From contig VHCI01000012.1 in assembly GCA_016871775.1 (NCBI GenBank), forward strand, positions 1 to 46,669: DNA of 46,669 nt, in the 5' to 3' direction. The stretch is from Verrucomicrobiota bacterium (GTDB taxonomy: Bacteria; Verrucomicrobiota; Verrucomicrobiia; Opitutales; Opitutaceae). This document shows positions 1 to 46,669 of the stretch, in pieces. Positions within the stretch are counted from its first letter, which is position 1; each line of letters opens with the position of its first letter. The translations under genes were made by a program, and so were the position numbers. The notes beneath the pieces are model-generated. The model was not told the DNA's origin, searched no databases, and saw only the letters and a program-made list of their open reading frames with translations.

Positions 1-227
1 CTCCCGCCGATCCCTGCGTACCCAGCGACCCAATGTCATCCTCCGCTCCATCCCAGTCTGGGCACACATTATGGAGTGTCGGGCGCCCGCCGGCGAATTG
101 ATGCGGCTCAACCGCCTCCGCCTGCGTCACCTCGATTGACGAGGCCTTCCCCTTCCTTTGCCGCCGCTGCCGACGCGCTCGCATCCGCGACGGTCCCCGT
201 GACCGCGTCCGGGTGCGACTTGGCCTT

Positions 228-1031
228 TCAGGCGCCCGGCGGGACCACGCGGCGCAGGGTGTAGGTTTCCCCGCCCGCGAGGTCCGCGGCACCCAAGGTG
301 GGCCAGGGATCCCAGGGCGCGGCGAGGAGCCGGCCGCTGATGCCGTCGCTGCACGGGGAGAGCAGCCATTCGACGCAGTCCAGCGCGCGCGCGAGCGGGG
401 CCGGATCCCCGGCGCGCTGGCGTTGCGCGGCGGCGTACTCCGCGTCCCCCGCGACCGCGGGGCCGAGGGCGAGCACCTCCTCCGTCAACCGCGTGTGGAT
501 CGCGCCGGGGGCGAGGGCGTTGATGTCGAGCGGCCGCCTCGCCTCCTCCGCGGCGATCGTCTCGACGAGCCGCACGACGGCGGTCTTCGCGGCGCCGTAG
601 GCGGAGAAGTTCGGCCGCGGCTTGGTCGCGCCGCCGCCGGAGAAGCACACGACCTTGGCGCGCCGGTCCGCGCGCTCGAGCAGGGGCGCGCAGGCGCGCA
701 GGGCGAAGTAGGTGCCGTCGAGGTTCGCGTGCACGGTGGCGCTCCAGCGCGCGGGATCGGCGGCGAGGGCGCGGCCGATCTCCCCCTGGACGCCGGCGCA
801 GGTGACGAGCGCGTCGAGCCCGCCCCAAGCGGCGGCGATCTCGTCCGCGGCGGCGCGCACCGCGGGCCAGTCGGCGACGTCGGCGCGGGTGGCGCGGAAC
901 CCGGGCCGGGCCGCGGCGAGGTCCGCCTGGTCGGAGCGGGCGAGGCCCCAGACGGCGTGACCGGCGTCGAGCAGCCGGAGGGCGAGGGCACGGCCGATGC
1001 CGGTGCTGGACCCGGTGATCAGAACGCGCAT
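228..1031 (-). CDS. SDR family NAD(P)-dependent oxidoreductase
   Basis: This is a 267-residue short-chain dehydrogenase/reductase of classical length. The N-terminal dinucleotide-binding motif TGSSTGIG lies at residues 6-13, the NAG-like motif (TCAG) at 77-80, and the catalytic set is S131, Y145 and K149 (YGAAK). The fold, a cytoplasmic NAD(P)-dependent oxidation or reduction of a hydroxyl/keto group, is therefore well supported, but the substrate cannot be read from sequence. It is the last gene of a minus-strand run rpoN-ilvB-epimerase-SDR and starts 15 bases after the epimerase stop, so co-transcription is likely. Adjacency to a nucleotide-sugar epimerase makes a sugar or cell-surface polysaccharide role possible, but that is inference. 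No Shine-Dalgarno sequence is seen before the ATG. Confidence 0.9.
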   Translation of the reverse strand: MRVLITGSSTGIGRALALRLLDAGHAVWGLARSDQADLAAARPGFRATRADVADWPAVRAAADEIAAAWGGLDALVTCAGVQGEIGRALAADPARWSATVHANLDGTYFALRACAPLLERADRRAKVVCFSGGGATKPRPNFSAYGAAKTAVVRLVETIAAEEARRPLDINALAPGAIHTRLTEEVLALGPAVAGDAEYAAAQRQRAGDPAPLARALDCVEWLLSPCSDGISGRLLAAPWDPWPTLGAADLAGGETYTLRRVVPPGA

Positions 1032-1046
1032 CGGGGGGGCGGCTGG

Positions 1047-2060
1047 TCAGCGCCGGCTCTCGTAGACCCAGCGGTTGGCCTCCAGCCAGCGCAACGTGCG
1101 GATCACGCCCTGCTCGATGGTGAGGCGCGGCTTCCAGCCGGTGGCCTGGATCCGGCGGGTGTCGAGGAAGATGAACGGGTTGTCGCCGATCCAGCCGCGT
1201 TCGCCGCCGGTGAAGTCGAGCCGGGGCGTGAGGCCCAGCGCGGCGCAGATGAAGCGGATGCTGTCCTTCACCTGCACGAACTCCGGCGTGCCGAGGTTGT
1301 AGACCAGGGTGCGGTGGCGGGCGCCGCGGGCGGTGCCGAGGCGCGCGACGTGGAGGATGGCTTCGACGCAGTCCTGGACGTAGAGGTAGCTCTTGCGCTG
1401 GGAACCGTCGCCGAGCACGCGCAGGTGATCAGGGTGGTCGAGCAGTTGCCGGTAGAAGTCGAAGACGTGCCCGTGCGTGTAGCGCTCGCCGAGGATAGAC
1501 ACGAAGCGGAAGAGGTAGGCCTCGTCGAGTTGGCCGCCCTCGGCGTAGGCGGCGATGAGCCCCTCGCCGGCCGCCTTCGAGGCGCCGTAGAGCGACGTCT
1601 GCACGGGGAAGGCGTCGTCCTCGGGCGTGGGGCGTTCGGGCGTGACGAGGGCCTCACCGTAGACCGAGCCGGTGGAGGAGAAGGCGACGCGGCGCACGCC
1701 GTTGGCGCGCATCGCCTCGAGGACATTGAAGGTCGCGATCGTGTTCTGGTGGAGGTCCTTCTCCGGGTGCGACCAGCCGTCCTTGATGTCGGCGTTGGCG
1801 GCGAGGTGGAACACGAAGTCGGCCCCGGCCATCGCGGCGCGGAGCGCGGGCAGGTCGAGGTTGTCGCCCTCCACGAGACGGAACCCGGGCTGGCGCTGGG
1901 CGCCCTCGAGGAAGCGGCGCTGGCCGGTCGAGAGGTTGTCCCAGCCGGTGACGCGGACCCCGTCGGCCAGCAGGCGGTCGACGAGGGTGGAACCGATGAA
2001 TCCGGCGGCCCCGGTGACAAACGCGTGCCGCAAGGCCGGGGACTGCGGGGCCGCGCTCAC
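1047..2060 (-). CDS. NAD-dependent epimerase/dehydratase (nucleotide-sugar type, extended SDR)
   Basis: This 337-residue extended SDR carries the Rossmann motif G17-x-x-G20-x-x-G23, the HLAA segment at 85-88, a serine/threonine near 129-130 in SSTGSVYG, and the active-site pair Y158/K162 (YGASK). Family knowledge links this pattern to UDP-glucose 4-epimerase, dTDP-glucose 4,6-dehydratase and related nucleotide-sugar enzymes; the exact substrate is not determinable here. The start ATG overlaps the ilvB stop codon by four bases (ATGA), which fixes the start and suggests translational coupling. The downstream partner is a classical SDR. The likely role is cytoplasmic nucleotide-sugar conversion for polysaccharide synthesis, so its tight link to branched-chain amino acid synthesis is odd. 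Confidence 0.9.
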
Positions 2061-3835
2061 TTCAGCAGCATATCCTTCACCGTCTTGCCGGCGGGGATCA
2101 TCGGCAGCACGTGCTCGGTGTAGGGGACGATGATGTCGAGGACGTACGGGCCGTCGTGGTCGAGCATCTCCTGGATGGCGGCGCGCAGGTCGCTCTTCTG
2201 GATCACGCGGCGACCCTTGACCCCGAAGCCCTCGGCGATCTTGACGAAGTCCGGGTAGAGGCCGGCGGGATTGTCGGGGCTGCCGACGTCCGACTCGTCA
2301 CCGAGGATGGTGTTGCCGCGGACGCTGCCGTAGAAGCGGTCCTCCCACTGCACGACCATCCCGAGGTGCTGGTTGTTGAGAATCATCGCCTTGGCGGCGA
2401 TGCCCTCGATCTTGCAGGTGGCGAGTTCCTGGACGTTCATCACGAACGAGCCGTCGCCGTCGATGTCGATCACCTGCTTGTCGGGACAGGCGACCTTGGC
2501 GCCCATCGCGGCGGGATAGCCGAAGCCCATCGCGCCGAGGCCGAGGGAGCTGAGGTAGCGGCGAGGCTCGTTGAACCGGTAGAACTGCGCCGCCCACATC
2601 TGGTGCTGGCCAACGCCGGTGGTGATGATGGCGTCGCCTTTCGTCAGCTCGTAAAGCACCTGCACAGCCTCTTGAGGGGCGATGTGGCGGCTCTCCTCGT
2701 AAGCGAAGGGGTGATCCCGTTTCCAGGCACCGACCTGCGCGTGCCACGCGGCGGTGTCGGGCGGGGTGAAGCGGGCAGCGGTGGCCAGCTCGAGTAGGCG
2801 GCCGAGGGCGTACTTCACGTCGCTGACGACCGCGAGGTGGGCGCGCTTGTTCTTGTGGTGCTCGGAGGCGTCGATGTCGATGTGGACGATCTTGGCCTGG
2901 GTGGCGAAGTGCCGCGTGTCGCCGGTGATGCGGTCGTCGAACCGGGCGCCCACGCAGAGGAGCAGATCGCACTGGTCGACCGCCCAGTTGCCGTAGGCCG
3001 CGCCGTGCATTCCGAACCACTGCAGCGAGAGCGGGTGCGACTCAGGGAAGCCGCCGACGCCCATCAGCGTGGTGGCGACCTGCACGTTGGTCTTCTCGGC
3101 GAAGGCCTTCAGCTCCGCGTGGGCCTCAGCGGAAATGATGCCGCCGCCGGCGTAAAGGATGGGCCGCTTCGCCTCGGCGAGGTGGGCGAGGACCTGCTGC
3201 AGCGTCGCGTCGCTAGCGCGCGGCGTCGCGCTGGCGTAGGGGCTGCGGAACTCGACCGCCGCCGGGAATACCGGCTGGAACTTCGCCTGCTGGATGTCTT
3301 TCGGGATATCGATGATGACCGGTCCGGGTCGGCCGCTGCGGGCGAGGTGGAAGGCTTCCTTGAAGATTCGGGGCAGGTCGCGGACGTCCAGCGCGAGGTA
3401 AGAGTGCTTTACGACCGGGAGGGTCATCCCGTAGAAGTCTGTCTCCTGAAACGCCATCTTGCCGATGTACTTCGAGTACACCTGACCGGTGATCGCGACC
3501 AGCGGGATGGAGTCCATAAACGCATCCGCGATGGCGGACACGAGGTTGGTGGCGCCGGGGCCAGAGGTGGCCATGCAGACGCCGACCTTGCCGGTGGCGC
3601 GCGCGTAGCCCTCGGCGGCGAAGGAGCCGCCCTGTTCGTGGCGCGGCAAAATCACGCGGATTTTGTCCGTGCGGGCGAGCGACTGGTGGAGCTCCTGGGA
3701 GGCGCCGCCCGGATACGCGAAGATCACGTCGACCCCCTCCCGGACAAGGCATTCGACCACGCAGTCGGAACCCTTCATCTCGCGGCCGACTTCGGCTTGG
3801 GGAAACGCGGCGGGGGAGGTGTGTTCTTTTTTCAT
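2057..3835 (-). CDS. ilvB: Acetolactate synthase, large (catalytic) subunit
   Basis: This 592-residue protein is full length for acetolactate synthase, which condenses two pyruvates (or pyruvate and 2-oxobutyrate) in the first common step of valine, leucine and isoleucine synthesis using thiamine diphosphate, Mg and FAD. The N-terminal ThDP domain has the catalytic glutamate at E67 in the RHEQGG motif; the central FAD domain follows; the C-terminal ThDP domain has GDG at 460-462 and NNQ at about 487-489, the usual GDG-NN cofactor motif. The C-terminus ([13 protein letters not shown]) is typical of biosynthetic AHAS rather than of other ThDP enzymes. The regulatory small subunit ilvN/ilvH is absent from both sides, where a sugar epimerase follows instead. 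The 97-base leader holds one GC-rich hairpin but no obvious leader peptide. Confidence 0.95.
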
Positions 3836-3874
3836 AACGGGGGCTGGTCCGGGTCTAATCGGGTAGGAGAAGGA

Positions 3875-3895
3875 GCTTGCCCGGGCGAGGCAAGC
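3875..3895 (-). promoter_or_regulatory. Hairpin in the rpoN-ilvB intergenic gap
   Basis: A perfect 7-base inverted repeat (GCTTGCC/GGCAAGC, loop 3882-3888) lies between the rpoN stop and the ilvB start. No T-run follows on either strand. It could be a weak terminator of rpoN, an ilvB leader structure, or chance in GC-rich DNA. Confidence 0.3.
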
Positions 3896-3932
3896 CCGCG
3901 GAACGCCCGCCGCCCGCGCAGGGCTGGCCAGC

Positions 3933-5429
3933 TCAGCGGTACTCCCGGCGCAGGTTGCTTGGCAGCAAGCCGAGCTCCTCGCGGTACTTCGCCACCGTCC
4001 GCCGGGCGATGGTGATACCCCGCTCCTGCAGCTTGCCCACCAGGTCTTGGTCGCTGAGGGGGCGCGAGACGTCCTCCACGTTGATCAGGTCGGCGATCAT
4101 TTCTTTGACGCTGGTGTTGGACACCGCCGCGCCGCTCTCCGCCTGGTAGCCCGGCGTGAAGAAATACTTGAGCTCGAACACCCCGTGCGGGGTCTGGGCG
4201 TATTTGTTGGCGATTGCCCGGCTGACGGTGGTCTCGTGCACGCCCACCACGGACGCGACCTGCGTCATTGTCAGCGGCTTCAGCGCCGAGACGCCTCGCT
4301 CGAAGAAGTCCCGCTGCACGTTGATGATCTCACGCGCGATGCGCTCGATTGTCCGCTGGCGCTGCTCGATCGAGTCGATGAGGAACTTGCCGGAGCGGAT
4401 GCGCTCGCGGACGTACTCGCGTTCGCGCTTGGAGAGGGTGCCCCGCGCGATCATCTCGCGGTAGGCGCCTGAGATACGCAGTCGCGGGATGTAGTCGCTG
4501 TTGAGGACGATCTTCCAGTCGTCGCCGTCGCGCTCGATGATCACGTCCGGGACGACCGCGCGGTTGCTGTCGTCCGCGAAGCGCCGGCCCGGGGCCGGGT
4601 CCAGCTTGCCGATCTCCTCGATCGCGTCCTGCACCTCCTCCGGGTCCGCGCCCAAACGCCGCGCGAGATCCGGGATGCGCCGGCGGGTGAGGAGCTCGAA
4701 GTGTTCGGCGATGATGCGATGCGCGAGAGTGCCGGAGCGGCCCTTCGCCGCAAGTTGTTGGAGGAGGCAACCCGCGAGGTCCTGCGCGCCGATGCCGGGG
4801 GGATCAAAGGTCCGCAGGGCCGCGACCGCCGCCTGCACCGCGGCAAGGGGCAGGCCCGTCTGTAGGGCGATGTCGGGCGGGGACTGGGTCAGGAAGCCGG
4901 CGTCGCCGAGGCAGCCTACGAGGTGCCGCATCGCCTCCATTTCCGGGGACGCGAGGTCCGCGAGCTCCGCTTGGCGTAGCAGGTGCTCCTGCAGGGAGGT
5001 CTCACTGACAAGGGAGTCGAACAGGTGCTGGCGCCGTTCCGCGTCCTCGGGGGTCGCCGGCTGGGCGCCGCCGATGTTCGCCATATGGTCCCGCCAGTCC
5101 TCGTCGAGCTTGCCGAGGATCTCGAACTCTCGGTCTTTGGAGAAATCCAGCTCGTCCCGGCGCGGTTCGCCCTCGCCCGCGTCCACGGGGCGTTCGCCGG
5201 GGTCGTCCTCGCCGGCGGCCTCGGGGGCGTCCGATGCCGCGTCGAGACTCACGCCGTCGAGGGGCAGTTCCTCGAGGGTGGGGTTGGCCTGCAGCTCCTC
5301 TTGGATCACCGCCCGCAGGTCGAGGGCGGCGACCTGGAGGATCTTCAACGACTGGCGCAGCTGCGGCGCCAGGACCTGGGTCTGGGTCTGGCGCTGGCGC
5401 AGTTCGTTGCTGAAGGCGGCTCCACTCAT
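3933..5429 (-). CDS. rpoN: RNA polymerase sigma-54 factor
   Basis: This 498-residue protein has the complete sigma-54 layout. There is a glutamine/leucine-rich activator-interaction region I (Q-rich residues in roughly the first 50), an acidic region II (about 55-105), the core-binding domain, a helix-turn-helix segment in the C-terminal third, and the RpoN box [10 protein letters not shown] at about 475-484, followed by a short basic tail. It directs RNA polymerase to -24/-12 promoters and needs an AAA+ enhancer-binding protein, none of which is encoded in this window. The start at 5429 is chosen because region I begins there. A longer in-frame extension to 5534 would overlap the upstream kinase fragment and adds non-conserved sequence. 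The next gene downstream is ilvB. Confidence 0.94.
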
Positions 5430-5445
5430 GCGTTCAGGGCGGCCG

Positions 5446-5817
5446 TTATGATCGGGCGCCGGCCGCCGCAGGCACCGGGGGGCCTGCCCCGCGGTGACGG
5501 TCCGGGAACTGCTCGAGGCTGAGGCCGCGGACAAATTCCATCACCATGAAGTACTGTCCGCCGGCGGGGCCGAGATGGTAGGTCTGGATAATGTTTGGAT
5601 GGATGAGGTCGGCCCCCAGCCAGGCCTCGCCGATGAAGTCGTTTTGGAAGTCTTCAAGCGCGGAGTGATTCTCGCGGATAACATTGAATGAAAATACTTT
5701 GCGGACATAGCCGGCACCCAGCGGCCGCGCTTCATAGACGACCCCCATCCCGCCCTTGGCGATCTTGCGCGTGAGCTTAGAGCGCAGGTGGTCGAAGAGG
5801 TGTGGGAGATCCGCCAT
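5446..5817 (-). pseudogene. Truncated Ser/Thr protein kinase N-lobe
   Basis: This 123-residue ORF aligns by eye only with the N-lobe of a bacterial Hanks-type kinase. It has a glycine-rich loop KGGMGVVYEA (21-30), a helix-C-like GEAWLGADLIHPNIIQTYHL segment, and a hinge MVMEFVRGLSLEQF. The ORF stops about 15 residues later, so the catalytic loop (HRD), DFG and the whole C-lobe are missing. The strand-3 VAIK lysine is also not visible; that segment reads KVFSFNVI, with N or F where K is expected. A functional kinase is therefore very unlikely, and it is best read as a remnant. It ends 16 bases before the rpoN start, so a deletion that joined a broken kinase to rpoN is plausible. Alternatively it is a small non-catalytic kinase-fold protein. 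Confidence 0.75.
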
Positions 5818-5930
5818 CGCCGTCAGTCAACGCCCCGCGCAAAAGCGTGGCAAGAGTCGAGACGCGAAACCGGCCTGAAAACTGCTGGGCGGGGGTTTGA
5901 CAGGTGCGCGCCCGGGCCCACGGTCGGGTC

Positions 5931-6248
5931 ATGATTACGTTGACGGCCCGCGCGGCCCGGCAGGTGCGGACGATGCAGGCGGAGCTCAATGACCCGGCCA
6001 AACAGCTGCGGGTGCTGGTGGAGACCGGGGGCTGCTCTGGCTTCCAGTACGGGATGTCGTTCGACGAGCCTAAGGCCGACGATGCCCGCTGCGAAAGCGA
6101 GGGTGTGGCGGTGCTGATCGACCCCACCAGCCTCGCGTACCTTTCCGGTTCGACGATTGATTTCGACGACGGCCTGCACGGCAAGGGCTTCGACATCCGC
6201 AATCCGAACGCGCAGAGCACCTGCGGCTGCGGCAAGTCATTCGCCTGA
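5931..6248 (+). CDS. Iron-sulfur cluster assembly/insertion protein, HesB/IscA/ErpA family
   Basis: This 105-residue protein has the three conserved cysteines of A-type Fe-S carriers: C35 in GGCSGFQY and C98/C100 in the C-terminal CGCG motif. These bind or transfer a [2Fe-2S]/[4Fe-4S] cluster to apoproteins in the cytoplasm. Length and motif spacing are normal. The ATG at 5931 is chosen because family members begin with a short ITLT-type strand there; a start at 5904 adds nine unconserved residues. It is divergent from the kinase fragment and stands alone, with no isc or suf genes beside it, which fits ErpA-like dispersed copies. IscA, ErpA and SufA cannot be separated safely without alignment. 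Confidence 0.93.
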   Translation: MITLTARAARQVRTMQAELNDPAKQLRVLVETGGCSGFQYGMSFDEPKADDARCESEGVAVLIDPTSLAYLSGSTIDFDDGLHGKGFDIRNPNAQSTCGCGKSFA

Positions 6249-6299
6249 ATCCCGGCCGGATCCCTGCCGGCCCGCCCAACCCCGCGACCCCGTCCGTGC

Positions 6300-7829
6300 T
6301 TGAGTGCCCCCCCTTCCCCGGTCCGTAGCGCCGCTGAGCCCCTATCCGGCCCCGGTCTGCGCCAGCTCTGCGGCTGGATCCTCGGCCCCGGGGCGCTGAT
6401 TCTGACGCTGGTGTTGCCACCGCCGCCAGGCCTGAGCGCCGAGGGCTGGCGGACCGCTGGCGCCGCTCTGCTGATGGCGATCTTCTGGATCTGCGAATCG
6501 GTGCCGATCCCGGTCACCGCCCTGCTGCCGCTGATCCTGTTCCCGGCGCTCGGCCTCGGGGACATCCGCGAAACGGCGGCGCCGTTCGCGAACCCGGTCA
6601 TCTACCTTTTCCTCGGCGGGTTCCTCATCGCGCTGGCGATGCAGCGTTGGAATCTCCACCGGCGCGTGGCGATCAACCTGATCGGTGTGCTGGGCACGCG
6701 GCCGGACCGCCTAGTTGGCGGGTTCCTGCTCGCCTCGGCCGCGGTCAGCATGTGGGTAAGCAACACGGCCACCGCGCTGATGATGCTGCCGATCGCGATC
6801 TCGATCGTGCAGCTGCTGCCGCGGGACGGCGGGGGGATCGCGGCGGGCAACCGGAACTTCTCGACCGCGCTGCTGCTCGCGGTGGCCTACGGCGCCACGA
6901 CGGGCGGGATGGCCACGCTGATCGGCACGCCACCCAATGCCCTGCTCGCGGCCTACGTCGCCAAGTCCTACGGGCTCACTCTCGGCTTCGGCCAGTGGAT
7001 GCTCCTCGGCGTGCCGGTGATGCTGGTTACGCTCCCGGTGGTATACCTGATCCTGACCCGGGTGAGCTTCCGGCTCGAGCGGGGCGAGATCCCCGGGCTG
7101 GCCGAGCACCTGCGGTCCGCGCGCGCGGAACTGGGTCCGTGGTCGCGCGGGGAGATCGGCGTGCTCTGGGTGTTCGTCCTGACGGCGCTCGCGTGGATCT
7201 TCCAGCCGCTGCTGGCCAGCTTGCTGCCGCTGCTCTCGGACACCACGATCGCGATCGCGGGCGGCCTTGCCCTCTTCTTTATCCCGGTGAACCCGCGGCG
7301 CGGCGAGTTCCTGATGGATTGGGAGTCGACCAAGGGCCTGCCGTGGGACGTCCTGCTGCTGTTCGGCGGCGGCCTGAGCCTCGCGGGCAACATCGAGAAG
7401 CACGGGCTTTCCCGGTATCTGGGTGACCTCTGCGCTGGACTCGGCGGCATCCCGACCATCGCCCTCGTCTGCGTAGTGTGCTTCGGGATCCTGATGCTCA
7501 CCGAGCTCACGAGCAACACGGCCACCGCCGCGACGTTTTTGCCGATCGTGGCGGCCCTCGCGTTGAGCCTGGGTCAGAACCCGCTGCTGTTCCTCATCCC
7601 CACGGCCCTGGCCGCCAACTGCTCCTATATGTTGCCGGTCGGCACGCCGCCCAACGCGATCGTGTTCGGCAGTGGCCACGTCACCCTCCCGCAGATGGCG
7701 CGCGCCGGGATGTGGCTGAACGTCCTGCTGGTGCCCATCCTCGTCGGCCTCGTGCTCCTGCTCGGGCGCGTGGTCTTTGACGTGGAACTCGGGGTGGTGC
7801 CCGCTTGGGCCCGGCCGGCCGCGGGCTGA
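6300..7829 (+). CDS. SLC13 (DASS/INDY-type) sodium:anion symporter
   Basis: This roughly 509-residue, strongly hydrophobic inner-membrane protein has the paired SNT signatures of the divalent anion:sodium symporter family: SNTATALMMLP in the first half and SNTATAATFLP in the second. There are matching GTPPNA motifs (IGTPPNALLA and VGTPPNAIVF) that form the Na and substrate sites in VcINDY. Substrate is probably a C4-dicarboxylate or similar anion by family. The best start is a TTG at 6300; the first ATG in frame (6474) would cut into the first membrane segments. No Shine-Dalgarno sequence is visible. A short hairpin and T-run overlap the stop codon. Confidence 0.92.
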   Translation: MSAPPSPVRSAAEPLSGPGLRQLCGWILGPGALILTLVLPPPPGLSAEGWRTAGAALLMAIFWICESVPIPVTALLPLILFPALGLGDIRETAAPFANPVIYLFLGGFLIALAMQRWNLHRRVAINLIGVLGTRPDRLVGGFLLASAAVSMWVSNTATALMMLPIAISIVQLLPRDGGGIAAGNRNFSTALLLAVAYGATTGGMATLIGTPPNALLAAYVAKSYGLTLGFGQWMLLGVPVMLVTLPVVYLILTRVSFRLERGEIPGLAEHLRSARAELGPWSRGEIGVLWVFVLTALAWIFQPLLASLLPLLSDTTIAIAGGLALFFIPVNPRRGEFLMDWESTKGLPWDVLLLFGGGLSLAGNIEKHGLSRYLGDLCAGLGGIPTIALVCVVCFGILMLTELTSNTATAATFLPIVAALALSLGQNPLLFLIPTALAANCSYMLPVGTPPNAIVFGSGHVTLPQMARAGMWLNVLLVPILVGLVLLLGRVVFDVELGVVPAWARPAAG

Positions 7830-7844
7830 CCCGCCGGGTTTTTT
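7821..7844 (+). terminator. Possible rho-independent terminator of the SLC13 gene
   Basis: A 5-base stem GCGGG/CCCGC with loop CTGA contains the stop codon and is followed, after CGGG, by six T. The stem is short for a strong terminator. Confidence 0.4.
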
Positions 7845-7920
7845 CCTCGCCGCCGGGCTCCCGCGCGGTGTGCTGAAGAAGCCCCGTTTTCCCCCCGCCG
7901 GCGCCGGCACCCCGACCCTG

Positions 7921-9192
7921 ATGAATCGCCGCCGCTTCCTGCTCCAGTCCCTCGGGGCCTCGCTCGCCCTGCCCGCGCTCCCCTCGCTGATGGCCCGCGC
8001 CGCCGACGGCGGTTCCGCCCTTCGGACTTCGAAGGGGGCCGGCACCGGCGCGCGCCGGTTCGTCGCGATCGGCAACCTGCTGGGCTTCCAGACCAAGCAC
8101 CTTTTCCCCGCCACGCCGGGCTCCGCGTACGAGTCGACCCGCTTGCTCGCGCCGCTCGACGAGAACCGCCGGCACCTCACCCTCTACCGCGGCCTCGACC
8201 ACGGCGTGAAGGGTGGCCACTTCGCGGTCCATTCCTTCCTCTCCGGCGTCCTCAACTCCGAGGCCCAGAACCGCCCCGCGGGCAACGTCACGCTCGACCA
8301 GTATATGGCCGGGGAGATCGGCCCCGAGACGCGCTTCGGCTCGCTCACCGTCGGCTCCGAGGGCGGCATCCACGGCGGCTGCCAGCTCTCGTGGACCAAG
8401 GCCGGGGTGCGCGTGCCGCCCATCTCGGGCCCGGCCGAGCTGTTCGACCGCCTCTTCGTCGAGGACGCCCCCGACTGCCGCTCGCGCCGGCAGGGCGAGC
8501 ACCGCCTCCAGGCCTCCATCCTCGACGCCGTGCGGGAGGATGCGGGCCGCCTCGCCCGGAGGGTTGACCGCGAGGACCGGGCGAAGCTGGACGAGTATTT
8601 CACCTCCGTGCGCGAGGTGGAGCTGCGGCTCCAGCTGCGGCAGCGCTGGGCCAGCCAGCCCAAGCCAGCGGCGCCCCTCGAGCGGCCCGTGAACCGCAAC
8701 AAGGTAGAGGACCTCCCGCTGCTGTACGAGCTGATCGCCCTCGCCCTGCACACGGATTCCACCCGGATCGCGACGCTTGAGATCGGCGGCGACTTCCTCC
8801 CGCAGAATCTCGGTATCGACAAGTCGTACCACGGCCTCTCCCACCACGGGAACGACGAGTCCGCGATCCAGCACCTGCTGACGCTGGAGACCTACCAGAT
8901 CGTCCAGTTCAACCGCTTCCTCACGCGCCTCGCCGGACTGCGGGACGGCGGTGGCTCCCTGCTGGACGCCACCACGGTCCTGTTCGGCAGCGGCATCGGC
9001 GACGCCAACACGCACAAGAACTCGGACCTGCCGGTGATACTCGCCGGCGGCGGCTACCGGCACGGCGAGTTCAAGCGCCTGCCCGCCAGCGGTCCCGGCA
9101 AGATTCCGCTTTGCAATCTTTTCGTCGACATCGCCCAGCGGATGGGGCTCGAGACCGGCGCCTTCGGCACCAGCACGGGCCGATTCGCCTGA
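7921..9192 (+). CDS. DUF1552 domain-containing protein (secreted, Tat-like signal)
   Basis: This 423-residue protein begins with an RRRF twin-arginine-like motif and a hydrophobic stretch ending in ARA near residue 26, so export by Tat is likely. The body matches DUF1552 as I know it from Planctomycetes and Verrucomicrobia: a segment LDRGLDH-like (RGLDHGVKGGHFAVHSFLSG) and a C-terminal VLFGSGIGDANTHKNSDLPV. The C-terminal part recalls DUF1501/sulfatase-like periplasmic proteins. No function is established. It precedes a DUF1592-type cytochrome, and the two families are known to co-occur, so they probably form one periplasmic system. The start at 7921 is chosen for the signal; the longer upstream extension is antisense-like filler. 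Confidence 0.9.
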   Translation: MNRRRFLLQSLGASLALPALPSLMARAADGGSALRTSKGAGTGARRFVAIGNLLGFQTKHLFPATPGSAYESTRLLAPLDENRRHLTLYRGLDHGVKGGHFAVHSFLSGVLNSEAQNRPAGNVTLDQYMAGEIGPETRFGSLTVGSEGGIHGGCQLSWTKAGVRVPPISGPAELFDRLFVEDAPDCRSRRQGEHRLQASILDAVREDAGRLARRVDREDRAKLDEYFTSVREVELRLQLRQRWASQPKPAAPLERPVNRNKVEDLPLLYELIALALHTDSTRIATLEIGGDFLPQNLGIDKSYHGLSHHGNDESAIQHLLTLETYQIVQFNRFLTRLAGLRDGGGSLLDATTVLFGSGIGDANTHKNSDLPVILAGGGYRHGEFKRLPASGPGKIPLCNLFVDIAQRMGLETGAFGTSTGRFA

Positions 9193-9204
9193 GGAGGGGC
9201 TCCG

Positions 9205-11685
9205 ATGCGGCGGCGTGGCGGCGGATTCCGTTGGCTGGCCCTCGGGCTGACTCTCGCGTCGGCCCCGGCGGGCGCCTCCCCCGACGTCACCGCCTTCCTC
9301 GGCCGCCATTGCCTGCGCTGCCACGGCGCGGAAAAGCAGAAGGCGGACCACGACTTCCGCGCGTTCCGTCTGCCCCTGGCCGGCGCCGCGGCCCTAGTCG
9401 AGGCCAAGGACATCATCGACCAGCTCACTCTCGGGGAGATGCCGCCCCGCGAGGAGCCCCAGCCCTCCGATGCCGAACGCCTCGCGGTTATCCGCGCCCT
9501 GCGCGCCGGGATCGCGTCGGCGCGTGACGCCGGCGCGGCCGCGGGCGCCCGCACCGTGCTCCGCCGGCTGTCCAACCGGGAATACGAGCGCACCCTCGCC
9601 ACCCTGTTCGGCCGCCGCGTCGACACCCTCGGCCTCACCGCCGACTTTCCCAAGGAGAAGGCCAGCGAGCGCCTCGACACCATCGGCCGTTCGCTCGTCA
9701 CCTCAGGCTTATTGCTCGATCAGTATTTCCACGCGGCGCACCGCATAGTGGAGCAACGGCTGGGCCGGCCGTTGCCGGTCCCGCGCACCTGGCACTTCGC
9801 GGGCAACTTCGTCCAATACGAGGAGTTGCAGGGCCCGCACAAGGCCGCGTTCAATTTCCGGTACCTCTGCCTTTACGAGCAGCCGAACACCGACACCCGC
9901 CAAGGCGGGTACGGCCACATCGAGGACTTCCTGCAGGGTGTGCCATCCTCGGGGCTGTACGACATCGCGGTCCTCGCGCAGGCGCTCCACCGCGACACGC
10001 ATTACGACCCGACGATCTTCGGCATCGATCTCACGGAGCCGTTCCTCCTCGGCGTGGTGCCGGGCGACGCCTCGCGCAACCACATCCATTACCCGCAGGC
10101 GATCGAGCCGTTACTCGGCCAGGCGGTGGTGCCGGATGACGAGCCGCGCTGGTTGCGCTTCCGCGTCTGGCTGGAGCAGGGGCAGACCCCGCGATTCATC
10201 TTCCCCAACGGGCCGTACGAGTCGCGCGCCTCCGTGCTCACGATCAACCGCCGCTACGCGGACGACTTCCAGGGACGCTTCGCCAAGGCCGGGGTGAGCC
10301 GCACGCACCTGCTGCGCGAGGGCAAACTACCCCATATCCGCATCAGCGAGATCACGATCGAAGGCCCGCTGCCCGAGGCCGGCGGCGGCGCCGAGGAGGT
10401 CGCGGTGTTTGGCCCGGAGGGTTTCCAGGCGGACCGCGCCGCGGCGCAACTGGAGGCGTTCGCGGCCCGGGCCTACCGCCGCCCGCTCACCCCGGAGGAC
10501 CGCGCCGCCCTCGCGGCCGTGCGCTCCGGCCGTCTCCGCGAGGGCGCTTCGCCGCGCTCCGCCGCGCTCGATACGGTCAAGTTTATCCTCTGCTCCCCGT
10601 CATTCCTCTACCTCGACGAGGAGACTGGCGCCGCTGGTACTCGGCTCGGGCCGCACGCGCTCGCGACCCGCCTCGCGTACGCCCTCACGGCCACGCTGCC
10701 CGACGCGGAGCTCCGCGCGGCCGCCGACTCCGGCCGCTTGGCCGAAGACGCGGAACTCGCCCGGCAGGCGGGGCGTTTGCTCGCCTCCCCGGCGACGGAC
10801 GCCTTCGCTGCGGGTTTCCTCGACGGCTGGCTCCATCTGCGCGACCTCGGCGGGATGCCCCCGCCGCGCGAGACGGCTCGGGTTTACTATGCCGAGAACC
10901 TTCCCGAGGCGATGAAGACCGAGGCGCGCCTTTTTTTCCTGCACCTGCTCCGCGGCAACGGGCCGTTGCACGACTTCCTCGAGGCTGACTACACCTTCGC
11001 CGACAAGCGCCTCGCCCGCCTGTACCAACTCCCGGACCGGGCCTCCCTTCGCCTCGCCGACGGATTCCAGCGCGTGAGCCTCGCCGGCAGCGCGCAGCGT
11101 GGCGGCCTGCTTGGGATGGCTGGCGTCCTCACGGTGAGCGCCAACGGCGTCGAGACCTCCCCGGTGACGCGCGGGGTCTGGGTCTCCGAGAACATCCTTG
11201 GGATCCGCCCGCCGCCCCCGCCCGACGTGGTCCCGGCGGTCGAGCCCGACGTGAACGGCACCACCACGCTGCGGGAGCGGCTGGCGCGGCATCGCGCGGA
11301 CGTCGCCTGCGCCGAGTGCCACCGCAAGATCGACCCGCTGGGTTTCGCGCTCGAGAGCTTCGACCCGATCGGCCGCTGGCGGGTCGCCTATCCCAAGCCC
11401 AAGGGCAACGCCCCGGCGCCGGCGGTCGACGCCAGCGGGGAGCTCAGTTCCGGTGAGACCTATGCCGGCTTCCCCGAGTTCCGCCGCCTGCTCGCGGCCA
11501 ACCGGCGCGACGTGTTCACGCGGCACCTCATCCGCCAGTTCCTCAGCTACGGCACCGGCCGCCACCTTGAGGCGGCCGACGAGCCTGTCGTGGAACAGGT
11601 CCTCGAGGCCGTCCGCAAGGACGGTTTCGGGCTGCGCACGCTCGTAATCACCGCCGTCGCCAGCGAGCTATTCTGCTCCCGCTGA
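9205..11685 (+). CDS. Planctomycete-type cytochrome with DUF1587/DUF1592/DUF1588/DUF1585 domains
   Basis: This 826-residue exported protein has a basic N-terminus and signal region (1-25), then a PSCyt1-like heme motif CLRCH at 36-40. A DUF1587-like segment (RRLSNREYERTLATLFG) follows, then DUF1592 and DUF1588, the latter with RGGLLGMAGVL, SPVTRGVW and a second CxxCH (CAECH near residue 702, in CHRKIDPLGFALE). It ends with a DUF1585-like C-terminus. It is a likely periplasmic redox protein; the substrate is unknown. A good Shine-Dalgarno (GAGGAGG) sits just before the ATG and overlaps the DUF1552 stop region, supporting an operon. It converges on batD with an 18-base gap. Confidence 0.92.
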   Translation: MRRRGGGFRWLALGLTLASAPAGASPDVTAFLGRHCLRCHGAEKQKADHDFRAFRLPLAGAAALVEAKDIIDQLTLGEMPPREEPQPSDAERLAVIRALRAGIASARDAGAAAGARTVLRRLSNREYERTLATLFGRRVDTLGLTADFPKEKASERLDTIGRSLVTSGLLLDQYFHAAHRIVEQRLGRPLPVPRTWHFAGNFVQYEELQGPHKAAFNFRYLCLYEQPNTDTRQGGYGHIEDFLQGVPSSGLYDIAVLAQALHRDTHYDPTIFGIDLTEPFLLGVVPGDASRNHIHYPQAIEPLLGQAVVPDDEPRWLRFRVWLEQGQTPRFIFPNGPYESRASVLTINRRYADDFQGRFAKAGVSRTHLLREGKLPHIRISEITIEGPLPEAGGGAEEVAVFGPEGFQADRAAAQLEAFAARAYRRPLTPEDRAALAAVRSGRLREGASPRSAALDTVKFILCSPSFLYLDEETGAAGTRLGPHALATRLAYALTATLPDAELRAAADSGRLAEDAELARQAGRLLASPATDAFAAGFLDGWLHLRDLGGMPPPRETARVYYAENLPEAMKTEARLFFLHLLRGNGPLHDFLEADYTFADKRLARLYQLPDRASLRLADGFQRVSLAGSAQRGGLLGMAGVLTVSANGVETSPVTRGVWVSENILGIRPPPPPDVVPAVEPDVNGTTTLRERLARHRADVACAECHRKIDPLGFALESFDPIGRWRVAYPKPKGNAPAPAVDASGELSSGETYAGFPEFRRLLAANRRDVFTRHLIRQFLSYGTGRHLEAADEPVVEQVLEAVRKDGFGLRTLVITAVASELFCSR

Positions 11686-11689
11686 ACCG

Positions 11690-11701
11690 CCCCGGCCGGG
11701 G
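11690..11701. repeat. 12-base GC palindrome between convergent genes
   Basis: CCCCGGCCGGGG is a perfect palindrome in the short gap between the cytochrome gene and batD. No T-run is next to it. It may act as a bidirectional pause or be chance at this GC content. Confidence 0.3.
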
Positions 11702-11703
11702 TG

Positions 11704-14238
11704 TCAGCGCCAGACCGGCACGAGGTCCTCGCGGCGCACCCAGCCGGTCTGCCCGTTGGGGAACGCAAGCCGTCGCCATCCCAAGAAACTGCCCTCGACC
11801 CGGGCAAGGCCGCCCGCGGTGAGTGGGGTCGTCTTCTGGGTGGTGTCCGCCTCGGTCGGGATCGAGCGCAGGACGGTGGCGCGGGCCACGATCGCGGCCG
11901 CGGGATGCGCGGCCGGACCGTATGCCAGCGTGCCGGCCACCGCGAGGACCGCGCCGGCCAAGCCGAGGCCGAACCCGGTCCCGGCCACGCGCCGCCACCC
12001 GGTACCGCCGCCCTGGTAGGCGAGGGTGAGGATCCCGGCGAGGCCGGCGGCCGCGAGCCACGCGGCGAGGACCGCGGCCCACTCCCAGTCGGCGGGCGAC
12101 GCGTGCCGGGCCCAGCCGCGCCAGGGGTCGGGCTGGAGAAAGGGGACTATTTCCGCGGGCGCCGTGCCGCCGCGGCTGGCGGCGTGCGCGAACTGCCAGC
12201 GCACGGCCTCGTGGTCCGGCTGTTGCACAAACGCCGCCGCGGCGTGCGCGGCCGACTCCGGGTTCCGGTCTAGTTGCTCCAGCGCTAGCGAGAGGTTGTG
12301 GCGGGCGATCCAGTTGGCGGGCGCTTGGTCCACGCCGCGTCGCCACGCCTTTTCCGCCCCCGCGAAATCCCCGCGCCGGTACAGCCCAGCCGGGTCGGTT
12401 GCGGCGGTGGCAGCCGCCTCCAGGGCCGTGCCGGTGACGCCCGCCCAGAGGGCGAGGCCGGCCGCGAACGGCATCAGGTTGCGCGGCCGCAGGAGGGTCC
12501 AGGGTCGGAAACTGGGGAGATGGTGCTCAGCGAGGGCCGCCTGCGCGCGATCGAGCCAGTCCCCGGGCAATTCCGGGCGCGGGCCGTAGAGCGCCTGGTC
12601 CGCCTCCTGCCAGAGCCGCCGCCAGGCCTCGGTGCCGGCACCCCCGGAAACCGCGGCCGCAGCTAGGGCGCGACCGGACGGGGCCGCGTGCGCGAGGCCC
12701 CAGAGGCGCGCGGTATCTTGCTGCCAAGCGAGCAGGGGCGTGCGGTGTTCACCGGGCCGGGCGCGGGCGAGCGCGGCGAGATGTCCGGCGAGCCGGGCTC
12801 GCGCCTCGCGGCGGAGCCGAAGCGGATCGGTGGCCCGGGCGCGCTGGTAGGCGAGGGCCAGCCACCAGCCGAAGACGGCCAGCCCGGGAGCCGCGAGCGA
12901 CCAGCCGAGGCTGCGGGCGGTGAAGGGAACTGTGGCGCGCGCCTCGCCGGGGAGTGGGTCGCGCGGGATGCCCGCCGGCGCGGCCGCGGGCGCGACGTCC
13001 TTCGCGGGCGGGGCGGCGATCGCCGGGGCGGCCGGGTCATTCGCGGGGTCCGGCGGGATCACGTTGAAGCGTGGCACCGGCGCACCCGCGATCGCGAGCG
13101 TCGTCCGCGGCGCGGTGATCGTGCGGTAGGCCCCGGCCTGCGGGTCGAAGTAGCTGAAGCTCACCGGCCCGAGCGCGTACTCACCCGCCTTCGTCGGCAC
13201 CAGCACCACGTCCTCCGTCAGGGTGGCGTCGAACAGTTTCCCTTCGGCGTTCACCCGCTTCGCCTTGGGCTGCACGACCTGGAAATCCTGCGACACCGTG
13301 CGCGCGGGCAACCCGCCGAGGTCCGGCCAGTTGCCGGTGCCCGTCAGCTCGAGCGTCCAGGTGACCGGTTCGCCCACCCCCGCGCGCTCAGGCACCACGC
13401 GGGAGACGAGTTGGAACTGCCCCACCGCGCCCCCGAAGCCGGCTGGCGCCCCGGGCGGCAGGGGCCGCACCTCAAGCACGGGCTGGTCGGAGGAGACGGA
13501 CACCTGCTCCATCCGCGGCTGCGAGATGATCCCGAAGCCGATCGTGCCCGTTTGGATGCTGATTAGGTGGCTGGCGGACTCGAGCTTCACGCGGTTCTGC
13601 ACCTTCGCGACGGCGCGCGTCCGGAACGTCACGTTCACGCGGCGGTCGCCGTTCGCAACGGCCTCAGTGACCTCCGGCTTGGACCAGTCTTCGGCCGCGA
13701 GCGGGGCGGGATTCCAGTCGAAGGCAGGTGAAATCTGCGGGTTGGTGCGCCGGGCGGCGGAAAGCTCGTAGGTAAGCCCGAAAACCTCGCCGGCCCACAC
13801 GCTCGGCCGCGCGGGCAGCAGCCGGGCGCGCGCGAGAGAGTCGAGCGGCGCGGCGGGGGCGGCGACGTTAAAGGCCGCGACAGGCAGGTCTCCCTTCGAG
13901 GTCCGCACGGTGAAGGCCGGGATCTGCAGCCGCGGGTTCTGCGGGCCGCGCACGACGTACGTGAGGGCGATCGTCCGCGAGACCGAGAAATTGACGATGT
14001 TGGTACTCTCCGAGCGGCCGGCGGGGGCAAAGGTGACGCCCGGGATGCCGGGCAGGGTAGGCTGACCCTCTGGCTCACAGTTTTCGAAAATGAGCAGCAG
14101 GGAGTTACCGAGGCCGGAGTCGCCGGCTTCCCAGCGCACGGACTGGGCGGGCAGGCCGAGCGCGCCGGCGGCGAACGCGAGGAGCGTCCAGAGCAGCCGG
14201 CGGCCGGGGCCGATCCGGTGGGGCGGAAGAGGTCTCAT
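11704..14238 (-). CDS. BatD-like oxygen-tolerance protein fused to BatE-like TPR and SH3 domains
   Basis: This 844-residue protein has an N-terminal signal region, a long beta-rich BatD portion (roughly 30-420, with repeated RVVPERAGVGEPVTWTLELTG-type segments), and a transmembrane segment near 455-470. A second hydrophobic segment (about 590-610) precedes a TPR-like stretch (YRRGDFAGAEKAWRRGVDQAPANWIARHNL, about 625-680). Another membrane pair follows, and a C-terminal SH3b-like domain ends the protein (ATVLRSIPT to GQTGWVRREDLVPVW). Known Bat operons have BatD and the TPR protein BatE as separate genes, so this looks like a BatD-BatE fusion. Its start lies four bases after the batB/C stop. 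Proposed role: envelope-associated stress or oxygen tolerance; the mechanism is unknown. Confidence 0.85.
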   Translation of the reverse strand: MRPLPPHRIGPGRRLLWTLLAFAAGALGLPAQSVRWEAGDSGLGNSLLLIFENCEPEGQPTLPGIPGVTFAPAGRSESTNIVNFSVSRTIALTYVVRGPQNPRLQIPAFTVRTSKGDLPVAAFNVAAPAAPLDSLARARLLPARPSVWAGEVFGLTYELSAARRTNPQISPAFDWNPAPLAAEDWSKPEVTEAVANGDRRVNVTFRTRAVAKVQNRVKLESASHLISIQTGTIGFGIISQPRMEQVSVSSDQPVLEVRPLPPGAPAGFGGAVGQFQLVSRVVPERAGVGEPVTWTLELTGTGNWPDLGGLPARTVSQDFQVVQPKAKRVNAEGKLFDATLTEDVVLVPTKAGEYALGPVSFSYFDPQAGAYRTITAPRTTLAIAGAPVPRFNVIPPDPANDPAAPAIAAPPAKDVAPAAAPAGIPRDPLPGEARATVPFTARSLGWSLAAPGLAVFGWWLALAYQRARATDPLRLRREARARLAGHLAALARARPGEHRTPLLAWQQDTARLWGLAHAAPSGRALAAAAVSGGAGTEAWRRLWQEADQALYGPRPELPGDWLDRAQAALAEHHLPSFRPWTLLRPRNLMPFAAGLALWAGVTGTALEAAATAATDPAGLYRRGDFAGAEKAWRRGVDQAPANWIARHNLSLALEQLDRNPESAAHAAAAFVQQPDHEAVRWQFAHAASRGGTAPAEIVPFLQPDPWRGWARHASPADWEWAAVLAAWLAAAGLAGILTLAYQGGGTGWRRVAGTGFGLGLAGAVLAVAGTLAYGPAAHPAAAIVARATVLRSIPTEADTTQKTTPLTAGGLARVEGSFLGWRRLAFPNGQTGWVRREDLVPVWR

Positions 14239-14242
14239 CGGT

Positions 14243-16150
14243 TCACCAGTCTTTGCCCGTCTTCCGGGCGGGTTTGCGATCGCCTTCCATCAGTTGAAAC
14301 AGCTGCGCCGGGGAATCCTGCGCCCGGAGTTGGTCGAGTTTCTGCAGGGGCAGGGCCAGCGCCGGGTTGGAGGCCTCGGGTGGCGGACCCTCCTTGCGTT
14401 CCGGCTGGCCACCGACCTTCTGGGTCGGCTCCGGCGGCGGGGCGGGCTGCTCCTCGCGGTTGAGGTCGCCGAGCGCGGGATCTTGGTCCGGTTGCGCTTC
14501 CCCTGGCGGGGAGTCCTTGCCCGGGCTCTTCTCCGGCTGCGATTGCTGGTCCGGCGGGGGCTGTCCTTGGTCGCGCTCGGGCGGCTGCTGGTCCGGAGGC
14601 GTTTCGCCCGGGGAGGACTTCTGCTGTGGGGGGGATTCCTTCTTCTGGTTCTTGTCCTGTTCCTGCTTGGGCGGGGGCTGGTCCGGTTTCTCCTCCGGCG
14701 GCGGTTCCGGGGGCTTGGCCAGCAATTCCTCGAGCTCGGTGCGCAGGCGGGTCCAATCGGCGGTCCCGGCCTCGAGCTTCTGCCCGAGAGCGACCGCCTC
14801 AAGGGCGTCCTGCACCGGGCCTTCGGGGATCGGTTGGCCGCCGGACTTCAGCTGCGAGCCCCAGGTGATTGTTTCCCGGCCAAGTTCCGCCCAGTCGCGC
14901 GCGCGGTGCTCCGGAGCGGCGGCGAGGCGGCCGACCATCCGGCCAAGCGGGGAGGGCGGCGGCGCCTCGGGCGCGGTGGGGGCGGAGGCCGCGGCTGGTC
15001 CAGGAGCCGCCGCGGGAGGCGGAGCTAAATCCTCGCGCCGGGCCGCGGCGGGAGCGGGGGCCGGCGCGGCCAGCAGGGTGGCGAGCAAAAGGGCGGTGGC
15101 CGCGGCCGCGGCGGGCCGCGGGGTCGGGTGGCGGAGGGGGAGGTCGCGAGGCTTGGGGCGCACGGGGAATTCGGTCAAGAAACTGACCAACAGGCACCAC
15201 AAAGCGAGCGCCAGCGGCCACTGGTACCGCTCCACCTGGCGCACGGTTTTTCGCTCGGCGAATCGCCCGCGTTGGCCGCGCTCCACTGTCTCGCGCAGCA
15301 GCGCCGAGAGGTCCAGCCACGCGCTGGCGTCCCGGTAGGTGCCGCCGGTGACGCGCGCCAGCTCCTGCAGGGTCGAGGTCTCAAGGCGGGACATCACCAC
15401 GGCCCCGCGCTCGTCCTTTACCAGTCCGCCGGTGCCGTCCGGGATCATCCCGCCGGCCGAGGTTCCGACGCCGAGGGAGAGCACGCGAATCTCCCTCCGC
15501 GCGAGTTCGGTGATCCGGTCCTTCCAGCGTTCATCCGTCGCCTCGCCGTCGCTGAGCACCACGAGGAAGCGGTCGGCCGCGGCGGTGGCGCCGAAGGCCT
15601 GGAGGGAGGCGTCGAGGAGCGCGCCGTAATTGCTTCCCCCCTGCGGCAGGAAGTCCGGGTTCAGCGCCGGGAGGAATTCTCGGAGGATTTCGTAATCCGC
15701 GCTAAGCGGGGCCTGCAAGAAGGCGGTTCCCGCGAACACAACTAGCCCGACCCGCTCGCCCGCCAGTTTTTCGAGCAGGGACTGGATCAGCAGCTTGGCG
15801 CGTTCGAGCCGCGAGGGCTTCACGTCGGGGGTGAGCATCGACCGGGAGAGGTCCACCGCGAGGAGGATCTCGCGGGCCTGGTCGAAGACCGGTTCCTCGA
15901 TGCGTCCCCACTGAGGGCGGGCGAGCGCGAGCACGGCGAGAGTGAGCCCCGCGGCCAGCCACCAGCGCAGGCGGCGGCCGGTCCGGGGGGCCGCGTCCGC
16001 CGGCGCGAGGCGGAGCCCGGCCGCGCCCGCCTCCGCCCGCAGGATGCGCGGGCGGGCCATGTCCGCGGCCGCGCGCGTGCGCCGGTCGAGCACCAGCAGC
16101 AGCACCGGCGCGGCCAGCAGCCAAAGGAGGGCGGGAAGGGCGAAGGTCAC
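14243..16150 (-). CDS. BatB-like VWA membrane protein with BatC-like C-terminal extension
   Basis: This 635-residue protein starts with GTG at 16150, fixed by a GTGA overlap with the batA stop. Two N-terminal membrane segments (1-20, 62-78) are followed by a von Willebrand A domain with MIDAS motif D100-L-S102-R-S104 and a downstream LSDGEATD. A third membrane segment lies near 330. The C-terminal half contains a putative TPR/helical stretch and a long P/Q/K/E-rich disordered tract (about 450-600), as in BatC. A BatB-BatC fusion is therefore the best reading, though the helical part was judged by eye. The metal-binding VWA domain and the membrane topology suggest a periplasmic or membrane complex with BatA. 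Confidence 0.88.
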   Translation of the reverse strand: MTFALPALLWLLAAPVLLLVLDRRTRAAADMARPRILRAEAGAAGLRLAPADAAPRTGRRLRWWLAAGLTLAVLALARPQWGRIEEPVFDQAREILLAVDLSRSMLTPDVKPSRLERAKLLIQSLLEKLAGERVGLVVFAGTAFLQAPLSADYEILREFLPALNPDFLPQGGSNYGALLDASLQAFGATAAADRFLVVLSDGEATDERWKDRITELARREIRVLSLGVGTSAGGMIPDGTGGLVKDERGAVVMSRLETSTLQELARVTGGTYRDASAWLDLSALLRETVERGQRGRFAERKTVRQVERYQWPLALALWCLLVSFLTEFPVRPKPRDLPLRHPTPRPAAAAATALLLATLLAAPAPAPAAARREDLAPPPAAAPGPAAASAPTAPEAPPPSPLGRMVGRLAAAPEHRARDWAELGRETITWGSQLKSGGQPIPEGPVQDALEAVALGQKLEAGTADWTRLRTELEELLAKPPEPPPEEKPDQPPPKQEQDKNQKKESPPQQKSSPGETPPDQQPPERDQGQPPPDQQSQPEKSPGKDSPPGEAQPDQDPALGDLNREEQPAPPPEPTQKVGGQPERKEGPPPEASNPALALPLQKLDQLRAQDSPAQLFQLMEGDRKPARKTGKDW

Positions 16151-17166
16151 GCGGCCACCTCCCGGCGGAACGGCGGGCGCGCCGCAGCGGCCCCGAGCGC
16201 GAGCAGGCCGAGGCCCGGCCACGCGGCCCACGCGAAGAGCTCCGTCGTCACCAAGTAGCTCTTGGCCTGGAATTCGATCTTCTGCGCCCGGTCGATGGCG
16301 CGGAACGCGGACTCGATCGTGCCCGTGTCCGCCGCGCGGAAGAAGCCTCCGCCCGTCTGGTTCGCGATCTCCCGCAGGGTGCCCTCGTCGAGGTCCGACA
16401 GCATCCGCCGGTAAGTGACCTTGCGGCCCTGGTCGTCGTAGACCGGGACGGGCACGTAGCCCTCCTTACCGGAGCCGATGGTGTAGATCGGAACGCCGCG
16501 GGACTTAGCGATCTCGGCCGCCTGGAGCGGCTGCAGCGCGCCGCGGTTGTTCGCGCCGTCCGTCATCAGCACCACGAAGGCCCCGATGCGGCGGCCCGCG
16601 GCGTCCTTGCGCGCCTGCTCCAGCCGGGTTAGGGCTACGCCGAGCCCGTCCCCGATCGCGGTGCCGTCTTCAATCATCCCGATGCGGACTCGCGCCAGCT
16701 GCCGCGCGAGCCAGTCGTGGTCGAAGGTGAGCGGGGCCATCGTGTAGGCGCGGCCGGAGAAAAGGACGATCCCGATGCGGTCCGTCGGCCGCCGCTCGAT
16801 GAAGGCCTGGATCACGGGCTTGATCGCCTGCAGACGGTTGATGCGCTCCCCGTCCTTTTCAAAGTCCTCGGCCCGCATCGAGGTCGAGAGGTCGATCGCG
16901 AGGACGATGTCGTAGCCCTCGGAACGCACCTCGCGCCGGTCTTCCACGCGCTGGGGCCGGGCGAGGGCGACCACGAGTAGGGCGAGCCCTGCGAGGGCGA
17001 GCGCCGCGGGCCAACGGCCGGGGGCAGCAAGGGAGGGGCGGTGCCACGCGGCCGCAAAGGGCACGAGCAGCACCGGCACGCGCCGCCGGCCTCGTAGCCA
17101 AACGACGAGCGGCAGCGCGAGCAGCGCCAGCAGCCAGAGCGGGTCCGCGAGGGTGAGGCGGCCCAT
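16147..17166 (-). CDS. BatA-like VWA domain membrane protein
   Basis: This 339-residue protein has two N-terminal hydrophobic segments (about 8-25 and 52-70), a von Willebrand A domain with an intact MIDAS (D92-L-S94-T-S96) and MTDGANNRG downstream, and a C-terminal membrane segment. This is the canonical BatA layout. In the Bat operon it is expected to assemble with BatB through metal-dependent VWA contacts. It starts four bases after the DUF58 gene stop and overlaps batB by four bases, so the genes are translationally coupled. The exact client of Bat complexes is not known. Confidence 0.9.
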   Translation of the reverse strand: MGRLTLADPLWLLALLALPLVVWLRGRRRVPVLLVPFAAAWHRPSLAAPGRWPAALALAGLALLVVALARPQRVEDRREVRSEGYDIVLAIDLSTSMRAEDFEKDGERINRLQAIKPVIQAFIERRPTDRIGIVLFSGRAYTMAPLTFDHDWLARQLARVRIGMIEDGTAIGDGLGVALTRLEQARKDAAGRRIGAFVVLMTDGANNRGALQPLQAAEIAKSRGVPIYTIGSGKEGYVPVPVYDDQGRKVTYRRMLSDLDEGTLREIANQTGGGFFRAADTGTIESAFRAIDRAQKIEFQAKSYLVTTELFAWAAWPGLGLLALGAAAARPPFRREVAA

Positions 17167-17170
17167 CGGT

Positions 17171-18103
17171 TTAGCCCCGCCCCGGATTCATCCGGGCGTG
17201 GAAGAAGCGCACTAGTGCGTCGAGCCGGTTCTCCCCGGTGCCGACGGCGAGGCGCGTGAGCGGGTCGGGGAACAGGGTCTGCCAAGCGCGCTCCCGCGCG
17301 GCCACCCACGCAGCGTGCGCGGCCTGCTCCGCCGCACCCCCATCGATCGTGACCAGCCGCCCTGCGACTGCGTCGTAGGCCGCGAACGGTTCCCCCGCTG
17401 GTAACTGCCGATCCCACGGATCGTCCACGCGAAATCCCATCGTCTGGTAGCGCCGCTGCAGCACGCTCCAGCCCTCGGGGCGCGGGTCGTCGCCGGACCC
17501 GCGCGCGAACGGGGGGAAATCCCCCAGCCAGATCAGGATGCTGTGCCTCGGCGCCGCACGGGCGAGGAATCGCCAGGGCGGCGCTGGCGCCGGCGCGTCG
17601 GGCGGAGGGGCCGGCCGGGCCAGCAGCGACGCTGCCAGCTGCAGGATCCGCCCGCGGCCGCGCACCGGCTCCCGCACGTCGTTGCCCCCGGGCGCCGCGT
17701 GCACGAAACCCACCCGGTCCCGGTTCACCGCGCCCAGCAGCATCACCAGCCCCGCCAGCTCGAGCAGTGCCTCCCGCCGCGACTGCGCCCCGGACCCGAA
17801 GCCCAGCGAGGGCGAATCTTCCAGTACCAGCAGCACGGTGACTTCCCGCTCCTCGACGAACTTCTTCCGGTACGGCTCCCCGAGGCGTGCGGTTACGTTC
17901 CAGTCGATGTCGCGCACGTCGTCCCCGAACGCGTACTTCACCACCTGATCAAATTCCATCCCCCGGCCCCGGAAGGCGGAGCGGTACTCGCCGCTCAGCA
18001 TCGCCTCCACCGCGTGGCGTACCCGCCACTCCAGCCTGCGCAACGCGGCCAGCGGCGCGGCGGCGGCTGGGGCAGGAGGGGCGGCGGGGGGGGCGGCGGG
18101 CAT
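17171..18103 (-). CDS. DUF58 domain-containing protein
   Basis: This 310-residue protein has the diagnostic DUF58 core: EFDQVVKYAFGDDVRDIDWN near 50-70, then RLGEPYRKKFVEEREVTVLL. This family is a degenerate VWA-like fold and is nearly always encoded beside MoxR ATPases. The N-terminus is Ala/Pro rich and probably disordered. It sits between moxR and batA with spacers of ten and four bases, so the whole set is one operon. It probably acts as an adaptor or co-chaperone with MoxR; this is a family-level inference. Confidence 0.9.
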   Translation of the reverse strand: MPAAPPAAPPAPAAAAPLAALRRLEWRVRHAVEAMLSGEYRSAFRGRGMEFDQVVKYAFGDDVRDIDWNVTARLGEPYRKKFVEEREVTVLLVLEDSPSLGFGSGAQSRREALLELAGLVMLLGAVNRDRVGFVHAAPGGNDVREPVRGRGRILQLAASLLARPAPPPDAPAPAPPWRFLARAAPRHSILIWLGDFPPFARGSGDDPRPEGWSVLQRRYQTMGFRVDDPWDRQLPAGEPFAAYDAVAGRLVTIDGGAAEQAAHAAWVAARERAWQTLFPDPLTRLAVGTGENRLDALVRFFHARMNPGRG

Positions 18104-18113
18104 CTGCGGGCGC

Positions 18114-19076
18114 CTAGACGGCGGGCACCGCGGTGCGGGTGATCACGTCCGCCACGAGCTTGTCCGCCGTGATCTCTGCGGCCTCGGCCTCGTAAGTCAG
18201 GCCGATCCGGTGCCGTAGGATGTCTGGTGCGAGTTCCTGAATCAGCCCGGGGGAAACGTGGTCCTCGCCTCGCAGCCACGCCAGCGCCCGTCCCGCCTGG
18301 TAGAGCGCGATCGAGGCCCGGGGCGACGCCCCGTAGGACAGGTGTCGCCGCGGCGCCGCAACGTCCGCCAGCGCCCGCGTCCCGCGCACCAGCGCGAGGA
18401 TGTACCCCTGCACTGCCGGCGAGAGATGGATCCCGTCGACCTCCGCCCGGAGCGCGAGCAGCTCGTCCCCGTTGGACACTGCCGCGAGCGCCGGCTGGCG
18501 CGTCACCTGGCCCCACCGCTGCAGCATCGCCGACTCCTCGGCGGCGCTTGGGTAGTCGACAAGTAGCTTGAACAGGAAACGGTCGGTCTGCGCCTCCGGC
18601 AGCGGGTACGTGCCCTCCTGCTCCACCGGGTTCTGAGTCGCCATCACGAAGAACGGCCGCGGCAGGGCGTGGGTCTGGCCGCCCAAGGTCACCTGCCGCT
18701 CCTGCATCCCCTCAAGCAAGGCGCTCTGCACCTTCGCCGGGGCCCGATTGATTTCGTCCGCCAGCACCAAGTTGGCGAAGATCGGCCCGCGGTGGGCGGT
18801 GAACTCTCCCGTCTTCGGCTGGAAGATCATCGTGCCCACCACGTCGCTCGGCAGCAGGTCTGGAGTGAACTGGATTCGCTCAAACTGCACCCCAAGGGCT
18901 GTGCCGAGCGACTTCACCAGCAGGGTCTTCGCCAGCCCGGGCATGCCCTCGAGCAACACGTGGCCGTTGGCTAGTAAGGCCACTAGCAGGCGTTCGACGA
19001 CGGCGTCTTGGCCGACGACGGCCTTGCCGATTTCAGCGCGGAGTTTCTGGGACCAGGCGGGACCGTTGGGCGGCAT
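18114..19076 (-). CDS. moxR: MoxR family AAA+ ATPase
   Basis: This 320-residue AAA+ protein has a Walker A GMPGLAKT at 44-51, a Walker B LVLADEIN at 103-110, the following NRAPAKVQSALLEGMQE block, and the sensor and lid region typical of MoxR (ATQNPVEQEGTYPLPEAQTDRF). Length is normal. MoxR ATPases act as chaperone-like remodellers for VWA-domain partners, which are encoded immediately downstream (DUF58, BatA, BatB). An 83-base gap separates it from the LuxR-type regulator gene upstream, which is enough for its own promoter; whether the regulator operon reads through is unknown. Confidence 0.94.
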   Translation of the reverse strand: MPPNGPAWSQKLRAEIGKAVVGQDAVVERLLVALLANGHVLLEGMPGLAKTLLVKSLGTALGVQFERIQFTPDLLPSDVVGTMIFQPKTGEFTAHRGPIFANLVLADEINRAPAKVQSALLEGMQERQVTLGGQTHALPRPFFVMATQNPVEQEGTYPLPEAQTDRFLFKLLVDYPSAAEESAMLQRWGQVTRQPALAAVSNGDELLALRAEVDGIHLSPAVQGYILALVRGTRALADVAAPRRHLSYGASPRASIALYQAGRALAWLRGEDHVSPGLIQELAPDILRHRIGLTYEAEAAEITADKLVADVITRTAVPAV

Positions 19077-19159
19077 GCGTTAGGGGCGCGGAGTTGAACG
19101 GGATCGCGCGCCTTTGGCAACCCGCCCGTCGCCACCCCCGGGGCCCCCCGAGGCCGGGC

Positions 19160-19903
19160 TCAGGCCGCCACCGGCTCGTCCGTCCGCCGGCGCGGCTGCC
19201 GCGGGCGGTAGGCGGCCGCGAAAAGCGCGAATCCCGGCCGCTCCACGCCGTCGGGAGTGAAACGCACGTACCCCTTCTGCGCCGCCATCCGGATCAGCGC
19301 GCCGCGGTGCTGCACCCCCAGCTTCCGGTGCAGGTCCCGCCGCACCGAGGAGATGGTCGCCGGGCTGAGCCGCAGCAGTTCCGCCGCCTCGTCGTCATCG
19401 CACCCCGCCCCGATGACGCTTAGCACGAGCTGCTCAAAGTCCGTCAGCAGCCGGAACAGCGCCGTGGGCGCCGCCAAGATCTGCCGCAACTGGCCCTGCA
19501 CCGAGGGGCTCCAGGACCGCTGCCCCGCGAGCACCCGCTCCAACGCCGGGCGGAAGGCCCCGGGCTCCTCCGTGGCGGCGTCGAACACCCCCTCCACCGC
19601 AAGGGTCCGCAGGGCCGAAAGGGTCCGGTAGGCGCAGCGCAGCGTTACCACCAAGACCCTCCGGGCCCGGCGCGGCGCCCGGGTGGACTGGGCCAGTAGA
19701 TCGAGCGCGTCGCCCTCGGGCCCCTCCCCGAGACTGCCCAGCAACAGGTCCACCGGCGCCCGGTCGAGGAGCGCCCGCGCCGCGGCGATGTGCGGCGCGA
19801 CCGTGATCCGCGCCCCCGGCAGCACGGCCTCCACGTGGGCCCGGAGGGTGGCGGCGTAGAGCTGGTCCGCCTTGAGGATGATAACGGTGGGGTGCGTTTC
19901 CAT
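19160..19903 (-). CDS. LuxR/NarL-type transcription factor with degenerate receiver domain
   Basis: This 247-residue protein has a receiver-like N-terminal domain (about 5-125) and a C-terminal LuxR helix-turn-helix (LTDFEQLVLSVIGAGCDDDEAAELLRL to VRRDLHRKLGV). The receiver looks non-phosphorylatable. The N-terminal acidic pair reads KA, the phospho-acceptor region reads VDLLLGSLG with no Asp in place, and the Lys position reads FDAAT. It therefore probably works as a constitutive or ligand-controlled DNA-binding protein, or through protein contacts. It lies between an OmpR-type gene and moxR on the same strand. A small inverted repeat (CGTAAC/GTTACG, 19948-19965) lies just upstream. Confidence 0.82.
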   Translation of the reverse strand: METHPTVIILKADQLYAATLRAHVEAVLPGARITVAPHIAAARALLDRAPVDLLLGSLGEGPEGDALDLLAQSTRAPRRARRVLVVTLRCAYRTLSALRTLAVEGVFDAATEEPGAFRPALERVLAGQRSWSPSVQGQLRQILAAPTALFRLLTDFEQLVLSVIGAGCDDDEAAELLRLSPATISSVRRDLHRKLGVQHRGALIRMAAQKGYVRFTPDGVERPGFALFAAAYRPRQPRRRTDEPVAA

Positions 19904-19947
19904 GCGCGCACCGTGCCCGGTCTCGGCCCCTTCCGGAACGGGCCTGC

Positions 19948-19965
19948 CGTAACTTTTCCGTTACG
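19948..19965 (-). promoter_or_regulatory. Small inverted repeat at the junction of two regulator genes
   Basis: CGTAAC-N6-GTTACG is a perfect 6-base inverted repeat. It overlaps the stop codon of the OmpR-type gene and lies about 45 bases upstream of the LuxR-type gene. It may be a protein site or a weak hairpin; there is no T-run. Chance is not excluded. Confidence 0.3.
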
Positions 19966-20653
19966 CCCGCCGTGCGGCCCGCCGCAGCCGGTAGCCGTAC
20001 TTCGGGATCACTTCGATCCACGCGCGCGCGTCGACGCCCGCGCGGACGGCCGCGGCGCAGAGCTTGCCGAGGAGGACCCGTAGGTTGCCCGTGTCCCCTC
20101 GGAACGGCCGGCCGAGGATCTCCGCGTAGAGGAACTCGTAGGTGACGACCTCCGAGCAGAACCGTGCCAACAGCTCCGCGAGCTGCGCCTCGCGGAGCGT
20201 CAGGGTGGTCTGCTGGGCGCCGCAGCGCAGGGTCCGGTCGGCGGGGTCCAGCCGACCGCCCGCGAACGCCAGCCGCGTCGGCCTGGGCCGCGCCGCCGGG
20301 ACCGGCTCGCTCCGGAAACGCTCCAGGTAGGCCAGCAGCACCTCGATGCGCACGGGCTCCCGCAGGACGCAGTCCGCACCCAGCGCCACCATCCGAGCCT
20401 CCACCTCCCCGCTGGTGCCCGCCGGCACCAGCACCAGCCGCCGGCAGCGCGCGTCCGCCAGTACCGCGAGCACCTCCTCGGCGAAGCCGTCCCGCAGGGT
20501 GCGTCGGACCACGGCCACCCGCGGCCGCAGCCGGGGAATCCGCCGCCGCGCCGCGGCGACTGTCGCGCAGGCCTCGGCAACCCATCCCCGGCCCGCGCAC
20601 AGCTCGGCTAGGACGGATCCCTCGCGCTCCGCGCTGTCGACCAGAAGGATCAT
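19961..20653 (-). CDS. OmpR-type winged-helix regulator with degenerate receiver
   Basis: This 230-residue protein has a receiver-like domain (1-110) and a C-terminal OmpR/PhoB winged helix (about 130-225, with LTLREAQLAELLARF, GNLRVLLGKLC and WIEVIPKYGYRL). The receiver keeps D6, but the phospho-acceptor strand reads VAVVRRTLRDG with arginine where Asp is expected (R50). The conserved Lys-Pro reads E99-P100. Phosphotransfer is therefore unlikely. The start at 20653 is chosen as the first residue of the receiver fold; a longer extension is shadow sequence. It begins eight bases after the upstream receiver gene ends, consistent with one transcript. Confidence 0.82.
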   Translation of the reverse strand: MILLVDSAEREGSVLAELCAGRGWVAEACATVAAARRRIPRLRPRVAVVRRTLRDGFAEEVLAVLADARCRRLVLVPAGTSGEVEARMVALGADCVLREPVRIEVLLAYLERFRSEPVPAARPRPTRLAFAGGRLDPADRTLRCGAQQTTLTLREAQLAELLARFCSEVVTYEFLYAEILGRPFRGDTGNLRVLLGKLCAAAVRAGVDARAWIEVIPKYGYRLRRAARRA

Positions 20654-20661
20654 CGCCGGAT

Positions 20662-21882
20662 TCAGACGGGCAGCGCCAGCGCAAGGCTGAAGCGGCCCGA
20701 ATGCGGCGACACCGCCGCGCCTAGGACGCCGCGGCAGCGCCGGACCCCAGCGACGAGGCCCCGGGCCGTGATGGTCGCGAGCGGCTCGTGCTGTTCCTGC
20801 AGCCACGCCTCCAGCGCGGCGGACGTCAGCGCCGTGCCGGCCCCGGTGATGGTGATTAGCACCGCCGCGTGGCCTGCCGGCGCGTTGCGGCGGTTGTACC
20901 ACGCGAAGCTGCGGAGTGCGGGCTCGCGGAAGGCCTCCTCAAGCCGTCCCAGCGGCTCCGCCCGCACCCCTACCGTCGTCCGGCGCGGTGCGCCAGTGAG
21001 CGCCGCACCAAGCGCCGGGGTCATCATCAGCAGAAAGTCGATGCCCGAGAGCCCCCGCACCGGCAGGCCCGCGGCCCCGGGCGTAAACTCCACCGCTTTG
21101 CCCTCCTCCTCCCCCCGGCTCATGCGCAGGGCGATCCCCGCGGCGTGCCGGATACCCTCGTCCACCACCGCCGGCGAGGTATCCCGGCTGCCGTAGCCGG
21201 TGTCGAAGAATGCCTCCGTGACCGCCATCGCGGCCTCCGCCGTGCGCCGCGCCTCATCGAGCCGGCGGGTGAACTGCGCCGACCGCGGATCCGCGCGGAC
21301 CGGCGTCCCCAGCGGCGACTGCAAAGCAAGCAGCTGCGCGTGCACCGTCGTCAGAAGCCCCGCCGTCTGCCGCAGCGCGTCACGCGCCGTCTCCGAGGCC
21401 ACCAGCTCGACGTCTCGCTCGAGCAGGGCCGCCTCGCGCTCCCCGACCACGACCCCCGCCTGCCGGGCCAGGTCGTGGTCCTCTCGCCGCTGGCGGGTGC
21501 GCGCCACCCACTCGGGGATCCGCGCCTCGAAGTCCGCCTTGCCGGGCAGGGGCTTCGACAGGAAGTCATAGACCTGTAGCGGGATGGTGCGCCGCAGGTT
21601 CTCCGCGGAATCGAACGCGCTGAGCACCACGAATCCCAGCGCCGGGTCCACCTGCTGCGCCGCCTCGATAAAGATGAAGCCGTCCATCCGGGGCATATGC
21701 AGATCGGCGAGGCATAGGTCGAACCGCGTCTCCCGCAGGCGCTCGAGCCCCGCCGCCGCGTCGAAGGCGAACACCAGCTCGTGCGCGCCTCCCAGCCGCA
21801 GGCGGAGCGTCGCGTGGATCTGGCGTTCGTCGTCTACGACGAGAATCCGGGTCGGCAAAATGGCGCGGGTCGTGGAGGTCAC
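20662..21882 (-). CDS. Response regulator: intact receiver fused to a degenerate kinase-like module
   Basis: In this 406-residue protein the receiver is intact: acidic pair D17/D18, phospho-acceptor D60 (LADLHMPRMDG), S88 and K110 (SKPL). After a predicted helical linker (about 115-200) the C-terminal part resembles a histidine-kinase core without its motifs. There is a helical pair, then a block ending in ARGLVAGVRRCRGVLGAAV, with HSGRFSLALALPV at the terminus, which mimics the G2 box and last strand of a HATPase domain. No H-box histidine or N-box is seen, and there is no DNA-binding domain. It probably acts as a phospho-switch for the neighbouring kinase or for the pseudo-receiver proteins; that role is inferred from context. 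Confidence 0.75.
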   Translation of the reverse strand: MTSTTRAILPTRILVVDDERQIHATLRLRLGGAHELVFAFDAAAGLERLRETRFDLCLADLHMPRMDGFIFIEAAQQVDPALGFVVLSAFDSAENLRRTIPLQVYDFLSKPLPGKADFEARIPEWVARTRQRREDHDLARQAGVVVGEREAALLERDVELVASETARDALRQTAGLLTTVHAQLLALQSPLGTPVRADPRSAQFTRRLDEARRTAEAAMAVTEAFFDTGYGSRDTSPAVVDEGIRHAAGIALRMSRGEEEGKAVEFTPGAAGLPVRGLSGIDFLLMMTPALGAALTGAPRRTTVGVRAEPLGRLEEAFREPALRSFAWYNRRNAPAGHAAVLITITGAGTALTSAALEAWLQEQHEPLATITARGLVAGVRRCRGVLGAAVSPHSGRFSLALALPV

Positions 21883-21890
21883 GCGGGGGC

Positions 21891-23264
21891 TCAGGTTGCC
21901 GCCGCGACTGCCGCGGGGTCCACGGGCAGGTCGACGCTCAGCGTGGTCCCGGCGCCCGGCCGGCTCTCGACCGTGATCCGCCCGTGGTGCAGGTGCGCGA
22001 TGCGCTGCGAGATGGTCAGCCCCAAGCCGGCCCCCCGCACCTCCTCCCAGAGCTCCTTCGCCGTGAAGTACGGGTCAAAGATCCGCGCCCGGGTCGCTGC
22101 GTCCATCTCGCGCCCGCGGTCGATGACCCGCAGCGTGACCATCCCCGCCACCGGCCCCTCCGCGGTCAGCCACACCTCACCGCCCCGCGTGGACGCGTCG
22201 ATCCGGTCGTTCAACAGGTTCACCAGCAGCCGCTGTAGCAACACGGTGTCTGCCTGCAGCGTCCCCGCGCAGGTGCTGTGCGCGACGAGGGTGACGCCGC
22301 GGCGGGCCGCCCGCTCGACCGTCAGGCTCCGCACGGCCTCAAGCAGTCCCCTTGGCTCGACTGGGGCGTAACGCGGCGTCAGGCGATCCGGGAAGAAAAG
22401 CGCCTCCCGCAGGTAGGTCGTCATCACCTCGATCGCCCGGCTGGCCGCGCGATGCACCTCCTCCTCCGCGCTGCCCGCGGGCGCCCGCCCCTCCGTGTGC
22501 ACCAGAAACGACGAGACGGGGGTGATCAGATTCTTCAGGTCGTGGGCCAGCCCGCGGGACATCGTGGCGAGGTACTCCGTCCGCGTGCGCAAAGCGAGCT
22601 GGTCCATCAGCCGCGAACGGGAAAGAATGTTGTCGATCAGCTCTGCGGTGTGCAGCAGGCGCATCACGTCGGGGTAGGTGAAGGGCCACTCGGTGCGGCG
22701 GACGCCGATGGCGACGAGGAGATTCGGGTCGGGGCTCTCCCGCGGCGCCACGACGAGGGCCCCGGCGCCAATCTCACGCAGGAGGGCGTCGAGATCCGCG
22801 AGGGCGCGAGTGGGCCGGCGGCGCTGCAGGCTCTCCGGTGTGATCCAGCCGCCCTCGCGCAGGGCGGCGATCGCCGCGCGGTCCCGCCGGATGGTGTGGC
22901 CGCCGCCCATGTAGGCCTCGCCGCTGCGGGCGAGGATCACGGCAGCTGGAGCGTCGTAGCGCGAGGCCAGCAGGGTCTCGAACTCGGCGGTGAGCCGCGC
23001 GGTGTCTGCCTCCCGCATCGCCACCTGCAGCACCTCGGACCGCAGCGCGCGGATCCGGGATGAGTCATCGAGCCCGAACCATCGCCGCATCCGCGCATCA
23101 AGCCAGAAGGTTGCCGAACCGCACAGGAACATGCTCAGCGGCCAGGCGAGGTGCGGCGGGAGGCTAGGGGCGATGACGGTCACGATCAGCCAAGCTGCGA
23201 AAGTTAGAATCGCGACAAGGGCTGTCCTGTGAAAGATCGCGAAGGAGATGGGTTTTGCGTTCAC
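21891..23264 (-). CDS. Membrane-associated sensor histidine kinase
   Basis: This 457-residue protein has two N-terminal membrane segments (about 14-33 and 39-55), a GAF-like sensory region (about 80-215), and a DHp H-box SRGLAHDLKNLITP with the phospho-acceptor H241. The HATPase domain follows, with an N-box NLLNDRIDAS, a partly altered G1 (DRGREMD), an F-box IFDPYF, and a G2 GAGLGLTIS. It is likely active, and it resembles soluble-core kinases such as PrsK of PEP-CTERM systems, though no exosortase gene is seen here. The start is a GTG at 23264. It is the first gene of a minus-strand regulator block leading into the Bat operon. A 16-base palindrome lies about 110 bases upstream. Confidence 0.85.
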   Translation of the reverse strand: MNAKPISFAIFHRTALVAILTFAAWLIVTVIAPSLPPHLAWPLSMFLCGSATFWLDARMRRWFGLDDSSRIRALRSEVLQVAMREADTARLTAEFETLLASRYDAPAAVILARSGEAYMGGGHTIRRDRAAIAALREGGWITPESLQRRRPTRALADLDALLREIGAGALVVAPRESPDPNLLVAIGVRRTEWPFTYPDVMRLLHTAELIDNILSRSRLMDQLALRTRTEYLATMSRGLAHDLKNLITPVSSFLVHTEGRAPAGSAEEEVHRAASRAIEVMTTYLREALFFPDRLTPRYAPVEPRGLLEAVRSLTVERAARRGVTLVAHSTCAGTLQADTVLLQRLLVNLLNDRIDASTRGGEVWLTAEGPVAGMVTLRVIDRGREMDAATRARIFDPYFTAKELWEEVRGAGLGLTISQRIAHLHHGRITVESRPGAGTTLSVDLPVDPAAVAAAT

Positions 23265-23376
23265 GGTCGTCCCCCAGAAATTCCTGAACTCAGATAGTTA
23301 ACGCCAAGTCGGGCTCTTGGAGATTCGATGCTGGGGAGGTTTGGCTGTTTCCTATGCGTCATCAACCGTGCGAATT

Positions 23377-23392
23377 ACCCTAAATTTAGGGT
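23377..23392. promoter_or_regulatory. 16-base AT-centred palindrome upstream of the kinase operon (candidate operator)
   Basis: ACCCTAAATTTAGGGT is a perfect palindrome in the intergenic space before the histidine kinase gene (GTG at 23264) and before a rightward small ORF (TTG at 23438). Its AT-rich core stands out in a GC-rich region. Symmetry of this length suggests a dimeric transcription-factor site, but no factor is assigned. Confidence 0.55.
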
Positions 23393-23437
23393 GTAAGGGC
23401 GCTTTGACTCCTTCGGGTGACGGCAGGCAGATGAATC

Positions 23438-23827
23438 TTGAGCCGGAGAGTCGCGCCGATCCGGGTCCGCGGCGTCTGCCCACCGTGGTCGGCGATCGAA
23501 GCGGACCCGCTCACCGGTTTGGTGGTGCGCAGTCGACTCGCGCTTGGGCGCGCGTGGCTGCTTGTGCCCGTCCACGACAACGACCGGTTCCTTGCCCTGC
23601 TCGTGGAGGGGTTCCGGGGCGGCGGCACGCCGCCCGACGCGGGGGACCGCGAACGCGCCGCGCAGCTGGCTCGCTCGCTATGCCTGGCGCTCGCCCCGCA
23701 CCTCCTTCTCGAGCGCCTCGATGCTGCCGCGGTGGCCGCGCGGACCTGCCGGGGCCTAGTCGCGGAGCGGATCGGGGAGGCGTGGCGCTGGCTGGACCTC
23801 ACGCCGCTAGGTCTGGGCGGTGAATAG
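23438..23827 (+). CDS. Small hypothetical protein, GAF-domain-like fragment
   Basis: This is a 129-residue ORF whose only in-frame early start is TTG (23438), preceded by an in-frame TGA six bases upstream. Codon third positions are strongly GC-biased, so it is probably coding. The segment LLVPVHDNDRFLALLVEGF and then ERAAQLARSLCLALAPHLLLERL resembles the last strand and helix of a GAF domain; ADPLTGLVV near the start is reminiscent of a GGDEF start but is not followed by one. It may be a sensor remnant or a small partner of the adjacent kinase. The 3' end overlaps the convergent ABC gene by 21 bases. No function is assigned. Confidence 0.45.
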   Translation: MSRRVAPIRVRGVCPPWSAIEADPLTGLVVRSRLALGRAWLLVPVHDNDRFLALLVEGFRGGGTPPDAGDRERAAQLARSLCLALAPHLLLERLDAAAVAARTCRGLVAERIGEAWRWLDLTPLGLGGE

Positions 23828-24796
23828 CTCGGCGATCACGTCCTCGAGGGGCACGTCCTCGATCGTGATGTCGGCCACCGCCCCCGCGCGCAGGATGTCC
23901 TGCGAGGCCGCGACCACCTGGTCGGCCGGGACAGTGAGCGTGAACTTACCCTCGTCGTCACGCCGAGTGGTGAGGGCGTGCCGGCAGATCCAGCCCTCGC
24001 CGAAGGCAGCAGCGCCTTGGGCGGCGGGCACGAAAGTCACGATTTTGCGCCGGGCGCCGCCGGCGGCCTCAAGGCGGTCGAGCGTCCCATCATAGATCTT
24101 CCGGCCGCGGTGGATCACGATGACGCGGCCGCACAGCTCTTGGATATCGGCCATGTAGTGGCTCGTGAGGAGGATGGTCACCCGGTGACGGCGGTTGTAG
24201 TCGCGCAGGAACGCCCGGACCTTGCGCTGGGAAACCACGTCGAGGCCGATGGTGGGCTCGTCGAGGAACAGGACCCGCGGTCGGTGGAGCAGGGCGGCGA
24301 TCAGCTCCATCTTCATCCGTTCGCCGAGGGAGAGTTCCCGTACCATCACGTCGAGCTTCGGGCGGACCTCGAGGAGGTCGACCAGCTCGTCGAGGGTGGC
24401 GCGGAACTCGGCCGGCGGCAGGCTGTAGATGGCCCGGAGGAGTTGGAAGGACTCGATCGCGGGCAGGTCCCACCAGAGCTGGTTCTTCTGGCCGAGGACG
24501 AGGGCGAAGATCCGCCGGTAGGCGTTCTCGCGCCGGGTGGGATCGTGGCCGGCGACGCGGGCCGTCCCGCGGGTGGGGATGATGAGGCCCGCGAGCATCT
24601 TAAGCGTCGTCGTCTTCCCCGCGCCGTTAGGCCCAAGGAAGCCGACGAATTCCCCCTCCGCGATGGAGAACGAGATCTCCTGCGCGGCCGTGTTCTCCTC
24701 GAAATCGCGCTGGAAGAGCCCCCGGACGCCGCCGAGGAAGCCGGGGCGCTTCTTGTAAGTGCGGAAGACGCGGGTGAGGCCCCGGACCTCGATCAT
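23807..24796 (-). CDS. ABC-2-type transporter ATP-binding protein
   Basis: This 329-residue ATPase has Walker A GPNGAGKT (55-62), Q-loop near 103, signature LSLGER (155-160), Walker B LFLDEP (176-181), and H-loop in LLTSHYM. The C-terminal 80 residues form the small accessory domain common in NatA/CcmA-like exporter ATPases (VADITIEDVPLEDVIAEL). It should power an ABC-2 membrane permease, but no permease gene is next to it: downstream is the convergent small ORF and upstream is a Gfo/Idh gene overlapping by four bases (ATGA). It may serve a permease encoded elsewhere, or the operon has been rearranged. Substrate unknown. Confidence 0.93.
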   Translation of the reverse strand: MIEVRGLTRVFRTYKKRPGFLGGVRGLFQRDFEENTAAQEISFSIAEGEFVGFLGPNGAGKTTTLKMLAGLIIPTRGTARVAGHDPTRRENAYRRIFALVLGQKNQLWWDLPAIESFQLLRAIYSLPPAEFRATLDELVDLLEVRPKLDVMVRELSLGERMKMELIAALLHRPRVLFLDEPTIGLDVVSQRKVRAFLRDYNRRHRVTILLTSHYMADIQELCGRVIVIHRGRKIYDGTLDRLEAAGGARRKIVTFVPAAQGAAAFGEGWICRHALTTRRDDEGKFTLTVPADQVVAASQDILRAGAVADITIEDVPLEDVIAELFTAQT

Positions 24797-25938
24797 CGGC
24801 GGCCCGGCGCGGCCGGCTGGGTGAAGGCCGGCAGGCGCACGATCTTACCGCCGGCTAGGGCGGACTGGTGGGCGCACAGGCCGACGCAGGTCCAGTTCGC
24901 CGACTGGATGGCGTTTGGGTAGGGTTCGCGGTCCTCGATCAGGGCGCGGACGAACTCGTGGGCGAGGTGCGGGTGCGAGCCGCCGTGGCCGGCTCCTTGG
25001 GTGAAGCTGAGGTGCGTCTTCTTGCCGAGATCGTAGACGCCCTTGGTGGTGAACGGCCGGATCCCGGCCGGCAGCCGGCGCGCGTAATCGGGCACCTGCA
25101 CCTTGCGCGGGATCTTGGCCTCCGGGAGCTTGGCCGTGTGCAACACGTGCCGCTCGTGCTCGATTAGGGTCCATTCGAACGACCGCTTTGAGCCGTAAAC
25201 GTCGATGCTTTCCCGATACTGCCGGGCCACGTCGAAGAGCGAACGGATGATCCGTGCCGTCAGGTCGCTGTCCCGCAGCTTCACGTGGGCCGTCTCGACC
25301 GCGAAGGGCGAGGCGTAGTGCTTCACGAGGTCGGGCCGGATGGTGCCGGAGCCGAAGCAGGAGACGTACTCGGCGGCGGCGCCGGTGAGGGCAAGCATCG
25401 GCCCGACGCAATGGGTGGCGTACCACATCGGCGGGAGGCCGGGCCAGTAATTAGGCCAGCCATCCATGTCCTGCTGGTGGCTCGCCTGAAGGAACTGGAT
25501 GCGACCGAGGTCGCCCTTTCTGTGGAGCTCCTTGAGATACAGGAATTCCCGAGCGTACACAACGGTCTCCATCATCATGTAGCGCCGGCCGGTGCGGCGG
25601 GAGAGGTCAACGATGCGGTGGCAGTCCGCGATGGAGGTCGCCATCGGCACAGTGCAGGCCACGTGTTTCCCCGCCTCAAGGCCCTTGATCGCCTGGCCGG
25701 CGTGGTCGGGAATTGGGGTGTTGATATGGACCGCGTCGATCTCGGGGTCCCGCAGCAGTTCCTCGTAGTTGGTGTAGCCCTTGGGGATGCCGAAGGCTTG
25801 CTGGATGGCCTTAAGCTTCTTCGGATCACGCTGGCAGACCGCGACCAAGCGGGCGTCGGGGTGCGCTTGGTAGATGGGGATGAACTCGGCGCCGAAGCCG
25901 AGGCCGACGAGGGCGAGGTTGATTTTCTGGGCGGGCAT
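24793..25938 (-). CDS. Gfo/Idh/MocA family oxidoreductase
   Basis: This 381-residue protein has an N-terminal Rossmann motif (ALVGLGFGAEF) and an EELLRDPEIDAVHINTPIPDHAGQ-type segment, then the conserved CTVPMATSIADC block, where the usual EKP is replaced by VPM. A C-terminal alpha/beta domain follows. The family oxidises or reduces sugars, inositols or similar, usually with NAD(P). The altered EKP lysine may mean a weak or different catalytic role. The start at 25938 is chosen by family alignment; a second ATG at 25965 is possible. No Shine-Dalgarno is visible. It overlaps the downstream ABC ATPase gene by four bases, so the two are probably co-expressed. Confidence 0.9.
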   Translation of the reverse strand: MPAQKINLALVGLGFGAEFIPIYQAHPDARLVAVCQRDPKKLKAIQQAFGIPKGYTNYEELLRDPEIDAVHINTPIPDHAGQAIKGLEAGKHVACTVPMATSIADCHRIVDLSRRTGRRYMMMETVVYAREFLYLKELHRKGDLGRIQFLQASHQQDMDGWPNYWPGLPPMWYATHCVGPMLALTGAAAEYVSCFGSGTIRPDLVKHYASPFAVETAHVKLRDSDLTARIIRSLFDVARQYRESIDVYGSKRSFEWTLIEHERHVLHTAKLPEAKIPRKVQVPDYARRLPAGIRPFTTKGVYDLGKKTHLSFTQGAGHGGSHPHLAHEFVRALIEDREPYPNAIQSANWTCVGLCAHQSALAGGKIVRLPAFTQPAAPGRR

Positions 25939-26080
25939 GAGGAAGGGGAGGGCCGGCGGCGTCATGCCACCGGAAACGGCTAGGGACCGTGGGCACTTCC
26001 CCGCGCGTGGCAATCGCGGAGCGGCGCGCGCTTCTTCCAAGTACTTTACGCGCGCCCCATCCCGTGCCATGTTCCTCCTG

Positions 26081-26641
26081 ATGAAGCGCGGTCTTCTCCC
26101 CCCGGTTCCGGCCCTACTCCTATTCGCCGCGGTCTGCGCCGGCGGCTGCTCGTCCTCCCAAATGGGCCGCATCGACCGCAACCGGGCCATCTACGAGACG
26201 TGGCCCCTTGAGGTGCGGCAGGCGTTGCTCGACGGCCGCGTCGAGCCGCGGATGGACCAGGACATGGTCCGCGTGGCGTGGGGCGAGCCGAGCGAGGTCA
26301 GCATCTCCCCCGCGGGCGATGAGATCTGGATCTACGCCAAGGGCGGCGATCCCGGCAGTGGTCTGTACCCGGGCGGCCGCGGCGGGATGATGGGCGGGGT
26401 CATCGGTGGTACGGGTCCCGCGATCGGCGTGAGCACCGGCCGCGGCGGCGCGGTCGTCGGCACGTCCTCCAGCGTCGGCATCGGTATCGGGGGCGGTTCC
26501 GGGGGCATCGGGATCGGGGGCTCCGGCATCGGGATGGGCCCCGGCGGGATCGGCGGGCCGATCATGACGCGGCCCGTGTCGCCGGACATCCGCGAGGTCG
26601 TCTTCCGCAACGGGGTGGTGGTGCGCGCCGACAAACCCTGA
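26081..26641 (+). CDS. Lipoprotein with BamE/SmpA-like fold and glycine-rich insertion
   Basis: This 186-residue protein has a basic start, a hydrophobic signal and a lipobox ending at C23 (CAGGC). The segment MDQDMVRVAWGEPSEVS to DEIWIYAKG (about 58-88) and the C-terminal REVVFRNGVVVRAD match the usual BamE/SmpA pattern (LGxP, WxY, VVFxNGxV). Between them a Gly/Ser/Ile-rich tract of about 72 residues (88-160) is inserted. It is anchored in the outer or inner membrane by lipid, and a role in envelope assembly is suggested but not proven. The ATG at 26081 is preferred over 26069 because the signal charge begins there. It is convergent with an LptF-type gene. Confidence 0.72.
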   Translation: MKRGLLPPVPALLLFAAVCAGGCSSSQMGRIDRNRAIYETWPLEVRQALLDGRVEPRMDQDMVRVAWGEPSEVSISPAGDEIWIYAKGGDPGSGLYPGGRGGMMGGVIGGTGPAIGVSTGRGGAVVGTSSSVGIGIGGGSGGIGIGGSGIGMGPGGIGGPIMTRPVSPDIREVVFRNGVVVRADKP

Positions 26642-26657
26642 CACCCCACCCGCTAAA

Positions 26658-27803
26658 TCAATTTTGCCCGATACGGCGGAAGAGCCGGAAGCCGAGGCCC
26701 GCAAAGAGCAAGTTTGGCAGCCAGATGAGGAGGTCCGGCCGCCACTCTGGTCGCTGGTCGAGCGCCTTCACCCCGGCGGTGAGGACGTAGAACGCCAGCA
26801 CCAAGACGATCGCGAGGCCGAGGTTGGCGGACGTCTCCCGCCGGGAGACGCGGATGCCCAAGGGAATGCCCAGCAGCGCGAATGAGAAGACCGCCGTCGC
26901 CAGGCTTAGCTTCTCCTGCACCAGCAGGTCGAAATTCATCAGTTCTCGCGCGTGCTCGCGTTCCTTCCCGGCCTTCGGAACGATCGCCGCGTGGCGGGAC
27001 CGTGCCGCCCGGAGTTCCCCCAGCGTTAGCCACTCCGTCTTGATCCGCACTAGGCTCTGCCCAAGGTAACGTTCTAGCGAAATCCGCACGTCCTCGAAAC
27101 GCTCCACCGTGGCCACCTTGGGGGCCCGCGCCGGGGACTCCGGATCATCGCTGCCCCGCTCCTCGATGGTCGCCCGTAGCAGAGTGGGCACGAGGCTGTT
27201 GGTCGCCTCGTCGTAGACCAGCCGCCCCGATTCCGCCCGCACCAGCCGGCGCACGCGGGACTCGCGGTCGAGGTCCCACAGCCAGATGTCGCGCAGCTCG
27301 TCCCCTTCCTTCGCCCCCACGTAGAGGACCACGCCACGGAAATCCCGGATGAAGGTCCGCGGCACCACTATCCCCATCGGGTTTCCACGCACGGCATCGG
27401 CGAAGGCGCGGTGGAACTCGGCCCGGGCCCAAGGGGCTGACTCGAGGTTGATGTGGATGGCCAGCGCAGTGCCAAGCGCCGCCAGCGCCAGCACCGGCCG
27501 CGCGATCCGCGCCAGGCTTAGGCCGGCCGCCCGCATCGCGGTGATCTCGTGGTCGGCCGACAGGCGCCCGAGCGTGAGGAGAATCCCCGTGAGCATGCCC
27601 ATCGGCAGCGCGAAGGAGATGGCAAAGGGAAGCAGCAGGCCCACCAGCCGGACGAAGGTGGCCGGGCCGAACTGGCCCGCGAGGAGGGGACTGAGCAGTT
27701 CTCGGACGACGTTTGGCAGTGCCACAATAAAGGCGAACAGCGCCACCGCTGCGAGGCAGGTCGCGAATACGCCCTTGAGTAAGTGGCGATCGAGAAGGGT
27801 CAC
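26658..27803 (-). CDS. LptF/LptG family LPS export permease (YjgP/YjgQ)
   Basis: This roughly 381-residue inner-membrane protein has six predicted membrane segments in the pattern of LptF/LptG: an N-terminal LLDRHLLK start with three segments, a periplasmic middle domain (about 115-265) containing VVPRTFIRDFRGVVLYVG, and three C-terminal segments ending GFRLFRRI. It moves lipopolysaccharide from the inner membrane to the Lpt bridge with LptB2. Start GTG 27803 gives the family-typical beginning; GTG 27824 is an alternative. Only one of the usual F/G pair is here, so the partner is elsewhere. It converges with the lipoprotein gene (gap of 16 bases). Confidence 0.88.
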   Translation of the reverse strand: MTLLDRHLLKGVFATCLAAVALFAFIVALPNVVRELLSPLLAGQFGPATFVRLVGLLLPFAISFALPMGMLTGILLTLGRLSADHEITAMRAAGLSLARIARPVLALAALGTALAIHINLESAPWARAEFHRAFADAVRGNPMGIVVPRTFIRDFRGVVLYVGAKEGDELRDIWLWDLDRESRVRRLVRAESGRLVYDEATNSLVPTLLRATIEERGSDDPESPARAPKVATVERFEDVRISLERYLGQSLVRIKTEWLTLGELRAARSRHAAIVPKAGKEREHARELMNFDLLVQEKLSLATAVFSFALLGIPLGIRVSRRETSANLGLAIVLVLAFYVLTAGVKALDQRPEWRPDLLIWLPNLLFAGLGFRLFRRIGQN

Positions 27804-27849
27804 GGGTCCAACGTGGCGGTCCACGGCGGCGCTGGCGAGGCCGCAGGCT

Positions 27850-28551
27850 TCAACTCAGCCCGGCCAGCCCCAGCTGGCCGTCCTCCTCGTCTTCCGGCCC
27901 GGTCACGGGCAACAGGCAGTCCGGACCTTCGTGGTGGACCTGGTTGACCCGCGGCGACACCCGCGTTGCCGCAAGCACCCCCGCCGGCAGGGGGCGCAGC
28001 AGCGGCAGCAGCTCCGCCGCGGACGGGACGGGATCCAGCCAGGCTTCTACGGCTTCCGGGGACAGGGCGACGGGCATCCGGTCGTGGATACGTGCTACCT
28101 CCGGACAGGCTTCTGTCGTGATGAGGGCGAAGGTGGCGGGGGTATTTTCGGTGCCCTCCTCCCAGATGCCGGCGAGCGCGAGGGGCGGGCCGGCGCGCAG
28201 GGCGAAATACCACGGGAGCTTCCGGCTCCCGCGGGTTTCCCACTCGTAGAAGCCGCTAGCCGGTACGACGCACCGCCGCCGCTGGAAGCTCTCGCGGAAC
28301 GCGGGCCGGGCCGCGACGCTTTCCGCGCGGGCGTTCGCCAGTCGGCTGCCGCCCAGGCTCGCCGCCCAAGACGGGACGAGGCCCCATCGCGCGCTGGTCG
28401 CGGTGCGCCGGGGTCGCGGGCCGCGGATGATCGGGACGAGGCTCGTCGGCGCTAGATTGTAGCGGCTGGTGAAGGCGGAAATGTCCGGCACCGCCAGTTG
28501 CCGCAGCAGGGCGTCGAGGTCCTCGCGTTTCAGCACGTAGCGGCCACACAT
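27850..28551 (-). CDS. SRAP domain protein (YedK/HMCES-type SOS response-associated peptidase)
   Basis: This 233-residue protein matches the SRAP family well. The second residue is Cys (MCGRY), which becomes the catalytic N-terminus after Met removal and crosslinks abasic DNA. N73 (NARAE), E103 (FYEW) and H156 (HDRMP) are the other conserved active-site residues. Cytoplasmic DNA-damage shield for abasic sites in ssDNA, by homology. The start at 28551 is required for the N-terminal Cys. It follows a small YkgJ-type gene by 56 bases on the same strand. No LexA-like box was recognised. Confidence 0.94.
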   Translation of the reverse strand: MCGRYVLKREDLDALLRQLAVPDISAFTSRYNLAPTSLVPIIRGPRPRRTATSARWGLVPSWAASLGGSRLANARAESVAARPAFRESFQRRRCVVPASGFYEWETRGSRKLPWYFALRAGPPLALAGIWEEGTENTPATFALITTEACPEVARIHDRMPVALSPEAVEAWLDPVPSAAELLPLLRPLPAGVLAATRVSPRVNQVHHEGPDCLLPVTGPEDEEDGQLGLAGLS

Positions 28552-28607
28552 CGTTCGCCGGGGGGTAAGGGTTTGAGGGACGGGCGGGGTGGGGCGGGCA
28601 CCGGCGC

Positions 28608-28865
28608 TCAAGCGGGCCGGGTTGCGACCTCGAGCGCCTCGAGCAGCAAGCGGGCCTCGGCCGCGCTGGCACCGCACATCGATTCCTGGGGGCGGAGGCT
28701 CACGCATAAGGCCGGACGATCCGGGCGGCCGAAGAGAGCGCACCGCAAGTCGGGCAGCAGCTGTACGCAGGGGACGCCGGCCGGCTTACCCCGGGGCATC
28801 CCGGGGATGGGCGAGGAAATGGAGGGCGCGATGCAGCACGCGCCACAGCCCGGGCGGCAGTCCAT
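28608..28865 (-). CDS. YkgJ-family cysteine cluster protein
   Basis: This small protein of 85 residues has the family's Cys pattern: C3, C7, C10 and C11 in CRPGCGACC, then further Cys near 33, 43, 55 and 65. It belongs to the Zn/Fe-chelating YkgJ family (UPF0153). It may bind a metal or an Fe-S cluster; no function is established. The ATG at 28865 gives the family-typical MDC start. It is divergent from the RAYT-like gene and 56 bases upstream of the SRAP gene, probably in the same transcript. Confidence 0.85.
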   Translation of the reverse strand: MDCRPGCGACCIAPSISSPIPGMPRGKPAGVPCVQLLPDLRCALFGRPDRPALCVSLRPQESMCGASAAEARLLLEALEVATRPA

Positions 28866-28988
28866 ACGCCGGGGGTGTGCCGCGCTCGGGCCCGCGAGGC
28901 AAGCGCGCGGCCTCGCCGCCGGTTTTGGGCCAGAATTCAGGGTCTGGCCGCGTTTGCGGGCCGCTCCTCGGTTCGCCGGGCTCCGGGG

Positions 28989-29504
28989 ATGGATCCCTTG
29001 TCTCCCGCTTTCCCGCCGGCGCGCGTCTTCGGCCCCGGTTGCCATTACTTCACGCTCCGGACCCGCCGCGGCCGCCCCGGGCTCGCGGTGCCCCCGGTCT
29101 GCGCCGAGTTCCAGGCCGCCCTGCACCTGCTGGTACTCGAGGGGGTTTCCCGGGTGCGGACGGCCGTCGTGCTGGCCGCTGAACTGCACCTAGTGGCCGC
29201 CGTGCCAGAGAGCCGGGCGGCCGATCAGGTGGGGACGGTCCTTCAGGGCAAGCTGGCGCCGTCGCTGGCGCGACTGGGACTCGCTTGGGCCCCCGAGTTC
29301 AGCCACCGCCCCCTGCCGGCTGGCGCGGATGGATACCCCACGTTCCGCTACCTGTACCGCGCGCCTTACCGGACGGGCCTCGCCGTCGAGGGGGAGGCGT
29401 GGGCAGGCTACCACTGCGCAGAGCGCGACTGGCGCTGGTTTGGCCCGCTGACCCGAGGCTTTGGTGGAGGGGCGGGCCCGCTCGAGGCAGTAGTGGCCGC
29501 TTGA
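28989..29504 (+). CDS. RAYT-like (REP-associated tyrosine transposase) protein, HUH motif degenerate
   Basis: This 171-residue protein resembles RAYT/IS200-like proteins. The start HYFTLRTRRGRPGL is typical of the first strand, and the C-terminal RYLYRAPYRTGLAVEGEAWAGYHCAER matches the usual YIxxNPVRAGLVxxxxxWxxSS region. The HUH motif reads E65-L66-H67 (LAAELHLVA), so the first metal-binding histidine is replaced by Glu. Active ssDNA transposition is therefore unlikely; domestication or decay is more probable. It ends ten bases before the tRNA-Thr gene, transcribed from the other strand. No REP-like palindromic repeats were recognised around it. Confidence 0.7.
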   Translation: MDPLSPAFPPARVFGPGCHYFTLRTRRGRPGLAVPPVCAEFQAALHLLVLEGVSRVRTAVVLAAELHLVAAVPESRAADQVGTVLQGKLAPSLARLGLAWAPEFSHRPLPAGADGYPTFRYLYRAPYRTGLAVEGEAWAGYHCAERDWRWFGPLTRGFGGGAGPLEAVVAA

Positions 29505-29514
29505 AGGGTGTCGC

Positions 29515-29590
29515 TGGAGCCAACAGCCGGATTTGAACCGGCGACCCACGCTTTACGAAAGCGTTGCTCTACCAGCTGAGCTATGTTGGC
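29515..29590 (-). tRNA. tRNA-Thr (anticodon CGT)
   Basis: A 73-base cloverleaf reads on the minus strand from 29590 (GCCAACA acceptor arm) to 29518, with the encoded CCA at 29515-29517. The anticodon stem ACGCT/AGCGT holds the loop TTCGTAA, giving anticodon CGT (codon ACG). The D arm and the GGTTCAAATCC T arm are both present. Acceptor pairs GCCAACA with TGTTGGC are perfect. Confidence 0.97.
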
Positions 29591-29604
29591 GCGCGAGCCG
29601 GGGA

Positions 29605-29652
29605 AACAAACGCTCCCGTCCGCGAGGGCAAGAACGTTTTCCGTCGGGAGCG
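29605..29652 (-). terminator. Possible terminator downstream of azurin
   Basis: An 8-base perfect inverted repeat (CGCTCCCG at 29611-29618, CGGGAGCG at 29645-29652, 26-base loop) is followed on the minus strand by TTTGTTT. It lies between the azurin stop and the tRNA-Thr start. The loop is long, so confidence is limited. Confidence 0.4.
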
Positions 29653-29708
29653 GGCACCAGAAAGGTACCCCGCCGGGGCCGAGCGCTGAAAGGGGAGGGC
29701 GGGCGCGC

Positions 29709-30155
29709 TTACTTCGCGATCAGCGTTCCCTTCATTAGCATGTAGTGGCCAGGGAAGGAGCAGACGTAAGTGTACTCGCCGGCGGCCGGGGCGGTGAACG
29801 TGACCTCACCGGTCTGCTTTGGGCCCAGCACCTTCACGAATGCGACCACCTTGTCCTTAAAGGCGGGCGCGATGTACTCCGCATCCTTTGCGGTCATTGA
29901 GGCTTGCGCGAAGGCGTTCAGATCGGTGCCGGGTTTCAGGAGCACCCAATTGTGACCCATCGCCTCCTTCGGCAGCGTGCCCACGTTCTTTAGGACGACC
30001 TTGATCGTCTCCCCGACCTTGACCTCGACTCTTGCGAGGTTGAATTTCATCTGGTCGTTGGCGGTAATTTCGATCGTGCGCGCGGGCACGGCGGCGTGGA
30101 GGGCGGTTCCGGCAAAGAGCGCGGCGAGCAGGTAATTGGGAGCGAGGAATTTCAT
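29709..30155 (-). CDS. Azurin-type blue copper protein
   Basis: This 148-residue exported cupredoxin has a signal peptide of about 22 residues, the N-terminal copper ligand H68 (MGHNW), and the C-terminal cluster C132-SFPG-H137-YML-M141. It thus retains the azurin type-1 ligand set Cys, His and Met plus the first His. Periplasmic electron carrier for one electron. The ATG at 30155 is the start that places the signal peptide correctly. It is divergently placed from the coxB gene of a caa3 oxidase (166 bases apart), suggesting that azurin may feed electrons to that oxidase; that is inference from context. Confidence 0.94.
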   Translation of the reverse strand: MKFLAPNYLLAALFAGTALHAAVPARTIEITANDQMKFNLARVEVKVGETIKVVLKNVGTLPKEAMGHNWVLLKPGTDLNAFAQASMTAKDAEYIAPAFKDKVVAFVKVLGPKQTGEVTFTAPAAGEYTYVCSFPGHYMLMKGTLIAK

Positions 30156-30234
30156 GGTCGGGGAAGGTGGGAGGGGGCTACCGGGATGCAAATCCGATCG
30201 GCGCAATCCCTTGGAGGCATTACCCGGCTTAATT

Positions 30235-30251
30235 GGGGCTTGAAATGCCCC
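30235..30251. promoter_or_regulatory. Hairpin in the azurin-coxB divergent gap
   Basis: GGGGC-TTGAAAT-GCCCC is a perfect 5-base stem located about 70 bases upstream of coxB and about 80 upstream of azurin. It may be a protein site or a leader structure of either gene. No T-run adjoins it. A clear -10/-35 pair was not recognised in this gap. Confidence 0.3.
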
Positions 30252-30321
30252 TTCCTTCGCAAACCCTTCTTACTTTTTTTCTTTCGGTCGCTTCCGTTCC
30301 CTCTCTTCTGCAGTCTCTCCC

Positions 30322-31572
30322 ATGCGTTCCGCCCTTCCCTTCCTAGCCCGCGTTGGCTGGGTTCTTGGCGCCCTCGCGGGCCTGCTGTTCCTCTCGGGCT
30401 GCGATCTAAAGTTTTGGCGGATGGATGGTCACCAGTCGACGATGATCGTCGAGGGCCCAGTGGCCCGTTCGCAGCTCAGCCTGTTCTACGTCACCTGCTG
30501 GGTCACGCTCGTCATCTTCATTCTGGTCGGTGGCGTGCTCGCCTACACGATGTGGCGTTTCCGCGCCCGGACCGAGGCGGATGAGCGCGCGGAGCCTCCG
30601 CCCCAGAGCCACGGCAACCCCCTCGTTGAGATCAGCCTGATTGGCGCCTCGGTGCTCGCGCTCGTGATCATCGCGGTGCCCACGCTGACCGCCATCTGGT
30701 ATACCTACGACGTGCCGGAGGCGGAGAAGAAGAACGCCTACGAGGTCACAGCCACCGGCCACCAGTGGTGGTTCAAGTTCGAGTACCCCTCGGAGCAGGC
30801 TGCCGTCGACTCAGCGGGTGCCAAGGCTCCCCTGGTCACGGGAAACGAGCTTGTCATCCCCGCCGGCCGCCCGATCCGCATCAATGTCCGCACGATCGAC
30901 GTGATCCATTCGTTTTGGGTGCCGAAGCTGGGCGGAAAGATCGATATGATCCCCAATCGGGCGAATTTCTTTTGGTTGCAGGCGGACAAGCCCGGTTACT
31001 TCTGGGGCCAGTGCGCTGAGTATTGCGGGGATTCCCACGCGGTGATGCGCTTCCGCGTGATCGCCCTCGACGAAAAGGATTTTGCGGCCTGGAAGGAAAA
31101 GCAGCTCGCCCTCGCCCGCTCCGTCGCCGTCCCGGTCGCCCCTGTGGCCGCTGCCACCCCGGTCACCGCCCTCCGCACCTTCAAGACGAACGAGGTGGGC
31201 GTCTCCGAGGCTTTTGACCGTAATCCTTTAGAGGCGTGGCGCGCCAAGCAGGCGGTCGAAAAGGTCGAGAACCTCGCTCTGGTCGCGCAAGGCCGCGAGC
31301 TGTTCGCCGCCAAGACCTGCAATGCCTGCCACGCCGTCCGCGGCCACGGGGCGATGGGCGTCCAAGGCCCCGACCTGACGCATTTCGGTGCCCGCTCCAC
31401 CCTCGCGGCCGGCCTGATCGAGAATAATCCCGAACAGCTCCGTCGCTGGCTCCGCGATCCGGAGTCCGTGAAGCCCGGCAACAAGATGGCCAAGGCCTAC
31501 CGCGACAACAAGATTACCCTCTCCGACGCCGAACAGGTGGCACTCACGGCCTATCTGCTCAGCCTCAAGTAA
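30322..31572 (+). CDS. Cytochrome c oxidase subunit II fused to cytochrome c (caa3-type)
   Basis: This 416-residue protein has a lipoprotein-type signal (lipobox at C27) and two membrane segments (about 52-75 and 105-125), then a cupredoxin domain with a complete CuA site: H196, C231, E233, C235, H239 and M242. After a linker (about 255-320) a cytochrome c domain follows, with heme motif C333-x-x-C336-H337 and probable Met ligand M389. This is the caa3 layout, in which electrons go from the bound heme c to CuA and on to subunit I. It is the first gene of a cox operon (subunits II, I, III, IV) followed by ctaG after a terminator-like hairpin. Confidence 0.95.
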   Translation: MRSALPFLARVGWVLGALAGLLFLSGCDLKFWRMDGHQSTMIVEGPVARSQLSLFYVTCWVTLVIFILVGGVLAYTMWRFRARTEADERAEPPPQSHGNPLVEISLIGASVLALVIIAVPTLTAIWYTYDVPEAEKKNAYEVTATGHQWWFKFEYPSEQAAVDSAGAKAPLVTGNELVIPAGRPIRINVRTIDVIHSFWVPKLGGKIDMIPNRANFFWLQADKPGYFWGQCAEYCGDSHAVMRFRVIALDEKDFAAWKEKQLALARSVAVPVAPVAAATPVTALRTFKTNEVGVSEAFDRNPLEAWRAKQAVEKVENLALVAQGRELFAAKTCNACHAVRGHGAMGVQGPDLTHFGARSTLAAGLIENNPEQLRRWLRDPESVKPGNKMAKAYRDNKITLSDAEQVALTAYLLSLK

Positions 31573-31607
31573 GGCTCTCCCTCCACCTTCCAGCCCCCGG
31601 ACCACCT

Positions 31608-33611
31608 ATGGACACCACGGCCAAGACCGCCTATCTCACCAAGGACGATGCGGTCCCGGCGCAGCCCAAGCTGCTCGCCCATCCTACCGCCAAGGCCGGC
31701 TTGATGAGCTGGCTCACCACGGTCGACCACAAGCGCATCGGCTTCCTTTACGGGGTGTTTGCCCTGTTCTTTTTCTTGGTCGGCGGCTTCGAGGCGCTGC
31801 TCATCCGGGCGCAGCTGATGTACCCGAACGGGACCGTGCTGAGCGCCCAGATGTACAACACCATGTTCACGATGCACGGGACGACGATGATCTTCCTGGC
31901 CGTGATGCCGCTCTCGGCGGCCTTCTTCAATTACATCATGCCCCTCCAGATCGGGGCGCGCGACGTCGCCTTCCCGCGGCTCAACGCCTTCTCGCTCTGG
32001 ACCTTCGTCGCCGGCGCCATCGTGCTCAACATCGGCTGGATCGGGCCCATCTTCGGGGTCGATGGCCACAACGCCCCCGATGCCGGCTGGTACGGCTACT
32101 CCCCGCTGACCTCCAAGCAGTTCAATCCTGGCCATTCGGTCGATTACTGGGTAATGGGCCTGCAACTCCTCGGCGTCGCCTCCATCGCGGCCTCTCTGAA
32201 CTTCATTGTCACGATTATCAATATGCGGGCCCCCGGGATGACGATGATGCGCCTTCCGGTCTTCACTTGGATGACGCTCATCACCGCCTTCCTGATCATC
32301 CTGTCGTTCCCTGCGATTACCATCGCGCTGGTGGAGCTCATGATGGACCGTAACTTCGGTACGGTCTTCTTCGAGGTCTCCGGCGGCGGTATGCCGATCC
32401 TGTGGCAGCACCTGTTCTGGGTCTTCGGCCACCCGGAAGTGTACATCCTGATCCTCCCCGCGATGGGTATCATCTCGGAGATCCTGCCCACCTTCTCCCG
32501 CAAGCCACTGTTCGGTTACCCGATCGTCGTTTTCTCGGGCGCTTGCATTGGGTTCCTTGGCTTCGCGGTGTGGAGCCATCATATGTTCACCACCGGTATG
32601 GGCACCGTGGCGACGGCGGCTTTCGCCCTCGCGACGATGGCGATCGCGGTTCCGACCGGCGTGAAGATCTTCAATTGGATCGGCACGATGTGGGGCGGGC
32701 GCCTGATGATGCGCACCCCCATGATGTTTGCCCTGGGCTTCGTCTGGATGTTCATGATCGGTGGCTTCTCCGGCGTGATGCACTCGGCGGCCCCGGCGGA
32801 CACCCAGCAGAGCGATTCCTACTTCGTCATCGCCCATTTCCATTACGTGCTGATCGGCGGTTCGATTTTCGCCCTGCTGGCGGGCATCCACTACTGGTTC
32901 CCCCTGATGTTCGGCCGCAAGGTGAGCGAGTTCTGGGGCAAGCTTTCCTTCTGGATCATCTTCGTCGGCTTCAACGTCACCTTCTTCCCGATGCACTTCC
33001 TCGGGCTGAACGGGATGCCCCGCCGGACGTTCACCTACGACCCGAACCTAGGCTGGAACACCGCTAACTACATTGCCTCGATCGGCGCCTTCGTCCTCGG
33101 CCTCGGCATCGCGGTCTATTTCGCGGTGATGATCTATACTTATTACAAGGGCGAGAAGGTCGGCCGTGATCCGTGGGATGGCCGCACGCTCGAGTGGTCG
33201 ATCCCCAATCCGCCCCCCGAGTACAACTTCCGCGTCATCCCCACGGTCCACGACCGCGACGCCTTCTGGTACGAGAAGAACCACCGCGAGCAAATTGCGG
33301 CCGAACGCGCCGTTGCCGAGAAGGCCGAGGGGGCGCACGGAGGCGTCCATATGCCCTTCAACTCGATCTGGCCCCTCGTCGCCGGCTTCGGGCTTCTTAT
33401 TGTCGGCATTGGCTCCACCGCCTTCGACGCCAAGTGGGACGTCCCGGGCATTCACTGGAAGCTGGGCTTGGCGCTCCTTGGTGGCTTGGTGACCCTCGTG
33501 GGCATCTACCTCTGGTCGCTGGAGGGCAACGAGGGGTACCACCTGCACCTCGACCGGGACGGCAAGCCCGTCAAGGGCCACGGTGACGACCACAGCCACG
33601 GCAAGCAGTGA
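31608..33611 (+). CDS. Cytochrome c oxidase subunit I (caa3-type)
   Basis: This 667-residue protein has about 14 membrane segments. Metal ligands are visible: H90 for low-spin heme a, H275 (in WVFGHPEVY) and H324/H325 for CuB, H410 (heme a3) and H412 (second ligand of heme a). E277 and Y279 in GHPEVY mark an A1-type proton channel and the crosslinked tyrosine. The C-terminal extension with two extra membrane segments (about 590-640) is common in caa3-type CtaD. It reduces oxygen to water and pumps protons. The coxB stop is 35 bases upstream. Confidence 0.96.
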   Translation: MDTTAKTAYLTKDDAVPAQPKLLAHPTAKAGLMSWLTTVDHKRIGFLYGVFALFFFLVGGFEALLIRAQLMYPNGTVLSAQMYNTMFTMHGTTMIFLAVMPLSAAFFNYIMPLQIGARDVAFPRLNAFSLWTFVAGAIVLNIGWIGPIFGVDGHNAPDAGWYGYSPLTSKQFNPGHSVDYWVMGLQLLGVASIAASLNFIVTIINMRAPGMTMMRLPVFTWMTLITAFLIILSFPAITIALVELMMDRNFGTVFFEVSGGGMPILWQHLFWVFGHPEVYILILPAMGIISEILPTFSRKPLFGYPIVVFSGACIGFLGFAVWSHHMFTTGMGTVATAAFALATMAIAVPTGVKIFNWIGTMWGGRLMMRTPMMFALGFVWMFMIGGFSGVMHSAAPADTQQSDSYFVIAHFHYVLIGGSIFALLAGIHYWFPLMFGRKVSEFWGKLSFWIIFVGFNVTFFPMHFLGLNGMPRRTFTYDPNLGWNTANYIASIGAFVLGLGIAVYFAVMIYTYYKGEKVGRDPWDGRTLEWSIPNPPPEYNFRVIPTVHDRDAFWYEKNHREQIAAERAVAEKAEGAHGGVHMPFNSIWPLVAGFGLLIVGIGSTAFDAKWDVPGIHWKLGLALLGGLVTLVGIYLWSLEGNEGYHLHLDRDGKPVKGHGDDHSHGKQ

Positions 33612-33630
33612 TCCCTGCCCCTTACCTCCA

Positions 33631-34488
33631 ATGAGCAGCGACGCGGCCTCGGCTTCGATTGATCATCACCACGACCCGTCTACGTCGACGGGCATTCCGA
33701 ACAAGAAGCTCCTCATGTGGGCGTTTCTGGCCTCGGACTGCATGTTCTTCGGGGTGCTGATCGCCACCCATCTAGTCTACCGCCTGAACCCGCCGGCGGG
33801 TGGCCTCGACCCGAAGCTGGTCTTCAGCGTCGAGCTGACCTCCTTCTCCACGTTCATTCTCCTAATGTCCTCGCTCATGATGGCCTTGGCCGTCACCGCG
33901 ATCCAGAAGGGCAACGTCCGCAGCTGCCGCTGGTCCCTGCTCACAACGATCTTCTTTGGGATGATCTTCCTTGGGTGCCAAGTCTACGAGTTCCAGCACT
34001 TCGTGGTGGACAAGAAGATGACCCTTTCGAACAGCCTGCTCGGGACCACCTTCTATACTCTCACCGGCACGCACGGCTGTCACGTCGCGATCGGGGTGCT
34101 TTGGCTGACGTTGATGTACGTGCGCTCCTTCAAGCCGGGGGCAGGCTCTGCCCAGCGGACGTGGCTCTCGCACCAACTGCTGCACGCGCTCGCCTTTCTC
34201 GCCCTCCTAGGCCTTTGCCTGAAGGTAACGCTCGGGCTGGTCCACGCGATCCAAGTTGAGCCAACTCTAGGCGCCGCGATGGGCCATTTTGTGAAGGCCG
34301 AGTTCTTGGCGATGGTCGGCGCTTTGGCTGCTACCGCGGCCTGTGGCTGGTTCGCCCGTCCCCGTGGCCCCGTGGCCTTTGGCGAGGCCAATGCGATCGA
34401 TGTCGAGTCAATGGGCCTCTACTGGCACTTCGTTGATATCGTCTGGATCGTGATCTTCACCGCCGTGTACCTCCTCGAATACCTTTGA
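33631..34488 (+). CDS. Cytochrome c oxidase subunit III with a large internal insertion
   Basis: This 285-residue membrane protein shows the family's conserved ends: VYEFQHF near 118-124, TGTHGCHV at 145-152, and YWHFVDIVWIVIF near 264-276. Normal caa3 subunit III is about 200 residues. Here about 78 extra residues (about 172-250) lie between the THG.HV helix and the final YWHFVDI helix, and they include two hydrophobic stretches. The start ATG at 33631 is chosen because it leaves a short hydrophilic leader and lies just after the coxA stop. Expected role: stabilising subunit I and the oxygen/proton site. Confidence 0.93.
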   Translation: MSSDAASASIDHHHDPSTSTGIPNKKLLMWAFLASDCMFFGVLIATHLVYRLNPPAGGLDPKLVFSVELTSFSTFILLMSSLMMALAVTAIQKGNVRSCRWSLLTTIFFGMIFLGCQVYEFQHFVVDKKMTLSNSLLGTTFYTLTGTHGCHVAIGVLWLTLMYVRSFKPGAGSAQRTWLSHQLLHALAFLALLGLCLKVTLGLVHAIQVEPTLGAAMGHFVKAEFLAMVGALAATAACGWFARPRGPVAFGEANAIDVESMGLYWHFVDIVWIVIFTAVYLLEYL

Positions 34489-34493
34489 ACCTG

Positions 34494-34838
34494 ATGAGTG
34501 CCCCCTCCCACTCCGCTGGCGGACACGCTGATGGCCACGGCCACGACGAGAGCAAGTTCCAGATCTACGTCCAGATCGCGATGCTTCTCGCGGTCATTAC
34601 GGGCGTTGAGATCGTTGCGGTGTTCCTGCCCTTCCCCAAGTGGGTGCTCGTCTCCTCCTTGGTGGTCCTTTCGCTGGTGAAGTTCCTTTTCGTCATCTTC
34701 TACTTCATGCACCTGCGGTGGGATAAGCCCTTCTGCACGATCCTGTTCTTCATCGGCCTGGTGCTGGCCTCGGGCACGGTCTGGGCCCTCCTCGCACTTT
34801 TCTCGGCCGAGGCGAGCCTGCCGCTGCCGACCCCCTAA
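34494..34838 (+). CDS. Cytochrome c oxidase subunit IV (CtaF-like)
   Basis: This 114-residue protein has three hydrophobic segments (roughly 27-47, 50-72, 80-103) with the conserved KFLFVIFYFMHLRWDKPF motif of prokaryotic COX subunit IV. A His-rich N-terminus precedes it. The ATG at 34494 is used; the TTG at 34485 overlaps the subunit III stop and would add three residues. It is the last subunit gene of the cox operon, followed by a terminator hairpin. No enzymatic role; assembly or stability is expected. Confidence 0.9.
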   Translation: MSAPSHSAGGHADGHGHDESKFQIYVQIAMLLAVITGVEIVAVFLPFPKWVLVSSLVVLSLVKFLFVIFYFMHLRWDKPFCTILFFIGLVLASGTVWALLALFSAEASLPLPTP

Positions 34839-34858
34839 ATCGGAACGTTTCCTTTTCA

Positions 34859-34892
34859 GCCCGGTGCCGCTCCGCGCGGGACCGGGTTTTTT
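34859..34892 (+). terminator. Rho-independent terminator after the cox operon
   Basis: CCCGGT pairs with ACCGGG (34860-34865/34881-34886), with a second inner CCGC/GCGG pairing, followed by TTTTTT (34887-34892). It lies 20 bases after the subunit IV stop. Confidence 0.8.
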
Positions 34893-34999
34893 CGCGCCAG
34901 TTCAATCCGAGTTGCGGCCCGCTGGTTTCAGCACGTCCTTCCCAGTTCTCCCGTCGTGCACCGCCCGCCCGCATCCCTCCCAGTCCACCGGACCCGCGT

Positions 35000-35776
35000 A
35001 TGATCGATTGGCGCCATTGGCACAATGAACCGTGGCTGATCGGGGGCCTCGTGGTTGCCGGCTGGCTCTGGGCCGTGCTGGCGGGCCCTTTCCGAGCCCG
35101 CCTGGCGCCGGGCCAGCCCTGGCCGCTCGCGCAGGCCATCCAGTTCTATTCGGGTCTGCTTTTCTTCTATCTGGCCGTGGGATCCCCGCTCGACCAGATC
35201 GCCGAGCGCTTCCTGTTCAGCGCCCATATGCTGCAGCACCAGCTTATGATCTATCCCGCGGCCATCCTCTTCCTGCGGGGATTGCCGGCGTGGATGATCG
35301 ACCCAGTCCTCGGCGCGCCCGGGCTGCATCCGGTGCTGCGGCTGGTGACCCATCCTTTGATCGCGGGTTCAACCTACACCCTTGTGGTCGGCGCGTGGCA
35401 CGCGCCGATGCTCTACGACTGGGCGCTGCAGGACCGGCTGGTGCACATCATCGAGCACCTGATGTTTTTCGGGGCAGCGATCTTGTATTGGTGGCCGCTG
35501 TTCAGCCCCTCCCGGACGCTGCCGCGGCGGCGTCCCGGAGTCCAGATGGTCTACCTGCTGGGGGTCTTGATCGCGATGACGCCGGTGTTCGCGTACGTTA
35601 CCTTCAGCCACGACGTCCTCTATCCAACCTACGAATACGCTCCCCGCCTGTTCCCGAATTTCTCGGCCGCGGATGACCAGCTACTGGCCGGCGTGATGAT
35701 GAAGCTAGTAGGCGTGTTCGGCGCGATGGCCGCCCTCGCCGTGGCCTTCTTCGGCTGGTACCGGGAGCGACGCTGA
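35000..35776 (+). CDS. ctaG: Cytochrome c oxidase assembly protein CtaG (caa3-type)
   Basis: This 258-residue membrane protein has about seven predicted membrane segments and the conserved CtaG features: HMLQHQLMIYPAAIL (about 75-90), a GAWHAPMLYDWAL block, HIIEHLMFFGAAILYWWPL and DDQLLAGVMMK. It belongs to the caa3_CtaG family (distinct from the copper protein Cox11), needed for assembly of the caa3 oxidase encoded just upstream. It has a separate start region after the cox terminator. It converges with cysK, and two tandem hairpins lie at the junction. Confidence 0.93.
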   Translation: MIDWRHWHNEPWLIGGLVVAGWLWAVLAGPFRARLAPGQPWPLAQAIQFYSGLLFFYLAVGSPLDQIAERFLFSAHMLQHQLMIYPAAILFLRGLPAWMIDPVLGAPGLHPVLRLVTHPLIAGSTYTLVVGAWHAPMLYDWALQDRLVHIIEHLMFFGAAILYWWPLFSPSRTLPRRRPGVQMVYLLGVLIAMTPVFAYVTFSHDVLYPTYEYAPRLFPNFSAADDQLLAGVMMKLVGVFGAMAALAVAFFGWYRERR

Positions 35777-35798
35777 TCCGCTCCCGGAGATCGTCTCC
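35761..35798. terminator. Tandem hairpins between convergent ctaG and cysK
   Basis: CCGGGAGCG (35761-35769) pairs perfectly with CGCTCCCGG (35779-35787), spanning the ctaG stop codon. Next comes GGAGA-TCG-TCTCC (35786-35798). No U-run follows on either strand, so a structural end or attenuator role is more likely than a classical terminator. Confidence 0.45.
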
Positions 35799-35807
35799 GC
35801 GTCCCGC

Positions 35808-36785
35808 TTAGGCGGGCGGCAGGAGGTCGTCCAGCGTGTCGCTCTCGGTGTTGATGTCCGCGAAGAGCCAAGACGACAGGTAGCGTTCGCTACTCGAAGG
35901 GATGATGGCCACGATTTGTTTGCCTTGGTTCTCCGGCCGGCGGGCGAGCTGCAGCGCCGCCCAGGCGATGGCTCCGGACGAGATGCCCACGGGGATGCCG
36001 TCCAACTGGTTGATCTGCTTCGAGACGGGACCGGAATCGGCCTCCTTCACCCGGATCACCTCATCGTAGATCTTGGCGTTGAGCACGCCGGGCACGAAGC
36101 CGGCGCCGATGCCCTGAAGCTTGTGGGGGCCCGGCGTGCCTCCGGACAGCACCGGGGAGGCGTCCGGTTCCACCACGATGATCTTCACCGAGGGCTTCCG
36201 CGCCTTCAGCACCTCGCCGATACCTGTGATGGTGCCACCGGTGCCGACCCCGGCAACCACGATGTCCACCTTACCGTCGGTATCCCGCCAGATCTCCTCG
36301 GCGGTGGTCCGGCGATGCACGGCCGGGTTGGCCGGATTGTTGAACTGCTGGAGGATCACGGCATTGGGGATGCGGGCGGCGAGCTCCTCCGCCTTGGCGA
36401 TGGCGCCTTTCATGCCCTTTGGCCCCTCGGTAAGCACGAGCCGCGCGCCCAAGATCTTGAGCAGCTTACGGCGCTCGAGGCTCATCGTCTCGGGCATCGT
36501 CAGGATCAGCTTCAGCCCCTTGGCCGCGGCGACGAACGCGAGCGCGATGCCCGTGTTGCCCGAGGTCGGTTCGATCAGGACGCTCTGTGGGTTGATCTTT
36601 CCGCTCCGGAGGGCGTCCTCGATCATCGAGACCCCGATGCGGTCCTTGACGCTGGAAAGCGGGTTGAAGAACTCGAGCTTCAGCAGGACCTCGGCGCCGG
36701 CCTGATGCGCGGCCGCGGTCCGGTTCAGGCGGACCAAGGGGGTATTGCCGATCGTGGCGGTGATGTCGGAGAAGATTTTGGCCAT
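35808..36785 (-). CDS. cysK: Cysteine synthase A (O-acetylserine sulfhydrylase)
   Basis: This 325-residue PLP enzyme has the conserved K47 (NPLSSVKDR) that binds PLP, the substrate loop [12 protein letters not shown], the phosphate-binding GTGGTITG and a C-terminal SSGAIAWAA region. It makes cysteine from O-acetylserine and sulfide in the cytoplasm. Length and motifs are normal for CysK. The start at 36785 fits the family [17 protein letters not shown] beginning. It is divergent from an SLC13 transporter that could import sulfate; the 143-base gap may hold a shared regulator site, but none was recognised. No cysE gene is nearby. Confidence 0.95.
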
Positions 36786-36928
36786 AGTGAGACGGGATCG
36801 ATCGAGCACACCACCGCCCCGGGGCGCGTGTCAAAGCTTGTACGGTTGGATCGTCCGGCGAGAATTTTACCGATGCCCGGGGTTTTCGACTCGGCCCCCG
36901 GCGCGGGCGCTGCCAGCTTGCGGATCCT

Positions 36929-38728
36929 ATGACGCTGGAAATCGCCCTTGTCCTGGCGCTCGTCTTGATCGCCATGGCCGGCTTCGTGTGGGAGAAATTT
37001 CCGCCCGATGTCGTGGCGCTCGGTGTGCTCGTGGTGATCGCGGTCTCCGGGCTGGTCCCGGTGGCGGATGTCTTTGCGGTGTTCGCGAACCCGGCTCCCC
37101 TCACGGTCGCGGCCCTGTTCGTCCTTTGTGCCGCCCTGTTGCGTTGCGGCGCTCTCGATTATCTCTCCGGCAGCCTCGAGCGGGTCCAAGGCCTGCCCTA
37201 CCCGCTGGTGATTTTCCTGCTGGTGCTGCTGGTGGCTTTCGTTTCGGCCTGGATCAACAATACTCCGGTAGTGGTAGTCTTCGTGCCGGTGGCCATCAGC
37301 CTCGCGCGGCGGATGAGGCTGCCGGTGTCCAAGTTCCTGATTCCGGTCTCTTTTGCTTCCGTCCTCGGCGGCAATTGCACCCTGATCGGCACCAGCACAA
37401 ACCTTGTGGCCAATGGCATTCTGGTGGAACGCAACCTGCCGGGACTCGGAATGTTTGAACTCGCCGCGGTGGGGGTGCCCGCGGCGCTCCTCGGGGCCCT
37501 TTACCTCGGTCTGGCCGGCCGCCGTCTCCTGCCTAATCGCGAACCCCTCACTGCTACGCTGAGCGAGAACGAGCGTCGGGAATACTTCGCCGAGGCCTAC
37601 GTGCCTCCCGGCTCCCCCCTTAACGGCAAGAGCCTCCGCGCCGCCGGCCTCACCCGCGCCCGGGGCTTCCGGGTCATCGAGGTCGTCCGCGACGGGGTGG
37701 GCATCGACGTCGACCCGGAGTGCACGCCCTTGGAGGAAGGCGACCGGATGGTGCTGGCCTGCCTCCCCTCGGGCATCGCCCAAGTCCGCTCGCTGCCTGG
37801 CTTCGACTTTACCGCCGAGGCGGGACTGGAGCAGATCGCCACCCACGAGGGCGTGGTGGTCGAAGGCGCCATCGCGCCCAATTCCGAGATCATCGGGCAA
37901 AGCATCAGTGAACTGAACTTTCGCCAACGCTTCCGCGTCATCGTCCTCGCCATCCACCGGGGCGGGGAGAATGTCCGCGAAAAGCTTGAGGCGATCCCGC
38001 TCCAGATGGGGGATATCCTGCTGATGATGGGCACCGAGCAGGCGGTGAACGCGCTCCGGCGAGGCGATGACATCATCCTCTTTGATCGGCCGCCCCTACC
38101 TTCCGTCTCCCGTCATGGCCGGATTCCCCTCGTGCTGGCCACGATTGGCGGCGTCATCGCGCTGGAGACGCTCGGGCTTGTGCCCATCCACCTCGGCGCC
38201 CTCGCCGGGGCCCTCGTGATGTGCCTCACCGGCTGCATCAAGCCGAAGGAGGCCTACGAGGCGATCGAGTGGCCCCTGCTGGCTATGATCTTCGGGACGC
38301 TCGCGCTGGGCGTGGCGATGCAGCAGACTGGCGCCGGCGACTGGCTCGCCCGGAACGTCGTCACCGGGGTCGGCCACGTGGTCTCCGGCCCGGGTAAACC
38401 AATGGTGATGCTCGCCACGCTATATATCCTGACGCTGCTCCTGACGGAGATCCTATCCAATAATGCGGTCGCCGCCCTGATGGTGCCCATCGCGATCGGG
38501 GTGGCCGGGGAAGCAGGCCTCGACAGCCGACCCTTCATCATCGGGGTCACGATCGCCGCCAGCGCGGCCTTTGCCACTCCCATCGGTTACCAAACGAATA
38601 CCTACATTTACGGGATCGGGGGCTATCGCTTCCGCGACTTCGTTCGTATCGGGGTCCCCCTCAATCTGCTCTGCCTGCTCGTTGCCCTCATGGTCATCCC
38701 TCGCGTCTGGCCGCTCTCGGCGCCCTGA
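36929..38728 (+). CDS. SLC13 family permease with two TrkA-C (RCK_C) domains, possible sulfate transporter
   Basis: This 599-residue protein has N-terminal membrane segments, a cytoplasmic middle part (about 205-380) with two TrkA-C domains (LNGKSLRAAGLTRARGFRVIEV; IIGQSISELNFRQRFRVIVLA), and C-terminal membrane segments. The paired SLC13 signatures are INNTPVVVVFVP and LSNNAVAALMVP, and NCTLIGTSTN forms the substrate-site hairpin. Members with this layout include sulfate and anion carriers such as SLT/SAC1; with cysK divergently next to it, sulfate is a fair guess but not proven. It is distinct from the INDY-type SLC13 gene at 6300. Confidence 0.9.
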   Translation: MTLEIALVLALVLIAMAGFVWEKFPPDVVALGVLVVIAVSGLVPVADVFAVFANPAPLTVAALFVLCAALLRCGALDYLSGSLERVQGLPYPLVIFLLVLLVAFVSAWINNTPVVVVFVPVAISLARRMRLPVSKFLIPVSFASVLGGNCTLIGTSTNLVANGILVERNLPGLGMFELAAVGVPAALLGALYLGLAGRRLLPNREPLTATLSENERREYFAEAYVPPGSPLNGKSLRAAGLTRARGFRVIEVVRDGVGIDVDPECTPLEEGDRMVLACLPSGIAQVRSLPGFDFTAEAGLEQIATHEGVVVEGAIAPNSEIIGQSISELNFRQRFRVIVLAIHRGGENVREKLEAIPLQMGDILLMMGTEQAVNALRRGDDIILFDRPPLPSVSRHGRIPLVLATIGGVIALETLGLVPIHLGALAGALVMCLTGCIKPKEAYEAIEWPLLAMIFGTLALGVAMQQTGAGDWLARNVVTGVGHVVSGPGKPMVMLATLYILTLLLTEILSNNAVAALMVPIAIGVAGEAGLDSRPFIIGVTIAASAAFATPIGYQTNTYIYGIGGYRFRDFVRIGVPLNLLCLLVALMVIPRVWPLSAP

Positions 38729-38746
38729 GCGCGGGTACGGGCCGGC

Positions 38747-39526
38747 TCACAGCGTGATCCGCAGGCCGTCGTGGGCCGGCGCGACTCCGGGCGGCAGGCT
38801 CGCCGTCAGCGTCGCGTGATCGCTCAGGTGGGTTAGGTGGGTCAGCAGAGTTCGCCGGGCGCCAATCTCCCGCGCCACGAGCACCGCCTCCTCCAAGGAC
38901 AAGTGCGACGGATGCGGCAAGGGCCGCAGGGCATCGAGCACCAGCACGTCAGCCCCGCGGGCCAGCGCCACTGCCTCCGGGGGCACGGTCTTACAGTCGG
39001 TGTAATAGGCGAGGCGCCGGCCGGAACTTCGCTCGGTGAAGACCAATCCCAGGGTGTTGATGACGCCGTGCGGCAACCGGGTCGCCTCAATGGTGCCCTG
39101 AGGCAGATCAAGTCGCGCTGGCATCGCGGTCAGGCGGAAGGCCGCGTAGCCTCGCGCCCGCGGCCGTTCGCCCAAGGCGTAGGGGTAGATGGCCGCCACC
39201 CGCCCGAGCCCCTCCTCCGTGCCGTAAACGGGCAGGGCGGCGCCCCCCCGCAGGTCGCAGAACCGCCGCAGGTCGTCCATCCCCACCACGTGGTCCGCGT
39301 GCCCGTGGGTCAGGACGAACAAGTCTAGCTGGCGAATGTCCTCCTTCAGGCACTGCAGCCGGAATTCCGGCGCGGCGTCGACCTGCACGTGCAGGCCGTC
39401 CATCACCACGTGGACGGAGGCCCGCGTGCGCTGGTTGCGGGGATCCGGCGAACGGCAGATCGCGCACTGGCACGCGATCATCGGGACCCCCTGCGAGGTG
39501 CCGGTGCCAAGGAAGACCAGTTCCAT
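38747..39526 (-). CDS. MBL-fold metallo-hydrolase (PhnP-like)
   Basis: This 259-residue protein has the HxHxDH motif H74-H76-D78-H79 (THGHADHV) and the PhnP-type Cys cluster CQCAICRS near 19-26. Further metal ligands are in LPHGVIN, YYTDCKT and LTHLTHLSDH. The fold binds two metals and cleaves phosphodiester or similar bonds; PhnP itself opens cyclic phosphates in phosphonate metabolism, but no phn genes lie here. The start at 39526 is the family MELVFLGTGTSQGVP. It follows the BPL_N-type gene by ten bases on the same strand and converges with the SLC13 gene. Confidence 0.92.
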   Translation of the reverse strand: MELVFLGTGTSQGVPMIACQCAICRSPDPRNQRTRASVHVVMDGLHVQVDAAPEFRLQCLKEDIRQLDLFVLTHGHADHVVGMDDLRRFCDLRGGAALPVYGTEEGLGRVAAIYPYALGERPRARGYAAFRLTAMPARLDLPQGTIEATRLPHGVINTLGLVFTERSSGRRLAYYTDCKTVPPEAVALARGADVLVLDALRPLPHPSHLSLEEAVLVAREIGARRTLLTHLTHLSDHATLTASLPPGVAPAHDGLRITL

Positions 39527-39536
39527 CCCCGGGACC

Positions 39537-40331
39537 TTAACTCGAGGCGGCCAGCCAACCGATCGCCCGCGGGATGAAATGCTCCAATCCCGGGGTGTCC
39601 TCGTCATGCGGTGAGATGGTCAGCACCTTGCCGCGTCCGAACGGCGCGTGTACCGCCGCCGCGGAATGGATCATCACGCCCGCAGGGGCCCCGTTGCGGG
39701 CGATTCCCGTCCAGAACCAGGCCGCCACCTCATAGGGCGGCAGGCCCTCGCAGCCCAAAGGCTCGATGATGGGGCCGTTCGCGTAACGGATGGTGAAGAG
39801 ATCGGCCACCGGGCCGAACAGCTGCTGGCCTTCCGGCGACAATTGGATGCGCATCATTCCGCGGCCGCGTTCCCACTTGTTCGAGACGGTCCGGGCATTG
39901 AGGATCCCAAACCCCCAATCGAATCCAGCGCACGCCAGATAGGCCCCGGCGCAGATCCCCAGGTAGCCACCCCCGTTCTCCACAAAGGCCCGGACCTGCA
40001 GCCGCCCGGCCTCGCCGATTGCCTTGGCCTGGGCGCTGCCGCTAACACCCGAAAACACGAGTAGGTTGAAGCTCGAAAGATCCTGCGTACCCACTTCCGC
40101 CGGGGTCAGCGCCGTCACGGTGGCCCCTGACAACTGCTGGGCGCGGCGGGTGACGGTCGCGACGCCTGACTCGCCTGCGCCCGGCCCCTGGTAGATCGCA
40201 ATCCGCAGCGGCCGGGTCACCGCGGGCGCCGCGAAGAGACCGGGCGGGTTGGGCGGGGCTTCGGGCGGAGCGGTATCAGCCCCGGAGATGGGGCCGAGGG
40301 CGAGCAGGGCCAGGCAGGGGGGCAAACGCAT
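39537..40331 (-). CDS. Secreted BPL_N/glutamine-amidotransferase-like protein
   Basis: This 264-residue protein has an N-terminal signal peptide (about 1-18) and a class-I glutamine-amidotransferase-like fold. A nucleophile elbow GGGYLGICAGAYLA carries the Cys at C127. This matches the BPL_N (biotin-protein-ligase N-terminal) family. A His is present near the C-terminus (SPHDEDTP). An export signal is unusual for biotin ligation, so a secreted hydrolase or binding protein is more likely. It is ten bases upstream of the MBL-fold gene and shares its direction, so a two-gene unit is likely. Substrate unknown. Confidence 0.82.
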   Translation of the reverse strand: MRLPPCLALLALGPISGADTAPPEAPPNPPGLFAAPAVTRPLRIAIYQGPGAGESGVATVTRRAQQLSGATVTALTPAEVGTQDLSSFNLLVFSGVSGSAQAKAIGEAGRLQVRAFVENGGGYLGICAGAYLACAGFDWGFGILNARTVSNKWERGRGMMRIQLSPEGQQLFGPVADLFTIRYANGPIIEPLGCEGLPPYEVAAWFWTGIARNGAPAGVMIHSAAAVHAPFGRGKVLTISPHDEDTPGLEHFIPRAIGWLAASS

Positions 40332-40384
40332 GGCGGTAAGAATGAGGGCGCCAGCGCGGCTGACAACGCTGCGCTCGCGGGCCC

Positions 40385-40422
40385 AAAAAAAGAAGGCGCG
40401 CCACTCGGGGGTGGCGCGCCTT
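40385..40422 (-). terminator. Rho-independent terminator after groEL
   Basis: A perfect 12-base stem (AAGGCGCGCCAC at 40393-40404, GTGGCGCGCCTT at 40411-40422) is followed on the minus strand by a run of seven T (40385-40391, with one intervening base). It lies just downstream of the groEL stop and ends the dnaK-groES-groEL transcript. Confidence 0.92.
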
Positions 40423-40453
40423 GGGAATCAGAACCGGAGTTTCCGGATCGGAC

Positions 40454-42088
40454 TTAGTAATCCATCCCTCCCGGACCGTGGCCTTGGCCACCGCCCGCCG
40501 GAGCTTCCTTCTTCTCCGGGATCTCGGTGATCATGCACTCGGTCGTGAGCAGGAGCCCGGCGACAGAGGCCGCGTTCTGGAGGGCGGTGCGGGTGACCTT
40601 GGTCGGGTCGACGACGCCGGCCTTCACCAGGTCCTCGTACTCGCCCGTGGCCACATTGTAGCCGTAGTTGCCCTTGTTGGACGCGATCTGGCCCACCACC
40701 ACCGCGCCCTCGACGCCAGCGTTGGCGCAGAGCATCCGGATGGGGGACTCGATCGCCCGGCGCACGATCTGGGCGCCGATGGCCTCGTCACCCTCAAGCT
40801 TGAGGCTGTCGATGGCCTTGGCGGTGCGGAGCAGCGCGACGCCGCCGCCGGGAACGATGCCTTCCTCCACCGCCGCACGGGTGGCGTGGAGGGCGTCCTC
40901 GACGCGAGCCTTCTTCTCCTTCATCTCGACTTCGGTGGAGGCGCCGACGTTGATGACGGCCACGCCGCCGGCGAGCTTCGCTAGGCGCTCCTGGAGCTTC
41001 TCGCGGTCGTAGTCCGAGGTGGTTTCCTCGATCTGGCGGCGGATTTGCTTCACGCGGCCTTGGATCTCGGAGGACTTGCCCGAGCCCTCAACGATGGTGG
41101 TGTTCTCCTTGTCGACCACGATGCGCTTGGCGCGGCCAAGGTCGCTGATCTGGAGGTTCTCGAGCTTGATGCCGAGGTCCTCGGTGATGCAGCGGCCACC
41201 GGTGAGGATCGCAATGTCCTCGAGCATCGCCTTGCGGCGATCCCCGAAGCCGGGCGCTTTCACCGCGCACACGTTGATCGTGCCACGGATCTTGTTCACG
41301 ACCAGCGCGGCTAGGGCCTCACCCTCAACTTCCTCAGCGATGACGAGGAGCTGCTTGCCGCTCTTGGCGACCAGTTGCAGCAGGGGCAGGAACTCCTGGA
41401 GGTTCGCGATCTTCTTCTCGTGGATCAGGACGTAGCAGTCCTCGAGGATGGCCTCCTGCGCCTCCATGTTGGTCGCGAAGTACGGCGACAGATAGCCCTT
41501 ATCGAACTGCATGCCCTCGACGACATCGAGGGTGGTCTCGATCGACTTGTTCTCCTCGACGGTGATGGTGCCGTCCTTGCCGACCTTGTCCATCGCGTCG
41601 GCGATAATGTTGCCGATCTTGTCGTCCCAGTTGGCCGAGACGGTGGCAACTTGGCGGATCTCCTCGCGTTCATTGACGCGCTTCGAGATCTTGCCGAGCT
41701 CGGTGATCGCGGCCTCGACGGCTTTGTCGATACCGCGCTTGAGGAAGATCGGGTTCGAGCCCGCGGTGACGTTCTTCAGGCCCTCCTTGTAGATGGCCTC
41801 GGCGAGAACGGTGGCGGTGGTGGTGCCGTCACCAGCGGCGTCGCTGGTTTTGGAGGCGACCTCCTTGACCATCTGGGCGCCCATATTCTCGTAGGGATCC
41901 GGGAGCTCGACCTCCTTGGCGACGGTGACGCCGTCCTTGGTGACCGTCGGGGAACCGAATTTCTTGTCGATCACCACATTGCGGCCCTTGGGCCCGAGGG
42001 TGACTTTGACGGCCTTGGAGAGGAGCTCGACGCCCCGGAGGACCTTGTGACGAGCGCTCTCGTCGAAGAGGAGTTGCTTAGAAGCCAT
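40454..42088 (-). CDS. groEL: 60 kDa chaperonin GroEL
   Basis: This 544-residue chaperonin has the conserved N-terminus ([20 protein letters not shown]), the ATP site [11 protein letters not shown] near 86-96, and a Gly/Met-poor C-terminus ending in GGMDY. Equatorial, intermediate and apical parts are intact by length and motif. It forms the 14-mer folding cage with GroES. It is the last gene of a dnaK-groES-groEL cluster, with groES 43 bases upstream, and a strong terminator follows it. No Shine-Dalgarno is seen before the ATG. Confidence 0.97.
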
Positions 42089-42131
42089 GTTCGTGCGTTT
42101 GGATTTAGTTGTTGAGTGGGGGGTGGGGGAC

Positions 42132-42428
42132 TCAGCCAATGATGCCGAGGATGTCGTCCTCGCGGACGAGCGTGTATTTCTTGTCGTCGAGCTTCACCTC
42201 GGTGCCACCGTACTTGCTGATGAGGACGCGGTCGCCGACCTTCACTTCGAAGGGCGTGACTTTGCCGTCCTCGCCCTTCTTGCCGGTGCCGAGGGCGATG
42301 ACCTTGGCCTCCTGAGGCTTTTCCTTGGCGCTGTCCGGGATGATGATCCCGCCGCGGACTTGCTCTTTTTCCTCGATGTGCTCCACGAGAACACGATCGC
42401 CGATGGGCTTGATGGTGACTTTAGCCAT
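42132..42428 (-). CDS. groES: 10 kDa chaperonin GroES
   Basis: This 98-residue co-chaperonin has the family start [14 protein letters not shown], the mobile loop [18 protein letters not shown] and the C-terminal [13 protein letters not shown]. It caps GroEL. The start at 42428 is set by the family length; a longer version would run into the dnaK-groES intergenic hairpin. The 95-base gap from dnaK holds hairpins, and groEL starts 43 bases after its stop. Confidence 0.97.
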
Positions 42429-42432
42429 ATGT

Positions 42433-42513
42433 GGTTTTGGTTGGGTTTGAACGGAAGGGTTCAGTGGGTTGGAACAAGGTCCCCCGATGGTGCGGAAGCA
42501 CCGCCGGTGGACC
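42433..42513 (-). promoter_or_regulatory. Nested hairpins in the dnaK-groES intergenic gap
   Basis: GGTCC (42478-42482) pairs with GGACC (42509-42513) and encloses GGTGC-GGAA-GCACC (42489-42502). A third hairpin, TGAAC-GGAAGG-GTTCA, lies nearer groES. On the minus strand these fall after the dnaK stop and before the groES start, so they could tune the relative amounts of dnaK and groESL mRNA. No T-run follows. Confidence 0.4.
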
Positions 42514-42523
42514 AAAGGGGGGC

Positions 42524-44467
42524 TTACTTCTTCTTGTCGTTCTCCTCGACCACTTCGAAGTCGGCATCGACGACGTTGGCCTTTTTCTCGGTCTTCCTGC
42601 CGGCAGGGCCCCTGGCCGGCTCGGCGTCGGCTCCCGGGGGCGGCGCGCCGGTGGCCCCGGCAGTCTGCTGGGCGGTCGAATAGAGCTCGCCACCTATGGC
42701 GGCCAGCTCCTCGAGGGCCGCCTTCATCCGCTCGGGATCGTTGCTCTCTAGATTCCTTTTCGCCACGGCTAGGGCTGCGTCGGTCTTACCCTTCAGCTCC
42801 GTGGAGACCTTGTCCCCGGCGTCCTTCAGGCTCTTCTCCAGCTGGTAGATCGAGGAATCCAGCTGGTTTCGGGCCTCGACGGTCTCCTTGCGCTTGCGGT
42901 CCTCGGCGGCGTGCAGCTCCGCATCCTTGGTCATCTTCTCGACCTCCTCCTTGGAGAGGCCAGACGAACCTTGGATGGTGATCTTTTGGTCCTTGCCGGT
43001 GCCCAGGTCCTTGGCGGAGACGTGGAGGATGCCGTTCGCATCGATGTCGAACGTCACCTCAATCTGCGGGGTGCCGCGCGGCGCTGGCGGGATGCCGTCA
43101 AGGCGGAACGTGCCTAGGACCTTGTTGTCCCGGGACATCGGGCGCTCGCCCTGCAGAACCACGATCTCCACGGACGGCTGGCTATCGCTGAAAGTGGAGA
43201 ATGTCTGGGTCTTCTTGGCCGGAATGGTCGTGTTGCGCGGGATCATCGGCGTGGCCACCTGGCCCGCCGTCTCGATGCCGAGCGTGAGCGGGGTAACGTC
43301 CAGCAGCAGCACGTCGCGGACCTCGCCCTTCAGTACGCCACCCTGCACAGCCGCGCCGACGGCGACCACCTCGTCCGGGTTGACGCCCTGGTGCGGGGAC
43401 TTGCCGCCGAGCTTGTGGGCGATCTCGACGACCTTGGGCATTCGCGTCATCCCGCCGACGAGCACCATCTCATCGATCTGGGAGGAATTCAGTTCGGCGT
43501 CCTTCAAGCAGTTCTTGAAGGGCTGCACGCAGCGCTCGAAGAGTGGGTCGCAGATTTGCTCCATCCGGGCGCGGGTGAGCTGCACATTGAGGTGTTTGGG
43601 TCCAGAGGCGTCCGCGGTGATGAAGGGCAGGTTGATGTCGACTGACTGCGCGGAAGACAGGGCGATTTTGGCCTTTTCGGCCTCCTCCTTGAGGCGCTGC
43701 AGGGCCATCGGGTCCTTACGGAGGTCGATGCCGTTCTCCTTGCGGAAGCTGTCGACCAGCCAGCCGATGAGGGACTCGTCCCAATTGTCGCCGCCGAGGT
43801 GGGTGTCACCGTTGGTGGCCTTCACCTCGAAGACCCCGTCGCCGATCTCAAGCACGGAGACGTCGAAGGTGCCGCCGCCGAGGTCGAAGACGGCGATCTT
43901 CTCGTCCTTCTTCTTATCGAGGCCGTAGGCGAGGGAGGCGGCGGTGGGCTCGTTGATGATGCGGAGTACCTCGAGGCCGGCGATCTTGCCCGCGTCCTTA
44001 GTGGCTTGGCGCTGAGAGTCGTTAAAGTAAGCCGGTACGGTGATCACGGCCTGCGTGATCTTATCCCCGAGGTAAGCTTCGGCGTCGGCCTTGAGCTTGC
44101 CGAGCACGAAGGCGGCGATTTGCTGCGGCGCGTACTGCTCGGTCTTGTCGCCAACTTGGACCTCTATGTAGGCGTCGCCGTTCTTCCCCTCGGAAACTTT
44201 GAACGGCATATTCTTCGACTCCTCGCGGACCTCGGTAAACTTGCGGCCGATGAAGCGCTTGGCGGAGAAGACAGTGTTGCGCGGGTTGGTAATCGCCTGC
44301 CGCTTGGCGGCTTGGCCGACCAGCCGCTCGCCGGTTTTGGTGAATGCCACCACCGACGGGGTCGTGCGGGCGCCCTCCGCGTTTGGGACGACGACAGGCT
44401 CCCCACCTTCCATCACCGCCATGCACGAGTTGGTCGTGCCCAGATCAATGCCAAGAATTCGACTCAT
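42524..44467 (-). CDS. dnaK: Chaperone protein DnaK (Hsp70)
   Basis: This 647-residue Hsp70 has the nucleotide-binding start [19 protein letters not shown], the PHOSPHATE1/2 and adenosine motifs ([26 protein letters not shown]), the conserved linker [16 protein letters not shown], the substrate-binding beta domain and the C-terminal helical lid with the short [10 protein letters not shown]-type tail. All parts are intact. It folds and protects proteins with DnaJ and GrpE (not in this window). The start at 44467 fits the family. The leader before it has an AT-rich segment (44510-44550) that may hold the promoter, but no CIRCE repeat was seen. Confidence 0.97.
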
Positions 44468-44679
44468 GCGAGCCCGAGAGAGAGCAAACCACATGCCCTT
44501 AAGCGCGAGTATTTCCGAAACTGTTATTCAGCAGGGGCTAAAAAATATAAGCTGTCTGGTGAGCGGGGCGCGCGGGAGGGATGACTGGGTCACCTTGGCC
44601 CATCTGGGCTGTGCTTCCGGGCGCGGGGTGGGCGTGCTGTCTCAGTTGATTCCTATGCCAGTCTCGCTATGGTCGGAGC

Positions 44680-45360
44680 ATGGAGATGGAGATTACCCTG
44701 CCGGAAGAAGTTCCGGTGATGACCTTAGCGCAGGCGACGTTGTTTCCGCAGGCGTTGATGCCGCTCCACATCTTCGAGCCGCGGTACCGCGCAATGCTAC
44801 GGGACGTCCTGGCGGGGGACCGTCTGTTTGCGGTGGTGGGGTTAGATGAGCGGCGAGCGGAGGCGGGGGACTTTGAACCGCCGCACCGGGTGGCGGCGGT
44901 GGGGATAGTGCGGGCCTGCCAGCGAAACCCGGATGGCACGTCCAATTTGCTCCTGCAGGGCCTGTGTCGCGCCGAGGTGCTGGCGATCTCCCGGGACGAG
45001 CCGTACCGCCGGATTCAGATCCGGGCTTTGGCGAGCGAAGCGGGGGCGACGCCGGAGGCCAACGAAGCCCTGCGCCGGGAGTTGTCGCGGCTGATCGGGG
45101 TCAAGTTGCGTCTGGCCGGTAAGGGCGAGGGCGAGATGGCGTCCTTCCTAAAGACTGTCGATGACCCAGAGGCTTTCGTGGACATCGCGGCGGCGAGCCT
45201 GTGTGACGACGCAGACCTTCGGCAGCGCTTATTGGAGACCCTTGATGTGAATCGGCGGTTGTCTTTGCTGGGCAATATTTTACGCCGAGAGATTGAGGCG
45301 TTGCGCCTGCGGCGGAGGCTGCAGGGCAACCTGCCGGACGACCGGATCGAGCAGAACTGA
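44680..45360 (+). CDS. LON peptidase substrate-binding domain protein
   Basis: This 226-residue protein is a stand-alone LON N-terminal (substrate-binding) domain: the block LFPQALMPLHIFEPRYRAMLRDVL near 20-45 and LFAVVGL then the PPHRVAAVGIVR segment are typical. There is no ATPase or protease domain. Such proteins may act as adaptors or in RNA/protein quality control; the role is not established. A weak GGAG precedes the ATG at 44680; a second ATG at 44686 is possible. It is divergent from dnaK across a 212-base gap, which may contain the heat-shock promoter region. Confidence 0.85.
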   Translation: MEMEITLPEEVPVMTLAQATLFPQALMPLHIFEPRYRAMLRDVLAGDRLFAVVGLDERRAEAGDFEPPHRVAAVGIVRACQRNPDGTSNLLLQGLCRAEVLAISRDEPYRRIQIRALASEAGATPEANEALRRELSRLIGVKLRLAGKGEGEMASFLKTVDDPEAFVDIAAASLCDDADLRQRLLETLDVNRRLSLLGNILRREIEALRLRRRLQGNLPDDRIEQN

Positions 45361-45638
45361 GCGGGGGGGCAAGGCCTCGGCGGGCTGCGGCCTTCGCCGC
45401 GAGGGGGACAGGGTTGGACGCGGCCGGTGCCGGAGGCGTTTGGGTTCGGTGTGCCTTCGAGATGCCAACTTGAATCATTCGAGTATCCTTCGGTAACCAT
45501 TCGCTCCGCACCGGGAAAGCATAAGTAAGTTACCAAGATAATCGAAGGATTACCGGAGCGTCAGTGAGGGAGGATTAAAGGAGAAAATCAGATCGCGCTT
45601 GGAGGTGGGAGTGGATTCGTCCTAAGGGAGGCGCGGCC
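45361..45638. other. Gene-free intergenic stretch with inverted-repeat motifs
   Basis: This stretch between the LON-domain gene and a pseudogene has no supported gene. Its centre (45470-45560) is AT-richer than the rest and holds motif pairs: ATCCTTCG (45485-45492) with CGAAGGAT (45543-45550), GGTAA (45492-45496) with TTACC (45530-45534), and CGCTCCG (45502-45508) with CGGAGCG (45554-45560). The first two could nest as a hairpin; the last pair could not fold with them and may be a coincidence or pseudoknot. Confidence 0.5.
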
Positions 45639-46297
45639 CTAATCCCAGGCCGCGAGCACGCCGGAGAACACGAGCCCGGCCGTGGAGGCGGTGACTCGGC
45701 CCGGGCCGCCGCGCCCGTGCGGTAGCGTCCGTCCGGGAAGATCTCGAGCGTTTTCGGGTTGTGCGGGTCGCTCCACTTCCCGGCGAGCGCGTGGAGCGCG
45801 GGTGCGGGTGTTGGGGCCGCGTTCGGCGAGGCGGAGGTCAGGCTGGCGAAGCGCCGGTCGGCTGGCCGGATGACGATCCGATCCACGGCGCCTGCGAGAG
45901 CGCGAAAGGAAAAGGCGTATTGCCCGGCGGTGACGTCGTAGCTGTCTTAGACCACCGTCCCGCCCGGGTACTCCGCTTGCACGCGCGCGAGCGCGGTGCC
46001 GACGCCGATCCCTGACGCGAGGCGGGCGCCGCCCTCCATCGTGAGGGCCCTGATCCCCCGTCGGGTGGCGTCGAACAGCATCCGGAGACCCGGGTAGCCG
46101 ATGCCTCCGCCAAAGGCGCGGTTGTCCAACCGCGGCGAGCCGAGCGCCGCGATGACCTTGTTGGCGGTCATCGAGAGCCGCAGGGGGAGCGTGAGGGGCT
46201 CAACGCGGGAGCCGGTCGGGGTGGGTGGGTCAACCGCCGTCAAGCCCACGATTGTACAAAGCAATAGCCAAACGAGCTTGGGGAGAAAGCACGGCAT
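45639..46297 (-). pseudogene. Secreted protein pseudogene (in-frame stop and frameshift)
   Basis: Starting at ATG 46297 an N-terminal signal (PCFLPKLVWLLLCTIVG) leads into a coding stretch that hits an in-frame TAA at 45947-45949. The same frame stays readable beyond the stop (DSYDVTAGQYAFSFRALAG, DRIVIRPADRRFASL, and further to GKWSDPHNPKTLEIFPDGRYRTG). Near 45690-45717 the frame then shifts; the alternative frame ends in RVTASTAGLVFSGVLAAWD and TAG at 45639. Two independent lesions make decay likely, though sequencing error could explain one. The LSMTANKVIAALGSPRLD segment recalls an SmpA-like LGxP pattern. Function not assigned. Confidence 0.75.
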
Positions 46298-46412
46298 CAG
46301 CCTTTTCGAACGGGGTTGCCGGGGATGGCGCAAGGGGAAAGCGGGCCGCCCGGACCCGCACGCTCCGCCGGCGGGGTGGTTCTATGGGGCTGCGATGGTG
46401 GGATATGGACGC

Positions 46413-46443
46413 AAAAAAAGCCGTTCCGCGGGAGCGGAACGGC
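46413..46443 (-). terminator. Rho-independent terminator after the fasciclin gene
   Basis: GCCGTTCCGC (46420-46429) pairs with GCGGAACGGC (46434-46443), loop GGGA, followed on the minus strand by seven T (46413-46419). It lies downstream of the fasciclin gene's stop. Confidence 0.93.
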
Positions 46444-46527
46444 AGTGCCTAACGGTGTTTAGGGCGAGAGGCCCACTCCACGAGGAAGCTCAGAGCCGTC
46501 TCGTCCGAGACCTGCCAGTGGCCTTGG

Positions 46528-46669
46528 TCAGGGCAGGATAACCGTATCGATGACGTGGACCACGCCATTGCCGGCCGCTAGGTCGGCCGCGACCACCTTC
46601 GCACCGTTGATCGTGACGCCGCCCGCCGTGGCGAGGGTCGCTTCCTTGCCATTCACCGTCTTCACGGCG
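46528..46669 (-). CDS. Fasciclin domain protein, C-terminal part (cut by window edge)
   Basis: The last 46 or so codons of a fasciclin (FAS1) domain are read on the minus strand: [19 protein letters not shown], then [24 protein letters not shown] and a TGA at 46528-46530. The motif [13 protein letters not shown] is typical of the end of FAS1 domains (H2 box). The 5' part lies outside the window, so length, signal and domain count are unknown. FAS1 proteins are usually secreted adhesion proteins. A strong terminator follows the stop. Confidence 0.93.

Follow-up and report, generated by a model that had tools for sequence, protein, structure and literature searches.

The stretch of DNA analyzed here, which we refer to as the window, spans 46,669 nucleotides from a Verrucomicrobiota bacterium of the family Opitutaceae and carries on its (-) strand four consecutive genes, HK, REC, OMP, and LUX. 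HK (21891..23264) encodes a histidine kinase; REC (20662..21882) encodes a receiver protein of 406 aa in which all receiver phosphorylation residues are present; OMP (19961..20653) encodes an OmpR/PhoB-type winged-helix regulator of 230 aa with a charge-inverted pseudo-receiver; and LUX (19160..19903) encodes a NarL/LuxR-type regulator of 247 aa consisting of a pseudo-receiver and a GerE helix-turn-helix. The coordinates and reading frames that the initial annotation gave for OMP and LUX, both on the (-) strand, were correct on recheck. It had also pointed to pseudo-receivers of two families adjoining an intact receiver protein. This arrangement is correct and conserved, but the "intact receiver protein" also carries a half that resembles a pseudo-histidine kinase. 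We found the order HK-REC-OMP-LUX in the window and in 14 of 22 OMP-bearing stretches from relatives (L112-L133); in the others, LUX, an HK adjacent to REC (which is not always present), or REC itself is missing. Among 252 genomes of the family, REC occurs in 26 and OMP in 27, namely the same 26 plus G267. LUX orthologs (E<1e-85) were detected in 21 of the 26 REC genomes; they are unlinked in two of these (G002 and G022), and in G003 OMP is on a different contig from REC-LUX. It is OMP, not LUX, that nearly always accompanies REC. In G267, OMP and the sequence box described below are present without REC or HK on the contig, no REC was found genome-wide at E<=1e-25, and OMP follows the same two neighbors (compared by eye) that precede HK-REC-OMP in relatives, which indicates that OMP can persist without REC. 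Genes in relatives were called with a simple codon-score script of our own; Pfam was consulted for ten genes located near boxes or LUX copies, and the other names used for relatives' genes (RmuC-like, REC-kinase-like, and further conjugation parts) are our own reading of the sequences.

The reading, made earlier from the window, that OMP has Arg at the acceptor-Asp site (Arg50, codon CGA, 20506-20504, (-) strand) and Glu at the Lys site (Glu99, codon GAG, 20359-20357, (-) strand) was borne out by the codons, by a profile alignment to KdpE, and by an AlphaFold2 model. In the alignment, built from 24 OMP orthologs and gap-free around both sites, Arg50 and Glu99 fall on the acceptor Asp and the Lys of KdpE; in the model (pLDDT 90.8), residues 50 and 98 are the last of strands 3 and 5, respectively, and Glu99 directly precedes Pro100. 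Full-length OMP matched the KdpE structure 4kny_A with Z 19.5 and rmsd 5.0 over 216 residues. Foldseek matches of OMP further include CosR, RitR, and 2hqr, which we take to be HP1043, and its weak matches in NCBIfam include NblR. All 27 OMP orthologs, which come from four genera (the 24 aligned sequences, L163, L164, and the G267 copy), have Arg50 and, in place of Lys, an acid. Residue 99 is Asp in 19 and Glu in 5 of the aligned sequences, Glu being confined to the window's clade, and the positions of the acidic pair are mostly Ser-Ser. Arg50 is one of only 22 columns invariant across the 24 sequences, 19 of which are 41-54% identical to the window's, indicating that its conservation goes beyond chance. 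E85-A86-R87, R98, and P100 are invariant as well, and conservation is 0.82 in region 84-101 versus 0.63 for the whole receiver-like part; likewise, it is 0.83 in the DNA-recognition region (184-200) versus 0.67 for the entire DNA-binding domain. In the closest clade (10 pairs), dN/dS for OMP is 0.14-0.40. OMP has the fold and the winged helix of OmpR/PhoB response regulators and lacks their acceptor Asp, acidic pair, and Lys; according to model and alignment, it is a pseudo-receiver (aspartate-less receiver), with a receiver fold devoid of the acceptor Asp and the other catalytic residues. We conclude, as read from the sequences, that both pocket charges of OMP are reversed and retained.

The absence of the acceptor Asp and Lys from LUX, also suggested at the outset, was upheld: the alignments place Ser57 (codon 19735-19733, (-) strand) at the Asp site and Ala109 (codon 19579-19577, (-) strand) at the Lys site. 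Ser57 aligns with Asp60 of the neighboring REC (a weak match, probability 20%), the Gly that is usual in the LUX family at this position aligns with the acceptor Asp of RcsB, and Ala109 was placed by alignment to relatives reading ..GFVDK... Both Asp and Lys are missing in 21 of 21 LUX orthologs (19 aligned sequences plus L166 and L167); in the aligned set, residue 57 is Gly (14) or Ser (5), and residue 109 is Ser (9), Ala (7), Pro (2), or Thr (1). LUX is under strong constraint, with dN/dS of 0.07-0.12 in the same 10 pairs of the closest clade. It has the GerE domain of NarL/FixJ response regulators without their acceptor Asp and Lys, and its assignment as a pseudo-receiver is by sequence alignment. 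The DNA-binding domains of both regulators are intact, as first described: GerE scores 29.6 bits in LUX (cut-off 23.5) and is found in 19 of 19 orthologs, and Trans_reg_C scores 25.5 bits in OMP, just below its cut-off of 26.2, but is matched by 24 of 24 orthologs at E up to 0.1. The Pfam receiver family PF00072, at the same threshold of E up to 0.1, matches 0 of 19 LUX and 1 of 24 OMP sequences (E 0.051), and surveys built on PF00072 would therefore probably miss both. In a wider LUX-like group (L203-L207, L209, and L168-L170), the Asp site is Gly, with Ala in L208, and most of the more distant matches, e.g. L211-L218, still have the Asp along with a Lys motif resembling GFVDK; on this sequence comparison, the loss seen in LUX therefore probably predates the cassette. 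A comparison of the OMP and LUX receivers for shared ancestry gave no signal.

The surroundings of LUX vary. In the window's clade, LUX is directly followed on the same strand (window 14243-19076) by a moxR-type gene, a DUF58 gene, and two VWA genes, by our own reading a bat-type operon, and in the relatives L116, L118, and L119, a MOSC-domain-type gene lies between LUX and the moxR-type operon. The moxR-type gene (start 19076) is preceded in the window's clade by a conserved block, which was considered as a LUX site and dropped, as it was not seen in L116, L118, and L119. The LUX paralogs L168, L169, and L170, which have the same Gly at the Asp site, adjoin a Clp-type AAA gene and a TrbI-like conjugation gene (checked with Pfam on L168).

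REC differs from both regulators in that D17, D18, D60, S/T88, and K110 are kept in 24 of 24 sequences, and it would thus be phosphorylatable in principle; its dN/dS is 0.05-0.15 (closest clade, 10 pairs). From about residue 137 on (20662..21474, (-) strand), the predicted model shows DHp-like helices, at low confidence, and a CA-like ATPase fold (residues 234-406). The best Foldseek match of the REC model by E-value was the Leptospira REC-kinase LvrB (1.1e-13, with TM-scores of about 0.3), DivL (4q20) was also among the matches, and residues 234-406 of the model compared with the MprB ATPase domain at Z 16.8 and rmsd 2.5 over 141 aligned residues. The sequence of this half gave no such likeness: the last 268 residues of the window copy have no Pfam match, none of 21 C-terminal halves (out of 26 REC genomes) matched a kinase family at E up to 1, and a search of solved-structure sequences returned only two chance matches (E 0.83). 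Relatedness in sequence to HK or to a nearby intact REC-kinase was discarded, the profile comparisons being not significant. Further, no His in the 21 halves is invariant or 90% conserved, the best His column reaching 19 of 24, and the place of the N-box Asn is taken by Ala, Leu, or Val (in a weak alignment). Set against an LvrB-type REC-controlled histidine kinase, REC has an intact receiver and the CA-like fold, the DHp part being modeled only as low-confidence helices, and it has neither a conserved phospho-accepting His nor recognizable ATP-binding motifs. The model, with its low-confidence DHp part, thus suggests a pseudo-kinase half, similar to a kinase core but lacking what is needed to generate or transfer phosphate. 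(The REC display alignment omits L112-L114.) A separate REC-kinase-like gene lies near the cassette in L116, L117, L121, L126, L128, and L164, with the H-box His in all six and the N-box where the frame reaches it.

Compared with its orthologs, the HK of the window genome is missing the N-terminal membrane region, and in or near the ATP site it carries six changes (N353D, A354R, G386E, T402A, G406W, and F412A) at positions where its four nearest relatives agree. The frames of 11 orthologs, ten of 680-736 codons and one of 1038, were examined; by a simple scan, all 11 encode at least six hydrophobic segments, of which at least five lie ahead of the part that the window HK also has. The window frame closes 11 codons above its GTG, and no match to the earlier part (213-285 codons in 10 of 11 orthologs) was found next to the gene. 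The H-box His is still present; the N-box Asn, DxGxG, and the membrane sensor expected of an active kinase are not. In EnvZ, N-box changes of this sort abolish kinase activity. We also noted that, in the window lineage, HK and OMP (counted without the first 32 codons of HK) have accumulated 31 replacement to 25 silent codon changes versus 28 to 110 in five neighboring genes (p=4e-6). The bias recurs in the sister lineage (12 to 18 versus 9 to 67, p=0.002), indicating that faster evolution of HK and OMP is at least partly a general trend. (The HK display alignment omits L112-L114 and L125; the HK profile alignment uses 15 of 20 sequences.) Judging from its sequence, the dedicated kinase of the window genome is probably dead. 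With the membrane part absent and the ATP-site residues lost, the adjacent HK is an unlikely phosphodonor in this genome, and a negative phosphotransfer test with it would prove nothing. REC would therefore receive its input from another kinase or from small phosphodonors, or the cassette would stand at a fixed setting; the window genome, in which HK is degenerate and REC and LUX are conserved, offers a natural test case of a cassette that has no kinase of its own.

The gap between OMP and LUX contains a 17-bp tandem repeat, TTACGG-N5-TTACGG, which we refer to as the box. The window copy, TAACGGAAAAGTTACGG (consensus TTACGGAAAAATTACGG; 19947..19963, (-) strand), consists of two 6-bp direct repeats with an 11-bp period, overlaps the OMP stop codon, and lies 60 bp upstream of the LUX start. 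Two repeats 11 bp apart are the geometry of OmpR/PhoB-type sites. The window copy has 2 mismatches to the consensus, 0.02 matches being expected at up to 3 mismatches. Within 3 mismatches, the box is found upstream of 21 of 21 LUX orthologs, including the unlinked LUX genes of G002 and G022 and that of G003, where OMP is on another contig, and in 12 of the 21 it lies 59-60 bp from the LUX start codon as placed here. When 317 upstream regions of 150 bp were searched, 24 had a box with no more than 3 mismatches (21 before LUX, 2 before HlyD-type genes, and 1 before REC); the remaining 293 had none within 4 mismatches, and the reversed motif never fell below 6. The box is absent after OMP (best 6-8 mismatches) in L122, L124, L129, L132, L133, and L165, where LUX is missing or elsewhere. 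The box goes with LUX, not with OMP. Some genomes that lack a LUX ortholog have it before an HlyD-family gene (G177; G209, with 3 mismatches; and G267, where the best LUX-like match scores 46 bits) or REC (G040); in G188, it lies 64 bp after OMP, the next same-strand gene being 373 bp away, and in LUX-less G015, neither the region after OMP nor that before REC has a box (best 6 and 8 mismatches, respectively). LUX itself as the owner of the box is disfavored because the exact box persists in G177 and G188 without a LUX ortholog.

Genome-wide, the best copies of the box cluster at the cassette. All 7 exact copies in 31 genomes lie no more than 200 bp downstream of OMP, and up to 2 mismatches, the same genomes have 59 matches versus 6 for the reversed control. 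Among the 252 genomes, a copy within 1 mismatch is present in 14 of 27 OMP genomes (11 at the cassette) versus 6 of 225 others (p=1.7e-11, for genomes that are not phylogenetically independent), and the reversed control gave 4 matches; within the window's genus, the corresponding figures are 10 of 22 OMP genomes versus 1 of 5 OMP-less genomes. The G267 match led blindly to a previously unlisted OMP ortholog. A wide OMP regulon was considered and is not supported: outside the cassette, copies with up to 2 mismatches are no commoner in the OMP genomes of the genus (20 copies in 22 genomes) than in its OMP-less genomes (7 in 5), and a gapped pattern gave 19 matches in 27 OMP genomes (13 at the cassette and 6 outside) versus 16 in 225 OMP-less genomes, with 22 in 252 for the control. 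The 17-mer had no match in the literature searched. Several isolated copies were also seen. In OMP-less G103, an exact 17-bp box (L281) is followed after 8 bp by TTG and lies beside short genes; in G188, three IS200-like (RAYT-type) transposase genes (L264, L265, and L266, two of the three checked with Pfam) have the box 59-60 bp before the start, like LUX; and in two genomes from the genus (L232 and L248), one of them OMP-less, TTAGGGAAAAATTACGG is located upstream of the gene for a ribonucleotide reductase small chain.

The conserved box upstream of LUX suggests to us that OMP binds it and controls LUX, for which we consider the chances somewhat better than even. OMP would bind probably as a dimer, on the two repeats, and would control LUX most likely by activation; LUX would then control further genes. 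The conserved, operator-like box between the two genes points to a cascade from OMP to LUX, and as far as the sequences go the pair is probably such a cascade; evidence for OMP sites outside the cassette is weak. It is rather unlikely, in our judgment, that the box is instead bound by another regulator or belongs to a general promoter class. Box variants do precede genes with Pfam matches to the ribonucleotide reductase small chain (G008, with an identical form in G019, which is OMP-less), SecG (G024), NAD-dependent DNA ligase and IS200-like transposase (G188), and RecA (G040, 2 mismatches); two-mismatch copies outside the cassette are equally frequent in OMP-less genomes of the genus, OMP-less G103 has an exact copy, and in 12 of 21 LUX loci (not those of the window's clade), TTGG, which resembles a promoter -35 element, follows exactly 8 bp after the box. 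The concentration of the best copies at the cassette and their low rate in the 225 OMP-less genomes nevertheless argue against another owner, as do the OMP-less genomes G017 and G020, whose LUX paralogs have no box (best 7 and 8 mismatches). As the best explanation of the whole, to which we give an even chance, we keep to a cassette HK > REC > OMP > LUX in which phosphate chemistry ends at REC.

How OMP would be controlled within this cassette is a more tentative matter. The reading we favor, at less than an even chance, is that REC signals to OMP by contact through its pseudo-kinase half: the phosphorylation state of REC would reach OMP through contact between this half and the OMP pseudo-receiver, by the same faces that exchange phosphate in a real relay, with the Arg50-acid99 pair predicted to stand in for the usual Lys-Asp bridge. 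The main rival, only slightly less likely, is that OMP and LUX are constitutively active, with the Arg50-acid99 pair locking the receiver fold in its active state, control exerted only via the amount made, and REC and HK acting elsewhere. Constitutive activity has been proposed for other pseudo-receivers (PMC12632262), G267 keeps OMP and the box without REC or HK on the contig, and the window kinase is degenerate, yet LUX is under strong selection; against this, the 27 OMP and 26 REC genomes share 26, a coincidence that would need another reason if the two did not work together. The pseudo-receivers might also take another signal at the old phosphate pocket, such as phosphorylation of Arg50 or an anion bound by Arg50 and Arg98. 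This is improbable, as an acid at residue 99 would more simply pair with Arg50, even though Arg50, Arg87, and Arg98 are invariant in 24 OMP sequences and Maule et al. 2015, noting 63 receivers with Arg at the Asp site, raised the possibility of arginine phosphorylation (PMC4395418). That OMP and LUX are both decaying relics is very improbable. The richness of OMP and HK in amino-acid changes in the window lineage would fit decay, but the sister lineage has the same substitution bias, the frames are intact, dN/dS is at most 0.40 in OMP and lower in LUX in all pairs, the same residues are replaced in all orthologs, and the box is conserved. On conservation and dN/dS, we reject decay for OMP and LUX; it fits only the HK of the window genome. 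Contact between REC and OMP stays our preferred reading, and its fullest form is possible but doubtful: a phosphate-free second relay half, in which a phosphorylatable receiver would drive a pseudo-histidine-kinase core that passes a shape-only signal to charge-inverted OMP. The loss of His from the donor would have gone together with the loss of Asp from the acceptor, and OMP would then switch on LUX via the tandem-repeat box.

Pseudo-receivers as such are known. Like OMP and LUX, the aspartate-less or pseudo-receivers ChxR, HP1043, CosR, RitR, NblR, BldM, and WhiI have a receiver fold without a usable phosphorylation site on a DNA-binding domain; OMP differs from these in that the charge is inverted at each of the two key pocket positions, a state that does not vary among the four genera. 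PMC4395418 describes pseudo-receivers as common, with Verrucomicrobia among the richer phyla, and Arg at the Asp site as rare, the Lys site being basic in 70%. CmrRST of C. difficile shares with the cassette a kinase, a receiver protein, and a pseudo-receiver regulator in one operon (PMC12632262), but in the cassette the pseudo-receivers number two and belong to different families, half of REC resembles a pseudo-kinase, and a conserved box precedes one of the two regulators. The Leptospira Lvr relay, in which LvrA is a kinase, LvrB a REC-DHp-CA protein, and LvrC a receiver, is ordered in the same way; LvrB phosphorylates both itself, on His161, and LvrC (PMC13269768), whereas the corresponding step of the cassette has no conserved His and no acceptor Asp. 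In the Caulobacter pseudokinase DivL, a kinase core is repurposed to read the state of a receiver, as proposed here for REC, but DivL reads a phosphorylated receiver and the pseudo-kinase of the cassette would talk to pseudo-receivers (PMC4211667). Among the titles and abstract openings of the literature on Opitutaceae response regulators, none concerned this cassette. What is new here is the conserved double charge reversal, the paired absence of His from the C-terminal half of REC and of Asp from OMP, and the predicted cascade. The pseudo-kinase half of REC is a natural contact candidate for OMP, and if the contact model is true, the cassette would show how both sides of a phosphorelay step can be stripped of their chemistry while a signal is still passed. 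With a candidate partner, a predicted DNA target, and unusual conserved pocket residues, the cassette offers a concrete case for asking how "dead" switches are controlled, and its natural variants include cassettes with no LUX, with a degenerate kinase, with OMP moved away, and with OMP but no REC.
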